DNA of 64,000 nucleotides from Methylophaga sp. (GTDB lineage Bacteria; Pseudomonadota; Gammaproteobacteria; Nitrosococcales; Methylophagaceae), in assembly GCA_002733505.1 (NCBI GenBank), contig NVVW01000013.1, positions 1 to 64,000 of the forward strand, in the 5' to 3' direction. Within the stretch, counting starts at the first letter, position 1, and the number at the start of each line of letters is the position of its first letter. Positions 1-64,000 of this stretch are shown piece by piece. Both the position numbers and the translations under genes were made by a program. The notes under the pieces were generated by a model. The model saw nothing but the letters and a program-made list of their open reading frames with translations, did not search any database and had not been told where the DNA came from.

Positions 1-130
1 TAGTTGATTGTGGGATACCTGTTAGTGTAGATAGTTGGTTCTGGCTCAGCTCTTGTAATTCTCGAATGATCCGAACTGAGTCGCCAATGGATACATCAAC
101 GATCTTCTTCGCTAATTGATACTCTTTCAT
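1..130 (-). CDS. XRE-family (HigA-like) antitoxin, 5' part only
   Basis: The gene is cut by the window edge, so only about 43 N-terminal residues are visible. After the start at 130 the protein reads MKEYQLAKKIVDVSIGDS, then VRIIRELQELSQNQLSTLTG, which matches the first two helices of a Cro/C1-type helix-turn-helix. The start codon lies one base after the stop of the RelE-like toxin, so the two form a toxin-first operon as in HigBA loci. The protein should neutralise the toxin and bind the palindrome upstream of it. No separate ribosome binding site is visible, which points to translational coupling. The C-terminal half cannot be assessed. Confidence 0.75.
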   Translation of the reverse strand, partial: MKEYQLAKKIVDVSIGDSVRIIRELQELSQNQLSTLTGIPQST

Positions 131-131
131 A

Positions 132-413
132 TTATTTTCTTCTATAGTCATGTGCTGTTACCTTCTCGACTAAAATAAAAAGTTGTTTATTTTCAATTTT
201 ATAAATTATGCGATATTGAATATTGAGGCGGGATGAGCGGTAGCCTTTCCACTCCCCCGATAATGGCTCATCATTAAAACCTTTAATTTCCCTAAGCCCC
301 TCTGGGCCAGACATCATTACAATGTCTTTCCATTTTTCGTAACGCTTAGCAATTTCAACCGGCAATGATTTTAATTGCTTTATTACTTTTTTATGCTCAT
401 ATATTTTCCACAT
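132..413 (-). CDS. RelE/HigB-type toxin
   Basis: A small basic protein of 93 residues of the RelE/ParE toxin fold, presumably a ribosome-dependent mRNA interferase. It starts MWKIYEHKKVIKQLKSLP and carries the family hallmarks EPLSGEWKGYRSSRLNIQYR and a C-terminal HDYRRK tail. An in-frame ATG exists 18 bases upstream at 431, but it lies between the -35 and -10 elements of a good promoter, so the ATG at 413 is the likelier start. The predicted transcription start then falls within about 3 bases of that ATG, so the mRNA is probably leaderless. The antitoxin gene follows after one base. It sits downstream of the fusA terminator and is its own transcription unit. Confidence 0.8.
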   Translation of the reverse strand: MWKIYEHKKVIKQLKSLPVEIAKRYEKWKDIVMMSGPEGLREIKGFNDEPLSGEWKGYRSSRLNIQYRIIYKIENKQLFILVEKVTAHDYRRK

Positions 414-422
414 ACCAAATAC

Positions 423-450
423 AGTATACATACTATATTTAGTATGTCAA
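423..450 (-). promoter_or_regulatory. Toxin-antitoxin promoter with operator in the spacer
   Basis: On the minus strand TTGACA (450-445) and TATACT (428-423) are separated by 16 bases. A perfect inverted repeat, ACATACTA / TAGTATGT with a 4-base centre (428-447), fills the spacer and overlaps both elements. This is the expected place for autorepression by the antitoxin or toxin-antitoxin complex. Seen directly in sequence; binding is inferred. Confidence 0.75.
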
Positions 451-462
451 TTTACCTTAGGC

Positions 463-499
463 ACAAAAAAAAGGGGCTGATTAACAATAATCAGCCCCT
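463..499 (-). terminator. Rho-independent terminator of fusA
   Basis: An 11-bp perfect stem (AGGGGCTGATT paired across a 6-base loop, 472-482 with 489-499) is followed on the minus strand by a run of nine T (471-463). It lies 30 bases after the fusA stop and separates fusA from the toxin-antitoxin operon. Confidence 0.92.
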
Positions 500-528
500 C
501 TCAATCTCTAACTACCAAGGTTTAAATA

Positions 529-2625
529 TTATTTTTTCTTCTTAGCGGCTTCACGCTCTTTTGTTTCTTTGATCACTTCTTCAGCAACATTACGTGGGCA
601 AGGGTTGTATTGTAAGAACTCCATAGAGAACTGACCACGACCTGATGTCATTGTGCGTAGTGAACCGATGTAACCAAACATTTCGCTTAATGGCACTTCA
701 CCGTTGATTCGCACACCTGTTGGTGTTGCATCTTGTGATTTGATCATGCCGCGACGACGGTTAAGATCACCAATCACATCACCTACATGATCTTCAGGCG
801 TGAATACATCGACCTTCATGATAGGTTCCATTAATTGTGGACCTGCTGTTGGCATTGATTGGCGATACGCTGCCATTGCTGCTAATTCAAAGGCAACTGC
901 TGATGAATCTACCGCATGGAAAGCACCATCAAATAATGTTACTTTGAAATCAAGACATGGGAAGCCCGCTAATACACCACGGTCTTTCATTTTCTTGAAG
1001 CCCGCTTCTACAGCTGACCAGAATTCACGAGGTACTGAACCACCTGTTACAGTTGATTCAAACTCGAAACCTGAACCTGGTTCACCTGGTTCGATAATAT
1101 ATTCAATTTTACCGAATTGACCAGAACCACCTGATTGTTTTTTGTGGGTGTAGCTATCTTCGATACGTTTGGTGATTGTTTCACGGTAGGCTACTTGTGG
1201 CGCACCTACTGTTACTTCAACACCATGAGTACGTTTTAAAATATCAACTTTGATATCTAAATGTAATTCGCCCATACCTTTGATAATTGTTTCGCCACTT
1301 TCTTGATCGGTTTCAACACGGAAAGAAGGATCTTCTTTAATCATTTTACCGATTGCGATACCCATTTTTTCAGTACTTGCTTTATCAACAGGAGAAATGG
1401 CAATTGAGATAACGGGATCTGGGAATACCATTGGCTCTAATGTTGTTGGGTGTTTAGGATCACATAATGTATGACCTGTTTGCACGTCTTTCATGCCCAC
1501 AATAGCGATAATATCACCCGCTTGTGCAGAGCTTAATTCATTACGATCATCAGCATGCATTTCTACCATGCGGCCAACACGTTCTGTTTTACCCGTAAAT
1601 GAGTTAAGAACCGTGTCACCTTTATTCAACATACCTGAATAAATACGAATAAAGGTTAATGCACCAAAACGATCATCCATAATTTTGAATGCTAAGGCGC
1701 GAAGTGGACCTTCTGTTGAAACAATCGCATACTCACCCGTTTCATTACCTTCGTCATCCACTTCTGGTTGCGGCTTAACTTCTGTCGGGCTGGGTAAATA
1801 ATCAACAACCGCATCCAAAATCATTTGAACACCTTTATCTTTAAAGGCACTACCACAGTATGTTGGGAAAACGTCCATCGTCAATGTACCTTGACGGATA
1901 CATTTTTTAAGATCGTCGATTGAAGGCTCTTCACCGTCAAGATATTTTCCCATTAAGTCATCATCTTGCTCAAGGGCAGTTTCGACCAATATTTCACGGT
2001 ATTCTTCAATTTGATCGGCCATCTCTGCAGGTGGCTCTTCAATACGGAATTCCATGGTGTCTTCTTCGTTATCCCATATCCATGCTTTGCGTGTTAACAA
2101 ATCAACACAGCCGATGAAATCATCTTCAATACCGATTGGAAGTACCATGACTAATGGGTTCGCACCTAAAACATCTTTAACTTGCTTAACAACACGGAAG
2201 AAATCTGCACCGATACGATCTAGTTTGTTGACAAAGATGATACGCGATACTTCAGAGTCATTGGCGTAGCGCCAGTTTGTTTCTGATTGTGGTTCTACTC
2301 CACCACTGCCACAAAACACGCCAACACCACCGTCAAGCACTTTAAGAGAACGATACACTTCAATAGTGAAATCGACGTGACCTGGCGTATCGATAACGTT
2401 TAAACGATGCCCATCCCATTCACAAGTAGTCGCCGCTGATTGGATGGTTATGCCACGCTCAGCTTCCTGATCCATGAAATCCATTGTTGATTCACCGTCA
2501 TGAACTTCACCGACTTTATGAATTTTACCAGTGAGTTTTAAAATCCGCTCTGTTGTTGTGGTTTTACCCGCATCTACATGAGCGAAGATACCGATATTTC
2601 TGTATTTGGATAAATCTGCAGCCAT
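529..2625 (-). CDS. fusA2: Elongation factor G, FusA2 type
   Basis: A translational GTPase of 698 residues that would drive ribosome translocation or a related step. The GTPase motifs are all present: [12 protein letters not shown] (G1, about residue 15), ERGITIQ (G2), DTPGHVDF (G3) and NKLD (G4). Domains II to V follow in the usual order, ending in a lysine-rich tail. The [19 protein letters not shown] segment and the lack of rpsL, rpsG and tuf neighbours are typical of the second EF-G copy (FusA2) of gammaproteobacteria rather than the str-operon fusA. Flanking genes belong to other units and a strong terminator follows. I am sure of EF-G; the assignment to the FusA2 subgroup is by motif memory and could be checked by a tree. 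Confidence 0.9.
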
Positions 2626-2783
2626 TGTTCTGTCTCTAAAATGTGATTAATAGTTATATACCCATTACGCATGAATATTTTACGTATGCTTTAACCAGAC
2701 AATTTTACACTAGTTTTTTAGACTCTGCATCTATCAAAGTGTATTTAGGGGTTTTTCTTGTGAAGCGGAAAAATTATGCGTTG

Positions 2784-3092
2784 CTATTTTAGCTTTGCAT
2801 TCATTGGTAGCCATTGATAGCGGTAGATGACACCGGGAACAGACAAAACCAAGAACAAGCAGAGTGTAGTGACAAAAAACTCCCACGCTTGCGGGTGAAC
2901 TTCGCCGCCGGAGAAGCGGGATTCAAAAATAATAGCAATGATTAAGCTCACAAAGTAAAGCACCATTAATTCTACTAAACGCAAAAACACAGATTTATGC
3001 TTCGCTAGTGGAATAACTAACAACATCCGTTCTGTGAGCCAAGGCAGATTGGCAATCACTAAAAACATTAAAATAAGCGCTACTGGTGACAT
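2784..3092 (-). CDS. DUF2818 family membrane protein
   Basis: A 102-residue protein with three predicted membrane helices (about residues 4-25, 38-58 and 70-90) and the conserved N-terminal LMFLVIANLPWLTER. Proteins of this family are found directly after nuoN in many proteobacteria, which is also its position here, nine bases after the nuoN stop. Its function is not established; a role in complex I assembly or stability is an inference from this context only. It is the last gene of the nuo operon. Confidence 0.8.
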   Translation of the reverse strand: MSPVALILMFLVIANLPWLTERMLLVIPLAKHKSVFLRLVELMVLYFVSLIIAIIFESRFSGGEVHPQAWEFFVTTLCLFLVLSVPGVIYRYQWLPMNAKLK

Positions 3093-3101
3093 AGGAAACC
3101 C

Positions 3102-4535
3102 TTAAAAAAATACTGAAGCACAAATGGCTAATAACGCCCCGGGGAATAATCCCAAAGCTAGTACCGTTAGTGCGTTAATGCTAATCATTATACACATATC
3201 GGTAGGTGCTTCTAGTGGCTCATTTTGTTCAGCTTTATCAAAGTACATAACTTTGATGATGCGTAAATAATAAAAGGCGCCAATAACTGACATCAACACC
3301 GCGACAATTGCAACAGACATCAGATTAATATCTACAATAGCTTTAATAACCGTTAGTTTTGCATAAAAACCTGCTAACGGTGGAATGCCCGCCATCGAGA
3401 ACATTAAAATCAGCATCATTAAAGCAAACCATGGGTTACGTTCACTCAAACCCTTATAATCATCAATGTTATCGGCTTCAAAGCCTTGGCGACTCATTAA
3501 TATAATCATACCAAATGCGCCCAAACTCATCAATGAATAGACTAAGGCATAAAACATGGCTGCCGCATAACCCTCTTGGCTACCCGATAAAACACCTAAC
3601 AACATAAAACCGACATGGGAAATGGTTGAATACGCTAACATTCGTTTTAAATTAGTTTGAGCAATCGCCACCACATTACCAATGATCATCGATAATACGG
3701 ACAACATAATCAGCATGCCTTGCCAGTGCTGATGCACATCACCCAAACCATCAACAAGAATGCGGATTGCCATGGCAAAGGCAGCGATTTTAGGCGCTGT
3801 TGCGAGAAATAAGGTTACGGCTGTCGGTGCACCATGATAAACATCGGGCAACCACATATGAAAGGGTACAGCGCCTAGTTTAAAGCCTATTCCAATGACT
3901 AAGAATACGATACCAAAACTGAGTACTGTGTCATTTAATCCACCTGTTTGAATGGCGCTAGCAATCGTTGCTAAATCTAAGCTACCCGTTGCACCGTAAA
4001 TAATCGACATACCGTATAACAACATGCCTGAAGCAATCGCACCTAGGATAAAGTATTTCATTGCGGCTTCTGTTGCCACTTTTGAATCGCGATGCATCGC
4101 CACCATGGCGTATAGACATAAAGACATTAATTCCAGACCGAGGTAAAGGGTAAGAAAATGATTGGCTGATACCATGATCATCATGCCTAAAGTCGAAAAT
4201 ATAGCTAGTACATAGTATTCGCCCTTAAACAAGCCTCGAGACTTTAAATAACTTGTTGAATAAAGTAGTACGGCTATATTAATAACAGTAATGGCTAGTT
4301 TTAATACATCACTAAAGGTATCTTTAATATAAGTGCCATCGAATGTTAAACCGCCCTCACCGAATGAGCGATAAATTAAAAACGCCGTCATGATTAAGGT
4401 GAACTGACTTAAGCCGTAAGCGATATTAGCACCCTTTTCACCTAAGTAGGCGACGGTCAATAAAATCACACACGCCATGCCCAGCATAAACATTTCGGGC
4501 AAAGCAAAAATCATATTGGGTACTTCAAAATTCAT
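3102..4535 (-). CDS. nuoN: NADH-quinone oxidoreductase subunit N
   Basis: A 477-residue antiporter-like subunit of the complex I membrane arm, of normal family length, with about 14 membrane helices. Conserved proton-channel segments are visible, such as [20 protein letters not shown] around residue 220 and [19 protein letters not shown] around residue 295, each with the expected charged residues within the membrane. The start ATG overlaps the nuoM stop by four bases, so translation is coupled. It pumps protons during NADH oxidation together with NuoL and NuoM. Confidence 0.97.
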
Positions 4536-6043
4536 AGTTTTGATTGTGACACTTGAGTTAATAAATGTTCCACTGAGGCATGCATTACTTCAGTCAACGG
4601 TGCAGGCCATAGTCCTATTGCCAATACGATGATTGCTAGCGAAGATAGCATTAAAAATTCACGTCGGTTAATATCCGTAAGCTGAGCAACATTGTCGTTG
4701 GCCACTTCACCAAATATGACACGTTTAACCATCCACAAGGTATAGGCTGCACCTAGAATTAATGTGGTTGCAGCTAAAAATGCGTACCAAAAGTTTGCTT
4801 GGAATGCCGCCAAAATAACCATAAATTCGCCCACAAAGCCGGATGTGCCAGGCAAGCCGGCATTAGCCATGGCAAAAAATACCGCAAAGCCACTAAAGAT
4901 CGGCATGGTATTAATCACGCCACCATAAGCACTGATCTCGCGGGTATGCATGCGATCATATAAAACGCCGACACATAAGAACATCGCCGCGGCAATAAAA
5001 CCATGCGAAATCATTTGCACCATTGCACCTTCAACCGCCAATATAGCGCCACTGTCCGTTGCTGAGTTGGCAAAGATCCTAAAAATAATAAACAAACCTA
5101 AAGTCACAAAACCCATATGGGCGATGCTGGAATAAGCAATAAGCTTTTTCAAATCAGATTGAGCCAATGCCACAAAACCAATATAAACAATTGCCGTTAA
5201 TGACAAGCCAATGACCAGCCAATCTAATGCCATGCTGGCATCAGGTGTGATCGGTAATGCAAAACGAATTAAGCCATAGCCACCAATTTTCAAGGTGATA
5301 GCCGCCAAGATCACTGAACCACCCGTTGGTGCTTCAACATGGGCATCTGGCAACCATGTATGTACTGGCCACATTGGCACTTTCACTGCAAAGGCAATAA
5401 GAAATGCCAAGAATAAATAAATTTGCTCCTGCATCGTTAAGCTAACTTGGTGGAAGTCTAAGATCGAGAAACTGCCAGAAACATGGTGTAGATACAATAA
5501 TGCTAATAGCAAAAATACCGAGCCAAATAAAGTATATAAGAAGAATTTAATGGTGGCATAAACGCGATTGGGGCCGCCCCATATACCAATCACTAAAAAT
5601 AATGGGATCAACATCGCTTCAAAGAATACGTAGAAAAGAATCGCATCTAATGACGAAAATACCGCAATCATCAAGCCTTCCATAATCAAAAAAGCGGCCA
5701 TATATTGGCTAACTCGGTCTTTAATCACCTCCCAGCCTGCTACCACAACAATCACCGTAGAAAATGTGGTTAGAATAATTAATGGCATTGAGAAACCATC
5801 TATCCCTAACGAATAGTTGATGTTAAATGTGCTGATCCACGAAGCATGCTCGGCAAATTGCATGTGATACGTTGCATTATCAAAACCAATGTAGAGACCA
5901 AGCGATAACAATAAAGTCACTACTGAAATAACTAATGATAATGGTCTTGCCCAGCCATTCTTATCGCCATTCACCAGCACGGCAATACCGCCTAAAACAG
6001 GTAACCAAATGAGTAAACTTAATAACGGTAAATCAGTAAACAT
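4532..6043 (-). CDS. nuoM: NADH-quinone oxidoreductase subunit M
   Basis: A 503-residue antiporter-like subunit of the complex I membrane arm. [20 protein letters not shown] and [19 protein letters not shown] are the conserved proton-path segments. I place the start at 6043 ([19 protein letters not shown]), one base after the nuoL stop; an extended reading from 6082 would overlap nuoL by 38 bases and adds 13 residues with no family support. It sits between nuoL and nuoN with minimal gaps, within one operon. Confidence 0.95.
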
Positions 6044-6044
6044 A

Positions 6045-7997
6045 TCAGACCACAAAATAACTAAGCAATAGCCACAAGCCAATAATCATCGCAAAGGCAT
6101 AGGTGTATAAATAACCCGTTTGAACTTTGCGTACAATTTTAGCTATGGCACCCACCGTTTTCGCCGTGCCATTCACCACGGCACCATCAATGATGGTCTG
6201 ATCGCCCACTTTCCATAAAAATTGACCTATCATACGTGAGCCACCGGCAAAGACTTTTTCATTAAAGGCATCAAAATAATATTTATTTTCCAGAATACGA
6301 TACAGACCACTAAACCGTTGTTGCAATTTAGCGGGGATATCGGGGCGCACCATATAAAGAAAATAAGCAAACCCTATACCTAGCATCGCTAGCCAGAAAG
6401 CGGGCATCATCATGCCATGTAACATGAAAGCAAATATGCCATGATATTCGTCTGCTACATGCGCTAATACATTATGTTCCGGGTGTACCACGATTGCAGT
6501 TGCAAAGAAATCACCAAATAGTATCGGCCCTATAAAGTCACCTGCAATAACAGAAAGAATAGCTAATAAGACCAGTGGTACTGTCACCACAGCAGGTGAT
6601 TCATGCGGTTTGTGATCGCCCTCTGCGTCAAACCGCTCTTTACCGTGGAACACTAAAAAGAATAATCTAAAACTATACAATGCCGTGATAAACACGCCAG
6701 CTAATACCGAGAAATAAGCAAAACTACTACCCGGTATAGTTGAATAACTGACAGCTTCAATAATGGCATCTTTTGAAAAGAAACCCGCCAATCCCGGCAA
6801 GCCTATCAACGCTAATGAACCAATTAACGCCGTCCAATAGGTGATCGGCATATATTTTTTCAAACCACCCATTTTACGAATATCTTGCTGATGATGCATC
6901 GCCATAATAACCGAGCCTGCACCTAAAAATAATAATGCTTTAAAGAAGGCATGTGTCATCAAGTGGAACATACCCGCCGCATAGGCTGATGCACCTAAAG
7001 CTACTGTCATATAGCCTAATTGCGATAAAGTGGAATAGGCGATAACACGTTTAATATCATTTTGAATTAGACCTAAAAACCCCATAAATAAGGCGGTAAT
7101 CGCACCGATGATTAACATAAATGAAAGCGCCGTTTCTGAAAACTCAAATAGCGGCGACATACGTGTCACCATAAAAATCCCAGCGGTTACCATCGTTGCC
7201 GCATGGATCAATGCTGAAATAGGTGTAGGGCCTTCCATTGAGTCAGGCAGCCAAACATGTAACGGCACTTGCGCAGATTTCCCCATCGCGCCGATAAACA
7301 ATAAGATACAAATAACCGTCATTACTGACCAGCTATGGCCAGCAAATAATTCTGTGCTTTGTGTTGCGATGGCGGGCGCTTGGGCAAACACTTCAACATA
7401 ATCCAAACTGCCGGCATACATCAACACAGCTGCAATACCTAATAAGAAACCAAAATCACCGACACGATTCACCAAAAATGCTTTCAAATTAGCATAAATC
7501 GCCGTCGGTTTTTTATACCAAAAACCAATCAATAAATATGAAACTAAGCCCACGGCTTCCCAGCCAAAGAATAACTGCATAAAGTTATTGGCCATCACTA
7601 GCATGAGCATTGAAAAGGTAAATAATGAAATATAGCTAAAGAAGCGACTATAACCGTCATCATCATACATATAGCCAATGGTATAAATATGCACCATCAA
7701 AGATACAAAAGTCACTACCACCATCATTATTGCTGTTAAGGCATCGATCATAAAACCTACTTCTAGGCTTAACGACCCTGCTTGCAACCACTGATAAACA
7801 GTCTCATTATAGCTTGCACCGTCAATCACTAATTTAAGCACCCAAGCTGACAGCACAAATGAGATAGCCACGCCATAAATGGCCGCACGGTGTGACCAAA
7901 CCTTGCCTATTTTCTTACCAAAAAAGCCTGCAATAATACTGCCTGCTAACGGCGCTAGGGCGATGGTAAGCAATAATGTTTGGTTTAACTGATCCAT
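6045..7997 (-). CDS. nuoL: NADH-quinone oxidoreductase subunit L
   Basis: At 650 residues this is the largest antiporter-like subunit, at the distal end of the membrane arm. It carries the family signatures AQVPLHVWLPDSMEGPTPIS and IKRVIAYSTLSQLGYM, and it has the extended C-terminal region that forms the long lateral helix, ending in a membrane anchor (YAFAMIIGLWLLLSYFVV). It starts one base after the nuoK stop. Length and motifs are ordinary for the family. Confidence 0.97.
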   Translation of the reverse strand: MDQLNQTLLLTIALAPLAGSIIAGFFGKKIGKVWSHRAAIYGVAISFVLSAWVLKLVIDGASYNETVYQWLQAGSLSLEVGFMIDALTAIMMVVVTFVSLMVHIYTIGYMYDDDGYSRFFSYISLFTFSMLMLVMANNFMQLFFGWEAVGLVSYLLIGFWYKKPTAIYANLKAFLVNRVGDFGFLLGIAAVLMYAGSLDYVEVFAQAPAIATQSTELFAGHSWSVMTVICILLFIGAMGKSAQVPLHVWLPDSMEGPTPISALIHAATMVTAGIFMVTRMSPLFEFSETALSFMLIIGAITALFMGFLGLIQNDIKRVIAYSTLSQLGYMTVALGASAYAAGMFHLMTHAFFKALLFLGAGSVIMAMHHQQDIRKMGGLKKYMPITYWTALIGSLALIGLPGLAGFFSKDAIIEAVSYSTIPGSSFAYFSVLAGVFITALYSFRLFFLVFHGKERFDAEGDHKPHESPAVVTVPLVLLAILSVIAGDFIGPILFGDFFATAIVVHPEHNVLAHVADEYHGIFAFMLHGMMMPAFWLAMLGIGFAYFLYMVRPDIPAKLQQRFSGLYRILENKYYFDAFNEKVFAGGSRMIGQFLWKVGDQTIIDGAVVNGTAKTVGAIAKIVRKVQTGYLYTYAFAMIIGLWLLLSYFVV

Positions 7998-7998
7998 A

Positions 7999-8304
7999 CT
8001 AACCCTTCAACGTATCAAGATCAGCGACATTAATAGTATGCATATTACGAAATAGCACCACCAGAATTGCCAAACCAATAGCGGCTTCTGCAGCGGCTAC
8101 TGTTAAAATGAAAAAGACAAATATTTGTCCTGCAATATCACCTGAATAATGTGAAAATGCAATAAAATTAAGGTTCACTGCAAGCAGCATTAATTCAATA
8201 CACATCAATAAGATGATAATGTTTTTACGGTTGATGAAAATGCCGGCTACAGATAGACTAAAAAGCAAGGCACCCAAAATTAGGAAGTCAGATAAAGCAA
8301 TCAT
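7999..8304 (-). CDS. nuoK: NADH-quinone oxidoreductase subunit K
   Basis: A 101-residue protein with three membrane helices and the two buried glutamates expected in NuoK (in [15 protein letters not shown] and [13 protein letters not shown]). It is homologous to MrpC and joins the membrane arm next to NuoN. Its start overlaps the nuoJ stop by one base, showing tight translational coupling in the operon. Confidence 0.96.
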
Positions 8305-8915
8305 TAGTCAACTTCCTCTTTGTTAACTGCATCCATTTTAATGAGACGAACGCGATCTTCACGGCGCACTTTAACTTGCTCAGCAATATTCTGTGATTTG
8401 CTTTTTTTCTCACGCAAGGTCAGTGTGATCGCCGCTACAATGGCCACGGTTAAAATGACGGATGCAATCTCAAAGGGATAAACATAAACCGTATAAAGTA
8501 ATAAACCAATTTCTCTGGTATTACTGTAGCCCTCTGGATGCGGAATAGGTGCAGCCACAATATCCAAACCAAAATGAGCCGCGCCCAAAACAGCGATCAT
8601 CTCAACAGTAATAAGAGCGGCCACCACAATACCTATCGGTAAATACTGGGTGAAACCTTCTTGCAACGGTGCAAGATCTATATCCAGCATCATCACCACA
8701 AACAGGAATAACACCATCACCGCACCCACATAAACTAATACTAAGATCAGCGCTAAAAACTCAGCTTCAAGTATTAACCAAATACCGGCGCTAGTGAAAA
8801 AAGCCAATATTAAAAATAATGCGGCCTTAACTGGGTTGCGGATCGTAACCACCATTGTGGCTGCAAATAACAAAATAACTGCAAATCCGTAAAAAATTAA
8901 TTTTTCAATAGACAT
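8304..8915 (-). CDS. nuoJ: NADH-quinone oxidoreductase subunit J
   Basis: A 203-residue membrane subunit with five predicted helices and the conserved [20 protein letters not shown] segment, where the helix bulge near the quinone-coupling path lies. It ends in a charged cytoplasmic tail ([18 protein letters not shown]). It is joined to nuoK by a one-base overlap and to nuoI by a one-base overlap. Confidence 0.95.
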
Positions 8916-9403
8916 TAACGATACCTCGCATCGGCAGCACGATCGGCTGCTATTTGAGTTTCATTTTCATCGCCAATGGCTAATAACTTGTCTTTAGTCA
9001 TAATGTTTTCACCCCGATTTTCGAAGTGATAATCAAAGATCCGTGTTTCTACAATTGAATCCACTGGGCACGATTCTTCACAAAAGCCACAATAAATACA
9101 CTTAAATAAATCAATTTCATATTTAGTAGTGCGACGAGTGCCATCATCACGCGGTTCGGTATCAATGGTGATTGCCAAAGCAGGACAGACCGCTTCGCAT
9201 AACTTGCAACCAATGCAACGCTCTTCACCATTGGGATAACGACGTAAGGCATGTAAACCTCTAAAGCGAAACGACTGCGGTGTCTGTTCTTCGGGATATT
9301 GCACGGTAATTTTTTTAGCAAATAAATAACGTCCCGTTAGTTTTAAGCCTAACAACAATTCCCATAGTAAAAAACTTTTAAAGAAATGGCGTACTGCGTT
9401 CAT
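8915..9403 (-). CDS. nuoI: NADH-quinone oxidoreductase subunit I
   Basis: A 162-residue ferredoxin-like subunit that holds the [4Fe-4S] clusters N6a and N6b and passes electrons toward NuoB. Both cluster motifs are intact: [12 protein letters not shown] and [12 protein letters not shown]. The length is normal for proteobacterial NuoI. The start overlaps the nuoH stop by four bases. Confidence 0.97.
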
Positions 9404-10461
9404 GATGCCACCTCGCTAAACCATGGGCCAATATCATAAACTTGTGCTGTAGCCACCACCATTAGCCATACCAAGGTCACAGGAATAAAGATCTTCCAAC
9501 CTAGCCGCATGATTTGGTCATAACGATAGCGCGGGAAGGTTGCCCTGAACCATAAATAAAAGAACAAGAAAAATGCTGTTTTTGCTAATAGCCAAACTAT
9601 TCCTGGTACCCATAGAAACCAAGCTTCCATAAATGTGCCTTGGAATGGCGACAACCAGCCACCGGTAAACAACACTGCCGCCAGCATTGAAAGCAAGATC
9701 ATATCGGCATATTCAGCCAAGAAGAATACCGCAAACGCCATGCCCGAGTATTCAACATGGAAACCGGCAACAATTTCTGATTCACCTTCTGACACATCAA
9801 AAGGTGCACGATTTGTTTCAGCAATACCTGAAATAAAATACACTACAAATAAGGGAAATAAGGGCAACCAGAACCAGCTTAAAATGCCGCCCTGTTGCGC
9901 CAAAACAATTTCTCCTAGGTTCAAACTGCCCGCAGCGATCAACACCCCAACCAAAGCAAAACCCATAGCAATTTCGTATGACACCACTTGCGCCGCCGAT
10001 CGTAATGCGCCTAAAAATGCATAGCGCGAATTCGATGCCCAGCCCGCTATTATAATGCCATAGACACCCATTGAGGTGATGGCTAAAATATAAAGCAAGC
10101 CTGCATCAATATTAGCCAAAGTCATAGTAGCATCAAACGGCATCACCGCCCAAGCAGCAAGTGCTGGACCGATGGCTAATACAGGCGCTATTAGAAATAA
10201 GTATAAATTTGATTTAGCCGGCAAAATGACTTCTTTTAAGGCCAATTTAAGCCCGTCTGCAATGGGTTGCAATAAACCCCATGGACCCACACGGTTGGGA
10301 CCAATACGCACTTGTATAAAGCCAATGACCTTACGCTCTGCCAAGGTTAGATAGGCTACACCTAACATCAACGGTACTATGATCGCGACGATTTTTATTA
10401 CGGTATACAGTACTGTTTGGGCGGTTACCCAATCAATAATAGACATAATAAAATCAATCAT
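9400..10461 (-). CDS. nuoH: NADH-quinone oxidoreductase subunit H
   Basis: A 353-residue membrane subunit that forms much of the quinone site together with NuoB and NuoD. It has eight predicted helices, the conserved [37 protein letters not shown] and [20 protein letters not shown]. The last motif carries the acidic loop near the quinone chamber. It overlaps nuoG by four bases. Nothing unusual. Confidence 0.97.
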
Positions 10462-12791
10462 GACGACGTGCCCACTGAGACCTTAACGCTTGAGAATGCT
10501 GCGCCAAGGTTGATTGTTTCTGGTGTTCCCGCTACTAAATACAGGCAACCATCAGCAATCGCATCGTCAACCTCAAAGGTCATCGTGATCACGTGTTCAC
10601 CCTGCCTTATTTTAATAAACTCGACATCACTCACACCCTGTTTATTCGCTTCAGCCGCATTCATTCTTGCAATAGATGCTTGCTGGTTCTCAGGCGTTTT
10701 CTGCAAAGCGTCACTACGCCGTACTATACTGTCTATTTGATAAGCAGGGACTTCTGAAATCGTCATTAACCCGCCAATATCAATGTCAAAATCATCCGGC
10801 AAATACGTTCTGGTATTGGCAGACACTAATTTTAATTTGTCCTGCACTTCATCGCGAATATCTTGTGATGACACATAGTCAAAGCCTTTTAATTGAGCTA
10901 AATTACCCAGTACACGCAGTACCTTCCAGCCCGGGCGGCTTTCACCTTTCGCCGAAACTGCTCCTTTAAAACTTTGCCACTGTCCATCAACGCCAATAAA
11001 CGTACCTGATGTTTCAGCAAAACTGGCTATGGGTAAAATTACCTTGGCATAAGCCAATATTTCATCGGTAACATAGCTATTCATCGATATAACAAAATCA
11101 GCCTGTTGTAGCGCCTGTTGAGCCGCAACTGGATCAGCACAATCTAACTCCGGCTCTACGCCAAACAATACATAAGATCGTAAATTATTTTGCCATATTT
11201 GCGGTACGTTTAGGCCTTGTTCACCCATATTAGCGACTAATTGTGCTGCATTTGAATTTGCTGTTGGTAATATCAGCAGCTGACCTTTACCGAGTCTTGC
11301 GATCATATTAGCCAATGTTCTTATTTTAGCGGCTTGCGGATGATTATTTGCTAAAGCGCCAACAAAAATCGTTGCCTTCACCGCATTGGATAAACGCATG
11401 GCTATGGTCTGATCAACTGCGGTTGGCACGACATTTTCGAGCATATCTTGCCAATCTTTACCGCATTTGCCAGCAAGCGGCATTAAGGCTTTTGCAATGC
11501 CTTGTAAATGGCTGAGCATGCCTTCAATATTCAGCGTTAATTGTGTCGCTGTTGACATCAATAAATCTGATTTAAAGAAATTAATATCAGTAACCGTTGT
11601 GCCTATCATGGCGGCTTGCCTGATTCGATGGGCAATAATAGGTTGTTCAGCACGAATATTACAGCCAATTAAAATCACATCGTCACTTTCATTAATGTGA
11701 GCTAAACACCAGTCTTTTGAACTGTATGCCGCATTTTCATCGGCAAAATCTTGTTGTCGTAATCGATAGTCCGTATTATAAATTTCTAAGCCCGTTAATA
11801 AACTTTGAAATAAATAACTCTCTTCTAGTGTCGCTGTGGGAGATATTACACCCGCCATCTGCTCAGTGCCGTGTTGGGCTTTAACTGTTTGCAGACCGTC
11901 CATTGCAGCTTGCAACGCTGTTTCCCAATCCGTTTGTTGCCACTTACCATTTTGTTTGACCATTGGCACTGTGGCGCGTTGTTCATGCTCCAAACCTAGA
12001 TAACTAAAACGGTCGCGATCTGATATCCATATTTCATTGACATTGTCATTATCACGGGGGACAACGCGCATTACCTCACTACGTCGCGTATGAAATTCAA
12101 TATTTGAGCCCACCGCATCATGCGGTGCAATAGAGGGATGAGCAGCCAGCTCCCATGCACGCGCTCTATAGCGGAATGGCTTCGATGTCAGTGCGCCAAC
12201 CGGACATAAATCAATAATATTACCTGACAGTTCAGAAACAAGACTACTTTCGACATAAGTGCCTATTTCCATATGTTCGCCACGGCCTGTTGCACCCAAT
12301 TCAGCAATACCCGCAATTTCAGTTCCAAAACGTACGCAACGAGTACAATGAATACACCGTGTCATTTCCGTCTGAATCAGTGGGCCAATGTTTTTATCTA
12401 TAACAACCCGCTTGCCTTCCGTAAATCGACCAAGACCACCACCATAACCCATTGACATATCTTGTAATTCACACTCACCCGCCTGATCGCAAATAGGGCA
12501 ATCCAGTGGGTGATTAATAAGCAAAAATTCCATTACACCTTTTTGAGCTGCCAGTGCTGCTTCAGACTGTGTAAATATCTTCATGCCTTCTGTTACCGGG
12601 GTTGCACAAGCAGGCAAGGCTTTGCGTGATTGTTCAACTTCCACTAAACACATTCGGCAGTTCGCCGCGATTGATAATTTTTTATGATAGCAAAAACGTG
12701 GAATATCGATGCCTGCTTCATCAGCCACTTGGATAACCATTTTGCTTGGATCTACAGTAAGTGGAATACCATCGATTTCTATATTAACCAT
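10458..12791 (-). CDS. nuoG: NADH-quinone oxidoreductase subunit G
   Basis: The 75-kDa peripheral-arm subunit, 777 residues from the start I choose. The N-terminal ferredoxin domain has the [2Fe-2S] ligands [15 protein letters not shown], followed by [10 protein letters not shown] and [10 protein letters not shown] for the [4Fe-4S] clusters, then a molybdopterin-oxidoreductase-like domain that carries no cofactor in this family. An open frame extends upstream to 12899, but homologues begin at [20 protein letters not shown]. That ATG (12791) overlaps the nuoF stop by eight bases, a normal operon junction. Confidence 0.93.
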
Positions 12792-14079
12792 TAGCGGACA
12801 CCCCGCTATGCTCAGGGCAACAACCATGATCGATATGATATTGAAATTCATCACGGAAATGTTTGATAAAACTAATAACAGGCGCAGCGGCGGCATCACC
12901 TAATGCACAAATAGTATTGCCATTAATATTCTTTGCCACATCCACCAAACGGTCAAGATCCTGTTGCGTTCCTTCACCGTGTTCTATGCGTTTAACCACG
13001 CGATAAAGCCAGCCAGTGCCTTCACGACAAGGCGTACATTGACCACATGATTCTTCATAATAAAATTCAGCAATGCGTTCTAATGCTTTGACCATGCAGG
13101 TGGTTTCATCCATTACAATCACTGAACCTGCACCTAACATTGAACCTGCACGGCTGATGCCGTCATAGCTCATCAGCACGCCCATCATCACATCACCAGG
13201 AACAACAGGGGTTGAGCTTCCACCTGGAATAACGGCTTTTATTTTATTGCCATTTTTAATGCCACCTGCTAATTCAAGTAATTCTGAAAAGGGCATACCC
13301 ATCGGCACTTCATAATTACCCGGTTTATTAACATGACCAGACACGCTAAAAATTTTACTGCCACCATTATTAGGCATGCCTAATTTATGGAACCAGTCTC
13401 CACCGTATTGTAAAATAACTGGAACCGATGCCAATGTCTCAGTGTTATTAATGGTCGTTGGCCGACCATAAAGCCCATAACCCGCAGGAAATGGGGGTTT
13501 ATAGCGTGGTTGACCTTTTTTACCTTCTAGTGATTCTAAAAGTGCCGTTTCTTCACCACAAATATAGGCACCCGCACCCGGTTGGGTATAAAGCTCAAAA
13601 TTAAAACCACTGCTTAGAATATCTTGACCCAAATAACCCGCATCTTTAGCCTCTTCAATAGCCGCTTCAAAACGGTCAAACGGCTCAACAAACTCACCAC
13701 GAATATAGTTATAACCTACCTGAGCACCAATGGTATAACCCGCGATAATCATGCCTTCAATTACTTGGTGAGGGTTAAAACGCAAGATGTCTCGATCTTT
13801 ACAGGTGCCCGGCTCGCCTTCATCTGAATTACAAACGATGTATTTGTCGCCCGGCATACGGCGCGGCATAAAGCTCCACTTTAAGCCAGTTGGGAAACCC
13901 GCCCCACCACGACCACGCAGTGCAGAATCTTTAAGTTGCTCAATAATATCTTCAGCAGATACTTTTTCTTTAAGCACGCGTTCTAATTGTTGGTAACCGC
14001 CGACACTGCGATAGGATTCTAAGCTCCAAGGTTCATCAAGATGGCGGGTACGAAAGCAGACTTGATCAAGATTACTCAT
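12784..14079 (-). CDS. nuoF: NADH-quinone oxidoreductase subunit F
   Basis: A 431-residue flavoprotein that binds NADH and FMN and carries [4Fe-4S] cluster N3. The NADH/FMN glycine-rich segment [17 protein letters not shown] (about residue 55) and the cluster motif [12 protein letters not shown] (about residue 345) are intact. It works with NuoE at the tip of the peripheral arm. Its start overlaps the nuoE stop by four bases. Confidence 0.97.
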
Positions 14080-14606
14080 TGGATGCCATCCAAAATCTTA
14101 TCAAGTTTATCTATCGTTAGGTTTTCATGATAATCGCGATCGAGTTGCAACATCGGTGCACCACAACACGCACCCAAGCATTCCACCTCTTTTAAGGTAA
14201 ACTTATTATCTGCTGTTGTTTCGCCTAACTTCACACCTAAACGATCTTCAAGGTGCGCAACCACACTTTCTGAACCATTCAACATACATGAAATATTAGT
14301 ACAAACATTGATCTTATGCTTGCCCACTGGCGATAATTCATACATTGAATAAAAAGTAGCCACTTCATATACACCAATGGCAGGCATCGCTAAATATTCT
14401 GCTAATGCATTCATGATGTCTTTTGAAATCCAGCCTTCATTGGCATCTTGCAATATATGCAAAGCCGGAATAACCGCTGACTGACTCTGTCCAGCTGGGT
14501 ATTTTGCAATCCACTGATCAATCTTCTGACGAAGCTCATCGGTGAATAATGCTGTTTTAGATCCGGTTAACATACCCAAGCTACTTGAAGATGTCGGTTT
14601 CAGCAT
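14076..14606 (-). CDS. nuoE: NADH-quinone oxidoreductase subunit E
   Basis: The 24-kDa thioredoxin-like subunit with [2Fe-2S] cluster N1a; the ligands are in CTNISCM and [10 protein letters not shown]. The N terminus is uncertain. ATGs lie at 14633, 14606 and 14573. I prefer 14606 because GGTGG lies nine bases upstream, but 14573 ([10 protein letters not shown]) is closer to the usual family start. The region upstream is not a normal operon junction: it holds a palindromic repeat element, and the bases just before 14606 are part of an inverted match to that element. Confidence 0.9.
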
Positions 14607-14820
14607 GACGATAAGCCACCATATTTGAGGCATGAAATTGTAGGACTAGTCATTCTAGTTCACCATTTTATAACGAAGAAGATGGTGGCTTAGCGTCTTG
14701 CCCTTCGGGAGCTCAGTACGATAGCCAGCACTGCGTTGCAATAATTGACAAGGGCTAGCCATTGCCCGCTCATTGCGCCTTGTTCTGACTATCGTACTGA
14801 ACTCTGAAATCAACATCTTC
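14607..14820 (-). repeat. Palindromic repeat element between nuoD and nuoE
   Basis: This 203-base gap interrupts an otherwise gapless operon. Two inverted pairs are visible. TCAGTACGATAG (14713-14724) pairs with CTATCGTACTGA (14789-14800), within outer ends GAAGATG (14678) and CATCTTC (14820). ATGGTGGCTTAGCGTC (14682-14697) pairs with its near-perfect complement at 14607-14622 (15 of 16). The central part includes CAGCACTGCGTTGC and CATTGCGCCTTG, which resemble the arms of extragenic repeats seen in marine gammaproteobacteria. It could fold in the nuo mRNA and tune nuoE and downstream expression (inference). Confidence 0.6.
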
Positions 14821-14836
14821 AAATAGTTTGGGTATT

Positions 14837-16090
14837 TCATCGGTCAATCTCACCAAACACAATATCCATTGTGCCTATAATCGCAACCACATCTGCTAAC
14901 ATATGGCCTTTAACCATTTCATTCATTGCTGATAAATGGGCAAAACCCGGTGCACGAATTTTTAGCCGATACGGTTTATTAGCACCATCTGAGATCATAT
15001 AGATCCCAAACTCACCCTTAGGATGTTCAACCGCCGAATATATTTCACCCTCAGGCACACAATAACCTTCGGTGAATAATTTAAAATGATGGATCAATGA
15101 TTCCATATCATCTTTCATCTCAGTGCGTTTTGGCGGAGCGACCTTCACATCATCGGTAATCACTGGGCCAGGATTAACCCGCAACCAGTCAATACATTGC
15201 TTGATAATTCGATTTGATTGACGCATTTCTTCAATACGTACCAAATAACGGTCATAGCAATCGCCTTCTACACCGATGGGGATATCAAAGTCCATTTTGT
15301 CATAAGCGGCATAAGGTTGTTTTTTACGTAGATCCCACGCTATACCACTGCCACGAAGCATCGGTCCGGTGAAACCTAGCTGCATTGCACGATCGGGAGA
15401 AACCACACCTATTCCAACTGTGCGTTGTTTCCAAATACGGTTATCCGTTAACAGTGTTTCATATTCATCAACACATTTAGGAAAGCGTTGGGTGAAATCT
15501 TCAATAAAATCAAGAAGGCTTCCTTCACGATTAGTATTCTTTTTTTTAACTTCTTTTTCGCTATGCCATTTTGAGGCTTTATATTTCGCCATTGAATCAG
15601 GCAAATCACGATATACACCACCGGGGCGGTAATATGTCGCGTGCATTCTGGCACCCGATACCGCTTCATAACAATCCATCAAGTCTTCACGCTCACGGAA
15701 ACAATATAAGAATATTGTCATCGCACCAATATCAAGGCCATGTGTGCCTAACCACATTAAGTGATTCAAAACCCGCGTGATCTCATCAAACATAACTCGA
15801 ATATATTGAGCACGCTCTGGCACTTGCACACCGATCATTTTCTCAATCGCCATCACATAAGCATGTTCATTGCATAGCATTGAGACATAATCAAGCCGAT
15901 CCATATAACCGATGCTTTGATTATAGGGTTTTGTTTCAGCTAGTTTTTCTGTGCCGCGATGTAGTAAACCAATATGGGGATCGGCACGCTGTATAACTTC
16001 ACCATCCATTTCAAGAATAAGACGCAATACACCATGTGCCGCAGGATGTTGCGGGCCAAAGTTTAAGGTGTAATTCTTGATTTCAGCCAT
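14837..16090 (-). CDS. nuoD: NADH-quinone oxidoreductase subunit D
   Basis: A 417-residue 49-kDa subunit that forms the quinone pocket with NuoB. It has the characteristic [20 protein letters not shown] start, [14 protein letters not shown] and the C-terminal [13 protein letters not shown]. NuoC is a separate gene here, unlike the fused nuoCD of enterobacteria. Its start overlaps the nuoC stop by one base. The gap after it holds a repeat element. Confidence 0.97.
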
Positions 16091-16752
16091 TATCGTTTTC
16101 TGCTATAACGATTATCATCGCGAATAACACGAGGTACTAAGGTTCGGTTTTCAATACTAACGGGTTCATAAATAACACGTTTTTTATCTGCGTCATAACG
16201 CATTTCAACATTACCAATAACGGGGAAATCTTTGCGAAATGGGTGTCCCACAAAACCATAATCCGTCAAAATCCGGCGTAAATCTTCATGTCCACTGAAT
16301 AAGATGCCATACATATCAAAGGCTTCACGCTCAAACCAATCTGCTGAACTCCAAATAGAGGTCACACTGTTTACCGTAGGCTGGTCGGCATCTAAGCGCA
16401 CCTTTATGCGTAAGCGTTGATTATGTTCAATTGAAAGTAAGTGGTAAACAACGGCAAAACGTTGACCTTCGGTCACCGGCTCTAAGTTGCCTTCACCATC
16501 AACCGCACGGCTAAAACCACTATCAGAGGCACCCTTAGTTTCCCAAGCGCTACCACCATATTCTGAATAGTCAACACCACACACATCGATTAATTGCTCA
16601 AAGCCAAAATCATCACGCAAGGTTTTGCACACTGATAGAACGCTATCGTCAACAATGTGAATAGTGATTTCTTGGTGTGATAGAGACCATTCACAATCAA
16701 GAATGACATCTGATAGTTGTTGCTCTAATTTTGCCTTCAGCTTTTTTATCAT
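16090..16752 (-). CDS. nuoC: NADH-quinone oxidoreductase subunit C
   Basis: A 220-residue 30-kDa subunit. The family signature is intact around residue 135: [20 protein letters not shown] followed by [20 protein letters not shown] glycine- and serine-rich insert about residues 65-85 makes it slightly longer than some homologues. It follows nuoB after five bases and overlaps nuoD by one base. Confidence 0.96.
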
Positions 16753-16757
16753 TATCG

Positions 16758-17252
16758 CTAGGCTTCCGGTATACGTGTTCTAGCAATAGTATTGGTGCGG
16801 CGAATTTTCTTTTGTAATTGGATAATACCGTATAACAACGCTTCGGCTGTAGGCGGACAACCCGGCACATAAATATCAACCGGCACAATACGATCACAAC
16901 CCCGCACCACCGCATAGGAATAATGGTAATAGCCACCGCCATTAGCACATGATCCCATTGAAATCACCCAACGAGGCTCCGACATTTGGTCATAGACCTT
17001 ACGCAGAGCAGGTGCCATCTTATTCACCAGCGTGCCTGCCACAATCATCACATCTGATTGCCGAGGGCTAGGACGAAAAACTACGCCAAAGCGATCTAAA
17101 TCATAGCGTGAAGCACCTGCTTGCATCATCTCAACTGCACAGCACGCCAAACCAAAGGTCATCGGCCATAATGAGCCCGTTCGTGCCCAGTTAATTAATT
17201 TATCAGCAGAGGTAGTAACAATACCTTCTTCAAGAATGCCTTCTATTCCCAC
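16758..17252 (-). CDS. nuoB: NADH-quinone oxidoreductase subunit B
   Basis: The subunit that holds the terminal [4Fe-4S] cluster N2, with ligands in [16 protein letters not shown] and VPGCPP. I choose the GTG at 17252 (protein beginning [20 protein letters not shown]) because AGGAG lies eight bases upstream and homologues begin with this sequence. The ATG at 17273 would add seven residues and has no good ribosome binding site. The GTG start overlaps the nuoA stop by ten bases. Confidence 0.94.
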
Positions 17253-17599
17253 TCCAAGGCTCCTTTCTTCCACTCATAGATGAAGCCCACCACCAGAATG
17301 CCCAGAAATAAAAACATAGCAAATAAGCCAAACACACCAATATCATCCAACACAATAGCCCACGGGAATAAAAAGGCAATTTCCAAATCGAAAATAATAA
17401 ACAGGATAGCAACAAGGTAGTAACGCACATCAAATTTCATATGTGCATCTTCAAAGGGCTCAAAGCCACATTCGTAGGGGGAGCGTTTTTCATCATCAGG
17501 ACGGCGCGGACCCAACACAAAGCCCGCCAGCATAGGCATAATACCAAAGCCAATACCTATAATTATAAACAATAATATAGGGAGATAATTCTCCAACAT
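17243..17599 (-). CDS. nuoA: NADH-quinone oxidoreductase subunit A
   Basis: The first gene of the operon, a 118-residue membrane protein with three helices and the conserved [20 protein letters not shown] segment and [12 protein letters not shown] start at [12 protein letters not shown] (17599), which has GGAAG about ten bases upstream; the frame is open for 11 more codons but these have no family support. The operon promoter should lie in 17600-17803, where I found no convincing -35/-10 pair. Confidence 0.94.
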
Positions 17600-17803
17600 A
17601 ACTGTATTCTTCCGATTTTTTTGTGATAGCACTTTATCACTAGAGCATACTGTTAATTTTACACCTTACGGTGATGAAAGAGAAGTTAATATTAGACTTT
17701 TTAGAGGATTTTTAATTTGTGCTATTTATTGCCAAATAACATGGTAATAGCTAGTCATAATTAAGGAATATTAAAAAACTGAAACAGTATTTTAGACGAT
17801 AAG

Positions 17804-18394
17804 TCACTCCCTCGCATTTAATGATTTAAGCCGTTCTACAGCATCAGTATCTCCCTGCGCTGCTACACGCCGATACCATTTAATCGCTTCGTCTTTATTG
17901 CTGTCAACACCTTCACCAATTTCGTAGCTAACCGCCAAGTTATATTGTGCCGATGTATGATCTTGCGCGGCAGCTTTACGATACCAATCAACCGCTTCGG
18001 CATGATCAACTTCGACGCCTTCACCGTCATCATAACTTCTAGCTAAATTATATTGTGCTTTTGCATCGCCTTGCAATGCTGCTTTGCGATACCACACAGC
18101 GGCAGCAACATCATCTTCCTCAACACCTTCGCCATCATCATAGCTAACCGCCAAATTATATTGTGCATCCATATGGCCTTGCTCAGCCGCCTTGATATAC
18201 CATTTAACAGCTTCAGCATGATCTTCAGGTGCACCATCAGCAAAGTCGTAGGCTAGTGCTAAATCATATTGCGCTTCAGCATCACCCTGCTCTGCAAGTG
18301 TAATCATTGATTGCAGCTGCTCACTAATACCATCGTCAGCATAGACTAAGCCAGCGAAATTTAGAAGAAGTCCAAGAATAAGAGCATATTTCAT
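17804..18394 (-). CDS. Exported Sel1-repeat protein
   Basis: A 196-residue protein with a signal peptide (MKYALILGLLLNFAGLVYA, cleavage likely before DDG) and four full Sel1-type repeats of 36 residues plus a partial fifth. Each repeat has the pattern QGDAxAQYNLAxSYDDGEGV ... AVxWYRKA. Such TPR-like solenoids mediate protein contacts in the periplasm; the partner is unknown. It is a single-gene unit between the nuo operon and island 1. The gap behind it carries the copy of the tRNA-Leu 3' end, so it is the last core gene before the island. Confidence 0.85.
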   Translation of the reverse strand: MKYALILGLLLNFAGLVYADDGISEQLQSMITLAEQGDAEAQYDLALAYDFADGAPEDHAEAVKWYIKAAEQGHMDAQYNLAVSYDDGEGVEEDDVAAAVWYRKAALQGDAKAQYNLARSYDDGEGVEVDHAEAVDWYRKAAAQDHTSAQYNLAVSYEIGEGVDSNKDEAIKWYRRVAAQGDTDAVERLKSLNARE

Positions 18395-18498
18395 TGCTGC
18401 TCCTTACTGATTTGAAAATTGAGCTAATAAGTTTAGCATGTTTGATTGTTTTTGAGAGGAAAGGGAAAGCAGGTGTTACATTTATACTATGTTCAATT

Positions 18499-18512
18499 TG
18501 GTGCCGACGGGC
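18499..18512. repeat. Left attachment-site copy (attL-like)
   Basis: TGGTGCCGACGGGC, identical to the 3' end of the tRNA-Leu gene at 36983-36996 and in the same orientation. The match ends sharply on both sides, so this is not a second tRNA gene. Confidence 0.65.
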
Positions 18513-18658
18513 TGAATCTGCACCAACTCGATTTTAAGTATATAAATATAATGCAATAGACTGTTATTAAAAGAGTTATTTCTTTCGACGCAATAACCAT
18601 AAAAAAAGTATGTGTCCATTTTTATACAAGCTCAGTATATCTGACTTTTTAAAAGTCT

Positions 18659-19084
18659 TTATATTGGCCCTAGCTCTTCTACCAAACTCACCAACTCTTT
18701 TGTAATCGAGATTAGTTCAGAGAGCAATTGTGGACTAATTTCTAGATACCCCTCATACTCAGCCAGATTACGTTGCTTATGGCATTTATCAAGTACTCTC
18801 CATTTAGCATTATCTAAATTGACCGTATGCTGTAAGCACTGAAGCACTAAATAACGGTTATCCGAACGATAACCATGCCACCGCATTGCAGCTAACGCTA
18901 AAGCATGAGCAGCACCATAAGCTAAAGAAAAGCGTCCTTCTTCGGATAATCCTTCAATTTGGGCATCTTGCAAGCGTCGCTTTGCTGAACGCACCATACC
19001 ATCAAACTCGTTCTGATCTGGTGGTTCTATCTTGAGCTTCTGGATCTTTACTAAGTTATCTAACTGTTGCAACGTCATCATCAT
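18659..19084 (-). CDS. HEPN-like partner of the nucleotidyltransferase
   Basis: A 141-residue helical protein encoded right after an HTH-nucleotidyltransferase gene, with a 29-base overlap. It resembles HEPN-fold partners of MNT proteins: helical, with a charged C-terminal part including DKCHKQRNLAEYEGYLEIS. It lacks a clear RX4HXY motif; the nearest match is RNLAEY, so RNase activity is uncertain. Such pairs act as toxin-antitoxin modules or antiviral factors, with the enzyme modifying the HEPN protein. A decayed copy of this gene lies at 21721-21972. Confidence 0.65.
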   Translation of the reverse strand: MMMTLQQLDNLVKIQKLKIEPPDQNEFDGMVRSAKRRLQDAQIEGLSEEGRFSLAYGAAHALALAAMRWHGYRSDNRYLVLQCLQHTVNLDNAKWRVLDKCHKQRNLAEYEGYLEISPQLLSELISITKELVSLVEELGPI

Positions 19085-19655
19085 TTCCTTTGATCCACAG
19101 TTTAGGTTGCGCTATCACTCTCGTCAAAAAAGAATTGTCCTTCTCGATACGTTCACGAAATTGTAGTGGAGTATAGATTGTAGGATTAATAGGTCTAGCC
19201 AAGCTTTCCTCAGCATCCGCTAATACTGTCATCAAGTCACTATAAGATAAGTTATCCGTGATCACCATCAAGTCAATATCACTACTGGCAGTATCCTCAC
19301 CTTTAGCAATAGAGCCATACACAAAAGCCAGTACTATTTGCTCTGAAACAGACTCTAAAGTAGCCTTAATTACATCGGTGATACCAAATGTTTTTCGAAC
19401 TATGCTCACCAACTCATTGTAAATAGGGTTTTGACTGTTAGCTTGATAATAGCGTTGATTGCCCTCTTTAAGTGACACCAAGACACCAGAAGAAACAAAA
19501 CTGTCCAAGATACGAGTAATCGTCCCTCGTCCCATTCCAGCTAGGCGAAGAATCTCATTAGTATAAAATCGCGCGTCAGGTTTACCATAAAGCAATCCCA
19601 ATACTCGCTGTTGTGTTTTGGTGAATAACGCATCACCCAGCGAAGTTGATGGCAT
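19056..19655 (-). CDS. Winged-helix MNT nucleotidyltransferase antitoxin
   Basis: A 199-residue two-domain protein. Residues 10-75 form a winged helix (LLYGKPDARFYTNEILRLAG, then MGRGTITRILDSFVSSGVLV). Residues 108-185 are a minimal nucleotidyltransferase with an intact GSX10DXD motif (G114, S115, D126, D128). MntA-type enzymes of this class adenylylate and silence a HEPN toxin. The HEPN-like gene follows with overlap. The N-terminal DNA-binding domain and two palindromes in the promoter indicate autoregulation. Confidence 0.8.
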   Translation of the reverse strand: MPSTSLGDALFTKTQQRVLGLLYGKPDARFYTNEILRLAGMGRGTITRILDSFVSSGVLVSLKEGNQRYYQANSQNPIYNELVSIVRKTFGITDVIKATLESVSEQIVLAFVYGSIAKGEDTASSDIDLMVITDNLSYSDLMTVLADAEESLARPINPTIYTPLQFRERIEKDNSFLTRVIAQPKLWIKGNDDDVATVR

Positions 19656-19670
19656 ATAGCTATCTCAATT

Positions 19671-19715
19671 AATACCCAAATTGGGTATTATAGTCCCCAT
19701 TATGGGGATACTCAA
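19671..19715 (-). promoter_or_regulatory. Promoter with two operators for the MNT/HEPN pair
   Basis: On the minus strand TTGAGT (19715-19710) and TATAAT (19692-19687) are 17 bases apart. A perfect palindrome TCCCCATTATGGGGA (19694-19708) fills the spacer, and a second, AATACCCAAATTGGGTATT (19671-19689), begins at the -10 element. Both fit binding by the winged-helix domain of the gene product. Confidence 0.8.
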
Positions 19716-19809
19716 GAGTTAATTGTCTTTCCACTTAAATTGCAGCCCCAGAATGTTAATGATAAACACTCTTTACCCCCCATTATTAACCTAAGTCAAA
19801 AATAGAGAT

Positions 19810-20053
19810 TTATGCTGCATTCAGTAATTGTCTAGGTGGAATACCGCCATATTTTGAACGCCATTTATAAACGCTGGCTTGGCTCATGCCATGTTCGCGG
19901 CAAAGATCGGCAACGGATGTGCCGGCCTCATTCTGTTTCAAAATACTAATGATTTGACTGTCTGTGTATCGTGTTTGCTTCATAGAAAACTCCTACTAAT
20001 AGTGTATTAGAATTTTCTACTTTTAACTGGGTTTATTTTTCGGGGGGATTACA
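19810..20053 (-). mobile_element. IS3-family remnant with truncated orfA
   Basis: A 57-residue reading frame (19983 to 19810) begins MKQTRYTDSQIISILKQNEA and continues with DLCREHGMSQASVYKWRSKY, the helix-turn-helix start of IS3-family OrfA transposases. It stops after GGIPPRQLLNAA, so the leucine zipper and all of orfB are missing. The bases upstream of the ATG (to about 20053, beginning TGTAATCCCCCCG) look like the left end of the element. They reach into the last codon and stop of yhaV, which suggests that the insertion supplied the yhaV stop codon. Confidence 0.75.
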
Positions 20054-20537
20054 ATCCAAGATCGCGCAAACGCTCACTTTCTGCTTGAACTTGTTTTAAG
20101 AGAGCATCCCAGTCATCCGGTGGATTACCCCTGTTCAACATTTTTTGAAATACACGGTAAGCATCATTCTTACTGTCATAGGCTCTTTTTGTTGCTTCAT
20201 CATTAACCCACGCATATACAATGATTTTACCTTCTAAATGAAAACGGAAAAATAAGCGGTACTGCTGAAAAAATTTAGCTCTAAACCAGTGTTTATGGTT
20301 ATTGCCTAGCGTCACACCTTGACGATATTCTGATGACGTTGGATCTTGCGGTATAACGTCAAAGGCTAATTTAACAATGGCGGCAAGGCGTTTAGTGGCA
20401 TTTTTCTTTTTATAAGCAACAGCATCTTTTTTCCGAAAAGCTTCTACTTGCTTAATTAATGCTTCTGTTTGCTCTAAAAAAAGGGGATGTGCAAATAATG
20501 TCCAACCATTAACCACCAACGGTTCTAATTGAGACAA
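20049..20537 (-). CDS. yhaV: Type II toxin YhaV
   Basis: A 162-residue RelE-like RNase of the YhaV family; the E. coli protein is of similar size. Recognisable segments are VNGWTLFAHPLFLEQTEALI at the N terminus, KFFQQYRLFFRFH in the middle and AWVNDEATKRAYDSKNDAYR followed by FQKMLNRGNPPDDWDAL. It is encoded two bases after prlF. The final codon and stop coincide with the end of an IS3 remnant; the domain is complete, so the toxin is probably intact. Confidence 0.88.
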   Translation of the reverse strand: MSQLEPLVVNGWTLFAHPLFLEQTEALIKQVEAFRKKDAVAYKKKNATKRLAAIVKLAFDVIPQDPTSSEYRQGVTLGNNHKHWFRAKFFQQYRLFFRFHLEGKIIVYAWVNDEATKRAYDSKNDAYRVFQKMLNRGNPPDDWDALLKQVQAESERLRDLGL

Positions 20538-20539
20538 GT

Positions 20540-20869
20540 TTATTCATCCTCATCAGAAAGTGCAGCATTCAAACCAATATCAATGCCAGAAACCAATATC
20601 TTAGCTCTATTAGCAAGGTTACTATCTAATGCTGTCAACCGACTTGGATTATGACTTAAATCACTCGCTAATAAATTCAGAAATCCATCCAAAACAGGAT
20701 CCGCATCATCAGTTTCAGCTCGTGATATAAGCACATCACCATTCGCTTGAATGCTATAACGCACTTTATCGCGTTTATGTAAGCGTAATACTTTTCTAAC
20801 AGTTTCAGGAATCGTTGTTTGATAACGATCGGTTAATGTTGATTCGCTATTTAGTCCAAATGTATTCAT
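20540..20869 (-). CDS. prlF: Type II antitoxin PrlF (SohA)
   Basis: A 109-residue AbrB/SpoVT-like swapped-hairpin antitoxin. The N-terminal region STLTDRYQTTIPETVRKVLR and VRYSIQANGDVLISRAE is the DNA-binding fold of PrlF. The rest binds YhaV, encoded directly downstream. A ribosome binding site (GAG, eight bases before ATG) is present. The promoter region has a 20-bp perfect palindrome for autorepression. Confidence 0.88.
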   Translation of the reverse strand: MNTFGLNSESTLTDRYQTTIPETVRKVLRLHKRDKVRYSIQANGDVLISRAETDDADPVLDGFLNLLASDLSHNPSRLTALDSNLANRAKILVSGIDIGLNAALSDEDE

Positions 20870-20910
20870 GTTTATTCTCGCATCTAATTCAATAATACCT
20901 TTATCATCAA

Positions 20911-20939
20911 ATGGTAATGCAATTGCATTACCTCGTCAA
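20911..20939 (-). promoter_or_regulatory. prlF-yhaV operator and promoter
   Basis: A perfect 20-bp palindrome, GGTAATGCAATTGCATTACC (20913-20932), lies between TTGACG (20939-20934) and TACCAT (20916-20911), spaced by 17 bases on the minus strand. The site is 44 bases before the prlF start and fits PrlF autorepression. Confidence 0.7.
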
Positions 20940-21083
20940 GAAGTAAATTTAATACGGTAAAAACTCTAAATTTCAACCAATTATATAGGTATTGTAGCTG
21001 TAGACTAATAACTCTTGTCCTCACATAGCTCCAATACAGCTCTAATTTAGCAATCCAAAACACCTTCTGAACACAAGCAAACA

Positions 21084-21830
21084 CTATTTTTCTATTTGTT
21101 TGAAGCTCGCTTCTATATAATCATATTTGATTCCTGCAAATGCCTTAAGAATTGCATCAAAAATCATCTTTGCAGCATTTGGTGGAACCGCCATTCCAAT
21201 CTGCTTGCGAACCTGTTCTTTTAAGCCTTTGAATTCAAAATCATCAGGAAAGCCCTGAAGTCGGAGCCCGCTCGTTTCCTAATAAATTGGGTAAATTATA
21301 GGCTATAATTTACTGCATGATTATTAGACCTCTACACCCTATATTCTTCCCAATGGTAGACATGAGTTCCACCACCACCACTTCCTGTAATCGTATATGA
21401 TGGTTTATTTGGATGTAATCGACGATAGATGTGACTCATTTTCGCTTTCTTACAACTTAATTTACATGCACTAATACGACTAACAATTTCTTTATCTGAA
21501 AGAGATTTGATCTTATCTACATACCAAGGTGCTTCAGAAAGTGCTTTTCGACGATTTGATGCTGTCATGGATAATATTTCATCTAAAAACCATGCATTTC
21601 TCTATGGCGGTGTAAATAGCAACCTATCTTCAACACGAGGAGATTGTATAGTTTTCTCATTATTCAATATGGGAAATTCGTACGGTTCAGAAAGTTTTTC
21701 TTTAACAGATACATAATCATTCATGCGTGTAGGCGCCGGAACCTCGAATTTAACTGTTTGGTCTTTTCGAATACCCACAAAATAATATATCGATGCCTGC
21801 GTTGAGCAGCACCATAAAACCGTCCTTCTT
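21084..21830 (-). pseudogene. DNA cytosine-5 methyltransferase, decayed C-terminal part
   Basis: Translated in pieces, this region gives the C-terminal third of an m5C methyltransferase: GAAQRRHR (motif VIII), IYYFVGIRKDQTVKFEVPAP, a target-recognition stretch, RRLHPNKPSYTITGSGGGGT, then ERA(R)LQGFPDDFEFKG and QIGMAVPPNAAKM (motif X). Three lesions are visible: a frameshift after QRRHR, an in-frame TAG near 21600, and a palindromic insertion (21291-21337) followed by a one-base shift. The N-terminal part with the catalytic PC motif is absent; upstream the sequence becomes a HEPN gene copy. It is dead. Confidence 0.8.
21291..21337 (-). repeat. Partial copy of the 73-bp palindrome inside the methyltransferase remnant
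   Basis: On the minus strand the sequence from 21337 to 21291 matches 45 of 47 bases of the left arm and centre of the palindrome at 36416-36488. It retains the inner palindrome GTAAATTATAG / CTATAATTTAC. It interrupts the methyltransferase frame between EEYR and the ERARLQ motif, so it arrived by insertion or rearrangement. Confidence 0.75.
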
Positions 21831-21972
21831 CGGATAACCCTTCAATTTGGGCATCTTGCAAGCGTCGCTTTGCAGAACTCACCATACCATCGAACTCGCT
21901 CTGATCAGGTGGTTCTATCTTGAGCTTCTGAATCTTTACCAGATTATCTAATGGTTGCAATGTCATCATCAT
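21721..21972 (-). pseudogene. Truncated second copy of the HEPN-like gene
   Basis: The first 51 residues are nearly identical to the HEPN-like protein at 18659-19084 (MMMTLQPLDNLVKIQKLKIE, then AKRRLQDAQIEGLSEEGRF). After GRF the reading frame runs into methyltransferase sequence (YGAAQRRHR). The junction lies in a 14-base stretch, TATGGTGCTGCTCA, that both parents contain. All of the functional C-terminal half is lost. Confidence 0.8.
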
Positions 21973-22096
21973 TTCCTTTGAGCCATAGTTTAGGTTGTGC
22001 GATCACTCTGGTCAAAAAAGAATTGTCCTTTTCCACGCGTCCACGAAATTGCAGTGGAGTATAAATTGTGGGGTTAATAGGTCTAGCCAATATCTG

Positions 22097-22408
22097 CTAG
22101 GCATCAGCTAAAACTGTCTTCATTACATCTGTAATACCAAATGTTTTTCGAACTATGCTTACCAGCTCATTGTAAATAGGGTTCTGACTGTTAGCTTGAT
22201 AATAGCGTTGATTACCTTCTCTATATGACACCAAAATACCTAAAGAAACGAAACCATCCAATATACGAGTAATCGTTCCTCGCCCCATTCCAGCCATACG
22301 AAGGATCTCATTGGTATAAAATCGCGCGTCAGGTTTACCATAAAGCAATCCCAATACTCGCTGTTGTGTTTTGGTGAATAACGCATCACCTAGCGAAGTT
22401 GATGGCAT
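22097..22408 (-). pseudogene. Truncated second copy of the winged-helix MNT gene
   Basis: A 103-residue remnant nearly identical to the first 96 residues of the nucleotidyltransferase at 19056-19655. An internal deletion joins TDVMK directly to TVLADA, removing the GSX10DXD catalytic core, and a stop follows. The winged helix is intact, so if expressed it could still bind the shared operators. Residual homology to the 3' part of the gene continues to about 21980. Confidence 0.8.
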
Positions 22409-22424
22409 ATAGCTATCTCAATTA

Positions 22425-22468
22425 ATACCCAAAATGGGTACTATAGTCCCCATTATGGGGATACTCAA
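22425..22468 (-). promoter_or_regulatory. Promoter and operator of the second MNT/HEPN copy
   Basis: TTGAGT (22468-22463) and TATAGT (22445-22440) are 17 bases apart, with the palindrome TCCCCATTATGGGGA in the spacer exactly as in the first copy. The downstream palindrome has decayed to AATACCCAAAATGGGTACT. Confidence 0.7.
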
Positions 22469-22539
22469 GAATTAATTGTATTTTCACTTAAATTGCAGAT
22501 CCAGAATGTTCATTATCGACAAGTATTCATCTTTCAGAG

Positions 22540-25500
22540 CTAGCCACTCCAACTTTCAGACAATGCCTCAGCCTGTTTCAAACACAACTCAATCGCTTCA
22601 TCTGCCTTATCTGGTGGGTATTTCCACTTTCTCAGTGCACGCCTAACCAGATTACGTAACTTGGCGCGAACACTGTCCCGAACCTGCCAATCAACCGTTG
22701 TACTTTTACGCAACTGCTCGGTTACATATTTTGCCAAATCCCTAAGATTATTATCGCCCAATTCTTTCACTGCGCTTTCGTTTTGAATTAATGCTCGATA
22801 AAAAGCAATTTCATCCGAGTTCAAACCAAGGCTTTCTGCCTCATTCAAATCAGCTTCCATTTCTTTGGCCAACTTAATCAATTCTTCAATGACTTGAGCT
22901 GTCTCAATAGCTCGGTTATGATATTTACGCAGTGTTTCCATGATACGATCTGAGTATTTTTTCTCAGAGACCACATCCGTTTTCATCCGTGCTTTAATTT
23001 CATCACGCAATAGTTTTTCTAACAGTTCCACGGCTAAGTTCTTGTGCGGTAAGTTTTTAACATCTTCTAAAAACTCCGCAGACAATAAACCAATATTCGG
23101 CTTATCCAAGCCCACCATTTTAAATACATCAGCAACGCCATCCGCCACAATCGCATTATCAATGATTTGTTTTAAAGCTGAGTTTTTCTCCTCATCCGTT
23201 ACCTTTTTATCAACACTGGTAAACTTAGCAATGGCTGCTTTTATAGCCGATAAAAAGGCGATTTCTTTTTTAAGCGGCTCTGCCTCATCCATCGTGCCAC
23301 ACAAGGTATACGCTTTGCTAATGGCTGCCATCACATCTAAAAAGCGTTTCTTGCCATTGTCCAAACTTAAAATATGATTCATCGCCCCTGGCAATAATTG
23401 CAAAGCTTCAGCTTCATACTCACTGTAATCAAAACCATGCATTAAGCCATGCACAACATCCATCTTCTCCAGTAAAATGGCATAAGCCTCGCGAGTGTCT
23501 AGCGTAGGTGCGCCACGACCTTTTGAATCAGTATACGTTTTAAGCGCATGCTTTAACTCATTGGCAATGCCAATATAATCCACCACCAAACCACCGGGTT
23601 TATCTTTAAACACCCTATTCACCCGTGCAATCGCTTGCATCAGGTTATGGCCTTTCATCGGTTTATCGATATACATGGTATGACACGCAGGCGCATCAAA
23701 CCCCGTTAGCCACATATCCCGAACAATCACTAATTGCAGCGGATCATCAATATCTTTAAAGCGTTTTTCAAATAACTTTTTGGTTTTTTTATTATGAATA
23801 TGGGCTTGCAATTTATCCTTATCAGATGCCGACCCCGTCATCACAATTTTAATCGCCCCTTTTGAGGTGTCGGTATCGTGCCATTCAGGCTTAAGTGCAG
23901 TGATCGCATTATACATATCGACACAGATTTCACGGCTCATGCACACAATCATGCCTTTACCGGGCATCGTTGAAATACGTTGTTCAAAATGACTGACTAA
24001 ATCCTTAGCCACTTGCTCCACACGTGGCGCACTGCCGACCAATTTTTCCAATGTCGCCCAACTTGATTTAGTCTGTTCACGAGAAGCAATATCCTCCTCG
24101 CCTTCAATAACTTCATCCACCTCATCATTTAAGGCTTCAATATCAGACTGATTAATATCCAGCTTTGCCAAGCGAGATTCATAATAGATAGGCACGGTCG
24201 CGCCATCATCCACCGCATCCTGAATATCATAAACCGATACATAACCACCAAACACCGCACGGGTATCTTTATCTTCTGCTGAAATAGGCGTGCCGGTAAA
24301 ACCAATAAATGAGGCTTTTGGCAAGGCATCACGCAAATGCTTGGAATAGCCAAAGGTGTATTTACCCGTTTTAGGGTTTAACTTTGCCTTATCACCATAT
24401 TGGCTACGGTGCGCTTCGTCACTCACCACCACAATATTATGGCGTTCACTTAATATGGGATGGCTTAACTCATCAGCCAGTAAAGCAAACTTTTGTATAG
24501 TGGTAAAAATAATCCCTCCCGATTGCCGAGAAGCTAAAATATCCCGCAGATCATCCCTATCCCCCGCCTGCACAGGCGTTTGTTTTAAAGCATCACTTGC
24601 CATGCTAAAGGTGTTAAACAACTGACCATCCAAATCATTACGATCGGTCACCACCAAAATCGTAGGATTATTCATTGCAGGCTGGGCTAATAACTTACTG
24701 GCATAACACACCATAGAAATAGACTTGCCCGAGCCTTGTGTATGCCACACCACCCCAGCCTTGCCCGAACCGGGTTGTACCTCATTGGCATAATTAGCAC
24801 GAGGATCAGCAACGCCTTGTTGTTGTGATGCAATAACGGTTGCTTTAACCGCCTCACGCACCGCATGAAATTGATGGTAGCCTGCAATTTTCTTGATAAT
24901 ACGATCACCATCTTGCTCAAATAATACAAAATAATGAATATAATCTAACAGCAATTCAGGCTTAAAAAACCCCTTCACCAATGTTTCTAAGCGATATTCA
25001 AACAGTGGTTTGTCATTTTCGTTATCAATGGTTCGCCACGGTAAAAATCGTTCTTTATTTGCAGTGAGTGATCCTATCCGAGCATTTAAACCATCACTAA
25101 TCACCAACGCCTCATTAAAGATAAACAAATCCGATAATTCATCTTTATAGGTTTGTAACTGCTGATACGCCGACCAAATATCCGCCTGACTATCGGCAGG
25201 GTTTTTAAGCTCAATCACCGCCAAAGGCAAGCCATTAATAAACACAATCACATCAGGGCGACGACACCCTTTACTGCCCGTAATGGTATATTGATTGACC
25301 ACCAAAAATTGATTGTTCTCAATACGGTTAAAATCGATTAACTGTACATAATCAGTCTTTTTACCTCCCTCCCCCCCCTGGGAGAGGGACCGAGGGTGAG
25401 GGAGGCATAAACTCAACCTTAACCCCTTGCAATAATAGCTGGTGAAAAGCCTTATTATTCTTAATCAAAATAGGTGTTTCTGCTTGAGCAAGCTGTTCAG

Positions 25501-25705
25501 ACACCTGCTCCAATACCGACACAGGAATATGCGGGTTAATTTGTTGTAAACACAGTAACAAACGGTCATGCAAAATAATTTGATGATAATCCACCCGTTC
25601 GGGAGTCGCGCCATCAGGTGCAATATCATAGCCTAAAATATAGTCATAGCCGATGGACTGAAACCACTCAAGGCAGAGCTGTTCTAGTTGGTCTTCAGTG
25701 ATCAT
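22540..25705 (-). pseudogene. hsdR: Type I restriction subunit HsdR, frame broken at a G8 tract
   Basis: The motor and nuclease subunit of a type I restriction enzyme, in two frames. The first (25705 to about 25361) gives 114 residues starting MITEDQLEQLCLEWFQSIGY. The second continues from KKTDYVQLIDFNRIENNQF to the end. The nuclease motif RPDVIVFINGLPLAVIELK, Walker A TQGSGKS, DEAH box (SDEAHRSQ), TGTP and the helicase C-terminal QAIARVNRVF are intact. The frames meet in a short dispersed repeat holding eight G in coding sense; seven G would restore one frame of about 1045 residues. This may be phase variation, a true mutation, or a homopolymer read error. Confidence 0.88.
25362..25405. repeat. 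Dispersed CCCTCACCC/CTCTCCC-type repeat in hsdR with G8 tract
   Basis: C-rich sequence ending GAGGGTGAGGGAGG on the plus strand, read by hsdR as PPSPSVPLPGG. It resembles the repeat at 26998-27073 in hsdS. The plus strand has a run of eight C, which is the point where the hsdR frame breaks. Confidence 0.7.
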
Positions 25706-25751
25706 TGTTTATATTTTCCCTTGTTAACGACATATAAAACTATACTTTCAT

Positions 25752-25850
25752 CCTAATCTTTATTATTATTGTGAAAGTTCTCTGCCAGTGGCAGTAGAAT
25801 CCATAAAGGTCTGACCGCTGAACCCGCCTCGCGAATCAGCGGTTTTTTTT
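25752..25850 (+). ncRNA. Possible small RNA with a strong plus-strand terminator
   Basis: In the gap between hsdR and the DUF3800 fragment, ACCGCTGA (25814-25821) pairs with TCAGCGGT (25836-25843) and is followed by T8, a clear rho-independent terminator for the plus strand. No plus-strand gene precedes it. A TATACT box at 25741-25746 could serve as -10, though no good -35 is spaced correctly. The transcript would be antisense to the mRNA leader of hsdR. The terminator is clear; the RNA is a guess. Confidence 0.3.
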
Positions 25851-25866
25851 GCATAAAATTTAAGCC

Positions 25867-26241
25867 TTAATCTAAAATCCAATGATGCAACATCTGATAA
25901 TAAAACTTATAAAACCCAAGCTCTTGGTCATCTCCATGAAAGCGTAACAAATCGACCTTATCATGAGCAACAGCAATACAACGAAACCGTAAACGATCAC
26001 CCCGCGCCATAAATAAATCTACCAAGTCGCAATAAAAATCTATTCTTGAAGGCGATACTTTTTGCCACTTAAACTCACCTCCAATATGATGCTTATCTCG
26101 CAAAGCATGAATATCTTTTTTTAGCTGCGCACGATCTTCAGCAGGCAACCATAAACTGCCAATAACCATATACCTTACAGTAGGATTTTTGGAACATAAA
26201 AGATCTGGGCGGCTTTCATCACAATAAATATCAAATTTCAT
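25867..26241 (-). CDS. DUF3800 protein, short C-terminally truncated form
   Basis: A 124-residue protein with the N-terminal half of DUF3800, an RNase H-like fold: MKFDIYCDESRPD, GSLWLPAEDRAQLKKDIHAL, GGEFKWQKVSPSRIDFYCDL. Full members have 230-300 residues and a later acidic site before ADLLLG, which is absent here, so activity is doubtful. Its start overlaps the hsdS stop by four bases, so it is translated with the restriction operon. DUF3800 genes are common in defence islands and next to hsd genes. A divergent full-length relative lies on the other side of the operon. Confidence 0.75.
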   Translation of the reverse strand: MKFDIYCDESRPDLLCSKNPTVRYMVIGSLWLPAEDRAQLKKDIHALRDKHHIGGEFKWQKVSPSRIDFYCDLVDLFMARGDRLRFRCIAVAHDKVDLLRFHGDDQELGFYKFYYQMLHHWILD

Positions 26242-28040
26242 ACTACAGCCTCCGAAAGCGTTGTTTTTATTGCTTGGGTTGAAAGTTCGCCTGAAAGAAG
26301 TTTGGGGAGTAATGTGTCTCGTAACTCTTGCAAAGTAAAAACCTCAATTTTCTGCTCAATCTGTTTTTCTAACAAATCATTTAACAATGTAATACCATCT
26401 AATTTTAGGGCTGGAATAATACATTTAGCTTGAGAAAGATGCTCCCTTTTTATATGTCCCATCGTGACGGCTTTATCAGCGGCTATTTGTTGAAATGCTT
26501 TTAAATGATGTTTAGTCCAATTGTAGTAAAACCATTTTGGATAATCTTTTGACGTAACTTTGAATAGATGTTGATTAAGCGCAACCTTGCCACCACACCA
26601 AAGATCTACCATTAATGATCCAGACCATGAAAACACTATATCGCCATTATTCACTATACACTCTGGCTTAATACTCGATTTTGCTTTCTCTGCTCCATCA
26701 GCAAAACCTTTTTTCAACTGAGAAATTTTCAAAACAGGTAAAGATGCTTCACCATCTTCGGGGCGAAACTTTTGTAAAGCTAAGCCATTTTGATAGTGAG
26801 CGATCTCATCAAGTGATTTAACCTCCCACCCCTCCGGTATCTCCCCCAATTCAGAATCAACCCATGTATCGGGGAATAAGGCGGCGGTGGTTTTGAGTTG
26901 TTGTTGGGTCTCGGTATCAAGTTGGTCTAATTCGGCATCGGTTTTGCCACTGATGGCACACATGGCGGCGCGCTCGATGATGTCCTGTGCTGTTTCCCCC
27001 TCACCTAAATCCTCTCCCAGAGGGAGAGGACTTTTTTGTTCCCTCTCCTTTTGGGAAAGGGCTAGGGTGAGGGCGTTTTTGGCTTTTATTTTGGCTTTAA
27101 CGGGTTCGAAATCGACAAACCAAGATTTAAAAATGGCTTGGGCGATATGTTCAAGGGTTTGGTTAGTTTGGCGGTTTAGTTCGATTTTGTTGTCTAAGTC
27201 AACCAGAGTTTTAACTATTTGTTCTTGTGTTGTTAAAGGTGGTAGTTTTAATGTTATTGATTTTAGACTGCTTAAAGGTTGTCCGATACCAGGAGTTCCT
27301 ACTTGTGATGCATTTTTAAGTAATTCATGATGTCCTGTATGACTTTTGAAAAAGTAATATAAATACATTGGTATTACTTTTGTATAATCACATGTGAGTT
27401 TCATCAAACTAGAGGATATAACATAGCGTTTGTTATCAGTGACTATGCCCACTTCGCCTATAGAGCCTCGATGCGGAAAAACCAAATCATTTTTATAAAC
27501 ATTGGCTGTGCCTAATTGATTTGCCTTTTCTTTTGATATGTAGACAAAACCATCAGAAAAGTTTATTGATTTAACAATGTTCTTTCCTCGAATGACAGGA
27601 ATGCCTTCTGTAGTGTACTCGTGACTTTTTAATCTCGAACCAAAAGGTCCTATTGCAATAGCCCCTTTTTTGATTGCGGCAATATCTTCAATTTTAACTA
27701 CTTGCCAATGGTTTTCCAGCGAAGGATTTTCAGACTGTATCTCAACCGCCTCAGCACTAATGATTTTTTGAAAAGATTCCGAGGTGCTTGCCCAATCTAC
27801 TATATCGACTTTATAAGGCAATATTGACTCATCAAATGCTTCTTCAATTGTAGCAAATAGAGAAATGGATAAAGGATTATCTGTAATTATTACTAGATCT
27901 AAATCTGAGTAGTTCTTAGCTTTCCACGTAGCTCTGGAACCAAATGCTAAAATTTGATAGCCAGAAACATAGGTTTGTAATATTTTACGAATCTCGTTCC
28001 ATTGTTCCTGACTTACATCAATGTTAGGAAGATTCATCAT
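26238..28040 (-). CDS. hsdS: MntA-type nucleotidyltransferase fused to type I specificity subunit HsdS
   Basis: A 600-residue fusion. Residues 1-102 are a minimal nucleotidyltransferase with an intact GSX10DXD (G34, S35, D46, D48) and a third Asp in YKVDIVDW (D79). From about residue 108 it is a full HsdS: first target-recognition domain (IGPFGSRLKSHEY, VGTPGIGQPLSSLK), conserved helix region (LTTQEQIVKTLVDLDNKIEL), then a second half (LGEIPEGWEVKSLDEIAHYQ to LRDTLLPKLLSGEL). No Met codon lies at the domain border. An in-frame repeat encodes LPLGEDLGEGE between the halves. The HEPN partner gene overlaps by 17 bases upstream. The HsdS part sets the DNA target of the HsdMS and HsdRMS complexes; the nucleotidyltransferase should modify the HEPN protein. 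Confidence 0.88.
   Translation of the reverse strand: MMNLPNIDVSQEQWNEIRKILQTYVSGYQILAFGSRATWKAKNYSDLDLVIITDNPLSISLFATIEEAFDESILPYKVDIVDWASTSESFQKIISAEAVEIQSENPSLENHWQVVKIEDIAAIKKGAIAIGPFGSRLKSHEYTTEGIPVIRGKNIVKSINFSDGFVYISKEKANQLGTANVYKNDLVFPHRGSIGEVGIVTDNKRYVISSSLMKLTCDYTKVIPMYLYYFFKSHTGHHELLKNASQVGTPGIGQPLSSLKSITLKLPPLTTQEQIVKTLVDLDNKIELNRQTNQTLEHIAQAIFKSWFVDFEPVKAKIKAKNALTLALSQKEREQKSPLPLGEDLGEGETAQDIIERAAMCAISGKTDAELDQLDTETQQQLKTTAALFPDTWVDSELGEIPEGWEVKSLDEIAHYQNGLALQKFRPEDGEASLPVLKISQLKKGFADGAEKAKSSIKPECIVNNGDIVFSWSGSLMVDLWCGGKVALNQHLFKVTSKDYPKWFYYNWTKHHLKAFQQIAADKAVTMGHIKREHLSQAKCIIPALKLDGITLLNDLLEKQIEQKIEVFTLQELRDTLLPKLLSGELSTQAIKTTLSEAVV
26998..27073. repeat. Palindromic dispersed repeat inside hsdS
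   Basis: Outer ends CCCTCACC (26998-27005) and GGTGAGGG (27066-27073) are inverted, with inner CCTCTCCCAGAGGGAGAGG and CCCTCTCC...GGGAAAGGG. The element is read in frame as LTLALSQKERE and SPLPLGEDLGEGE in the linker between the two HsdS halves and does not break the frame. Confidence 0.75.
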
Positions 28041-28428
28041 TCAACTTTTCTATTAAATATTTAGCTTCATTGTAAAAAGCAGGTATTACCAATAATACTT
28101 CTTTGGCTTTTTCTTCATCGTAGGTATGGCTGGTTATGCTCCGAGCATTTCGATAGTCTCGCCATATATCCCAACCAGAAAGGAGTAAACTTTTTTCACT
28201 TCCAGTACGTATCAAGTTCTGAAATGTCATATCATCTACTTCTTGAGGGTTTGCCATTGTTTCTTCTAAATACCTTTTAAGCATTTTATGTGATAGCTCA
28301 TACGTAAACTCAAAGCGTTGTATCACTGCATCTCTATATAAAGAATTTTCTGGGTTTTTATCAATTGCATTTAAACCTTCTTTTAATCTTTTGATGGCAT
28401 TTTCTAATGATGAATAATCGAGTGACAT
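28024..28428 (-). CDS. HepT-type HEPN protein (HI0074 family)
   Basis: A 134-residue helical protein of the HI0074/HepT type, formerly called nucleotidyltransferase substrate-binding protein. The catalytic and target motif RX4HXY is intact as RSITSHTY (R96, H101, Y103). In characterised HepT-MntA pairs (type VII toxin-antitoxin) the HEPN protein is an RNase and MntA adds AMP units to the tyrosine of this motif, silencing it. Here the MntA-like domain is fused to HsdS, whose start overlaps this gene by 17 bases, and hsdM lies one base upstream. The toxin is therefore made within the restriction operon. Confidence 0.85.
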   Translation of the reverse strand: MSLDYSSLENAIKRLKEGLNAIDKNPENSLYRDAVIQRFEFTYELSHKMLKRYLEETMANPQEVDDMTFQNLIRTGSEKSLLLSGWDIWRDYRNARSITSHTYDEEKAKEVLLVIPAFYNEAKYLIEKLNDESS

Positions 28429-28429
28429 A

Positions 28430-30178
28430 TTATTTATTGTCCTTATCTAATGGGTAGCCCAATTGTGTAAGATTCTTTTTAATCTCCCCTTCTAACCGAT
28501 CACTTTCTTCAAACTGTATTTTTAACTGCCCAGTCAACCGCGCCATTTTTTCTGCAAAGGGTTCGCCATCGTCTTCTTCTGGGGTTGCACCGACATAACG
28601 GCCTGGGGTGAGGACGTAATCGTGTTTTTGGATGCCTGCTAAATTAATGCTGGCGCAAAAACCAGCAACATCTTCGTATTGCCCTTCGACAGGCTCAGGA
28701 CGAACGAGTGCTTTATCATGGATTCCCGCCTGCGCGGGAATGACGGTGTTGGTTTGCCAAGCGTGAAAGGTATCGGTGATTTGGTTTAAGTCTTCGGCTG
28801 TGAAATCACGCAATACACGGTCTTTCATATAGCCTAAATTACGGGCATCTATAAATAATACTTCGCCTTTTCTATCACGTAGTAGCTGTTTGCCACTGGC
28901 TGAGGTTCTGGCTTGTTTATTTTTGCTTAAAAACCAGATACAAGCAGGTATTTGGGTATTGGTGAATAATTGCCCGGGTAAGGCAACCATACATTCTATT
29001 AAGTCATTTTCTATTAATGCCTGACGTATTTTGCCTTCGCCACTGGTGTTGGAACTCATCGAACCATTCGCTAATAACAAGCCCATGCTGCCATTGGGTG
29101 CAAGATGGTGCAGCATATGTTGTAACCATGCAAAGTTGGCATTGCCTGTGGGCGGTTTGCCATATTGCCAGCGTGGGTCGTTTTCATCTAAGCCCGTATC
29201 CCACTCTTTCATATTAAAGGGGGGATTTGCCATCACAAAATCAGCGCGTAGATCTGGATGCTGATCGTTGGTGAAGGTGTCGGCAGGTTCTTTGCCAAAG
29301 TTAAAATCAATACCGCGGATCACCATGTTCATGGCGGCGAGTTGCCATGTGGTGTGGTTAAATTCTTGTCCATAAATAGACACATCGCCAATACGACCTT
29401 GATGTTCGGATATAAAATGTTCTGATTGCACAAAGAAACCACCACTGCCCATGGCAGGATCATACACACGGCCTTTAAACGGTTCTAGCATTTGCACAAT
29501 TAGGCTAACGATAGATTTAGGGGTGTAGAACTGGCCGCCTTTTTTACCTTCTGCTAAGGCAAATTGCCCAAGAAAGTATTCATAAACATGGCCGAGTATA
29601 TCTTTACTGCTCATGGTGGCATGTTGAAAAGGAATGGTGGCGACTAAGTCGATCAACTCGCCCAGTTTGGCTTGGTCAATTTGTAATTGGGTGTAGCGTT
29701 TATTAAGCACGCCTTTTAGTTTGGGATTGTCGCGCTCGATTAATTCTAATGCGTTATCGATAAGCTGACCGACTGAACGGATCTTTTTACCATCTACCTC
29801 TAATTCACCGGTGATAACGACTTTGTTATTGTCTTGCAAGTAGTGCCAGCGGGCATATTGCGGCACCCAGAAGACATTGGCTTCGGCATAGTAATCGCGC
29901 TCTTCTAGCTCAATGTTTATTTCTGTTTGGTATTCATCGCTTTCTGCACCGCCAAAATCAGCGGGGTCGAGATAGTATTCATGCTCTGCTGTTTTAAATT
30001 GTAGGATGAGTTCCTGTTTGCGAATATCAAAGGCATCGGACACATATTTAACAAAAATAAGCCCCAGCATCACGTGTTTGTATTGCGATGCATCTAGCGC
30101 AGGGAGTAATTTGTTGGCGCTGTTCCAGAGTTTTTTATCTAGCTCGTTTAGAAATTGCTGCTCGGTTTGATCCATCAT
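28430..30178 (-). CDS. hsdM: Type I methyltransferase subunit HsdM
   Basis: A 582-residue N6-adenine methyltransferase. It has the N-terminal HsdM domain (LWNSANKLLPALDASQYKHV), the SAM-binding motif VYDPAMGSGGFF and the catalytic NPPF in MANPPFNMKEWD. It methylates the host target in complex with HsdS. Between the catalytic domain and the C-terminal part, 25 residues (including VIPAQAGIHD and VRPEPVEGQ) come from two dispersed repeats inserted in frame at 28679-28747. It is the first gene of the operon, divergent from a DUF3800 gene. Confidence 0.95.
   Translation of the reverse strand: MMDQTEQQFLNELDKKLWNSANKLLPALDASQYKHVMLGLIFVKYVSDAFDIRKQELILQFKTAEHEYYLDPADFGGAESDEYQTEINIELEERDYYAEANVFWVPQYARWHYLQDNNKVVITGELEVDGKKIRSVGQLIDNALELIERDNPKLKGVLNKRYTQLQIDQAKLGELIDLVATIPFQHATMSSKDILGHVYEYFLGQFALAEGKKGGQFYTPKSIVSLIVQMLEPFKGRVYDPAMGSGGFFVQSEHFISEHQGRIGDVSIYGQEFNHTTWQLAAMNMVIRGIDFNFGKEPADTFTNDQHPDLRADFVMANPPFNMKEWDTGLDENDPRWQYGKPPTGNANFAWLQHMLHHLAPNGSMGLLLANGSMSSNTSGEGKIRQALIENDLIECMVALPGQLFTNTQIPACIWFLSKNKQARTSASGKQLLRDRKGEVLFIDARNLGYMKDRVLRDFTAEDLNQITDTFHAWQTNTVIPAQAGIHDKALVRPEPVEGQYEDVAGFCASINLAGIQKHDYVLTPGRYVGATPEEDDGEPFAEKMARLTGQLKIQFEESDRLEGEIKKNLTQLGYPLDKDNK
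28679..28747. repeat. Two dispersed repeats inside hsdM
   Basis: One part contains GATTCCCGCCTGCGCGGGAA, an inverted repeat that codes for VIPAQAGI in many genomes. The adjoining part contains CTTCGACAGGCTCAGGACGA, which codes for VRPEPVEG. Both are known classes of dispersed proteobacterial repeats. They are read in frame within HsdM. Confidence 0.8.
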
Positions 30179-30296
30179 CAGTATCCATAGGGAATTTAAG
30201 GGTTGATATTACTTCAAAACAATACGATTGGACAACGTATATTTAATTTTGTACTGTTGCATTTTCATGGTTGGTTTTATAAGGGCTATAACGCTA

Positions 30297-31103
30297 ATGA
30301 CACAAGGAAAACTAATTTGGCATGTGGCCTGTGATGAATCAGGAACCGATGGTCAGAAATACTATGGGTTTGGTTCCTTATGGATGAAGTATCAACGTCG
30401 AGGTGATTTCACCCGAATCATCCGTGATCTTAGAGATAAACATGGGTTCCATAACGAAATAAAATGGCAGAAAGCACACAAAAAAGACTCGGCTGATTTC
30501 TATGCGGAATTAGTTGATACTTTTTTTAAACATTCATGGCTTGCCTTTCATTGCATTGTTATACGTAAAGGAATGGTCAATAAGGAATTTCACGGTGGTG
30601 ACTATGATTTAGCCAAGAGAAAACATTTCACAAAACTCATTTCAAGCAAAATACAATCTGTGGTCAAAGCGCACTCTGATAGAGAATGTGAGTTTCGAAT
30701 TGAGGTTGATCCTATAGCATCTCGTTATCAAAAAGCGGATGAAGCATTTCATGTTATTGCCAACAACCAAATTTATAAAGAGTTGGCGGCAAAAGATGTC
30801 ATTAAAGCTGTCGTAACGAAAGATTCAAAAGAGTCTGAGCATATTCAGATAGCAGACTTTTTGCTGGGTGCAGTTATGAGTGCATTTCAAGGGAAAGCAT
30901 CTTCTGAGGCGAAATTAGCTGTTGCAACTAATATTGCAAGTTACCTTGGTTGGGACACGTTAAAACACGATACTTGGTCAACAGAGCGGAAATTTAATAT
31001 CTGGTATTTTCACGACCCAACCATAGGTAAAAGAGAAATTCAAACTCACAGTGTAAAATTGAAATATCCGTTAAGGTATAACTCAAATTCATTACTATCT
31101 TGA
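30297..31103 (+). CDS. DUF3800 family protein
   Basis: A 268-residue full-length member of DUF3800, an RNase H-like fold of unknown biochemical role. The acidic residues are in place: HVACDESGTDG at the N terminus, FRIEVDPIASRYQKADEAF in the middle and SEHIQIADFLLGAV toward the C terminus. I start at MTQGKLIWHVACDESG; upstream codons to 30228 are hydrophobic and lack family support. It is divergent from hsdM across a 118-base region. Its last ten codons lie in a 31-base sequence that is repeated exactly at the end of the Fic gene at 35077. Confidence 0.8.
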   Translation: MTQGKLIWHVACDESGTDGQKYYGFGSLWMKYQRRGDFTRIIRDLRDKHGFHNEIKWQKAHKKDSADFYAELVDTFFKHSWLAFHCIVIRKGMVNKEFHGGDYDLAKRKHFTKLISSKIQSVVKAHSDRECEFRIEVDPIASRYQKADEAFHVIANNQIYKELAAKDVIKAVVTKDSKESEHIQIADFLLGAVMSAFQGKASSEAKLAVATNIASYLGWDTLKHDTWSTERKFNIWYFHDPTIGKREIQTHSVKLKYPLRYNSNSLLS

Positions 31104-31126
31104 GGTTGATTAGCCAAGCCTCTGCT

Positions 31127-33523
31127 CTACAACATCGTTTCCTTTGTTTCAGGCTGAATTATTTTATATTCCATGGCATGATAGCCTCGTTGACGTTTAT
31201 CCCACATGCGTGAAAGCTGGGGGTGGTCACTCTCAACATAATCATAAATTCGAATATCATGTTTATCAGCGTGAGCCCTATGCAGACGACCAGCATACTG
31301 CTGCAATGTCCCTTTCCATGAAATTGGCATGGCTAATACAAGGGTATCGAAAGGAGGATGGTCAAAACCTTCTCCAATCAATCGACCTGTTGCCAATAAT
31401 ACATGCGGAATAGAGCCTTCCAGTGATTTAAGTTCCGCAAAGATAGAGGCTCGTTGCTTCTTTGGTAATCGCCCATGCAAAACAAAGCAGTGCTCCACAT
31501 CATCTCCAAGTCCTTCGCGCAAGAGAGCAATATGATCTGTGCGCTCTGTCAAAACCAAAATTTTTCGACCTTCCCTATAGGCCCTAAGTATATCCTTGGA
31601 AATTTTCCTGTTCCTCTTCTCATCAGTAGTCAAAATCTGAAACGTTGTCTGGATGGGAGAGTCCATAGGTATTTCAGGTACTGGCAGGTATTGAGGCCAC
31701 ACCTCCAGTTGCGTTGGTGCTACTTCAGATTTGACAGCAGCATGACGTATCGGCCCACATTGCATGTGAATAATAGGCTGGTGTCCATCCCTGCGAACTG
31801 GAGTCGCAGTTAAACCAAGTATATACCGAGCTTTGGTTTGTTTGAGCACTGTTTCGAAAGAAAATGCAGCGATATGGTGACATTCATCAACGATTATCTG
31901 GCCGTAGCCATCTAATAGTCCGGAGAGGTTTTCCATGCGAACCAATGATTGCATAACGGCTATATCAACTTTGCCCGAGAGCTTCTTTTTGCCCCCTCCA
32001 ACGATCCCCAACCCACCTTTGGGTAGATCAAGAAAACTACTTAATCGTTCCTGCCATTGCCTTAACAACTCAGTACGGTGTACCAGAACCAGCGTACTGA
32101 CTTTACGGCGAGCAATCATGGCCGCAGCAATCACGGTTTTACCAAATGCCGTGGGAGCAGAAAGAACCCCAACTTCGTGCTTAAACAATGCTCTTACTGC
32201 CATTTTTTGATCCTTCCGCAATTTCCCCATGAACTTGGCGGTAATTTTACCACCTGAAACTCGCTCATCCTGAACATCAGGCGTGATACTGTTTTTCTCC
32301 AGTAATGACAACACATCATCCAGACATCCTCTGGGCAGTCCGATGTACTGTGAAAAGTTTTCAGCACAACCGATGATGCGAGGTTTGTTCCATACCGGCA
32401 TGCGCATGGCTTGAGCCTTATAGAATTCAGGGTTTTGAAAGGCAGCCAATCGAATCAGACGATTGCTCAGGGGTTGAGGCAAATTCGCCTTGGCAATAAA
32501 GATCTGATTAGCCAGTACCAAAGTCAGGGATTCAGGCAAGTCACAGGATATGCTACGGGAGTTGGAGAAAGAGCGCTGCCATGGTTTTTTGTCATTATCT
32601 TCCACATCAAGCTCAAAGGCAACGTCGAGTGGGTGTCTGCCACCGTTACTACGCAGTAGCGCCTTATCCAGTTCAGGTCTGGTCATTGGGTGAATGGATG
32701 CCAGAAAATGCCATTGATCTGCGTACGGTTCAAACTGTTCATCTACAAACACACTACATCCATGCTCACGAGGAAACTTTTGCAACGGAAGGGCAATCAG
32801 ATTACCGAAGCCCCCTTTTGGCATGGTGTCTTGATTGGGAAATAGTCTGTCATAACTGGCCAGAGACAATTGTCGTGTACGTTCACATGTATGGCTTATC
32901 AATGCCGCGCCGAGCAAACGCGCTTCACGAGCAGGCACAGGAGCTGCAAAAAATATCCATACATGCGCCCCATTGCCTGAACGAGATATTTCAAGCGCTG
33001 CTGGAATATCCAGTTCCCTACATGATTGCATGAAGGCTCCGGCATCTTCGCGCCACTCCTGTTTGTCAAAATCAACAGCAAGAAAGTAGCAATGATTGTC
33101 GTTCAATAATGGATATACGCCGATTGTTTGCTTGCCGGACAGGTGATTAAAAATCATTTCATCAGAAACGGGTAGCAGCATTCGCTTGCTGCACTGTCCG
33201 CATTTCACGCGTGGTTTGTGGCACACGCCCGGCTTCCACTCGTTGCCACATGCAGGGACATACCCTGCCTTTCCCTTGGTCGATTCCCAGCGTTGCGGGT
33301 AAACATCATCTCGTCCCCGAAAGAACCGCCTGAACAGCTCTATTTTTTCTTTTATTGATAGCGAGAGATTGTTGGCAGGCAAGTTGGCCGGTACGTCTAG
33401 GGTAGGTACTTCAATTTTTTCCTCCCAGATAATGCCATGTTGATTCAACAAAGATTTAAGCCGGTTGTTTTCTTCGCGCAACCGCAATAGCTCTTCCCGT
33501 GAGTGGCTATCCTTTCTCGTCAA
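31127..33523 (-). CDS. TOTE-type primase-helicase
   Basis: A 798-residue protein. After a coiled coil (residues 8-28) and a putative zinc site (C92, C101, C108, C111) comes an archaeo-eukaryotic-type primase domain with the acidic pair in FLAVDFDK (D151, D153) and SGNGAHVWIFF (H187). The second half is a superfamily 2 helicase: APTAFGKT (Walker A), VDECHH (DECH box), GLTATP and QYAGRLHRAH (motif VI). This domain pair is what annotation pipelines call a TOTE conflict system. The predicted start is a TTG at 33523, with GGAG ten bases upstream; no ATG is available near. It is the last gene of a three-gene operon with a zeta-like kinase. A defence or mobile-element role is inferred. Confidence 0.82.
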   Translation of the reverse strand: MTRKDSHSREELLRLREENNRLKSLLNQHGIIWEEKIEVPTLDVPANLPANNLSLSIKEKIELFRRFFRGRDDVYPQRWESTKGKAGYVPACGNEWKPGVCHKPRVKCGQCSKRMLLPVSDEMIFNHLSGKQTIGVYPLLNDNHCYFLAVDFDKQEWREDAGAFMQSCRELDIPAALEISRSGNGAHVWIFFAAPVPAREARLLGAALISHTCERTRQLSLASYDRLFPNQDTMPKGGFGNLIALPLQKFPREHGCSVFVDEQFEPYADQWHFLASIHPMTRPELDKALLRSNGGRHPLDVAFELDVEDNDKKPWQRSFSNSRSISCDLPESLTLVLANQIFIAKANLPQPLSNRLIRLAAFQNPEFYKAQAMRMPVWNKPRIIGCAENFSQYIGLPRGCLDDVLSLLEKNSITPDVQDERVSGGKITAKFMGKLRKDQKMAVRALFKHEVGVLSAPTAFGKTVIAAAMIARRKVSTLVLVHRTELLRQWQERLSSFLDLPKGGLGIVGGGKKKLSGKVDIAVMQSLVRMENLSGLLDGYGQIIVDECHHIAAFSFETVLKQTKARYILGLTATPVRRDGHQPIIHMQCGPIRHAAVKSEVAPTQLEVWPQYLPVPEIPMDSPIQTTFQILTTDEKRNRKISKDILRAYREGRKILVLTERTDHIALLREGLGDDVEHCFVLHGRLPKKQRASIFAELKSLEGSIPHVLLATGRLIGEGFDHPPFDTLVLAMPISWKGTLQQYAGRLHRAHADKHDIRIYDYVESDHPQLSRMWDKRQRGYHAMEYKIIQPETKETML

Positions 33524-33550
33524 ACCTATATTTCTCCATCAGCGAAACCG

Positions 33551-33742
33551 TTATAGATTGGAGTCATTACCATTTATGCCAATTGAATCTGCTCCGATCC
33601 GAACCGGCTTGCCATTCTTCCAAACAACTGCGTATTGGCCCAAGCGACGCTTTTTTTCAAGCGCATGAGCCACTGCCGTTTTCAACGTATCAAGCATCAC
33701 CTGGCTTTTTTGGGACGGTTCAGTCTTTATTGGGCTGCTCAT
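33551..33742 (-). CDS. Small partner protein of the zeta-like kinase
   Basis: A 63-residue protein with a helical first part ([19 protein letters not shown]) and a C-terminal [15 protein letters not shown] that resembles small proteins found next to zeta-like kinases. The start overlaps the kinase stop by four bases and the primase-helicase begins 27 bases later. It is probably the antitoxin of the pair, but I recognise no named family. Confidence 0.6.
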
Positions 33743-34311
33743 GCATTCGCCTCCTTTAATAGCTGTTGGTACAGTGTGTCGTGCAGGATCTTTCGGTTTT
33801 CTCCGTGCTGTTCAAATAACAGAACAGGCTTGTTACCATCGTTCATAAAGCAAATGCAATGATCCACTGCGTAACTGAACAGGTCAAACAGGTTGCTCAG
33901 ACTGCGTGGAAACCGCCTTTCAATATCACGAACCGGAATATTATGCCCGCCATGAGCTACCCGTTCTGCCACGCGCAGCTTAGACATTTCCACACTAGGC
34001 AGCGCCAGATAGACCAGCTCCACCCGCCAGTCTTCTGCTTGCAACCGCTTAATCAGACGCAAATAACTGCGCCCTGAAAGAGTAGTCTCAAAGGCAAAGT
34101 CCTCTTTTGCCGCAATATGTTCTTCGATCTCAGACAGAAAAATCCGGCTAGCTGCAATAAGTTCACGCTCTGGGGCAAGCGGCGACAAACCTGCGGCAAT
34201 CAGGTCGGCATTCACAAAGTTTGTACATCCGGCAACCTTGGGAAGATATTCCATTGCGAAGGTTGTTTTTCCAGCGCCATTCGGGCCCGCAATAATCCAG
34301 CAGGTGGCCAT
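33739..34311 (-). CDS. Zeta-toxin-like P-loop kinase
   Basis: A 190-residue P-loop protein with Walker A in [14 protein letters not shown], then [15 protein letters not shown] and [14 protein letters not shown], typical of the COG4185 branch of zeta-toxin-like kinases. True zeta toxins phosphorylate UDP-N-acetylglucosamine; whether this branch does is not established. It is the first gene of the module ending in the primase-helicase. A small putative antitoxin follows with a four-base overlap. Confidence 0.75.
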
Positions 34312-35073
34312 TATATGCCCGCCTTAACATCGAGTTTGCATTCCAGTCTCGGTATTCGTCTATTCATGCGTACCAGCCCACCATGTGTTAATCTCATCTA
34401 CAAAAGTGACATTCTCGTAAGCATCTTCAATTGCTCAATCCAGTCATTGTAACAATTCCAGCAGCGATTCACTCGATCTACGTGCCAACATTGGTCAGAC
34501 CCTGCTCATAATCAGAGGCTATAGTAGCACAACAGCGGACTGGCCCACATCTGCCCTGTGTCACCTCGCCATTGCCATTGATTAGATATTTTCCAGTTTC
34601 ATTGTTTTTCCATCATTACTCTGTATCTCAATGTTCTAGTCGGAAGCCATACCACCGATTTGCAGAAACAAATTGCACCTTACTCATATTCTTTTACACA
34701 CACACTATCAAGAGCAGATACTCAGACTCAATTCTTTAGCGAGTTTTGCTACATAACTTTTTTGTCGTTCCAGTATATCATCGTCCTTACCTGTGTCTCA
34801 GGGCGGGATTATACTTTTTTCATTTTTTGGCCAAATAAGAGCTCCGCTCTAAAATTATCATCCCAGCCTGCCCTCATCATCTTGCCCGCCACACGGTCTT
34901 TAAGCGGTTGCTTACTTAATATTATCAATGGCTTGACCTGTTCTTAAGGGGTGACTATTTAGTTTTTCCACCTGTCAAAACAGACTGTTTTAGCTTATAG
35001 CCATCATAATGAAAACAACAACTTAGATCATGGTTTTACCAATAGATTTTGTCAATATAGCAAGTTCCTTATA
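34312..35073. other. Gene-poor 760-base stretch
   Basis: This lies between the zeta-like gene and the Fic gene. Open frames of up to about 95 codons exist on the plus strand but show no recognisable family, no good ribosome binding site and biased composition. I see no tRNA, transposase fragment or array. It should contain the promoter of the zeta operon near 34312 and the right end of the 31-bp-flanked module. Confidence 0.5.
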
Positions 35074-36180
35074 TTAAAGGTATAACTCAAATTCATTACT
35101 ATCTTGAATAAGCAACTTCATCAACTTAGGATGAATGAAAACCTTTTCTCGTCCAATTTCTTCTTCTTCCAACACACCAATCTTACACAACTGTTTCAGA
35201 TAAACAGAAGCCGTTTGGCGTTTAGCAATATTTTTTTCTACTAAGTTCCCAATGCGACAGTAAGGCTGCTCAAATAAAACTTCAACCAATTCTCTGCTAT
35301 AAACCTTAGGTAAGGTTCGTTGCACATACTCACGTGTATGTTTTTCAAGTTGGACAAGGGTATCTATTTTATTATTCGTCCATTTTGCTGTTTCTTCTAT
35401 ACCTTTCAAGATAAACAAAATCCATTCTTGCCAGTTTTGATGCTGAGTTACACCTAGTAATAAACGATAATAATCCGTTTTATTTTGAATAATATATCGG
35501 CTTAAATAAAGGATGGGGAGACCCAATAATCCCTCTTGAATTAAAAACAGACTATTGATAATACGCCCTGTCCGCCCATTACCATCAGTAAAAGGATGAA
35601 TAGCTTCAAACTGATAATGTGCGATAGCTAAGCGAATAAGAGGTTCAAGCTCTGTTTCGTTATGAATAAACACTTCCCAATTAGCCAGCTTCTCACGTAA
35701 TAACGCTTCACCTTCAGGTGGGGTATAAATAATTTCTTTTGTTTGTGCATTAGCTAATGCCGTACCGGGTACGCGACGGATCTGCATCTCCGCACCTTTT
35801 ATTTGGCTACAGATGGCAATGGCAGTATTGGTACTCAGCGGTCTTTCTTCTAAAGCTTTATACCCTTCGTAGAGTGCTGTTCGGTATCTTAGTGCTTCTT
35901 TTGTTGCAGCATCAGTAACATTGCCTGCATCTGAAAATTGAAATAATTTATCCATCGTGGTGACGATATTTTCAATCTCAGAAGATGACTTTGCTTCTAA
36001 TAATGGCAGTGTATTAATTAAAATAGCTTGGTTTGGAATTAATCTGGCAGCCTGATTTAATTCAGCTAATGCTGATCGTGCAGTGATACACTGCTTCAAG
36101 ATAATCTTGGACTCAATATCCTGTCGGGGCGGTATCGCAGGTAATTGTTGATACGGTTGCGCAGGATCCCAAACCATCAT
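35074..36180 (-). CDS. Fic family AMP-transferase with C-terminal winged helix
   Basis: A 368-residue protein. The Fic core motif [12 protein letters not shown] is intact, so it can likely transfer AMP from ATP to target hydroxyl groups. An N-terminal inhibitory motif of the form S/TXXXE(G/N), here SSEIEN, should hold the enzyme inactive. The C-terminal 90 residues form a winged helix ([20 protein letters not shown]), and its own promoter region has repeated ATCGACAT sites, which suggests autoregulation. Its last ten codons lie in the 31-base repeat shared with the DUF3800 gene. Confidence 0.9.
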
Positions 36181-36220
36181 TTATTCCTCGTTACTAATTA
36201 TGTTGATACAAATGGATTTA

Positions 36221-36298
36221 ATCGACATGTTTATTGGATATGTCGATAGTATAAACACTTTATTTGTTAATGTCGAAATAATTAAGTATTATCGACAT
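36221..36298 (-). promoter_or_regulatory. Four ATCGACAT operator half-sites upstream of fic
   Basis: ATCGACAT occurs at 36221-36228 and 36291-36298, and its complement at 36240-36247 and (seven of eight bases) at 36270-36277. These make two inverted pairs with spacers of about 11-13 bases, within 120 bases of the fic start. They probably bind the winged helix of the Fic protein. Confidence 0.55.
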
Positions 36299-36415
36299 AT
36301 ATCAATATTTAGCTATTAATAAAGCAATTACCACTCAAAATTATTTTTGGTCAACACCTTCTCACCACGCCATAAATAAGCAACCAGCTTACCTTTTTTA
36401 GCTATGCTGTAATCA

Positions 36416-36488
36416 AGTGTTGTGGTCTAATAATCATGCAGTAAATTATAGCCTATAATTTACTGCATGATTATTAGACCACAACACT
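36416..36488. repeat. 73-bp perfect palindrome
   Basis: Two arms of 36 bases are exact inverted copies around a single central C. The left arm begins AGTGTTGTGGTCTAATAATC and the right arm ends GATTATTAGACCACAACACT. It cuts off the N-terminal part of the integrase remnant. No T-run follows, so it is not a terminator. One arm and the centre recur at 21291-21337. It may be two element ends joined head to head, a miniature element, or a rearrangement scar. Confidence 0.85.
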
Positions 36489-36868
36489 CTATCGTTCACT
36501 CAGAACGAGGTGCAAATACACTCGGTGAATTAATATCCTCATTCCGTGATAAACGTGTCTGTCCCTATGTGATCCACCAAATGCCAGTACGTAGAGCAAA
36601 AATCATCGCCAGCGAGAAAGATCACGTTATGCAGCTAACTTGCGACCAGTTGTCAAAAGGATTTGCAAGGGCACGAGATCTTGCTGGCGTTGGAAAAGAA
36701 AGTAGCCACCCTCCAACTTTGCATGAGCTTATAAGTTTGGGAGAGTTTTTACGAAAAGAACAGGGATGGACAATAAAACAAATACAAAAGCTTCGCGGCC
36801 ATACTAGCGAAAAAATGACCATGAAATACTTGGAAGGACAAGAGTGGACTACTGTTCTTGAAGCATAA
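36467..36868 (+). pseudogene. int: Tyrosine integrase, C-terminal remnant
   Basis: The 133-residue frame covers the catalytic C-terminal part of a phage-type integrase: VCPYVIHQMPVRRAKI, LTCDQLSKGFARARDLAGVG, HELISLGEFLRKEQGWTIKQ and RGHTSEKMTMKYLEG with the His and the tyrosine nucleophile. The HXXR arginine is Ile here (HELISLG where HELRSLG is usual). The N-terminal half with the first arginine is gone, replaced by the arm of a 73-bp palindrome that also supplies the apparent start codon. It lies beside tRNA-Leu, where the integrase of a tRNA-targeted island is expected. Confidence 0.85.
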
Positions 36869-36982
36869 AACCAGTAAACGTTTTCCGAATATATTCCGAA
36901 AGTTTTCCGAGTTTTATTTCTACAACTCTTAATAAAATACTTTATATGTCGTCAAAACTGCTGGTATGTATAGCTTTAAGTA

Positions 36983-36996
36983 TGGTGCCGACGGGC
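36983..36996. repeat. Right attachment-site copy (attR-like) in tRNA-Leu
   Basis: TGGTGCCGACGGGC covers the CCA end, acceptor and part of the T-arm of the tRNA and is repeated at 18499-18512. Confidence 0.65.
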
Positions 36997-37068
36997 GGGG
37001 TCGAACCGCCACGGACTATGTCCACCACCCCCTCAAGATGGCGTGTCTACCAATTTCACCACGTCGGC
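36983..37068 (-). tRNA. leuU: tRNA-Leu (anticodon GAG)
   Basis: An 86-nt tRNA with encoded CCA. The acceptor stem GCCGACG pairs with CGTCGGC, the anticodon loop is CTTGAGG (anticodon GAG), the T-loop is GGTTCGACCCC, and a long variable arm (GGACATAGTCC) is typical of leucine tRNAs. It serves as the integration site of island 1 and lies just downstream of secG. Confidence 0.95.
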
Positions 37069-37082
37069 AATTAGGGGTATAG

Positions 37083-37424
37083 CTATTGTGGAAGGTCAGG
37101 TAAATCGCTTGGTTTTGCTGGCGCTGTTTCTAAAGATTCAGTAATCATTACCGACTCTGTAACACTATCAGCAGGTCTTGTTTGATTTGAAAAGTAAGCT
37201 AGTGTCAGGCTGGTCATAAAAAAAGCAGTGGCTAATATGGCGCTAGAGCGTGATAAGAAAGAAGCTGAGCCTTGACTACCAAATACGCTTGTCGAGGCGC
37301 CACCGCCTCCACCGCCGCCTAATGCTGCGGCACCAGCATCTGCACCTTTACCGTGTTGGATCAAGATCAATCCAACCAGCAATACTGATATAGTGAGGTG
37401 TACTACAATAATTACTGCATCCAT
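37083..37424 (-). CDS. secG: Preprotein translocase subunit SecG
   Basis: A 113-residue membrane protein of the SecYEG channel with two helices (MDAVIIVVHLTISVLLVGLI and SSAILATAFFMTSLTLAYF) and the conserved LIQHGKGADAGAA followed by a glycine-rich loop and FGSQGS. I start at MDAVIIVVHL (37424), eight bases after the tpiA stop; the frame is open 11 codons further into tpiA. The tRNA-Leu gene follows after 14 bases, the common secG-tRNA-Leu arrangement. Confidence 0.94.
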   Translation of the reverse strand: MDAVIIVVHLTISVLLVGLILIQHGKGADAGAAALGGGGGGGASTSVFGSQGSASFLSRSSAILATAFFMTSLTLAYFSNQTRPADSVTESVMITESLETAPAKPSDLPDLPQ

Positions 37425-37432
37425 TTTTTTAC

Positions 37433-38218
37433 CTAAACGCTTGCTGCTGCCTGACAAATTGCTACAAAATTATCGGCATCTAATGATGCACCACCGATAA
37501 GTCCGCCATCAATATCAGGCATTGAAAATAAAGAGGACGCATTATCCCCTTTTACGCTGCCTCCGTAAAGTATTTGTACCGATTCAGCGGTAGCTTGATC
37601 ATGCTTGGCAATGCGCTCACGCATCAGTGTGTGTACATCTTGCGCCCATTCTGGTGTTGCAGACTTGCCTGTGCCAATTGCCCATACCGGTTCATAAGCG
37701 AGCACTGCTTGCGACAATGCTTTAACACCACTGTGTTCGATAATAATATCAACAAGGCGTAAAATAACTTCTTCTGTCTTACCTTGTTCGTGTTCTTCTG
37801 GGCTTTCGCCTATGCAAACTATAGGGGTTATGCCTTCTTTTAGCGCGGCACCATACTTCTCTGCAATAATATAATCTAGTACCAATTGATCTAGGCCAAT
37901 CTCTGCATATAAACAACGTCGTTCTGAATGCCCCATCAATACATATTTACAGCCAAAATCATTTAGCATGGGTGCCGATATTTCACCGGTATAAGCACCT
38001 TGTCTGAATTGCGAAAGGTTTTGCGTTCCCCAAGCTAGCGTAGTGCCTTGTAACCGTTGCTGAACTTGTTGTAGATAAACAGCGGGGGGAAACAACGCAA
38101 CATCGACAGCTGGAAAGCTATCTGCTTGCGCCAATATTCCGTCAAGTAATTTTTCATTGCTTGCACTAGAGCCATTCATTTTCCAATTTCCCGCCACCAA
38201 AGGTTTACGCACCATCAT
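37433..38218 (-). CDS. tpiA: Triose-phosphate isomerase
   Basis: A 261-residue glycolytic isomerase that interconverts dihydroxyacetone phosphate and glyceraldehyde 3-phosphate. Catalytic motifs are present: AGNWKMNGS (Lys), GHSERR (His) and AYEPVWAIGTGK (Glu), with the phosphate-binding YGGSVKGDN. Three starts are possible (ATG ATG GTG); the GTG at 38212 gives the usual N terminus RKPLVAGNWKMN and has GAGAG about six bases upstream. It is cotranscribed with secG. Confidence 0.96.
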   Translation of the reverse strand: MMVRKPLVAGNWKMNGSSASNEKLLDGILAQADSFPAVDVALFPPAVYLQQVQQRLQGTTLAWGTQNLSQFRQGAYTGEISAPMLNDFGCKYVLMGHSERRCLYAEIGLDQLVLDYIIAEKYGAALKEGITPIVCIGESPEEHEQGKTEEVILRLVDIIIEHSGVKALSQAVLAYEPVWAIGTGKSATPEWAQDVHTLMRERIAKHDQATAESVQILYGGSVKGDNASSLFSMPDIDGGLIGGASLDADNFVAICQAAASV

Positions 38219-38300
38219 CTCTCATTCATTATAAATAATAGCTTTAGACTACCTTTCTACCGCTGATAAAGCAATGTTCTTTTTATCCTAATTTCATTAT

Positions 38301-38316
38301 TGGTACATATCCTGCA
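38301..38316 (+). promoter_or_regulatory. Sigma-54-type promoter of fliW
   Basis: TGGTACATATCCTGCA matches the -24/-12 consensus: GG and GC are separated by exactly ten bases, and only one position of the -12 TTGC is off. It lies about 60 bases before the fliW start on the same strand. Flagellar genes are often RpoN-dependent, which fits. Confidence 0.6.
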
Positions 38317-38376
38317 TATTCCTAATGCGAGACTTAATTAAAGTCTTAATATTTTATTTTAAAGATAGGAAAAACT

Positions 38377-38766
38377 ATGGGTACTCAAAATTTAAATACA
38401 GATAATATTATTCAATTTCCTAAGGGATTAATCGGTTTATCTGAGCAAACACAGTTACAATTATTCCATGAAAAAACGAATGATGAACCTGTTGTCCATT
38501 GGTTACAGTCTATTGTAGATGCTGATTTTTCAATGTCCGTTATTTCACCAAGCACACTTGGCATGGAATACGAAATTGAATTTAGCGATGATGATTTAAA
38601 ATCACTGCAATTAGATGATCCGGCTGATGCGCTTGTATTGTTAGTTATTTATAAACAATCTGATGAAAATGATGATATTAAAGTGGTAACCACAGCGCCT
38701 ATCATTATTAATGCTGAAAAGAACTTAGGTCTACAAAAGTCATTGGAACACACTGTTTTTCATTGA
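38377..38766 (+). CDS. fliW: Flagellar assembly factor FliW
   Basis: A 129-residue protein of the FliW family: FPKGLIGLSEQTQLQLFHEK at the start, FSMSVISPSTLGMEY in the middle and PIIINAEKNLGLQKSLEH at the C terminus, the last being strongly conserved. FliW binds the RNA-binding regulator CsrA and flagellin and so couples flagellin synthesis to assembly. No flagellar genes are adjacent. AGGA lies eight bases before the ATG. It is convergent with glmM with an eight-base gap. Confidence 0.85.
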   Translation: MGTQNLNTDNIIQFPKGLIGLSEQTQLQLFHEKTNDEPVVHWLQSIVDADFSMSVISPSTLGMEYEIEFSDDDLKSLQLDDPADALVLLVIYKQSDENDDIKVVTTAPIIINAEKNLGLQKSLEHTVFH

Positions 38767-38774
38767 TTCTTTAG

Positions 38775-40124
38775 CTACGCTAAGTTTCTAATAACATCCG
38801 CGAGTTCATCAGCTAATTGATTAGTCAGTGCTGCGTCACGCCCTTCAACCATGACTCTTATAACGGGTTCGGTACCTGATGCGCGTAATAAAACACGTCC
38901 GGTATCGCCTAGTTTATTTTCGGCTGCTTTAACAGCCGCTGTGATATCGCTGTTATTAGTAATATCCATTTGTTTAGCAATTTTAACGTTAATTAGTCGT
39001 TGGGGGTATTTAACGACTGCTGAACTAAGCTCGTTTAGGCTGTCACCTGTTTGCTGTATTTCGGCTAGCACTTGTAATGCCGCAACAATGCCGTCGCCAG
39101 TAGACGTTTTATCTAAACAAATAATATGTCCCGATGATTCACCACCCACCACCCCGCCCATTTTCTTCATCATTTGCATCACATAGCGATCACCTACATT
39201 GGCACGATGAAGTGTCATATCGTGACGTTGTAAAGCGTGTTCTAAGCCTAAGTTTGACATTTGTGTGCCGATAATCTCTGTACCGCCCGTCCCTGTGCGT
39301 TGCTGAGACTTAGCGATGATAAACAGCAACTCATCACCGTCAACCAACTTACCTGTGTGATCAACCATAATAAGCCGGTCACCATCTCCATCTAGAGCAA
39401 CGCCTAGATCGGCTTTATGCTCTAATACTGCGGCTTGCAATAATTCAGGTTCGGTCGAACCACATTGTTGATTAATATTAATCCCATCAGGTTTGTCACC
39501 AATGGCAATCACCTCGGCGCCCAATTCTTTAAATACATCGGGCGCTATATGGTAGGTGGCACCATTGGCACAATCAACAACCATTTTTAAGCCTGATAGA
39601 TCAACTTTTGAAGGAATAGTGCTTTTGCAAAATTCAATATAACGGCCCGCTGCATCATCAACTCGATAGGCTTTACCCAATAAATTTGATTCAACCGTTA
39701 CCAGCGGCTGATCCATCATTGCTTCAATTTCATGCTCAATGTCATCCGCTAGCTTTGTACCTTCACCTGAAAAGAACTTAATGCCATTATCGTGATAAGG
39801 GTTGTGTGATGCACTAATGACAATACCTGCTTGTGCATGGAATGTCCGTGTTAAATAGGCTATGGCGGGTGTTGGCATTGGACCTAACAAATAAATATCA
39901 ACACCCGCAGCTGATAAACCTGCTTGCAGTGCAGATTCAAACATATAGCCTGAAATACGTGTGTCCTTACCGATTAATATTTTACTACGGTGCTCCTTGG
40001 CAAATACGCGACCGACTGCCCAGCCTAATTTGAGTACAAATTCAGGCGTGATAACGCCGTCACCAACACGGCCACGAATGCCATCAGTTCCAAAATATTT
40101 TCTTTTTTGTTCAGCCAACGTCAT
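38775..40124 (-). CDS. glmM: Phosphoglucosamine mutase
   Basis: A 449-residue enzyme that converts glucosamine 6-phosphate to glucosamine 1-phosphate for peptidoglycan and LPS. The active serine loop [17 protein letters not shown], the metal-binding DGDGDRL and the sugar loop GGESSGH are intact, and the phosphate-binding RASGTEP is near the C terminus. Its start overlaps the folP stop by 14 bases. Confidence 0.97.
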
Positions 40125-40962
40125 TTACCTTCATTACGTGATTAGTCATCATTATAGCCTGAACGGTTGCACCCACATCATGACTACGAATTATTTTGGC
40201 ACCTTGCCATATTGCTAGCGCTGATAAAGCTAAACTTGCTGCTAGTCGCTCATCCATTGGAACATTAAGTAATTTACCGATCATTGATTTACGTGATACG
40301 CCAATTAATACGGGCAATCCTTGTTTCACTAAGTCACCTAAATGTTTCATTAAACGGAGATTATGATTAGCGCGTTTACCAAAACCAAAACCGGGATCAA
40401 CAATCAATTTATCTCGGCTAATACCTGCTTGTTCACACACGGCCACCCGATCCATTAAAAACTGGCTCACTTCTGCGACAACAGCATCGTATTGAGGCTT
40501 GTCTTGCATAGTGTCAGGTGTACCCTGCGAATGCATTAAACAAACGGGTACATCTAGCTCAACTGCGGCTTGTAATGCGCCTTTTACACGCAATGCTTGC
40601 ACATCATTAATCATGCCAGCGCCCGCATTCACCGCTGCACGCATTACCTCAGGTTTAGAAGTATCAATAGAAATTGGAATAGCTATTTCAGCCTGAATAG
40701 CTTCAATAACAGGCACAACCCGTGCTATTTCTTCATCTACCGAAACCATGGCTGCACCAGGTCGAGTAGATTCACCCCCTACATCGATAATTGCCGCGCC
40801 ATCAGCGACCATTTTCTGTGCTTGTTTTAGTGCTGCATCCGGTGCAACAAATTGTCCACCATCTGAAAAAGAATCAGGGGTGACATTGAGGATCCCCATA
40901 ACTTGGGGACGCGTTAAATCAAGTGGTTTGCCAGCGCAGTCTAGAATAACATTGTTCATCAT
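40111..40962 (-). CDS. folP: Dihydropteroate synthase
   Basis: A 283-residue TIM-barrel enzyme of folate synthesis that joins p-aminobenzoate to the pterin pyrophosphate. Signatures are [26 protein letters not shown] and [13 protein letters not shown], plus the C-terminal RSHDVG. It usually follows ftsH directly. Here a toxin-antitoxin pair lies between, and the folP start overlaps the yafQ stop by four bases, so folP translation is coupled to the toxin gene. Confidence 0.97.
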
Positions 40963-41228
40963 TTGAATAGTTGTGCATCTGTACCAAGACGAAGAAGTAT
41001 AATTTCGCCTGTTAGATTGATGAGATAAATAATCAACATATCTCCACCTAAATGAAACTCCCTACAATCCTGATATTCACCAATAAAGGCATGATCTTTA
41101 GATTCGGCTGGCAGTAGCTTGCCTTCCCTAAGAAGATTTATGTAATCAATGAATTTTTCAAACTGTGAGTCAGCTAATCTTGCTTTCTTATAATCTTTTA
41201 TAAAAGTCTTATGGCGTTTAAGCCTCAT
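40959..41228 (-). CDS. yafQ: YafQ-type toxin
   Basis: An 89-residue RelE-superfamily mRNA interferase. It begins MRLKRHKTFIKDYKKARLAD and contains LPAESKDHAFIGEYQDCREF followed by HLGGDMLIIYLI, typical of YafQ, including the conserved histidines. It is overlapped by dinJ upstream (four bases) and by folP downstream (four bases). The pair lies inside the ftsH-folP-glmM operon. Confidence 0.88.
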   Translation of the reverse strand: MRLKRHKTFIKDYKKARLADSQFEKFIDYINLLREGKLLPAESKDHAFIGEYQDCREFHLGGDMLIIYLINLTGEIILLRLGTDAQLFK

Positions 41229-41464
41229 TTTAGTTCATCAACTGAAAACGCATCAATATTAATGCCTTTCCTTGCTTGTTTAATCGCTTCAACAGTCTCT
41301 TTATTAGGTATCTTAACCTCAAAAGGTAAACCTTGAGTTTGTACTACCATGCTAGTAAACACATTAACGGCCTCAGTAAAGTTCATTCCTAATGAGTTAA
41401 GAATAACTTTGGCTTCATTCAATGATTTTTCATCTATACGAAGGCTTGTTTGCACTTTAGACAT
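41225..41464 (-). CDS. dinJ: DinJ/RelB-type antitoxin
   Basis: A 79-residue ribbon-helix-helix antitoxin: VQTSLRIDEKSLNEAKVILN, LGMNFTEAVNVFTSMVVQTQ, GLPFEVKIPN. The N-terminal part binds the operator palindrome upstream and the C-terminal part binds YafQ. AAGGAG lies six bases before the ATG. It is separated from ftsH by 54 bases that contain its own operator. Confidence 0.88.
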   Translation of the reverse strand: MSKVQTSLRIDEKSLNEAKVILNSLGMNFTEAVNVFTSMVVQTQGLPFEVKIPNKETVEAIKQARKGINIDAFSVDELK

Positions 41465-41486
41465 ATATTTCTCCTTGAATCACATG

Positions 41487-41506
41487 GCAACTATACACCA
41501 TATGGT
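41487..41506 (-). promoter_or_regulatory. dinJ-yafQ operator
   Basis: A perfect 14-bp palindrome ACACCATATGGTGT (41493-41506) lies just before a TATAGT -10-like box on the minus strand. The -35 region is weak. It is placed between the ftsH stop and dinJ, so the toxin-antitoxin pair, folP and glmM may share an autoregulated internal promoter. Confidence 0.6.
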
Positions 41507-41518
41507 GTGCAAAATAAA

Positions 41519-43438
41519 TTAATGCAACGCTGGCTCACCCCTAGGATCTTCATCTGTATCTGTATCAGAATCTGTTGATGTAGAAGGCGAGGATGGCGGT
41601 GTAGATGAGCTATCATCCCAATCTTTGGGTGCGCCTGGCTCACGTCCTTCCATAATGGCATCAATTTGCTCACTATCAATGGTTTCATATTTCATTAATA
41701 GATCGGTCATGATATGCAATTTATCAATATTATCTTTCAAGATTTTTTCTGCTCGCTGATAATTACGGTTCACTAATTTACGCACATCTTCATCGATCTG
41801 TTTTGCTGTCAAATCGGACACTGTTTTGTGTTGTGTTATGCTCCGACCAAGGAATACCTCCCCTTCCTCTTCGCCATATGACATCGGTCCCATATTATCC
41901 GACAGTCCCCATTTGGTCACCATATTGTGTGCTATTTCAGTAGCGCGCTGAATATCATTGGATGCACCCGTTGTCACCCCTTCTTTACCCAAAATCATCT
42001 CTTCAGCAATACGACCACCATATAGCGTCGACATTTGGCTTTCTAACAGACGCTTACTGTTACTGTATCTATCTTCTTCGGGTAAAAACATAGTAATACC
42101 CAAAGCGCGACCACGAGGAATAATACTGACTTTGTAGACAGGATCATGTTCAGGTACTAAACGACCTACAATAGCGTGACCCGCTTCATGATAAGCCGTG
42201 TTTTTCTTTTCTTTTTCGCTCATTACCATTGACTTGCGTTCTGCGCCCATCATGATTTTATCTTTGGCTTTTTCCATGTCTTCCATTTCAACTAGGCGTT
42301 TATTTTCTCTGGCTGCAAATAAAGCAGCTTCATTCACTAAATTAGCTAAATCAGCACCTGAAAAACCGGGTGTGCCTCGCGCAATCACGCTCGATTTAAC
42401 ATCATCTGCTGCAGGTACTTTGCCTAAATGAACATTCAAAATATGCTCACGGCCACGAATATCAGGCAATGGCACCACCACTTGGCGGTCAAAACGACCT
42501 GGACGTAATAACGCAGGATCTAATACATCAGGACGGTTAGTCGCAGCAATAATAATAACGCCTTCATTACCTTCAAAACCATCCATTTCAACTAGAAGTT
42601 GGTTCAATGTTTGTTCGCGTTCATCATTGCCCCCACCTACACCAGCCCCACGATGGCGGCCTACCGCATCAATCTCATCAATAAAGATAATGCAGGGCGC
42701 ATGTTTTTTAGCTTGTTCAAACATATCACGCACACGTGATGCACCCACACCAACAAACATTTCAACAAAGTCAGAACCTGAAATAGTAAAGAACGGTACT
42801 TTTGCTTCACCGGCAATGGCTTTGGCTAATAATGTTTTACCTGTACCTGGTGCACCGACTAATAAAATACCACGAGGAATTTTACCGCCTAATTTTTGGA
42901 ACTTGGCAGGTTCACGTAAGAATTCGACTAGCTCTTCAACCTCTGCCTTTGCTTCATCAACACCAGCAACATCTTTAAAGGTTATTTTAACTTGCTCTTC
43001 ACTCAGCATTTTCGCTTTGCTTTTACCAAATGACATTGGGTTTTTGCCCCCACCACCTTGCATTTGGCGCATAAAGAACACCCAAACACCTACCAGCAAT
43101 AACATGGGGAACCATGAAATAAAGATCTGCATTAATAAACTGGTTTTTTCTGCAGGTTCCGCTTTTACGGTTACACCATTATTAATTAAATCACCCATTA
43201 AACCTGGATCATAATCGGGGCTAAAGGTGGTGAATTCTGTGTCATCCGTTAGTGTGCCGATAATGGTTCTACCTTGAATAAGTACTTCTGCTACGCTACC
43301 GTCTTTTACATTATTAATGAACGTCGAATAATCGAGTTCTGTTTCATCAGTTTGTGGCGGTGCAAAAGCGCTAAAGACTTGCATCAGCACAATGGCAACA
43401 ATCACCCATAAAACAATGTTTTTCATCATGTCATTCAC
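41519..43438 (-). CDS. ftsH: ATP-dependent zinc metalloprotease FtsH
   Basis: A 639-residue membrane AAA protease that degrades membrane and short-lived regulatory proteins. It has two N-terminal membrane helices, Walker A GAPGTGKT, Walker [10 protein letters not shown], the SRH region [20 protein letters not shown] and the zinc motif HEAGH. The first codon at 43438 is GTG, with AGGAG ten bases upstream; ATG codons follow at 43429 and 43426. It is downstream of rlmE, as usual. Confidence 0.97.
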
Positions 43439-43463
43439 TATACGGTTACTCCTGCGTAACTTT

Positions 43464-44081
43464 TTACTTTAGGCCGCGGCCTAATAAATAAACTTCACGA
43501 CTTCTAGGTCGTGATGCATCTGGCTTACGAGTGTTTACTTTTTGAAAACCTGCTCGCATTGCCTTCATAAACTGTTCAAAGCCTTCGCCTTGAAATACTT
43601 TAACTAAAAAACAGCCCTGCTTACTCAAATTAGTTAAAGCAAAATCTAGTGCTAATTCAACCAAATAGAGACTGCTGGGCTGATCAATTGAGCTTACCCC
43701 TGTTATATTGGGGGACATATCTGATAATACAAGGTCTATCTGTTGACCATTTAACACTTCATTGAGTTCATCTAATACTGAATCTTCTCTAAAATCACCT
43801 TCAATGAAGTGTACACCTGTTAACGGTGTCATTGGCAGAATATCCAGTGCCACCACCATTCCTTTGTTGCCCACTTTGCGTAAGGAATAGTCAGACCAGC
43901 CTCCTGGCGCAGACCCCAAATCCACCACTGTCATGCCTGGACGCATCAATTTGTCTTTTTTATCTATTTCTTCTAGCTTGAATGTAGACCGAGAACGATA
44001 GCCCGCTTTTTGAGCTAATTTGACGTAATGATCATCAAAATGCTCCTTCATCCAATCATTACTTGATTTACTCCTTGCCAT
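43464..44081 (-). CDS. rlmE: 23S rRNA 2'-O-methyltransferase RlmE
   Basis: A 205-residue SAM-dependent methyltransferase (also FtsJ/RrmJ) that modifies U2552 of 23S rRNA. The SAM loop [12 protein letters not shown], the catalytic K-D-K-E pattern (YKLA region Lys, [24 protein letters not shown]) and the C-terminal [18 protein letters not shown] are present. It precedes ftsH as in E. coli. Confidence 0.96.
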
Positions 44082-44083
44082 AT

Positions 44084-44536
44084 TTAAGGAGCCTTATCAG
44101 TGCTAACGACCAGAGCAACGCCTAAAAGGCTTACTACCATATACACATTACTGCTAATCATGTGGAATAAATCAAAGCGATTCAATGTAGCATTATCTAG
44201 TGGTGTTAGCTGTTTAATTTCAGCCATTCTAATGATTTCGGGCTGTAAATAAGTAAGCATGACTAAGCTTAACAAAAGCATCACTAGTACTACCCAAAAT
44301 CGCCATAGTGATACCGCATGTTTACCTTGAGCAATAAATTTACTTATCAATAAAACCATCCCACAGCCAAGGCCTAAAATATTAACCGCTAAAAAAAGCT
44401 TGCCTGTAAAATGCCCTGCCAAAGTAGCATCGCCTAATGTGGCAAAAGCCATCGGCACAGCAATATAGCCTATTGCCAATAGACTGCCTACCCACAAAGT
44501 CAGTAATAATCGCTCAGAAATAGCGTTAGCTTGCAT
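44084..44536 (-). CDS. DUF4149 family membrane protein
   Basis: A 150-residue protein with four predicted membrane helices (about residues 8-30, 48-65, 75-97 and 125-145). The N-terminal [24 protein letters not shown] resembles DUF4149 proteins, which are encoded near greA and rlmE in gammaproteobacteria. Its start overlaps the greA stop by 11 bases. The function is unknown. Confidence 0.75.
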
Positions 44537-45002
44537 ATTTTACAGCAACGATCTCATATTCAATATCACCGCTGGGTGCTTTAACCACGGCAATATCATC
44601 AATTTCTTTGCCAATTAATGCACGGGCAATCGGCGATGAAATTGAAATGCGGTTTTTCTTAATATCTGATTCATAATCACCGACAATTTGATAGGTCACT
44701 TCATCATCATTATCAATATTGAGTAATTCAACCGTCACACCAAAAACCACACGACCATCTTGTGGCAATGATGCCGGATCGATAATTTGAGCATTTGAAA
44801 GCACGCCTTCAAGATCTTGAATACGTCCTTCTATAAAGCTTTGTTGCTCTTTGGCAGCATGATATTCAGCATTTTCTTTTAAATCGCCATGTGCTCTTGC
44901 TTCAGAAATAGCAGCCACAACTTCAGGACGCGCAGTAAATTTTAATTGGTTTAACTCATCTTTAAGTTCATCTGAACCATGTAATGTAATAGGCACTGCC
45001 AT
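44526..45002 (-). CDS. greA: Transcription elongation factor GreA
   Basis: A 158-residue factor that rescues backtracked RNA polymerase by stimulating transcript cleavage. It has the coiled-coil N-terminal domain with the acidic tip ([19 protein letters not shown]) and the globular C-terminal domain ([20 protein letters not shown]). The ATG at 45002 overlaps the carB stop in TAATG, which fixes the start; the frame reaches further but has no family support. Confidence 0.96.
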
Positions 45003-48000
45003 TAGTTTAATTCTCCATGTAATGTTTGTAGACAATTAACTGTGTCAATGTCTTTACTATTTAGTGCTTGGCACGTTGCACGCGCAGCGGCCAATGTTGT
45101 GGTGTAATTCACTTGATGTTGTAGCGCCGCACGACGAATCTCTGTCGAATCAGCTACAGACTGACGCCCTTCGGTGGTATTCACAATCAAGCTGATTTCT
45201 TCATTTTTAATCATATCGACAATATGTGGTTGACCCTCAGCTACTTTGTTAACGTGTTCACACGCCACACCGGCATCGTTTAGCACTTTCTGAGTGCCTC
45301 GTGTTGCCAATAAGGTAAATCCTAAATCGATCAAATCTTTGGCAATCGTACTAATTGCGGCTTTATCAACACCACGCACACTAATAAATGCCTTACCACC
45401 TGTTGGCAATACCACAGATGCAGCTAATTGTGATTTAGCAAAGGCCTCACCAAATGTACGACCAATACCCATTACTTCACCTGTAGACTTCATCTCAGGG
45501 CCAAGAATTGGATCCACACCTTGGAATTTAATGAAGGGGAATACCGCTTCTTTTACTGAATAGTATTCAGGAATGATCTCTTTGGTAGCACCTTGTTCAA
45601 CCAAGCTACGCCCTGCCATACAGAGCGCTCCCACTTTTGCTAATGGCACACCAATCGCTTTAGAAACATACGGTACTGTTCGTGATGCACGCGGGTTCAC
45701 TTCAAGTAGGAAAATCTTATCGCCTTGAATGGCAAATTGCGTATTCATCAAACCCACCACACCTAATTCTAATGCCATTAGACGCACTTGCTCACGCATA
45801 CGGTCTTGGATTTCTTCGCTTAAACTATAGGAAGGCAAGGCACAGGCCGAGTCACCCGAATGCACCCCTGCTTGCTCAATATGCTCCATAATGCCGCCGA
45901 TCAACACATCTTTACCATCACAAATGGCATCGACATCCACTTCAATCGCATCGTCTAAAAAACGATCTAATAATACCGGTGAGTCATTTGAAACTGAAAT
46001 GGCTGTTTTCATATAACGATTCAATTCTTCTTCGTTATAAACAATCTCCATACCGCGACCGCCTAATACATAGGAAGGACGAACCACCAGCGGATAACCA
46101 ATTTCACTGGCGAGTGATGCGGCAGAATCTGCTGAGAAAGCAAGGCGATTAGGCGGTTGTAATAAGCCTAACTTTTCAACCATTTGTTGGAAGCGTTCAC
46201 GATCTTCCGCATGATCAATGGCATCAGGTGAAGTACCTATAATCGGCACACCTTCAGCTTCAAGTGCACGCGCTAATTTAAGCGGTGTTTGACCACCATA
46301 CTGCACTATCACCCCTTTAGGCTTTTCTAAAGCAACAATTTCTAAAACATCTTCAAGTGTTACTGACTCAAAATACAGGCGATCCGAGGTATCATAATCA
46401 GTAGACACCGTTTCAGGATTACAGTTAACCATAATGGTTTCATAACCATCTTCACGCAATGCTAACGCCGCATGCACACAGCAGTAATCAAACTCAATGC
46501 CTTGACCAATACGGTTAGGGCCGCCTCCTAAAATCATAATTTTGTCACGATCCGTTGGCCTTGCTTCACACTCTTGATCATAGGTTGAATACATATATGC
46601 GGTGTCACTCGCGAACTCAGCCGCGCAGGTATCAACCCGTTTATAGACTGGACGCACATTTAAATCATGGCGATGTTGGCGAACTTGTTTTTCCGTTTTT
46701 TGTAGCAATTTAGCCATGCGCGAATCAGAGAAACCTTTGCGTTTCAATGCGCGCATTTCTGCTTCATCAATCGATGCTAGAGAATGTTCTTTTAAAGCAT
46801 TTTCAATTTCAACAAGTTCTTGTACCTGCACCAAGAACCAAGGATCAATTTTAGTAAGCTGTTGAATTTCATCATAACTAAAACCATAACGAAATGCATC
46901 AGCGACATACCAAAGGCGATCAGAACCCGGCAATCGTAATTCACGGCGCAAAGTATCGTCCACATCATCAATGGTTAAATCGGTGATTTCAGTCAGCCCA
47001 TCACGATCAATCTCCAAACCGCGTAATGCTTTTTGCAATGACTCTTGGAAGTTACGGCCAATTGCCATCACTTCACCCACAGATTTCATTTGGGTGCTTA
47101 AACGATTATCCGCTTGCGGGAATTTCTCAAAAGTAAAACGCGGTATTTTAGTAACCACATAATCAATAGTCGGTTCAAATGAGGCGGGGGTTGCACCGCC
47201 GGTGATTTCATTTTGCAATTCATCAAGGGTATAACCTACAGCCAGTTTTGCCGCCACTTTAGCAATCGGGAAGCCCGTTGCTTTTGATGCCAATGCTGAT
47301 GAACGTGACACCCGCGGATTCATTTCGATAATAATCAAACGCCCGGTTTCAGGATTAACCGCAAATTGGACATTAGAGCCGCCCGTTTCAATACCAATTT
47401 CACGCAATACCGCCAGCGAAGCATTACGCATGATTTGATATTCTTTGTCGGTCAGTGTTTGCGCGGGTGCTACCGTAATTGAGTCCCCCGTATGCACGCC
47501 CATAGGATCAAAGTTTTCAATCGAACAAATGATGATGCAGTTATCTTTACGATCTCGCACCACTTCCATTTCATATTCTTTCCAGCCAATGATTGATTCT
47601 TCAATCAATAATTCAGAGGTGGGACTAAGATATAAACCACGTTGGCAAATATCAATAAAGTCTTCTTTATTATAGGCGATACCGCCACCACTGCCGCCCA
47701 TAGTAAATGAAGGGCGAATAATGGTTGGGTAACCAAATTGTGTTTGAACCTCTAATGCTTCTTCTAATGTATGCGCAATCGCTGATTTAGGCATATCCAA
47801 ACCGATCTTAGTCATTGCCTTACGGAATAAATCACGATCTTCGGCTTTATTGATGGCCTCACTATCGGCACCAATCATTTCTACGCCAAATTTTTCCAAT
47901 ACACCTTCACGCTCAAGATCTAAGGCACAATTCAATGCCGTTTGTCCGCCCATTGTCGGTAAAATAGCATCCGGACGTTCTTTTTCAATAACTTTGCTCA

Positions 48001-48220
48001 CCGCCTGCCATGTTACTGGTTCAATATAGGTCGCATCAGCCATGTTCGGATCGGTCATAATGGTGGCGGGATTCGAGTTCACCAGCACAACACGATAGCC
48101 TTCTTCACGTAGCGCCTTACACGCTTGCGCACCAGAATAGTCAAATTCACAGGCCTGACCAATGACAATTGGGCCAGCACCAAGAATTAGAATGCTTTTA
48201 ATATCAGTACGTTTTGCCAT
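45002..48220 (-). CDS. carB: Carbamoyl-phosphate synthase large subunit
   Basis: A 1072-residue enzyme that makes carbamoyl phosphate from bicarbonate, ATP and ammonia passed from CarA. Two homologous ATP-grasp halves are visible: [20 protein letters not shown] at the N terminus and [20 protein letters not shown] in the middle. A C-terminal allosteric MGS-like domain follows ([36 protein letters not shown]). It follows carA after six bases and is joined to greA by a TAATG overlap. Confidence 0.98.
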
Positions 48221-48226
48221 CTTGGA

Positions 48227-49363
48227 TTATTTAGCCTGTTCAAGTAAGTCAATAAAATGATCAAATAATGGAGCTGCATCTTGTGGCCCCGGGCTTGCTT
48301 CCGGATGTCCTTGGAAACTAAATGCTGGCTTAGTTTTATGATGGATGCCTTGTAGAGAACCATCAAACAACGAAATATGTGTTGCTTCCAATACGTCTGG
48401 CAATGAATCTTCATCAACCGTAAAACCGTGGTTTTGGCTGGTAATCATCACTAAACCGTCTAACTTTTCTTGTACGGGATGATTGGCACCATGATGACCA
48501 AATTTCATTTTGACGGTTTTTGCACCACAGGCTAATGCTAATAATTGATGCCCTAAACAAATACCAAAAATGGGCAGTTCTTTTTCGAGCAAGCTTTGAA
48601 TCGCTTCAATGGCATAAGTACATGCCTCAGGATCACCTGGTCCGTTTGATAAAAACACACCATCAGGATTAAGTGCCAACACCTCTTCAGCAGATGTTTG
48701 AGCAGGCACCACCGTTAAACGACAACCGCGTTCAACTAACATACGTAAGATATTACTCTTAGCACCAAAGTCATAAGCAACTACGTGAAAACGTTTAGCT
48801 ACTGCTTGAGACTCACCCGACAAATGCCAACAGCCTTTGTCCCATTGATAAGGCTTATCTGTGCTAACCACCTTAGCTAAGTCCATACCTTTTAAGCCAT
48901 CAAATGCTTTAGCTGCAGCAATGGCGGCATCAACATCAATATTGTCACCCGCAACGATACAACCCTTCATCGCGCCTTTATCGCGGAGGAGACGGGTCAA
49001 TGCACGGGTATCAATACCGGCTAAACCCACCACATTATGGCGTTCTAAATAACTATCTAATGCTTCCTCGCTTTCGCCTGAACTGCGCCAATTGCTAACA
49101 ACAGGCGATAAGTCACGAATAATTAAGCCACTCGCAACAATATTATTTGATTCTTCATCTTCAACATTCACCCCAACATTGCCAATATGCGGATAAGTTA
49201 AGGTGACAATTTGGCGACAATATGAAGGATCAGTTAAAATTTCCTGATAGCCCGTCATCGCCGTATTAAACACAACCTCACCCACCGATTGCCCAATAGC
49301 ACCAATTGATTCGCCGTGATAGACCGTACCATCTTCAAGAGCAAGTAAAGCGCTTGTCTTCAA
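48227..49363 (-). CDS. carA: Carbamoyl-phosphate synthase small subunit
   Basis: A 378-residue glutamine amidotransferase. The class I triad is in place: nucleophile in [13 protein letters not shown], and HPEAS near the C terminus. The start codon is TTG (49363) with GGAGG six bases upstream; no ATG is available and the N terminus [20 protein letters not shown] fits homologues. A hairpin with a T-tract lies in the leader about 30 bases upstream. Confidence 0.96.
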
Positions 49364-49647
49364 AGGAAACCTCCAGCAGATAAAAATAAAGGAAAAAGCC
49401 TAAGGGCTTATCCAAATAATAGGAACCGTAGCGAGGAGGAGTCATTTTGAGTCATATTTCTCGATCATTTAAGGCGAATAGTTGTTCTATTTTAACGAAA
49501 ATAATCGGGGAATATGGCCAAAAGGGCTTTTCCGCAGTAGGTTTTCTATTGTTGGATAAGCTCTTTCACGCTCTTCCCACACAAAACCCTTGTAATTTTA
49601 TCTTAAAAGTAGGTGCTTAGTCTATGTGAAAATATAAATTTTAAGAC
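49364..49647 (-). promoter_or_regulatory. carAB leader region with hairpin
   Basis: This 284-base gap holds the carA ribosome binding site and, at 49396-49409, AAGCC and GGCTT around a four-base loop. On the minus strand the stem is followed by T-rich sequence, so it could act as a terminator-like attenuator ahead of carAB. I found no clear leader peptide and no convincing -35/-10 pair. Pyrimidine-linked attenuation is a guess. Confidence 0.35.
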
Positions 49648-50460
49648 TTATTTATAAAGCTCAGGTCGCCCATGATTAAGTAATGGCATATTCTTCCGAA
49701 CTTCGTTTAAATAATCTAAATCAACCATGGCAGAAACTAACTCTGCACGTTCGGATGCACAACAAATCACACTGCCCCATGGATCTATAATCACACTGCT
49801 ACCATATGATGTACGCCCTTCATAATGTTCACCCCATTGATTCGGCGCCACAATATAAATTTGGTTTTCTATTGCTCTAGCAATTAATAATGGCAACCAG
49901 TGATGCTTGCCGGTGTAGAGAAAAAATGCCGCTGGTACAAACACTATTTGTGCGCCTTGTGCTGTCATATGACGAAATAATTCAGGAAAACGTAGATCGT
50001 AACAAATGGTTAATCCAAGTTTACCCACCTCATGGTCGACCACAACAGGCGTATCTCCTGGCTTGATACCCTCTGATTCGTTATAACCCAGTGTGGGTGC
50101 ATCACACATATGAATTTTACGATAAACACCCTTTAACTCACCTTGGCGATTAATTAATATCGACGTGTTATATAAGCGCTCACTATCTTCTGCTATTTTT
50201 TCGTAGATACTGCCTAATAAAATAGAGAGTTCATATTGTTTAGCATATTGCTGAAATGTCTGAACAAGATCGCCGTCAATACTTTGTGCTACTCGGTGCT
50301 TTTCTGCATGATCTTTACCAACATATAAAAATGTTTCAGGAAAAGCAAGGAGATCAACACCCTCATCAGCAGCCTGCTTAATTTTCTCTAATGAATAATT
50401 AAGATTTTCTTCAAATCGGTCAGATGAGTTCATCTGTACCATGCCAATACGACTTTTCAT
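49648..50460 (-). CDS. Nitrilase-superfamily amidohydrolase (Nit1/NadE-type branch)
   Basis: A 270-residue carbon-nitrogen hydrolase with the Glu-Lys-Cys triad: AFPETFLYVG, YRKIHMCDAPTLG and LTICYDLRFPELFRHM. This pattern is that of the Nit1-like branch, including deaminated glutathione amidase (YbeM); the true substrate is not certain. I start at MKSRIGMVQMNS (50460) with GGGA upstream; a GTG four codons earlier is less likely. It is divergent from hemB. Confidence 0.85.
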   Translation of the reverse strand: MKSRIGMVQMNSSDRFEENLNYSLEKIKQAADEGVDLLAFPETFLYVGKDHAEKHRVAQSIDGDLVQTFQQYAKQYELSILLGSIYEKIAEDSERLYNTSILINRQGELKGVYRKIHMCDAPTLGYNESEGIKPGDTPVVVDHEVGKLGLTICYDLRFPELFRHMTAQGAQIVFVPAAFFLYTGKHHWLPLLIARAIENQIYIVAPNQWGEHYEGRTSYGSSVIIDPWGSVICCASERAELVSAMVDLDYLNEVRKNMPLLNHGRPELYK

Positions 50461-50550
50461 ACATGTTCCCACAGAGTGTTATTACTCTTAGTTTACGACT
50501 GAAATATAACAAAATTTAATAAATCAGGTATTATTTCATTCATTCATTGA

Positions 50551-52400
<1,850 letters not shown>

Positions 52401-52413
52401 ACCTGAAGGTCAC

Positions 52414-55400
52414 ATGGAAAAGTATATTGACTTAAAAAGATGCTTTATTGATTATGGCTCTTCTTCTGATCCTGAAGCCGCAGCCCAACAAAGTTATATA
52501 GATCTTGCTTTTGGTCATGACACAAACCTATATTGGGATAAACTTCTAGAATCAAGATACATCGTTGTTCTTGGTGAGGCTGGAAGCGGTAAAAGCTGGG
52601 AATTTAATGCGCAGGCAGAACTATTAAAATCCAATGGGGAATTTGCATTCTCCCTGCGTCTTGAAAATCTGGTTGATGGAGATTTATCTCATGCACTTGA
52701 TGCATGTGATGAAGATTCTTACCAAAAGTGGCATCAATCAGAAAAGCCCGTTACCTTCTTCCTTGATTCTGTAGATGAGGCTAAGTTAAAAAACCATAAT
52801 GCTCTAAATAATGCCTTAAACAATTTTGTAAAAGGTATTGGGCAACATTCAATTTATCGTGTAAATATTGTAATCAGCAGCCGTATAAGTGAATGGCGAA
52901 ATAGCACTGATAGCGCTGAAGTAAGGCGTCGATTTAATATTCCTAACGATAACAAAGACGCTAACTTAACGCTAAAAACTGTACTCTTAGCTCCTCTCAA
53001 TGAAACACAGCTACGCCAATTAGCTGATGCTAAAGGTATCCTCAATAGTAATGATTTTATTACTGCGGTCACTCATCAATCGGCATTACAATTTGCAAGC
53101 CGACCTCTTGATGCTGAATTATTAATCCAATACTGGCAAGACAATCATCGTGTCGGCAATCGCCAAGAATTGCTTGAGCACAGCATTCCGCAAAAACTAA
53201 CCGAGCGAGAAGAGCGACAGTCTCATGCGCTATTATCCCTTAGTAAAGCACGAGCAGGTGCTGAAACTATAGCGGCTGCCGCAATTTTGTGTAAGAAATT
53301 TAATATTTTAGTCCCTGATACTGATATTAACAATGAATCTGAATCTCTAAACATTAAGGTTCTATTGCCTGATTGGTCTGCACAAGAACAGAACGCATTA
53401 CTTAATCTACCCATTTTTGATGGTGCTACATACGGGCATATTCGTTTTCATCATCGAACAACAACCGAATATCTTTGTGCATGTTGGTTGCAACAGCGCA
53501 TGCATGACCAACTCCCCTATCCCGATCTTGAAGATATATTATTTATGCAGGTTCATGACAAATGGATAGTACGCCCTGCTCTACTTGCGGTATCCACTTG
53601 GATTGCCACATTAGGTGAAAACCCATGGAATAAACGTGTTAGAACATTTTTGCTTGAAAATAACCCTGAAAGTTTTCTTCAATTTGGAGAACCTCGTAAT
53701 TTAATCACAGATGATTTAAAACGATTACTGCATTCGCTTATTGCAAAATATGAAGGACGACAAGATGTAGGGTTAGCTACAGAAAACTACCAATTACTAG
53801 CATTGGCACAACCGGTGCTTGCAAATGAATTAGCTATCAGCATCCAAGACAAATCTATTTCTGATGATATAAGAATTGAAATGATTCAGGCTATAAGAGA
53901 CGGGGGCGTCACCCAATGTAACGATGCTTTGCTCAATATAATGGACTCTGACAATTCAGCATATATTCAACATTATGCAACTAAAACCTTATCAGAATTG
54001 GCAACCACAGCACAACTTGAGAAACTTCATTCCATTGCACAACAGAAACAACAATTACCCTCAATGCTATGCGCTTATCTCTGTGAAGCCTTATATCCCA
54101 AAATTATAAACCCAGAACAATTTCTATCACTAATAGAAAAAATATCGCCTAATGAAGATAGGTCAACCATTGATATACCGTATTACCTTGAACAGTTATT
54201 TAAGAATAATGATATCCCTAGCTCTCACTATAAAAAACTTCTCAGCGGTATTATTCGTTTAGGTAAAAAAGCACCTCACCTCAAGCGAGGTAGCCAACCA
54301 TCCAATATCTCAATAGAGTTTGCATGGTTAACGGAAACGTTATTACACGTTTTAAATAAGATTTTAGCGCAAGACACTGTTGACGACAAACTGTGGCCCC
54401 AAATAAGCAATTCGCTTATCTTTATTGACGATAGCAATCGAGTTCACCCATCTCACAACATAGAAAAAGAAATATCGCTGCTCAATCAACTTTTAGTACA
54501 TCATCCCGCCATTCGTCAATATTATGCTTGGGCAATTATCAAGTTAAAACATCCTAATAGCACCCAAGTATATATCGGTAATATTTTTGGGTGGAATAAT
54601 ATGATTAAAGCGGATAAGTCAGATCTTGAATGGCTACTCAATAACATTGAAAACCCAGTGTCAGATATTCAACAAGAACAAGCTCTGAAGCTTGCAGTTG
54701 GATTACATCGCTATGTAATATTACCCAAGAATACTAAAAACCATTTATGTAAAGCAGTATCGGGCAATAAAAAATTGATCCGTATATTAAATCAACAATT
54801 ACCTAACCGCATTGTATCTACTTATCGCCAAATTAAATCCAAAATTTCAGACGAGTATTTTTGGAACTCAAAAAAACGATTCATTAAACAAAAGGTTTCC
54901 AAGACTTATCATTATATTTCAGAAAGGATATGGCTGCATCGTCATATTAAAGGCATCCGAGAAGGCAAACATCTTCATACCTTAGACTACTTTACTCATC
55001 GTAGTACCTCACAAGATGATCCGATATCCGAATCATATAACTGGAAAAACCTTGTTGATCCTTATGGTGATAGGATTGCATCAGCCGTGCGAGATGGTTG
55101 GATTAAATCTTGGCGAAACTATGAACCGTCATTAAATGAGAATACACAAGGTACAGTAGTTGGTCTTGCTGGGATTCGTACAGAATTAACTCAAAACCCA
55201 CAGTTACTCAACAATATCAGCGATGCAGATGCTGAGTTAATGATGCGTTACGCTATTCATTCAATGAACAGCTATCCTGATTGGCTATCAAGTTTAGCTG
55301 AAATAAGACCAACAGCAATACAAAACATCATCCATCAATGTATTGATAATGAATGGAGACACCCTGCAAGCGACTCACAATATTACGGCACGATCACTCG

Positions 55401-56643
55401 TTTACAATATATACCACCAATCATTCAAGATTTAGCTATTAATAAACTCCAAACCAAATTGCAAGATTCAGAACCAGAGCATCCACAGCTATTATTTACG
55501 GTATTAAAAATACTGTTACAAAATGCTACGAGTGATAAAGTATTGTTAGCCACTATTGCGATCGATAAGCTAAATGCGCTATCTTCTAATGATTCAAGTT
55601 ATCTCAACTGGTTGGTTGTTTTACTTCAAATTAACGGCATGCCAGCTATACATATTCTCGATCAAGAGTTAGAGAAACCTGAAGTGGATGCTAATAAACT
55701 AATGCTGAATTTAGCTGGTCACATCGACTCTCGGCACGGCTCACTAGGACTCATCGGTGTGAACCCAGCATATAAATCAGCTCAATGTTTACGTATTTTA
55801 ATACCCTTGGTCTATCGATATATCAAACTAGCAGAAGATATCACTCGCCGTGGTACTTATAGAGCAAATGATCGAGACGCCGCTCAATCATTTAGAAATG
55901 AACTGCTCCCTTGGCTGGCAAATAGGGATGAAAGTAACGTATATCAGTTACTAAGCGAATTGTTACCTCAACCAGAATTAAAAAGGGAGCAAGACTTTAT
56001 CCTTCGCCTTATGGATAAGCGAGCAGAGCGAGATGCAGATCTTAGAACATGGTTGCCAAAACAAGTATATGAATTTGAAAAAGAACATGAATCTCAACCA
56101 CGATCCAATCATGATCTTTTTAGGTTAGTTTGCCGACGATTACTGAGTATCAAAGATCATGTCGAGCGAGATGATTACAGCCCACGTGATACTTTTAATC
56201 TAAAATCACTAGAACCTAAATTAAGAAAGTGGCTTGCTAACCAACTAAAATCTCGTGCCAACGGAAAATATACTGAAGTACAAGAAGTTGAAGTTGATCT
56301 CGATAAGAAACCAGATATTAGATTAGTTGCGCCAAATATACACCCTGTTTCTATAGAAATAAAATGGGCTGACAACTGGACAATTAAAGAGCTTGAAACA
56401 GCTTTAGAGACACAGTTAGTTGGTCAATATTTACGCACGCCTGATTCAAATTATGGAATACTCCTGCTTGGCTATAGAGGAAAAAAGAAGGTGTGGGTTC
56501 ATGGAAAAACCAAGGCAAGACTTAATCTTCAAAAGCTAGTGATCCACCTACAGACTTTAGCGGATAATATTAAACAACAAAATGATAATGTGTATGGATT
56601 AGAGGTAATTAGTTTTGATTTTACCGATCCATCGCATCAATAA
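52414..56643 (+). CDS. STAND/NACHT-like NTPase with C-terminal PD-(D/E)xK nuclease-like domain
   Basis: A 1409-residue protein. Near the N terminus is a P-loop NTPase: Walker A GEAGSGKS (54-61), Walker B VTFFLDSVDEA (113-123) and a sensor-like NIVISSRISEWR. A helical linker with FHHRTTTEYLCACWL follows, as in STAND ATPases, then about 900 residues of helical repeats. Residues 1287-1345 carry a restriction-endonuclease-like core: KKPDIRL (D1301), IEIKWA (E1315, K1317) and TQLVGQYL. NTPase-sensor-nuclease proteins such as Avs and bNACHT sense phage proteins and then cut DNA; here the nuclease is C-terminal. It starts 13 bases after aroE and ends overlapping a toxin-antitoxin pair by 23 bases tail to tail. 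The antiphage role is inferred. Confidence 0.75.
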   Translation: MEKYIDLKRCFIDYGSSSDPEAAAQQSYIDLAFGHDTNLYWDKLLESRYIVVLGEAGSGKSWEFNAQAELLKSNGEFAFSLRLENLVDGDLSHALDACDEDSYQKWHQSEKPVTFFLDSVDEAKLKNHNALNNALNNFVKGIGQHSIYRVNIVISSRISEWRNSTDSAEVRRRFNIPNDNKDANLTLKTVLLAPLNETQLRQLADAKGILNSNDFITAVTHQSALQFASRPLDAELLIQYWQDNHRVGNRQELLEHSIPQKLTEREERQSHALLSLSKARAGAETIAAAAILCKKFNILVPDTDINNESESLNIKVLLPDWSAQEQNALLNLPIFDGATYGHIRFHHRTTTEYLCACWLQQRMHDQLPYPDLEDILFMQVHDKWIVRPALLAVSTWIATLGENPWNKRVRTFLLENNPESFLQFGEPRNLITDDLKRLLHSLIAKYEGRQDVGLATENYQLLALAQPVLANELAISIQDKSISDDIRIEMIQAIRDGGVTQCNDALLNIMDSDNSAYIQHYATKTLSELATTAQLEKLHSIAQQKQQLPSMLCAYLCEALYPKIINPEQFLSLIEKISPNEDRSTIDIPYYLEQLFKNNDIPSSHYKKLLSGIIRLGKKAPHLKRGSQPSNISIEFAWLTETLLHVLNKILAQDTVDDKLWPQISNSLIFIDDSNRVHPSHNIEKEISLLNQLLVHHPAIRQYYAWAIIKLKHPNSTQVYIGNIFGWNNMIKADKSDLEWLLNNIENPVSDIQQEQALKLAVGLHRYVILPKNTKNHLCKAVSGNKKLIRILNQQLPNRIVSTYRQIKSKISDEYFWNSKKRFIKQKVSKTYHYISERIWLHRHIKGIREGKHLHTLDYFTHRSTSQDDPISESYNWKNLVDPYGDRIASAVRDGWIKSWRNYEPSLNENTQGTVVGLAGIRTELTQNPQLLNNISDADAELMMRYAIHSMNSYPDWLSSLAEIRPTAIQNIIHQCIDNEWRHPASDSQYYGTITRLQYIPPIIQDLAINKLQTKLQDSEPEHPQLLFTVLKILLQNATSDKVLLATIAIDKLNALSSNDSSYLNWLVVLLQINGMPAIHILDQELEKPEVDANKLMLNLAGHIDSRHGSLGLIGVNPAYKSAQCLRILIPLVYRYIKLAEDITRRGTYRANDRDAAQSFRNELLPWLANRDESNVYQLLSELLPQPELKREQDFILRLMDKRAERDADLRTWLPKQVYEFEKEHESQPRSNHDLFRLVCRRLLSIKDHVERDDYSPRDTFNLKSLEPKLRKWLANQLKSRANGKYTEVQEVEVDLDKKPDIRLVAPNIHPVSIEIKWADNWTIKELETALETQLVGQYLRTPDSNYGILLLGYRGKKKVWVHGKTKARLNLQKLVIHLQTLADNIKQQNDNVYGLEVISFDFTDPSHQ

Positions 56644-56908
56644 TTGCATCAGGATTATGTTCCACCACTTTTAATAACACACGTGCAGGCCCGCGAGGCA
56701 CGCGCAGTCCCTGTTCCCAATGGCGTAACGTTCCTACCGATATACCAAAGGTAGCGCAGAATGTTTGCTGACTCATACCTGTTTTTTCTCTAATCGCCTT
56801 TACGTTGACCGTCTCAGGTCTGTGCAGTGCAACAGTTTTTGTATTGCCTTTAGCGTGATCTATCGCATCCGATAGCCCTGCTGATATTTCAGTGAATGCT
56901 TTGTTCAT
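56621..56908 (-). CDS. XRE-family antitoxin (HigA/NadS-like)
   Basis: A 95-residue antitoxin with a C-terminal helix-turn-helix: VNVKAIREKTGMSQQTFCAT, FGISVGTLRHWEQGLRVPRG, ending LKVVEHNPDAIIDAM. This is the pattern of antitoxins paired with RelE-like toxins encoded upstream. I start at MNKAFTEISAG (56908), overlapping the toxin by 20 bases. The 3' end overlaps the convergent NTPase gene by 23 bases. Confidence 0.85.
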   Translation of the reverse strand: MNKAFTEISAGLSDAIDHAKGNTKTVALHRPETVNVKAIREKTGMSQQTFCATFGISVGTLRHWEQGLRVPRGPARVLLKVVEHNPDAIIDAMDR

Positions 56909-57242
56909 TGCTCTTTCTCCAGTAATCAACCAATTCATCAACTAACTTGGCCAATAGTTTCTTTTCTTCAGCAGAGATATTGGCCTTCTCATTTTTACCA
57001 AACACGGCTAGCAGGTATAGTGGCATCATATTGCTATGGTGATAATAAATCACTCTGACACCACCGCTTTTACCCTTTCCCGATCTTGCCCACCTAAGTT
57101 TTCTAATGCCACCCGAACCCTGTATAAGATCACCTGCGCTGGGGTGTTCAGATAAATAAGAAATCAACTCTTCTTTTTCTTCCAATGTCAGTAGTTTTGT
57201 CACTTTCTTTTGGAAAGGTTTGGTTTCAGCAATGGTAATCAT
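56889..57242 (-). CDS. RelE/HigB-type toxin
   Basis: A 117-residue RelE-superfamily toxin: TKPFQKKVTKLLTLEEKEEL, LIQGSGGIRKLRWARSGKGK followed by SGGVRVIYYHHS and LLAVFGKNEKANISAEEKKL. It is the larger HigB2/NadT-like form. The gene comes first in the operon. The predicted transcription start falls at the ATG itself, so the message is probably leaderless. Confidence 0.85.
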   Translation of the reverse strand: MITIAETKPFQKKVTKLLTLEEKEELISYLSEHPSAGDLIQGSGGIRKLRWARSGKGKSGGVRVIYYHHSNMMPLYLLAVFGKNEKANISAEEKKLLAKLVDELVDYWRKSNEQSIH

Positions 57243-57248
57243 ATAGCC

Positions 57249-57277
57249 TTATAATATACTCCAATGGAGTATTGATC
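57249..57277 (-). promoter_or_regulatory. Promoter and operator of the second RelE/HigA pair
   Basis: TTGATC (57277-57272) and TATTAT (57254-57249) are 17 bases apart on the minus strand, and a perfect palindrome ATACTCCAATGGAGTAT (57254-57270) fills the spacer. Seven bases after the -10 lies the ATG of the toxin. Confidence 0.7.
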
Positions 57278-57378
57278 AAAGTAAATTTATGATTCAACCT
57301 AGAAATTGAATTTTATCGTATTGATACTAAGTTATACTTTGTTTTATCTAAGCTAAAATAAACTGTTCTAACCTATCT

Positions 57379-57600
57379 ATGAATACCTTTGCAAAAATAT
57401 ACCAATGCTCATTAGAACGAAAAGGCGATGAAGAACAACTCTATACCCTGTTGCCAGCAGGTCTTAAAACAGCAGCTGAGTTATCTGCCATTCCTGATAA
57501 TTATTATTTGGCAGAGATGATGAGACCGACATTCAAAGCAGGGGTTATTAATGGGCTGGCTTTGAGGCAGCGATTTGGGATGTCTGAATTATGGGATTAG
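57379..57600 (+). pseudogene. Broken Tag-like glycosylase copy
   Basis: The first 52 residues (MNTFAKIYQCSLERKGDEEQ, LKTAAELSAIPDNYYLAEMM) match the intact glycosylase at 59402-60073. After FKAG a deletion and frameshift follow; in another frame the sequence continues WAGFEAAIWDV and stops at 57587. It lacks the whole catalytic domain. Confidence 0.75.
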
Positions 57601-58259
57601 ATGCTGTTGCACTTGTAATTGTGATTGAAGATGAATTCCAAATTGCAATATCGGATGAGGAAGCCTTTAAATGTGAAACACCTAATTTACTCACTGATTT
57701 AGTCTATTCCAAACTTAGAAAATCTGAATCGGATGTGTGCCCTTCTATGCATGGGTTTTATATTGTGAGAAAAGTATTAAGAGAACAATTAAATCTTCCC
57801 AGAGAAAAAATAAAACCAGAAACTAAACTGACCGATCTTATCGATAAAAAAGACCGCGCACTACATTGGAATAGATTATTATCAACAATATCAAACGGTG
57901 AAACTATTCATGCTCCACTTCAAAAACCCCGTTGGATAACAATAGCTATACTCACTTCAAGTGTAATAGTCTTCATGATATTTTTATCTATAACAGAAAG
58001 CCTCATTTTCTCTTTTTTTGCTGCATTTTTTAATTCTATGATCCTTAATCCTGCCACATTGTGGTTCAAAACTGAATTTCCCAAAAACTTTCAGACCGTT
58101 AAAGATTTAATTGGTATTGCCGGCACACTCGACACTAAGGTATGGCAACGAGAACAAGTATACAATCGAGTAAAGATGCTTGTAATTGAACAGTTAGGCG
58201 TTAAGGATGAAAATATACTGCCTAATTCTCATTTCATCAGGGATCTTGGAATGAGCTGA
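57591..58259 (+). CDS. Acyl-carrier-like protein with two membrane segments
   Basis: A 222-residue protein. The N terminus MGLDAVALVIVIEDEFQIAI and SDEEAFKCETPNLLTDLV resembles the second half of acyl carrier proteins, but the serine that takes phosphopantetheine (GLDS) is Ala here. Two hydrophobic segments (about residues 116-136 and 138-158) follow. The last 35 residues (VKMLVIEQLGVKDENILPNS, HFIRDLGMS) look like the first half of another carrier domain cut off at the serine position. It may therefore be truncated at the 3' end. The function is unknown. It is convergent with the GHKL gene. Confidence 0.5.
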   Translation: MGLDAVALVIVIEDEFQIAISDEEAFKCETPNLLTDLVYSKLRKSESDVCPSMHGFYIVRKVLREQLNLPREKIKPETKLTDLIDKKDRALHWNRLLSTISNGETIHAPLQKPRWITIAILTSSVIVFMIFLSITESLIFSFFAAFFNSMILNPATLWFKTEFPKNFQTVKDLIGIAGTLDTKVWQREQVYNRVKMLVIEQLGVKDENILPNSHFIRDLGMS

Positions 58260-58284
58260 TCTCCATAAGAAAGGCTGGCTCTGA

Positions 58285-59319
58285 TTAAGCATTAAGTGCT
58301 CGTTTAACCATTTTTTGCACATTTTCAACCATCTTTTTAGGGATAAGCGTAATATTTGGGTTTTTATTTGCATAAACCCTAAAGATCTCATCTGCAAATG
58401 CTTGCCCTACACCTTCGACACCTTCAAAATCAAAAATGACATGTTCAAATTTATCAATTCTAGTCAATAACCGTTTTGCCTGCGATCTTGAGACAAGCTT
58501 TTCATTGCCATATTGAGCTAATTTTACTGGAATAATAGTTTTATTAAATTGAAAGTCTTCTGGTCCTGCCGTAAAACCATCAAATACACTTTGTAGCTTT
58601 CTTTTTGAATTTCTTCGTAATAACATTTGAACCTGCGTGCCTAGTTCTCCGAAATTATCATCGACTTCCTCGAGAAAATCATATTCTTCATTATCATCAT
58701 GAGCAAAATGTAAGCCTTTGGATAAAATAGCAAATTTATCAAACGATCTTGATGTAAAAAATATTCCTTCCCCGGTGTGATTCTCTGGATCTGTTGTTAA
58801 TTTTCCTTTACTCAGTTCAAACAAAGCTTGATTTTCATCTTCCAAATTACAAAGACGCTTTATTCGCCTAAAAATCCCCTCCCCATCATCAGCTATAGCA
58901 ATAAGTATATTTTCTTCATCCCTTCTTAAACCGATATGGACCCCTTCACTTTCAGAATGATCTATTGCGTTATTTAGCATTTCCGTGAATCCATAATGAC
59001 AAATTTCGACAATGTTATCTGGTTCACCGTCTAACAGATAGGCAAAATGATCTCTCCAAATAATATCTTCAGCAAAACCTTCCGTTATCTCAAACGAGAT
59101 AATATGCTCCCTAATATCACCTAAAAAGTATTGTTTTCCTTTACGCTGTCCTGTTGAAACAAGACGCTTCTCATTTTCAAGATACTTGATATGCCTATAA
59201 ACAGCTTGAGGAGTGATATTAAAAATGGACGATATATGTTTAACTATATCTTTGGGATGAAAACGTAAATTTTTCAGGATTTGGCTACGAATTCTTATCC
59301 CTTTCTGCTTATTATCCAT
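58285..59319 (-). CDS. Winged-helix, GHKL ATPase and STAS-like (DUF4325) protein
   Basis: A 344-residue protein in three parts. Residues 1-70 form a winged helix (IFNITPQAVYRHIKYLENEK). Residues 85-250 are a GHKL ATPase with the N-box FTEMLNNAIDHSES and G1 box IAIADDGEGI, then HTGEGIFF. The last 70 residues (SQAKRLLTRIDKFEHVIFDF, then EGVGQAFADEIFRVYANKNP) match DUF4325, a STAS-like domain. This looks like a fused anti-sigma/anti-anti-sigma-type switch attached to a DNA-binding domain. I start at MDNKQKGIRIRSQIL (59319). Partners are not evident; it lies among accessory genes. Confidence 0.8.
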   Translation of the reverse strand: MDNKQKGIRIRSQILKNLRFHPKDIVKHISSIFNITPQAVYRHIKYLENEKRLVSTGQRKGKQYFLGDIREHIISFEITEGFAEDIIWRDHFAYLLDGEPDNIVEICHYGFTEMLNNAIDHSESEGVHIGLRRDEENILIAIADDGEGIFRRIKRLCNLEDENQALFELSKGKLTTDPENHTGEGIFFTSRSFDKFAILSKGLHFAHDDNEEYDFLEEVDDNFGELGTQVQMLLRRNSKRKLQSVFDGFTAGPEDFQFNKTIIPVKLAQYGNEKLVSRSQAKRLLTRIDKFEHVIFDFEGVEGVGQAFADEIFRVYANKNPNITLIPKKMVENVQKMVKRALNA

Positions 59320-59401
59320 GCTCGTCCTTTCAATAAATATTTTTATGAAAGGATAGATTACATTTAAACAAAGTATAAGGCAATATTCAGTTCCTATCAC
59401 T

Positions 59402-60073
59402 ATGCAAAAATTCTCAGAAATATACCAACGCGCATTAAAACGAAAAGGTGGTAAAGAAGCACTTTCTGAACTGTTACCTTCCAGTATAAAAACAGCCGCT
59501 GAATTATCAGCAATACCTGATGATCGATATTTAGCTGAAATGACTAGAGCAATATTTAAAGCGGGGTTTGTTTGGAAAATAATCGATCATAAATGGGCGG
59601 GCTTTGAAGAAGCATTTTGGCACTTTAATATCGCTCGATGCAATATGATTAGTCCAGAAAATCTGGAATCGCTGTATCAAGACACCCGTATTATCAGAAA
59701 TGGGATGAAGATTGATACTGTGCAACGTAATGCCGTAATGATTATTGAACTATCTGAGCAATATGGCTCGTTCGCTAAGATGATTGCCGAATGGCCTGAT
59801 GATGATTTTATTGGATTATTAGGGTTGTTACATAAAAACGGCTCAAGATTGGGTAAACTTACCAGTCAGTATTTTCTACGTTTTATCGGTAAAGATGGTT
59901 TTGTATTGGCAAGGGACGGCGTTGCTGCGATGATTCGTGCAGATGTTATTACTACTCATTCCACCAGTAAACGTGATTTAAAACTAGTGCAACAAGCCTA
60001 TAACTTTTGGCGAGATGAATCTGGTCTTGGTAATGCTCAAATTAGTCGTATTTTGTCTTTATCAATTGGTTGA
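59402..60073 (+). CDS. DNA-3-methyladenine glycosylase I-like protein
   Basis: A 223-residue protein like the COG2818 (Tag) helix-hairpin-helix glycosylase family: LAEMTRAIFKAGFVWKIIDH, KWAGFEEAFWHFNIARCN, then SQYFLRFIGKDGFVLARDGV. It would excise alkylated bases in repair. It is divergent from the GHKL gene. A broken paralogue lies at 57379. I am fairly sure of the family but not of substrate, as it lacks the classic Tag zinc-binding ends. Confidence 0.7.
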   Translation: MQKFSEIYQRALKRKGGKEALSELLPSSIKTAAELSAIPDDRYLAEMTRAIFKAGFVWKIIDHKWAGFEEAFWHFNIARCNMISPENLESLYQDTRIIRNGMKIDTVQRNAVMIIELSEQYGSFAKMIAEWPDDDFIGLLGLLHKNGSRLGKLTSQYFLRFIGKDGFVLARDGVAAMIRADVITTHSTSKRDLKLVQQAYNFWRDESGLGNAQISRILSLSIG

Positions 60074-60324
60074 ACAAACTTCGTCACTCCCGCATGTGGT
60101 TAGCAGGAGTCTATGTTAAATGATAGATTCCCGATAAAAGAACTCGATAATGACCAATACAAGTAAATTGCTTGCGAGAAATATTACATTAAGGCAACAT
60201 GATTACTTTTAAACAAAAGCCCGTTATTCTTAGTGTATGAACTACCTATTTTTGACGCCTTATCTTCCATTGACCTTATTGCCTTGGCTGTTAATGTATT
60301 GCTATTCATCTTCACTCGAAAAAT

Positions 60325-60771
60325 TATGATCTGCTTGCTGTCACCATCGAAACCACACTTACCCAAACACGCTTTCGTGATCTTCGCTCACGCCATATTA
60401 TTGTGCTACCCAATGCAAAAGTGCGAAATACTAAAATTAAGGTATTAAGCAAAAGCTCAGCCTCGGGTTTAATGCGTTATACCGACTTTAAAATAGGCTA
60501 CGGCCTGCCGCCTGAACGTATTGATACCTTTCTCACCGAAGTCTGGCAACAAGCCTGTGAAAATGAAAAATCGCTTAATGCTGAAAAACAAGCCAAAATA
60601 ACGGTGATTAAAAATGGTGATCACGCGGTGGTCTGGCGGCTGGCTTATTGGGTTAAAAATGTTTACAGCATGTTCGATGCCGAATTTGCTATTAATCGTG
60701 CCGCTTATGCGCATGCTCAGCAGCAAGATGTTGCACTTAATACACCTCTAACTCATGAAGTTGTCTCATAG
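60325..60771 (+). pseudogene. Mechanosensitive channel (MscS family) remnant
   Basis: About 148 codons of the cytoplasmic part of an MscS-like channel: YDLLAVTIETTLTQTRFRDL, RHIIVLPNAKVRNTKI, SASGLMRYTDFKIGYGLPPE. Sequence before 60325 is not in the same frame and no membrane-pore helix precedes it, so the N-terminal half is lost. An internal ATG at 60430 or a CTG/TTG near 60403 might still give a short product. Confidence 0.6.
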
Positions 60772-60867
60772 TGACTGTAATTGCTAGCTTTTTCAGCCTT
60801 GAATTGCATTCTGCTGAAATCTAATCTAGTAAAAGCACTAAAAAACATCTAAGATCGGTTATTCAAT

Positions 60868-60983
60868 GGTGGCCTGCACTGGTCTCCTCGCGACGATATG
60901 TTGGTCAGCCCGTCAGATCCGGAAGGAAGCAGCGGAGCCTTCGGACTCGTGCGCCGAGATTGGGCTAGTGTGGGGCATCACCC
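60868..60983 (+). ncRNA. ffs: Signal recognition particle RNA (4.5S)
   Basis: The conserved SRP hairpin core GATCCGGAAGGAAGCAGC (GGAA tetraloop) is at about 60930. The flanks GGTGGCCTGCACTGG and AGTGTGGGGCATCACC can pair along the long helix. The RNA binds Ffh for cotranslational targeting of membrane proteins. It lies just upstream of dnaX, a common arrangement in this class. The ends are set by pairing and are accurate to a few bases. Confidence 0.92.
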
Positions 60984-61033
60984 AATTATTCCAAGGCAAC
61001 GACCATAGTTTCCTTAAATAAACGAGCTATCGC

Positions 61034-62722
61034 ATGAGTTATTTGGTTCTTGCTAGAAAATGGCGACCTAAAACATTCTCTGAAGTTATCGGGCAACAAC
61101 ATGTCCTGCGTGCGCTAATTAATGGGCTTGATCAAGATCGTTTGCATCATGCCTTTTTATTCGCTGGCACCCGCGGCGTGGGTAAAACTACCCTCGCCCG
61201 TATTCTAGCTAAATCGTTAAATTGTGAGAAAGGGGTGAGTTCCACCCCTTGCGGCGAGTGTCAAAGCTGTCAGGAAGTTGATAGCGGTCGTTTTGTCGAT
61301 TTGATTGAAGTCGATGCGGCATCACGCACCAAAGTCGATGACACCCGCGAATTACTTGATAATGTGCAATACGCGCCTAGTCGTGGTCGCTATAAAGTCT
61401 ATCTAATTGACGAAGTGCATATGCTCTCTACCCACAGTTTTAATGCACTATTAAAAACCTTAGAAGAACCACCACCGCACGTTAAATTTTTATTTGCCAC
61501 CACTGATCCACAAAAACTACCTGTAACTATCCTGTCGCGTTGTTTGCAGTTTAATTTACGTCGTCTTGATATCAGCCAAATCTCGGGGCACTTAGCAAAT
61601 ATATTGCAACAAGAGAGCATTGAATTTGAAGCAGAAGCATTAACGGAAATTGCCCGTGCCGCGGATGGTAGCATGCGTGATGCCTTAAGTTTATTAGACC
61701 AAGCGATATCGTTTGGTGCAGGTTCGGTAACAACTGAAAACGTTCATGAAATGTTAGGCAGTATTAGCCAACAGCAATTACATAGCTTAGTTGCAGCCTT
61801 GTTCAATCAAGACCCTCAAGCCGCATTGCAACAGTCGGATGAATTATCAGCACAAGGGCGTGATTTTAAAAAGACATTAGATGAATTGCTACTCACTTTA
61901 CAAGGTATTGCCACATTACAACTTGTGCCTGATCTTGAAGAAAGTGACAGCGCTAGCGCTAGTTCAAATAGTGAACAGCTGAGTCTATTGAGCCAACAAA
62001 TCCCCGCTGAGACTATTCAATTACTGTATCAAATCGCCCTGCATGGCAAACGCGACTTAGCTTATGCGGCTGATCCTAAAAGTGGTTTTGATATGACATT
62101 GCTTAGAATGTTGAGCTTTCAGCCTATGAAAATTGATACTAATAATACCGCAGTTACGCCATCCGCTAAACCACAAACAGCAGAGATAAACAATAAGCCA
62201 AAAGAAACTGCACAACAACAAGCTTATACTGAGCCTGCACCAAAACAAGTACCAAAGATTGCTGAATCGGCTCCCATTATCGAACCCACAAAACCTACTG
62301 CGCCAGCCGCGGCTATCAATAACAACGCTGCAGAAATTAATAGTGAAAATTGGCTTGCCATAACCGAACGCTTAAAACTAACCGCTTTTTCAAGACAGCT
62401 TGCTGATAACGCATCATTTACAGCACTAGAAGATAAGACTATTTCACTTGCAATCTCACCCGAATTTGCTCATCTTGCTAATGATAAAGCGATTAGCCGT
62501 CTACAATCAGCATTAAGCACTGCATTACAATACGATGTGAAATTGCGTGTTCAACAAGATGAAACACCGCAATCGTCACCAACATTAGCCACTGAACGTG
62601 CTGAGCAAAGCAAAGTCAGCCAGCAAAATGCTAAAGATGCTATTTATAACGATCCTGCTGTTGCCGCACTTAAAAATGCGTTTAATGGCGAAGTCATTGA
62701 AAGCACAATCAAACCAATATGA
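61034..62722 (+). CDS. dnaX: DNA polymerase III subunits tau/gamma
   Basis: A 562-residue clamp-loader ATPase: Walker [10 protein letters not shown], zinc cysteines [16 protein letters not shown], Walker B LIDEVHML and the SRC motif LSRCLQF. The C-terminal third is Pro/Ala/Gln-rich linker followed by the tau-specific domain ([20 protein letters not shown]). I see no obvious A6G-type slippery site for gamma near the expected position. It heads the dnaX-ybaB-recR operon. Confidence 0.96.
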
Positions 62723-62732
62723 GGAATTATCT

Positions 62733-63041
62733 ATGAAAGGTGGAATGGGAAACCTAATGAAACAAGCGCAGCAAATGCAGGCTAATATGGAAAAAGCCCA
62801 GCAAGAGCTTGCTAATATGGAAGTCACCGGTGAATCCGGTGGTGGTATGGTAAAAGTCGTTATGACAGGTAAACATGACGTTAAGCGCATTAGCATCGAA
62901 GATGTCTTGTTTGAAGATGATAAGGAAATGCTAGAAGATTTGGTTGCCGCTGCTGTCAACGATGCTGTACGCCAAGTTGAGAAAACAAGCCAAGATCGCA
63001 TGTCTGGTTTAATGCCTGCTGGCATGAAGCTGCCGTTCTAG
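62733..63041 (+). CDS. ybaB: YbaB/EbfC nucleoid-associated protein
   Basis: A 102-residue DNA-binding protein: [20 protein letters not shown] at the start and the conserved [20 protein letters not shown], then [16 protein letters not shown] lies ten bases before this ATG. The frame is open further upstream into dnaX but only in a different frame from it. It stands between dnaX and recR, the standard gene order. Confidence 0.96.
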
Positions 63042-63057
63042 CATTTCTCTATCAATC

Positions 63058-63657
63058 ATGGCAAGTCTTGGACCAAGTATAGAACATTTAGTTGAAGCCT
63101 TACGCTGTCTACCCGGTGTAGGCCCAAAGTCTGCTCAACGAATGACATTTCATTTGCTTGAACGCAATCGCGATGGTGGTGAACGTCTAGCTAAAGCCCT
63201 CAGCCATGCTTTAGAACATGTTCAACACTGCCACCGTTGCAGGATCTTAAGTGAAACGGAACTTTGCAACCGCTGTAGTGATGATCAACGTCGACAAGAT
63301 CAGCTTTGTATTGTCGAAATGCCAAGTGATGTATTAGCCATTGAGCAAGCAACACACTATAAAGGCCAGTTTTTTGTACTAACGGGTCATTTATCACCAC
63401 TCGATGGCATTGGCCCTGAAGCTTTAGGGCTGCCTCAACTAATAGAATTATTTGACCAAAAAACAATTACAGAAGTCATTCTTGCCACCAATCCAACTGT
63501 AGAAGGTGAAGCTACCGCTCACTATATTAGCCAGTTGGCACATGCACGTAATATCCCCGTTACTCGACTTGCTCACGGTATTCCCATGGGCAGTGAGTTA
63601 GAATATATCGATAGTGGTACACTATCTCATGCATTTTCTAGTCGCGAATCGATCTAA
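63058..63657 (+). CDS. recR: Recombination protein RecR
   Basis: A 199-residue protein that loads RecA with RecF and RecO at gaps. It has a helix-hairpin-helix ([20 protein letters not shown]), a zinc finger with cysteines in [18 protein letters not shown] and a Toprim domain ([30 protein letters not shown]). Normal length. Confidence 0.97.
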
Positions 63658-63672
63658 AGACAAAAGGACATC

Positions 63673-64000
63673 ATGGTAGAGCAAATAACACCATTTGAAT
63701 CGTTAAAAGCTTTCTCTGGCATAATCCATCGCCAACCGATATTTTTAGCTGATCGTTTAGATGTTGATAGTTATCATCTTCGCTTTCTAAACAAATACGG
63801 TCAAAAATTAGATGATGACTCAGAGGTGCCCACTTTCATCTCCCAATTAAACGATATTCTCCCCTCCATCAGTGACCGTCAAAAAGCATTGCTGTCAATA
63901 CCTGAATCATGGCAGAGCGCGTTAGATAACTCACCGCCAGCATCACTCGATCTTATTTTAGATTTAAATGGGCATGATTTATCTAAACATATCAACTCCC
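63673..64000 (+). CDS. Unidentified protein, 5' part only
   Basis: The gene starts at ATG 63673 with AAAGGA about seven bases upstream and runs off the window; 109 residues are visible. It begins MVEQITPFESLKAFSGIIHR and continues QPIFLADRLDVDSYHLRFLN. The RQPIF-like start is faintly like EAL/HDOD (YuxH-type) signalling proteins, but the match is too short to be sure. It could be cotranscribed with recR, 15 bases upstream. Confidence 0.5.
   Translation, partial: MVEQITPFESLKAFSGIIHRQPIFLADRLDVDSYHLRFLNKYGQKLDDDSEVPTFISQLNDILPSISDRQKALLSIPESWQSALDNSPPASLDLILDLNGHDLSKHINS

Follow-up and report, generated by a model that had tools for sequence, protein, structure and literature searches.

A 69-bp perfect palindrome in a Methylophaga genomic island, a probable deletion scar of inverted IS3-type insertion sequences

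Nearly precise excision of Tn10 is understood as a RecA-independent deletion between repeats that lie inside the inverted IS ends of the transposon, and the target duplication of the composite element is retained in the process. Internally located inverted repeats are described for Tn10 in the available part of one source (PMC5991714), and the available part of another deals with illegitimate recombination or copying errors between short direct repeats and with hairpins (PMC12524634). Here, we describe a perfect palindrome in a 64,000-nt stretch of DNA from Methylophaga sp. (contig NVVW01000013.1, positions 1 to 64,000; referred to below as the window), together with an identical copy on another contig, C32, of the same genome.

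As in Tn10/IS10 nearly precise excision, the palindrome would be a short scar left by a short-repeat deletion within the outer ends of inverted IS copies. The arrangement typical of such a scar was found at two loci, where outer IS ends are joined at an internal repeat to give IRL-core-IRL (IRL, left inverted repeat). Unlike the Tn10/IS10 products, the palindrome derives from an IS3-type element and would be a natural genome scar rather than the outcome of a laboratory assay; its loci have lost target DNA and have no flanking target duplication, and no composite transposon is known at either of them. Because the flanks (AAG/CTC in the window and GAC/CAA on C32) show no target duplication, the precursor would not have been one composite insertion. 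By analogy, the palindrome appears to work like a nearly precise excision scar without being a strict member of that class. It also resembles miniature elements (MITEs) derived from IS ends, in that short noncoding DNA lies between inverted IS ends. Of the features that define MITEs, inverted terminal repeats are present, whereas a target duplication and a clean insertion are absent; the palindrome further differs from MITEs in being accompanied by deletions and in occurring in only two copies.

The palindrome and its source insertion sequence

A sequence-only reading of the window had described a perfect palindrome with 36-nt arms around one base at positions 36416 to 36488, and we recovered exactly this structure, with the center base at 36452. 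It is the longest single-center palindrome in the window. The runner-up has 11-nt arms at 21302 and represents the core of the IS end that also forms the arms of the longer one. In 20 first-order Markov resamplings of the window, the longest palindrome arms per resampling were 7 to 9 nt, compared with the 36 nt observed. The copy on C32 (C32:5134-5202) is identical over 69 bp. Since that copy is flanked by GAC/CAA and lacks the outer AG/CT that extends the window copy from 69 to 73 bp, the extension is most simply attributed to chance (1 in 16). The meaningful part of the palindrome is therefore the 69 bp from 36418 to 36486, which consists of two identical IRLs with their tips outward. At its center is a 23-bp palindromic core, GTAAATTATAG-C-CTATAATTTAC (36441 to 36463), which we propose as a deletion junction. 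This core occurs once within the IRL, 24 to 46 nt inside the tip, and is also contained in the 99-bp IS left end.

We searched the whole genome (2.37 Mb in 43 contigs; assembly 93.5% complete) with the left-end sequence, and the palindrome arms proved to be the IRL of an IS3-type element located elsewhere in the genome. The query gave 16 matches at eight places: the window palindrome, C32:5134-5202, the starts of contigs C4, C5, C14, and C38, the diverged remnant C42:21272-21336, and the end of C10, where the match is a rearranged pair of left-end pieces. The four contig starts place the element in at least four other positions of the genome, and the earlier suggestion that the palindrome is the footprint of a mobile element is borne out in this respect. 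At all four starts, the tip TGTTGTGGTCTAATAATCATGCAGTAAATTATAGCCTATAATTTAC runs into an open frame beginning MPRKERITFTPEQKLDYAKLMVEEG (longest read on C10), which indicates that the sequence is an IS left end, comprising the IRL and the start of OrfA. At the end of C10 (G000:C10:51904-52026; L018:1005-1127), the exact tip of a second left end breaks into OrfA of an IS copy after GAAGGT; only 23 nt of this second left end are left before a gene that we take to be istA-like, and the final join has a TGCA overlap. Many contigs of this repeat-rich genome end in other repeats, for example GGGTATATACCC, and these resemble mobile elements.

Shared end sequences were sought at both termini of every one of the 43 contigs (86 ends). 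A right end (IRR) was found at six contig ends, with the tip TGAAGTGGTCAAGTATTAATGCAG and a frame terminating in RLHSSLGYITPAQKMAQLKKVA. The IRR shares 25 of 34 positions with the IRL. A 3-bp flank duplication was present in 2 of 24 left-right pairings, with 0.4 expected by chance; the paired ends are C14/C34 (ATC) and C5/C20 (AGC). Joining the C14/C34 flanks restored a 199-aa open frame, and the 195 of its residues used as query aligned in a single full-length piece (195 aa, 585 nt; 63%) to a phage DNA packaging protein. Because C14 and C34 share both the ATC duplication and the restored phage packaging gene, IRL and IRR can be assigned to one IS. The C5/C20 pairing is weaker, since its joined frame of 129 aa barely exceeds the mismatched controls in its row, which reach 126 aa, and had no match in the plasmid search. 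Two left ends (C4 and C38) and four right ends (C3, C15, C18, and C24) were not paired. None of the 16 combinations of the four palindrome flanks with these unpaired right ends gave a 3-bp match, a result that is neutral if the right flanks were deleted. No full-length copy of the source IS was recovered from this genome assembly.

Both 34-nt palindrome arms match the IRL at the starts of C4, C5, C14, and C38 in 34 of 34 positions but match the distinct IRR in only 25. We concluded on this basis that the palindrome has the structure IRL-IRL, not IRL-IRR. An IRL-IRR fusion was ruled out as its origin by the nine positions at which IRR is unlike IRL, and the abutted ends of an IS circle were ruled out by the outward direction of the tips. 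A striking perfect palindrome is in this way accounted for by an ordinary insertion sequence.

The TG...CA inverted repeats and 3-bp target duplication that are features of the IS3 family are both present in the source IS, and one of its two duplications, the ATC pair, is backed by the full-length protein match. The assembled coding parts are only residues 1 to 26 of OrfA and the last 22 residues of OrfB. Annotation as IS3 family transposase was found for 6 of the best 12 of 32 plasmid records matching the OrfA piece and for 10 of the best 12 of 25 matching the OrfB piece; the 26-aa OrfA piece had no Pfam or NCBIfam match. Each piece has its counterpart in the corresponding position of complete relatives that are annotated as IS3 family transposase and have the order IRL-OrfA-OrfB-IRR over about 1.26 kb. 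These relatives are on Arsenophonus nasoniae pArsFIN2 and Pseudoalteromonas pPsKG3_1 (loci L168 and L169). They have a similar OrfA start (64% over 25 residues), a related OrfB tail, a left end of the TGTAGTGGTCTAATAA or TGTAATGGTCTAATGA type followed by a TATAGC-TATAATT-like stretch, and a right end that contains TTGACC. In contrast, their core is a less perfect palindrome, and the window palindrome differs from such copies in having two left ends and no coding sequence. In the source IS, a joined IRR-3 bp-IRL would read TTGACC, 17 nt, TCTAAT, a candidate junction promoter predicted from sequence only. This predicted junction would be of the same type as the fusion promoters at joined ends that the available part of one source describes for copy-out/paste-in elements (PMC7780238).

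Genes interrupted at the two palindrome loci

In the window, the palindrome is bordered on the right by the C-terminal part of the island's tyrosine integrase (36487 to 36868, + strand), which is 86% identical to a 356-aa integrase in a relative (G009, record JAQRMU010000023.1). The sequence-only reading had the palindrome replacing the N-terminal half of this integrase; the C-terminal part is indeed kept, but it starts at about residue 230 of the 356-aa relative, and the loss is nearer two-thirds than half. The remnant matches Pfam Phage_integrase with an E value of 3e-4, below the family cutoff. A tRNA-Leu(GAG) gene predicted by ARAGORN (36983 to 37068, - strand) is likely to be the attachment site of the island. 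The full-length integrase in G009 adjoins the same tRNA-Leu, and tRNA-Leu(GAG) adjoins the integrase at loci L156 and L160 too.

On the left, a second gene is cut, a divergent metallophosphoesterase of which the last 29 codons remain (36331 to 36417, - strand). In tblastn searches, this tail matched four plasmid records, two annotated as metallophosphoesterase and two unannotated; the best identity was 62.5%, and all four matches covered at least 93% of the 29 residues. The N-terminal part of neither gene was found elsewhere in the 93.5%-complete assembly. For the integrase, the sole match was the window itself, and the metallophosphoesterase query matched the window tail and, distantly (29%), a sequence on C37.

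The C32 palindrome interrupts a different IS3-type element within its first gene; the second gene of that element encodes an rve integrase core. Both of its flanks lie within that one gene, in the right order. In an intact homologue (G008), 150 nt separate two anchors, whereas in C32 the identical anchors are separated by 10 nt plus the palindrome, which indicates that about 140 nt of the target gene are gone. In the right arm of the window palindrome, an ATG at 36467 is in frame with the integrase tail, and the right arm of the C32 palindrome (L003) likewise has an ATG in frame with the transposase OrfA tail. The occurrence of an in-frame ATG in both right arms may be chance (about 1 in 9).

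Proposed origin of the palindrome

We consider it probable that the 69-bp palindrome is the deletion scar of two IS3-type copies in opposite orientation, lost together with the DNA between them. Two such copies with their left ends outward would have been inserted, one of them into the gene for the metallophosphoesterase and the other into that for the integrase. Because the core is palindromic, the 23-bp core of each IRL would read as a direct repeat (22 of 23 positions) between the inverted copies. These copies would form a large hairpin, and replication slippage or illegitimate recombination from core to core would then remove both IS bodies and everything between them, leaving flank-IRL-core-IRL-flank. 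The same event would have taken place in the second gene, at C32, with a loss of about 140 bp of target.

Several elements of this proposal are directly supported. The arms are identical to the IRL and distinct from the IRR, at either locus the tip on each side is exact, the window junction brings together two unrelated truncated genes, and a deletion is present at C32. We infer the inverted precursor and the slippage step from these junctions. A core-to-core deletion would keep each of the two tips exact, produce no duplication, and remove the intervening DNA; the support for it comes from only two loci. The lack of a flanking 3-bp duplication is expected for a deletion junction but not for a single insertion. 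An inverted IS pair is not visible in this genome's assembly, because full IS copies break contigs in it. For C32, two independent insertions about 140 bp apart would presuppose that insertion is locally preferred or that a duplicative inversion took place, and at either locus the palindrome flanks could have been joined by another illegitimate route. An IRL-IRL deletion scar is an uncommon yet understandable type of genome scar.

The main biological rival is foldback template switching that involves one IS end alone: the nascent strand would turn back on itself at the core, be extended backwards along the IRL as far as the tip, and then jump downstream. One IS copy per site would suffice, the core can form a hairpin, and the window copy runs 2 bp past the tip (AG/CT), as an overshoot would. 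However, the copied arm must stop 0 to 2 nt from the IS tip at both loci, a precision that foldback would predict only if the template ended at that point. This argument from tip precision comes from two loci only, and we regard foldback as unlikely. A 69-bp miniature element with two IRLs, moved by the IS transposase, would explain the two outward transposase-type ends and the two identical dispersed copies, but neither copy has a 3-bp duplication, about 140 bp of target is gone at C32, and two genes are cut in the window; we find this origin highly improbable.

The palindrome could also be an artifact in which unresolved inverted IS pairs, or unrelated left ends, were falsely joined through the core during assembly or library preparation. 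A turn-round at the core would produce such a structure, and IS copies do break the assembly of this genome. Against this, the longest exact word common to the IRL and its own reverse complement is 11 nt, too short for graph assembly, and contig ends at the source IS overlap by up to 99 nt, which suggests long assembly k-mers. Moreover, neither flank of a palindrome is an inverted duplicate of the other, and the C32 flanks belong to a single gene and keep its order. From these sequence features, library or assembly foldback is an unlikely source of the palindrome, and an artifact of any of these kinds seems quite improbable.

To return to the proposed deletion between inverted copies, a palindrome inside an IS end could make inverted copies yield a recurring deletion scar. 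If this mechanism is true, such scars reveal past IS-driven deletions where no IS remains, here the loss of the island integrase. A broader proposal can be made only tentatively, and we hold it to be doubtful: that, owing to the palindromic core, any two inverted copies of the source IS can collapse to one and the same 69-bp IRL-IRL unit that keeps two transposase end sites, such that the IS would be both a deletion maker that trims genomic islands and a source of miniature elements and, in the window, would have disabled the integrase and fixed the defense cargo of the island.

Distribution, the 21.3-kb copy, and the intervening cargo

Searches of relatives (59 genomes) and at the order level (63 genomes), both including the genome studied here, identified left ends of related IS in five further genomes, each from the same genus, and the palindrome itself in the present genome only. 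In a genus search of 29 genomes with a palindrome-bearing query, some single left ends matched both strands merely because the query is palindromic. An exact 27-mer scan of genome contigs gave no match, nor did an exact-word scan with an IRR word or a search of plasmids with the 99-nt left end as query. The exact-word scan of viral contigs identified a single phage contig, in which the left end of this IS lies within the same packaging gene. In the literature searched, which consisted mainly of titles and abstract openings, we found no IRL-IRL scar described for any IS3 element.

A partial copy of the palindrome had been noted at 21291 to 21337, and 47 nt there do match at 96%. The feature is a diverged, truncated IS left end (IRL to OrfA; 21272 to 21336, - strand) that matches the left end of the IS at 94% across 66 nt and is not palindromic outside its core. 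Its tip is TGTAGAGG instead of TGTTGTGG, a kind of tip also present in relatives (L031), and the copy breaks off 2 nt short of the OrfA start codon. It interrupts a gene presumed, from the earlier naming and in agreement with its motifs, to encode an m5C methyltransferase, with frames on either side. Both copies thus lie at gene breaks, as had been stated, one in the integrase and the other in the methyltransferase frame. The apparently inverted center base of the 21.3-kb copy is merely what an odd-length palindromic core shows when read on the opposite strand.

The two copies had also been proposed to be the ends of one element with a 15-kb cargo. This did not hold up: the 21.3-kb copy is a lone, diverged IRL with its tip facing the cargo, and the palindrome arose in a separate event and has an identical twin on C32. 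A 15-kb composite transposon from 21.3 to 36.4 kb is not supported, given this inward-facing end, and inversion or mobility of the 15-kb segment found no support; nor is the cargo supported as one mobile unit. The DNA between the copies carries, among other genes, a type I restriction system, a TOTE-type primase-helicase, a zeta-toxin-like kinase gene, and a Fic gene. An exact 31-bp direct repeat (31073 to 31103 and 35077 to 35107, 4,004 bp apart) lies at the ends of a DUF3800 gene and the Fic gene. Two diverged (88 to 90%) direct duplications of 300 nt each, at 18928 to 19654 and 21816 to 22407, are near nucleotidyltransferase and HTH-like frames and adjoin the methyltransferase remnant. Finally, positions 26238 to 28040 encode an HsdS-like specificity protein with an N-terminal Polbeta/MntA-type nucleotidyltransferase domain.

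Follow-up and report, generated by a model that had tools for sequence, protein, structure and literature searches.

A divergent HyoA-like NACHT protein with a probable C-terminal PD-(D/E)xK nuclease beside aroE in Methylophaga

The window analysed here is a stretch of 64,000 nucleotides from a Methylophaga sp. assembly (GCA_002733505.1, contig NVVW01000013.1, positions 1 to 64,000). It carries an intact, ATG-initiated gene for a large multidomain protein that begins 13 bp after aroE (51579-52400), and its features are listed in Table 1. An antitoxin gene converges on it from the other strand, its 3' end sharing 23 bp with the stop of the large gene, so that the overlap with a toxin-antitoxin pair described in the first-pass annotation stands, as does its reading of the context as defence-type. 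The pair is treated here as a neighbour, and its membership in the same system is only putative. GC content drops to 0.375 in the large gene, with flanks at 0.42-0.44. Its closest relative, which shares 74% identity over residues 1-695, comes from a Methylophaga metagenome-assembled genome and ends at a contig edge. Comparison with this relative across 695 codons gave a dN/dS of ~0.20, and the gene is therefore under purifying selection.

Table 1 Features of the HyoA-like locus in the window.
Feature	Coordinates	Strand	Basis
HyoA-like gene, 1409 aa	52414..56643	+	ORF; NCBIfam NF058534 match
NACHT NTPase with winged-helix and helical domains, ~residues 1-450	52414..53763	+	AlphaFold model, fold matches, weak Pfam
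Long helical-repeat region, proposed sensor, ~residues 451-1240	53764..56133	+	Weak HEAT_2, model helices
Likely PD-(D/E)xK-type nuclease domain, ~residues 1241-1409	56134..56640	+	Invariant residues; hhalign to PDDEXK_3
NadS/MqsA-like HTH antitoxin	56621..56941	-	Pfam HTH_3, NCBIfam NadS
RelE-family toxin, partner of the antitoxin	56889..57242	-	PF06296, E=3.7e-9

Further along the window, positions 57379-58259 look like fragments left after a rearrangement: a 73-aa ORF is similar to the beginning of the gene for adenine glycosylase (59402), and both ends of the next ORF partially match acyl carrier proteins. A protein with an HTH, a histidine-kinase-like ATPase and a STAS-like DUF4325 domain is encoded at positions 58285-59400 (GC 0.338), past the toxin-antitoxin pair and before the glycosylase gene.

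The N-terminal part of the large protein has the hallmarks of a NACHT-type STAND NTPase, namely a P-loop with Walker A and B motifs followed by C-terminal winged-helix and helical domains as in NLRs. Walker A is GEAGSGKS at residues 54-61 (K60) and Walker B is FFLDSVDE (D118, D121, E122); R157 is also listed for this part. Pfam gave weak NACHT and nSTAND3 matches to the window protein, and sequence searches against solved structures gave no significant match. An AlphaFold2 model of residues 1-460, built from four sequences, reached a mean pLDDT of 76 and a pTM of 0.67. Searching this model with Foldseek returned NLRC4 and NLRP3 as the best matches (E values as low as 5e-9) and also Avs4, and VIA-align superposed it on NLRP3 (7alv, Z 18.2, rmsd 4.7, 358 residues), NOD2 (5irn, Z 18.1) and NLRC4 (4kxf, Z 18.0). 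The P-loop, STAND-like NTPase proposed from the sequence in the first-pass annotation is thus backed by both a fold match and invariant Walker motifs. The window protein shares with these animal NLRs, a group that includes the human inflammasome receptors, the NACHT, winged-helix and helical domain fold (Z ~18); theirs, however, is joined to N-terminal PYD or CARD signalling domains and to LRR sensors, without a C-terminal nuclease. Residues 1-2 of the model align where the NACHT region of NLRP3 begins, with the NTPase proper from ~residue 40, and there is therefore no room for an N-terminal effector.

The long middle region, also predicted previously, can be accepted as helical repeats on the basis of a weak HEAT_2 match in Pfam (residues 483-544) and of helices in a low-confidence AlphaFold model (residues 1120-1240). 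It contains few conserved alignment columns. This region may act as the sensor.

The C-terminal domain is likely a PD-(D/E)xK-type nuclease, as judged from its motifs and from a profile comparison. Nucleases of this superfamily carry the order E...D...ExK...QxxxxY. The window protein has E1291...D1301...E1315-x-K1317...Q1334-L-xxx-Y1339, with D1301 in PDIR, K1317 in IEIK and the Q...Y pair in the helix that follows. An alignment of 20 full-length homologues, 21-27% identical to the window protein, showed E1267, E1291, D1301, E1315, K1317, Q1334 and Y1339 to be invariant, along with K60, D118, D121 and E122 of the NTPase. K60, D1301 and K1317 had been singled out before as the residues to mutate, and all three were correctly placed. 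When 31 family members were compared with 40 PDDEXK_3 (PF13366) proteins by hhalign, all catalytic motifs of the nuclease region fell in register (score 22.3, P=0.0044), against scores of <=17.9 for 60 column shuffles and P values of 0.43-0.60 when three regions elsewhere in the protein were used. The hhalign probability of the match was modest (7.9%), and the assignment is therefore likely but short of proof by fold. Pfam detected PDDEXK_3 in one of the 20 members, weakly (E=0.14).

Structure prediction was less informative for this end of the chain. The AlphaFold model of residues 1120-1409, based on two sequences only, had a mean pLDDT of 44.5 with an order of elements compatible with alpha-beta-beta-beta-alpha-beta; the caspase-1 and coiled-coil matches that Foldseek and VIA-align returned for it are noise. 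The expected nuclease core is supported by motif invariance and by the PDDEXK_3 profile match, while the model was too poor to settle the fold. This failure of the predicted model to confirm a nuclease fold, together with the occurrence of RNA cleavers among PD-(D/E)xK proteins, would be in keeping with a C-terminal domain that is an RNase, or a structural or inactive PD-(D/E)xK-like domain, rather than a DNA nuclease. We consider this unlikely, since the invariance of all catalytic positions in distant homologues argues for a conserved enzyme.

The whole protein matched the NCBIfam model NF058534 (NACHT domain-containing antiphage protein HyoA) from end to end, with residues 7-1404 aligned to positions 1-1428 of 1430 (1039.4 bits, E=0). 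It is collinear with HyoA throughout and equal in length, with the NACHT domain at the N terminus and the same C-terminal catalytic residues, but it scores below the curated cut-off of 1200 bits. It is therefore a full-length divergent relative and no HyoA equivalog by NCBI's criterion. Several other full-length relatives likewise scored 950-1040 bits, and plasmid copies from Rhizobium, Klebsiella and Vibrio reached 1422-1723 bits. A second antiphage NACHT model, EruA (NF058535), also aligned through the C-terminal catalytic region (residues 43-1349), but with merely 196 bits, and this model is shorter (1318). The size and domain order of the protein had earlier been taken as possible signs of a separate, unrecognised family. 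This idea is not sustained, as NCBIfam already names HyoA and the related EruA; on sequence grounds, the window protein belongs to the HyoA-like family of homologues as a divergent member. The family is labelled antiphage in NCBIfam, and the window copy would share that activity. PADLOC gave no model match to the window protein, and a literature search on HyoA and EruA found no relevant paper in the collection searched; the name EruA is also borne by an unrelated E. coli regulator. In another member of the genus, an EruA-like gene is broken into three open frames (G008:C2:9200-13166, L107).

This architecture was compared with two groups of defence proteins. Like Avs1-5 (AVAST), the window protein combines an NTPase, a long repeat sensor and an effector, and Avs4 and AVAST5 chains are among its fold matches. 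Avs effectors, however, are N-terminal, whereas the NTPase region of the window protein starts at residue 1 and the nuclease motif lies at 1267-1339. The opposite effector order noticed earlier is thus real, and in the absence of an N-terminal effector before the STAND NTPase the protein falls outside Avs. The clade 6 proteins bNACHT25 and bNACHT32 also couple a NACHT module to a PD-(D/E)xK DNase, whose activation leads to DNA degradation, but their nuclease domain is N-terminal (PMC12169576). With its motif at the other end, the window protein does not belong to bNACHT clade 6 either.

In two relatives the protein is complete as far as HyoA model position 1243-1247 but has no nuclease; a search of both loci found no nuclease remnant. 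Among full-length relatives in the tree, the first (L096; locus L096:5342-9556) is closest to the window protein (support 1.0). Its protein of 1287 aa ends in VMVQAIGNGNTIHNNQ, and a 112-aa gene located ~18 bp past it starts with a similar VTTQVVGDGATIINQ. The glycine-rich motif common to the two resembles, by eye, amyloid signalling motifs, and the pair could possibly serve in signalling. In known NLR pairs the receptor carries such a motif at its N terminus and the effector at its C terminus (PMC12261475), and the polarity would be reversed in L096. The second relative (L086; L086:5992-9915), on a branch apart from L096, encodes a protein of 1308 aa. Its tail is a hydrophobic stretch, VLGKIVIGVIIGVIVLVVG, with a mean hydropathy of 2.84, predicted to be a C-terminal transmembrane helix. 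This gene lies in a viral contig between P2-like tail and lysis genes and portal and terminase genes.

In both cases the nuclease end alone was replaced, by loss or gain, on two separate branches, as expected of an effector module. The replaced tails therefore support a C-terminal effector slot in HyoA-like proteins. We tentatively propose, as a reading somewhat short of even odds, that HyoA-like proteins are STAND receptors of inverted polarity whose C-terminal slot exchanges a nuclease, a transmembrane tail or a glycine-rich, possibly amyloid-type motif shared with a neighbouring gene.

To follow the history of the locus we examined the aroE site across the genus, where aroE was detected in 27 of 29 genomes. 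A hyoA gene follows it in two of these 27 (the window genome and G028) and has been deleted in a third, the sister genome G023. There the order is aroE, a hyoA scar and then the same antitoxin and toxin. The scar (L068:1720-1891) consists of approximately the first 24 codons and the last 42, fused in different reading frames, and hyoA was therefore once present and lost through a deletion of ~4 kb. Several other members of the genus have instead an HxlR-like regulator and a probable oxidoreductase after aroE (named by eye from sequence). In G028 a gene with an NYN domain lies between aroE and hyoA; an NYN-domain (PF01936) gene directly precedes the closest HyoA relative (L007:6208-6948).

Between the window species and the second species, dS was 0.76 for hyoA, 0.75 for carA and 1.49 for aroE. 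The agreement of hyoA with carA, taken with the losses, suggests that hyoA is old at the aroE site and has repeatedly been lost, a pattern in keeping with a defence gene that can be dispensed with rather than a housekeeping gene. The same apparent vertical inheritance, along with the aroE gene 13 bp away, could also be read as the mark of a housekeeping or regulatory STAND protein tied to aroE or to the toxin-antitoxin pair. That is very improbable: the gene occupies the site in so few of the aroE-positive genomes, and relatives occur on plasmids and in prophages without aroE, so that the patchy distribution largely refutes it. As the neighbour of aroE changes across the genus, we also rule out a link to aroE function.

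Relatives are patchily distributed in wider samples too: the protein search matched 12 of 369 sampled genomes of the class, and the family model 37 of 398 sampled genomes of the phylum. By tblastn, relatives were found on 61 plasmid records and in two Acinetobacter phage-annotated contigs, and scans of viral contigs yielded two distinct relatives only. In annotated records the homologues often neighbour SIR2-family proteins, a TIR-domain protein, a type III restriction system or toxin-antitoxin genes, and antirestriction genes, integrases and transposases also occur nearby; some copies have metabolic genes around them. The neighbourhood survey called for in the first-pass annotation therefore returned plasmids, prophages and defence genes, and no fixed housekeeping position.

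Given that 29 of the 61 plasmid records are conjugative and that homologues are often on large plasmids, a protein of this architecture could exclude competitors, its main target being incoming plasmids or other mobile elements and not phages, in anti-plasmid or inter-element conflict. This is quite improbable in our judgement, because NCBIfam calls the family antiphage, plasmids also carry phage defence, and phage-borne copies exist.

The defence reading of the window gene is well supported, and we regard it as highly probable that the gene encodes a HyoA-type, single-protein antiphage sensor-effector in which a NACHT module controls a C-terminal DNase. In the resting state, the NACHT NTPase would keep the protein off, as in NLRs. 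The helical-repeat region would recognise a phage-made molecule or an infection-induced change in the host, and nucleotide exchange would then drive oligomerisation. Oligomerisation would gather the C-terminal PD-(D/E)xK domains and switch on DNA cleavage, which would block the phage or kill the cell. Of these steps we infer the trigger, the oligomerisation and DNA as the substrate.

The reversed Avs order is thus a real and widespread architecture, already curated as antiphage by NCBI, and in a Methylophaga-type lineage the HyoA-like gene has been gained and lost. The placement of the effector at the C terminus, as opposed to the N terminus in Avs, bNACHT and animal NLRs, raises the mechanistic question of how the NACHT domain transmits its state to the effector. 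If the slot reading is true, NACHT activation would have to travel along the sensor to reach the opposite end of the protein. It is this exchangeable C-terminal effector that is worth following, and the two tail-exchanged relatives make the point testable.
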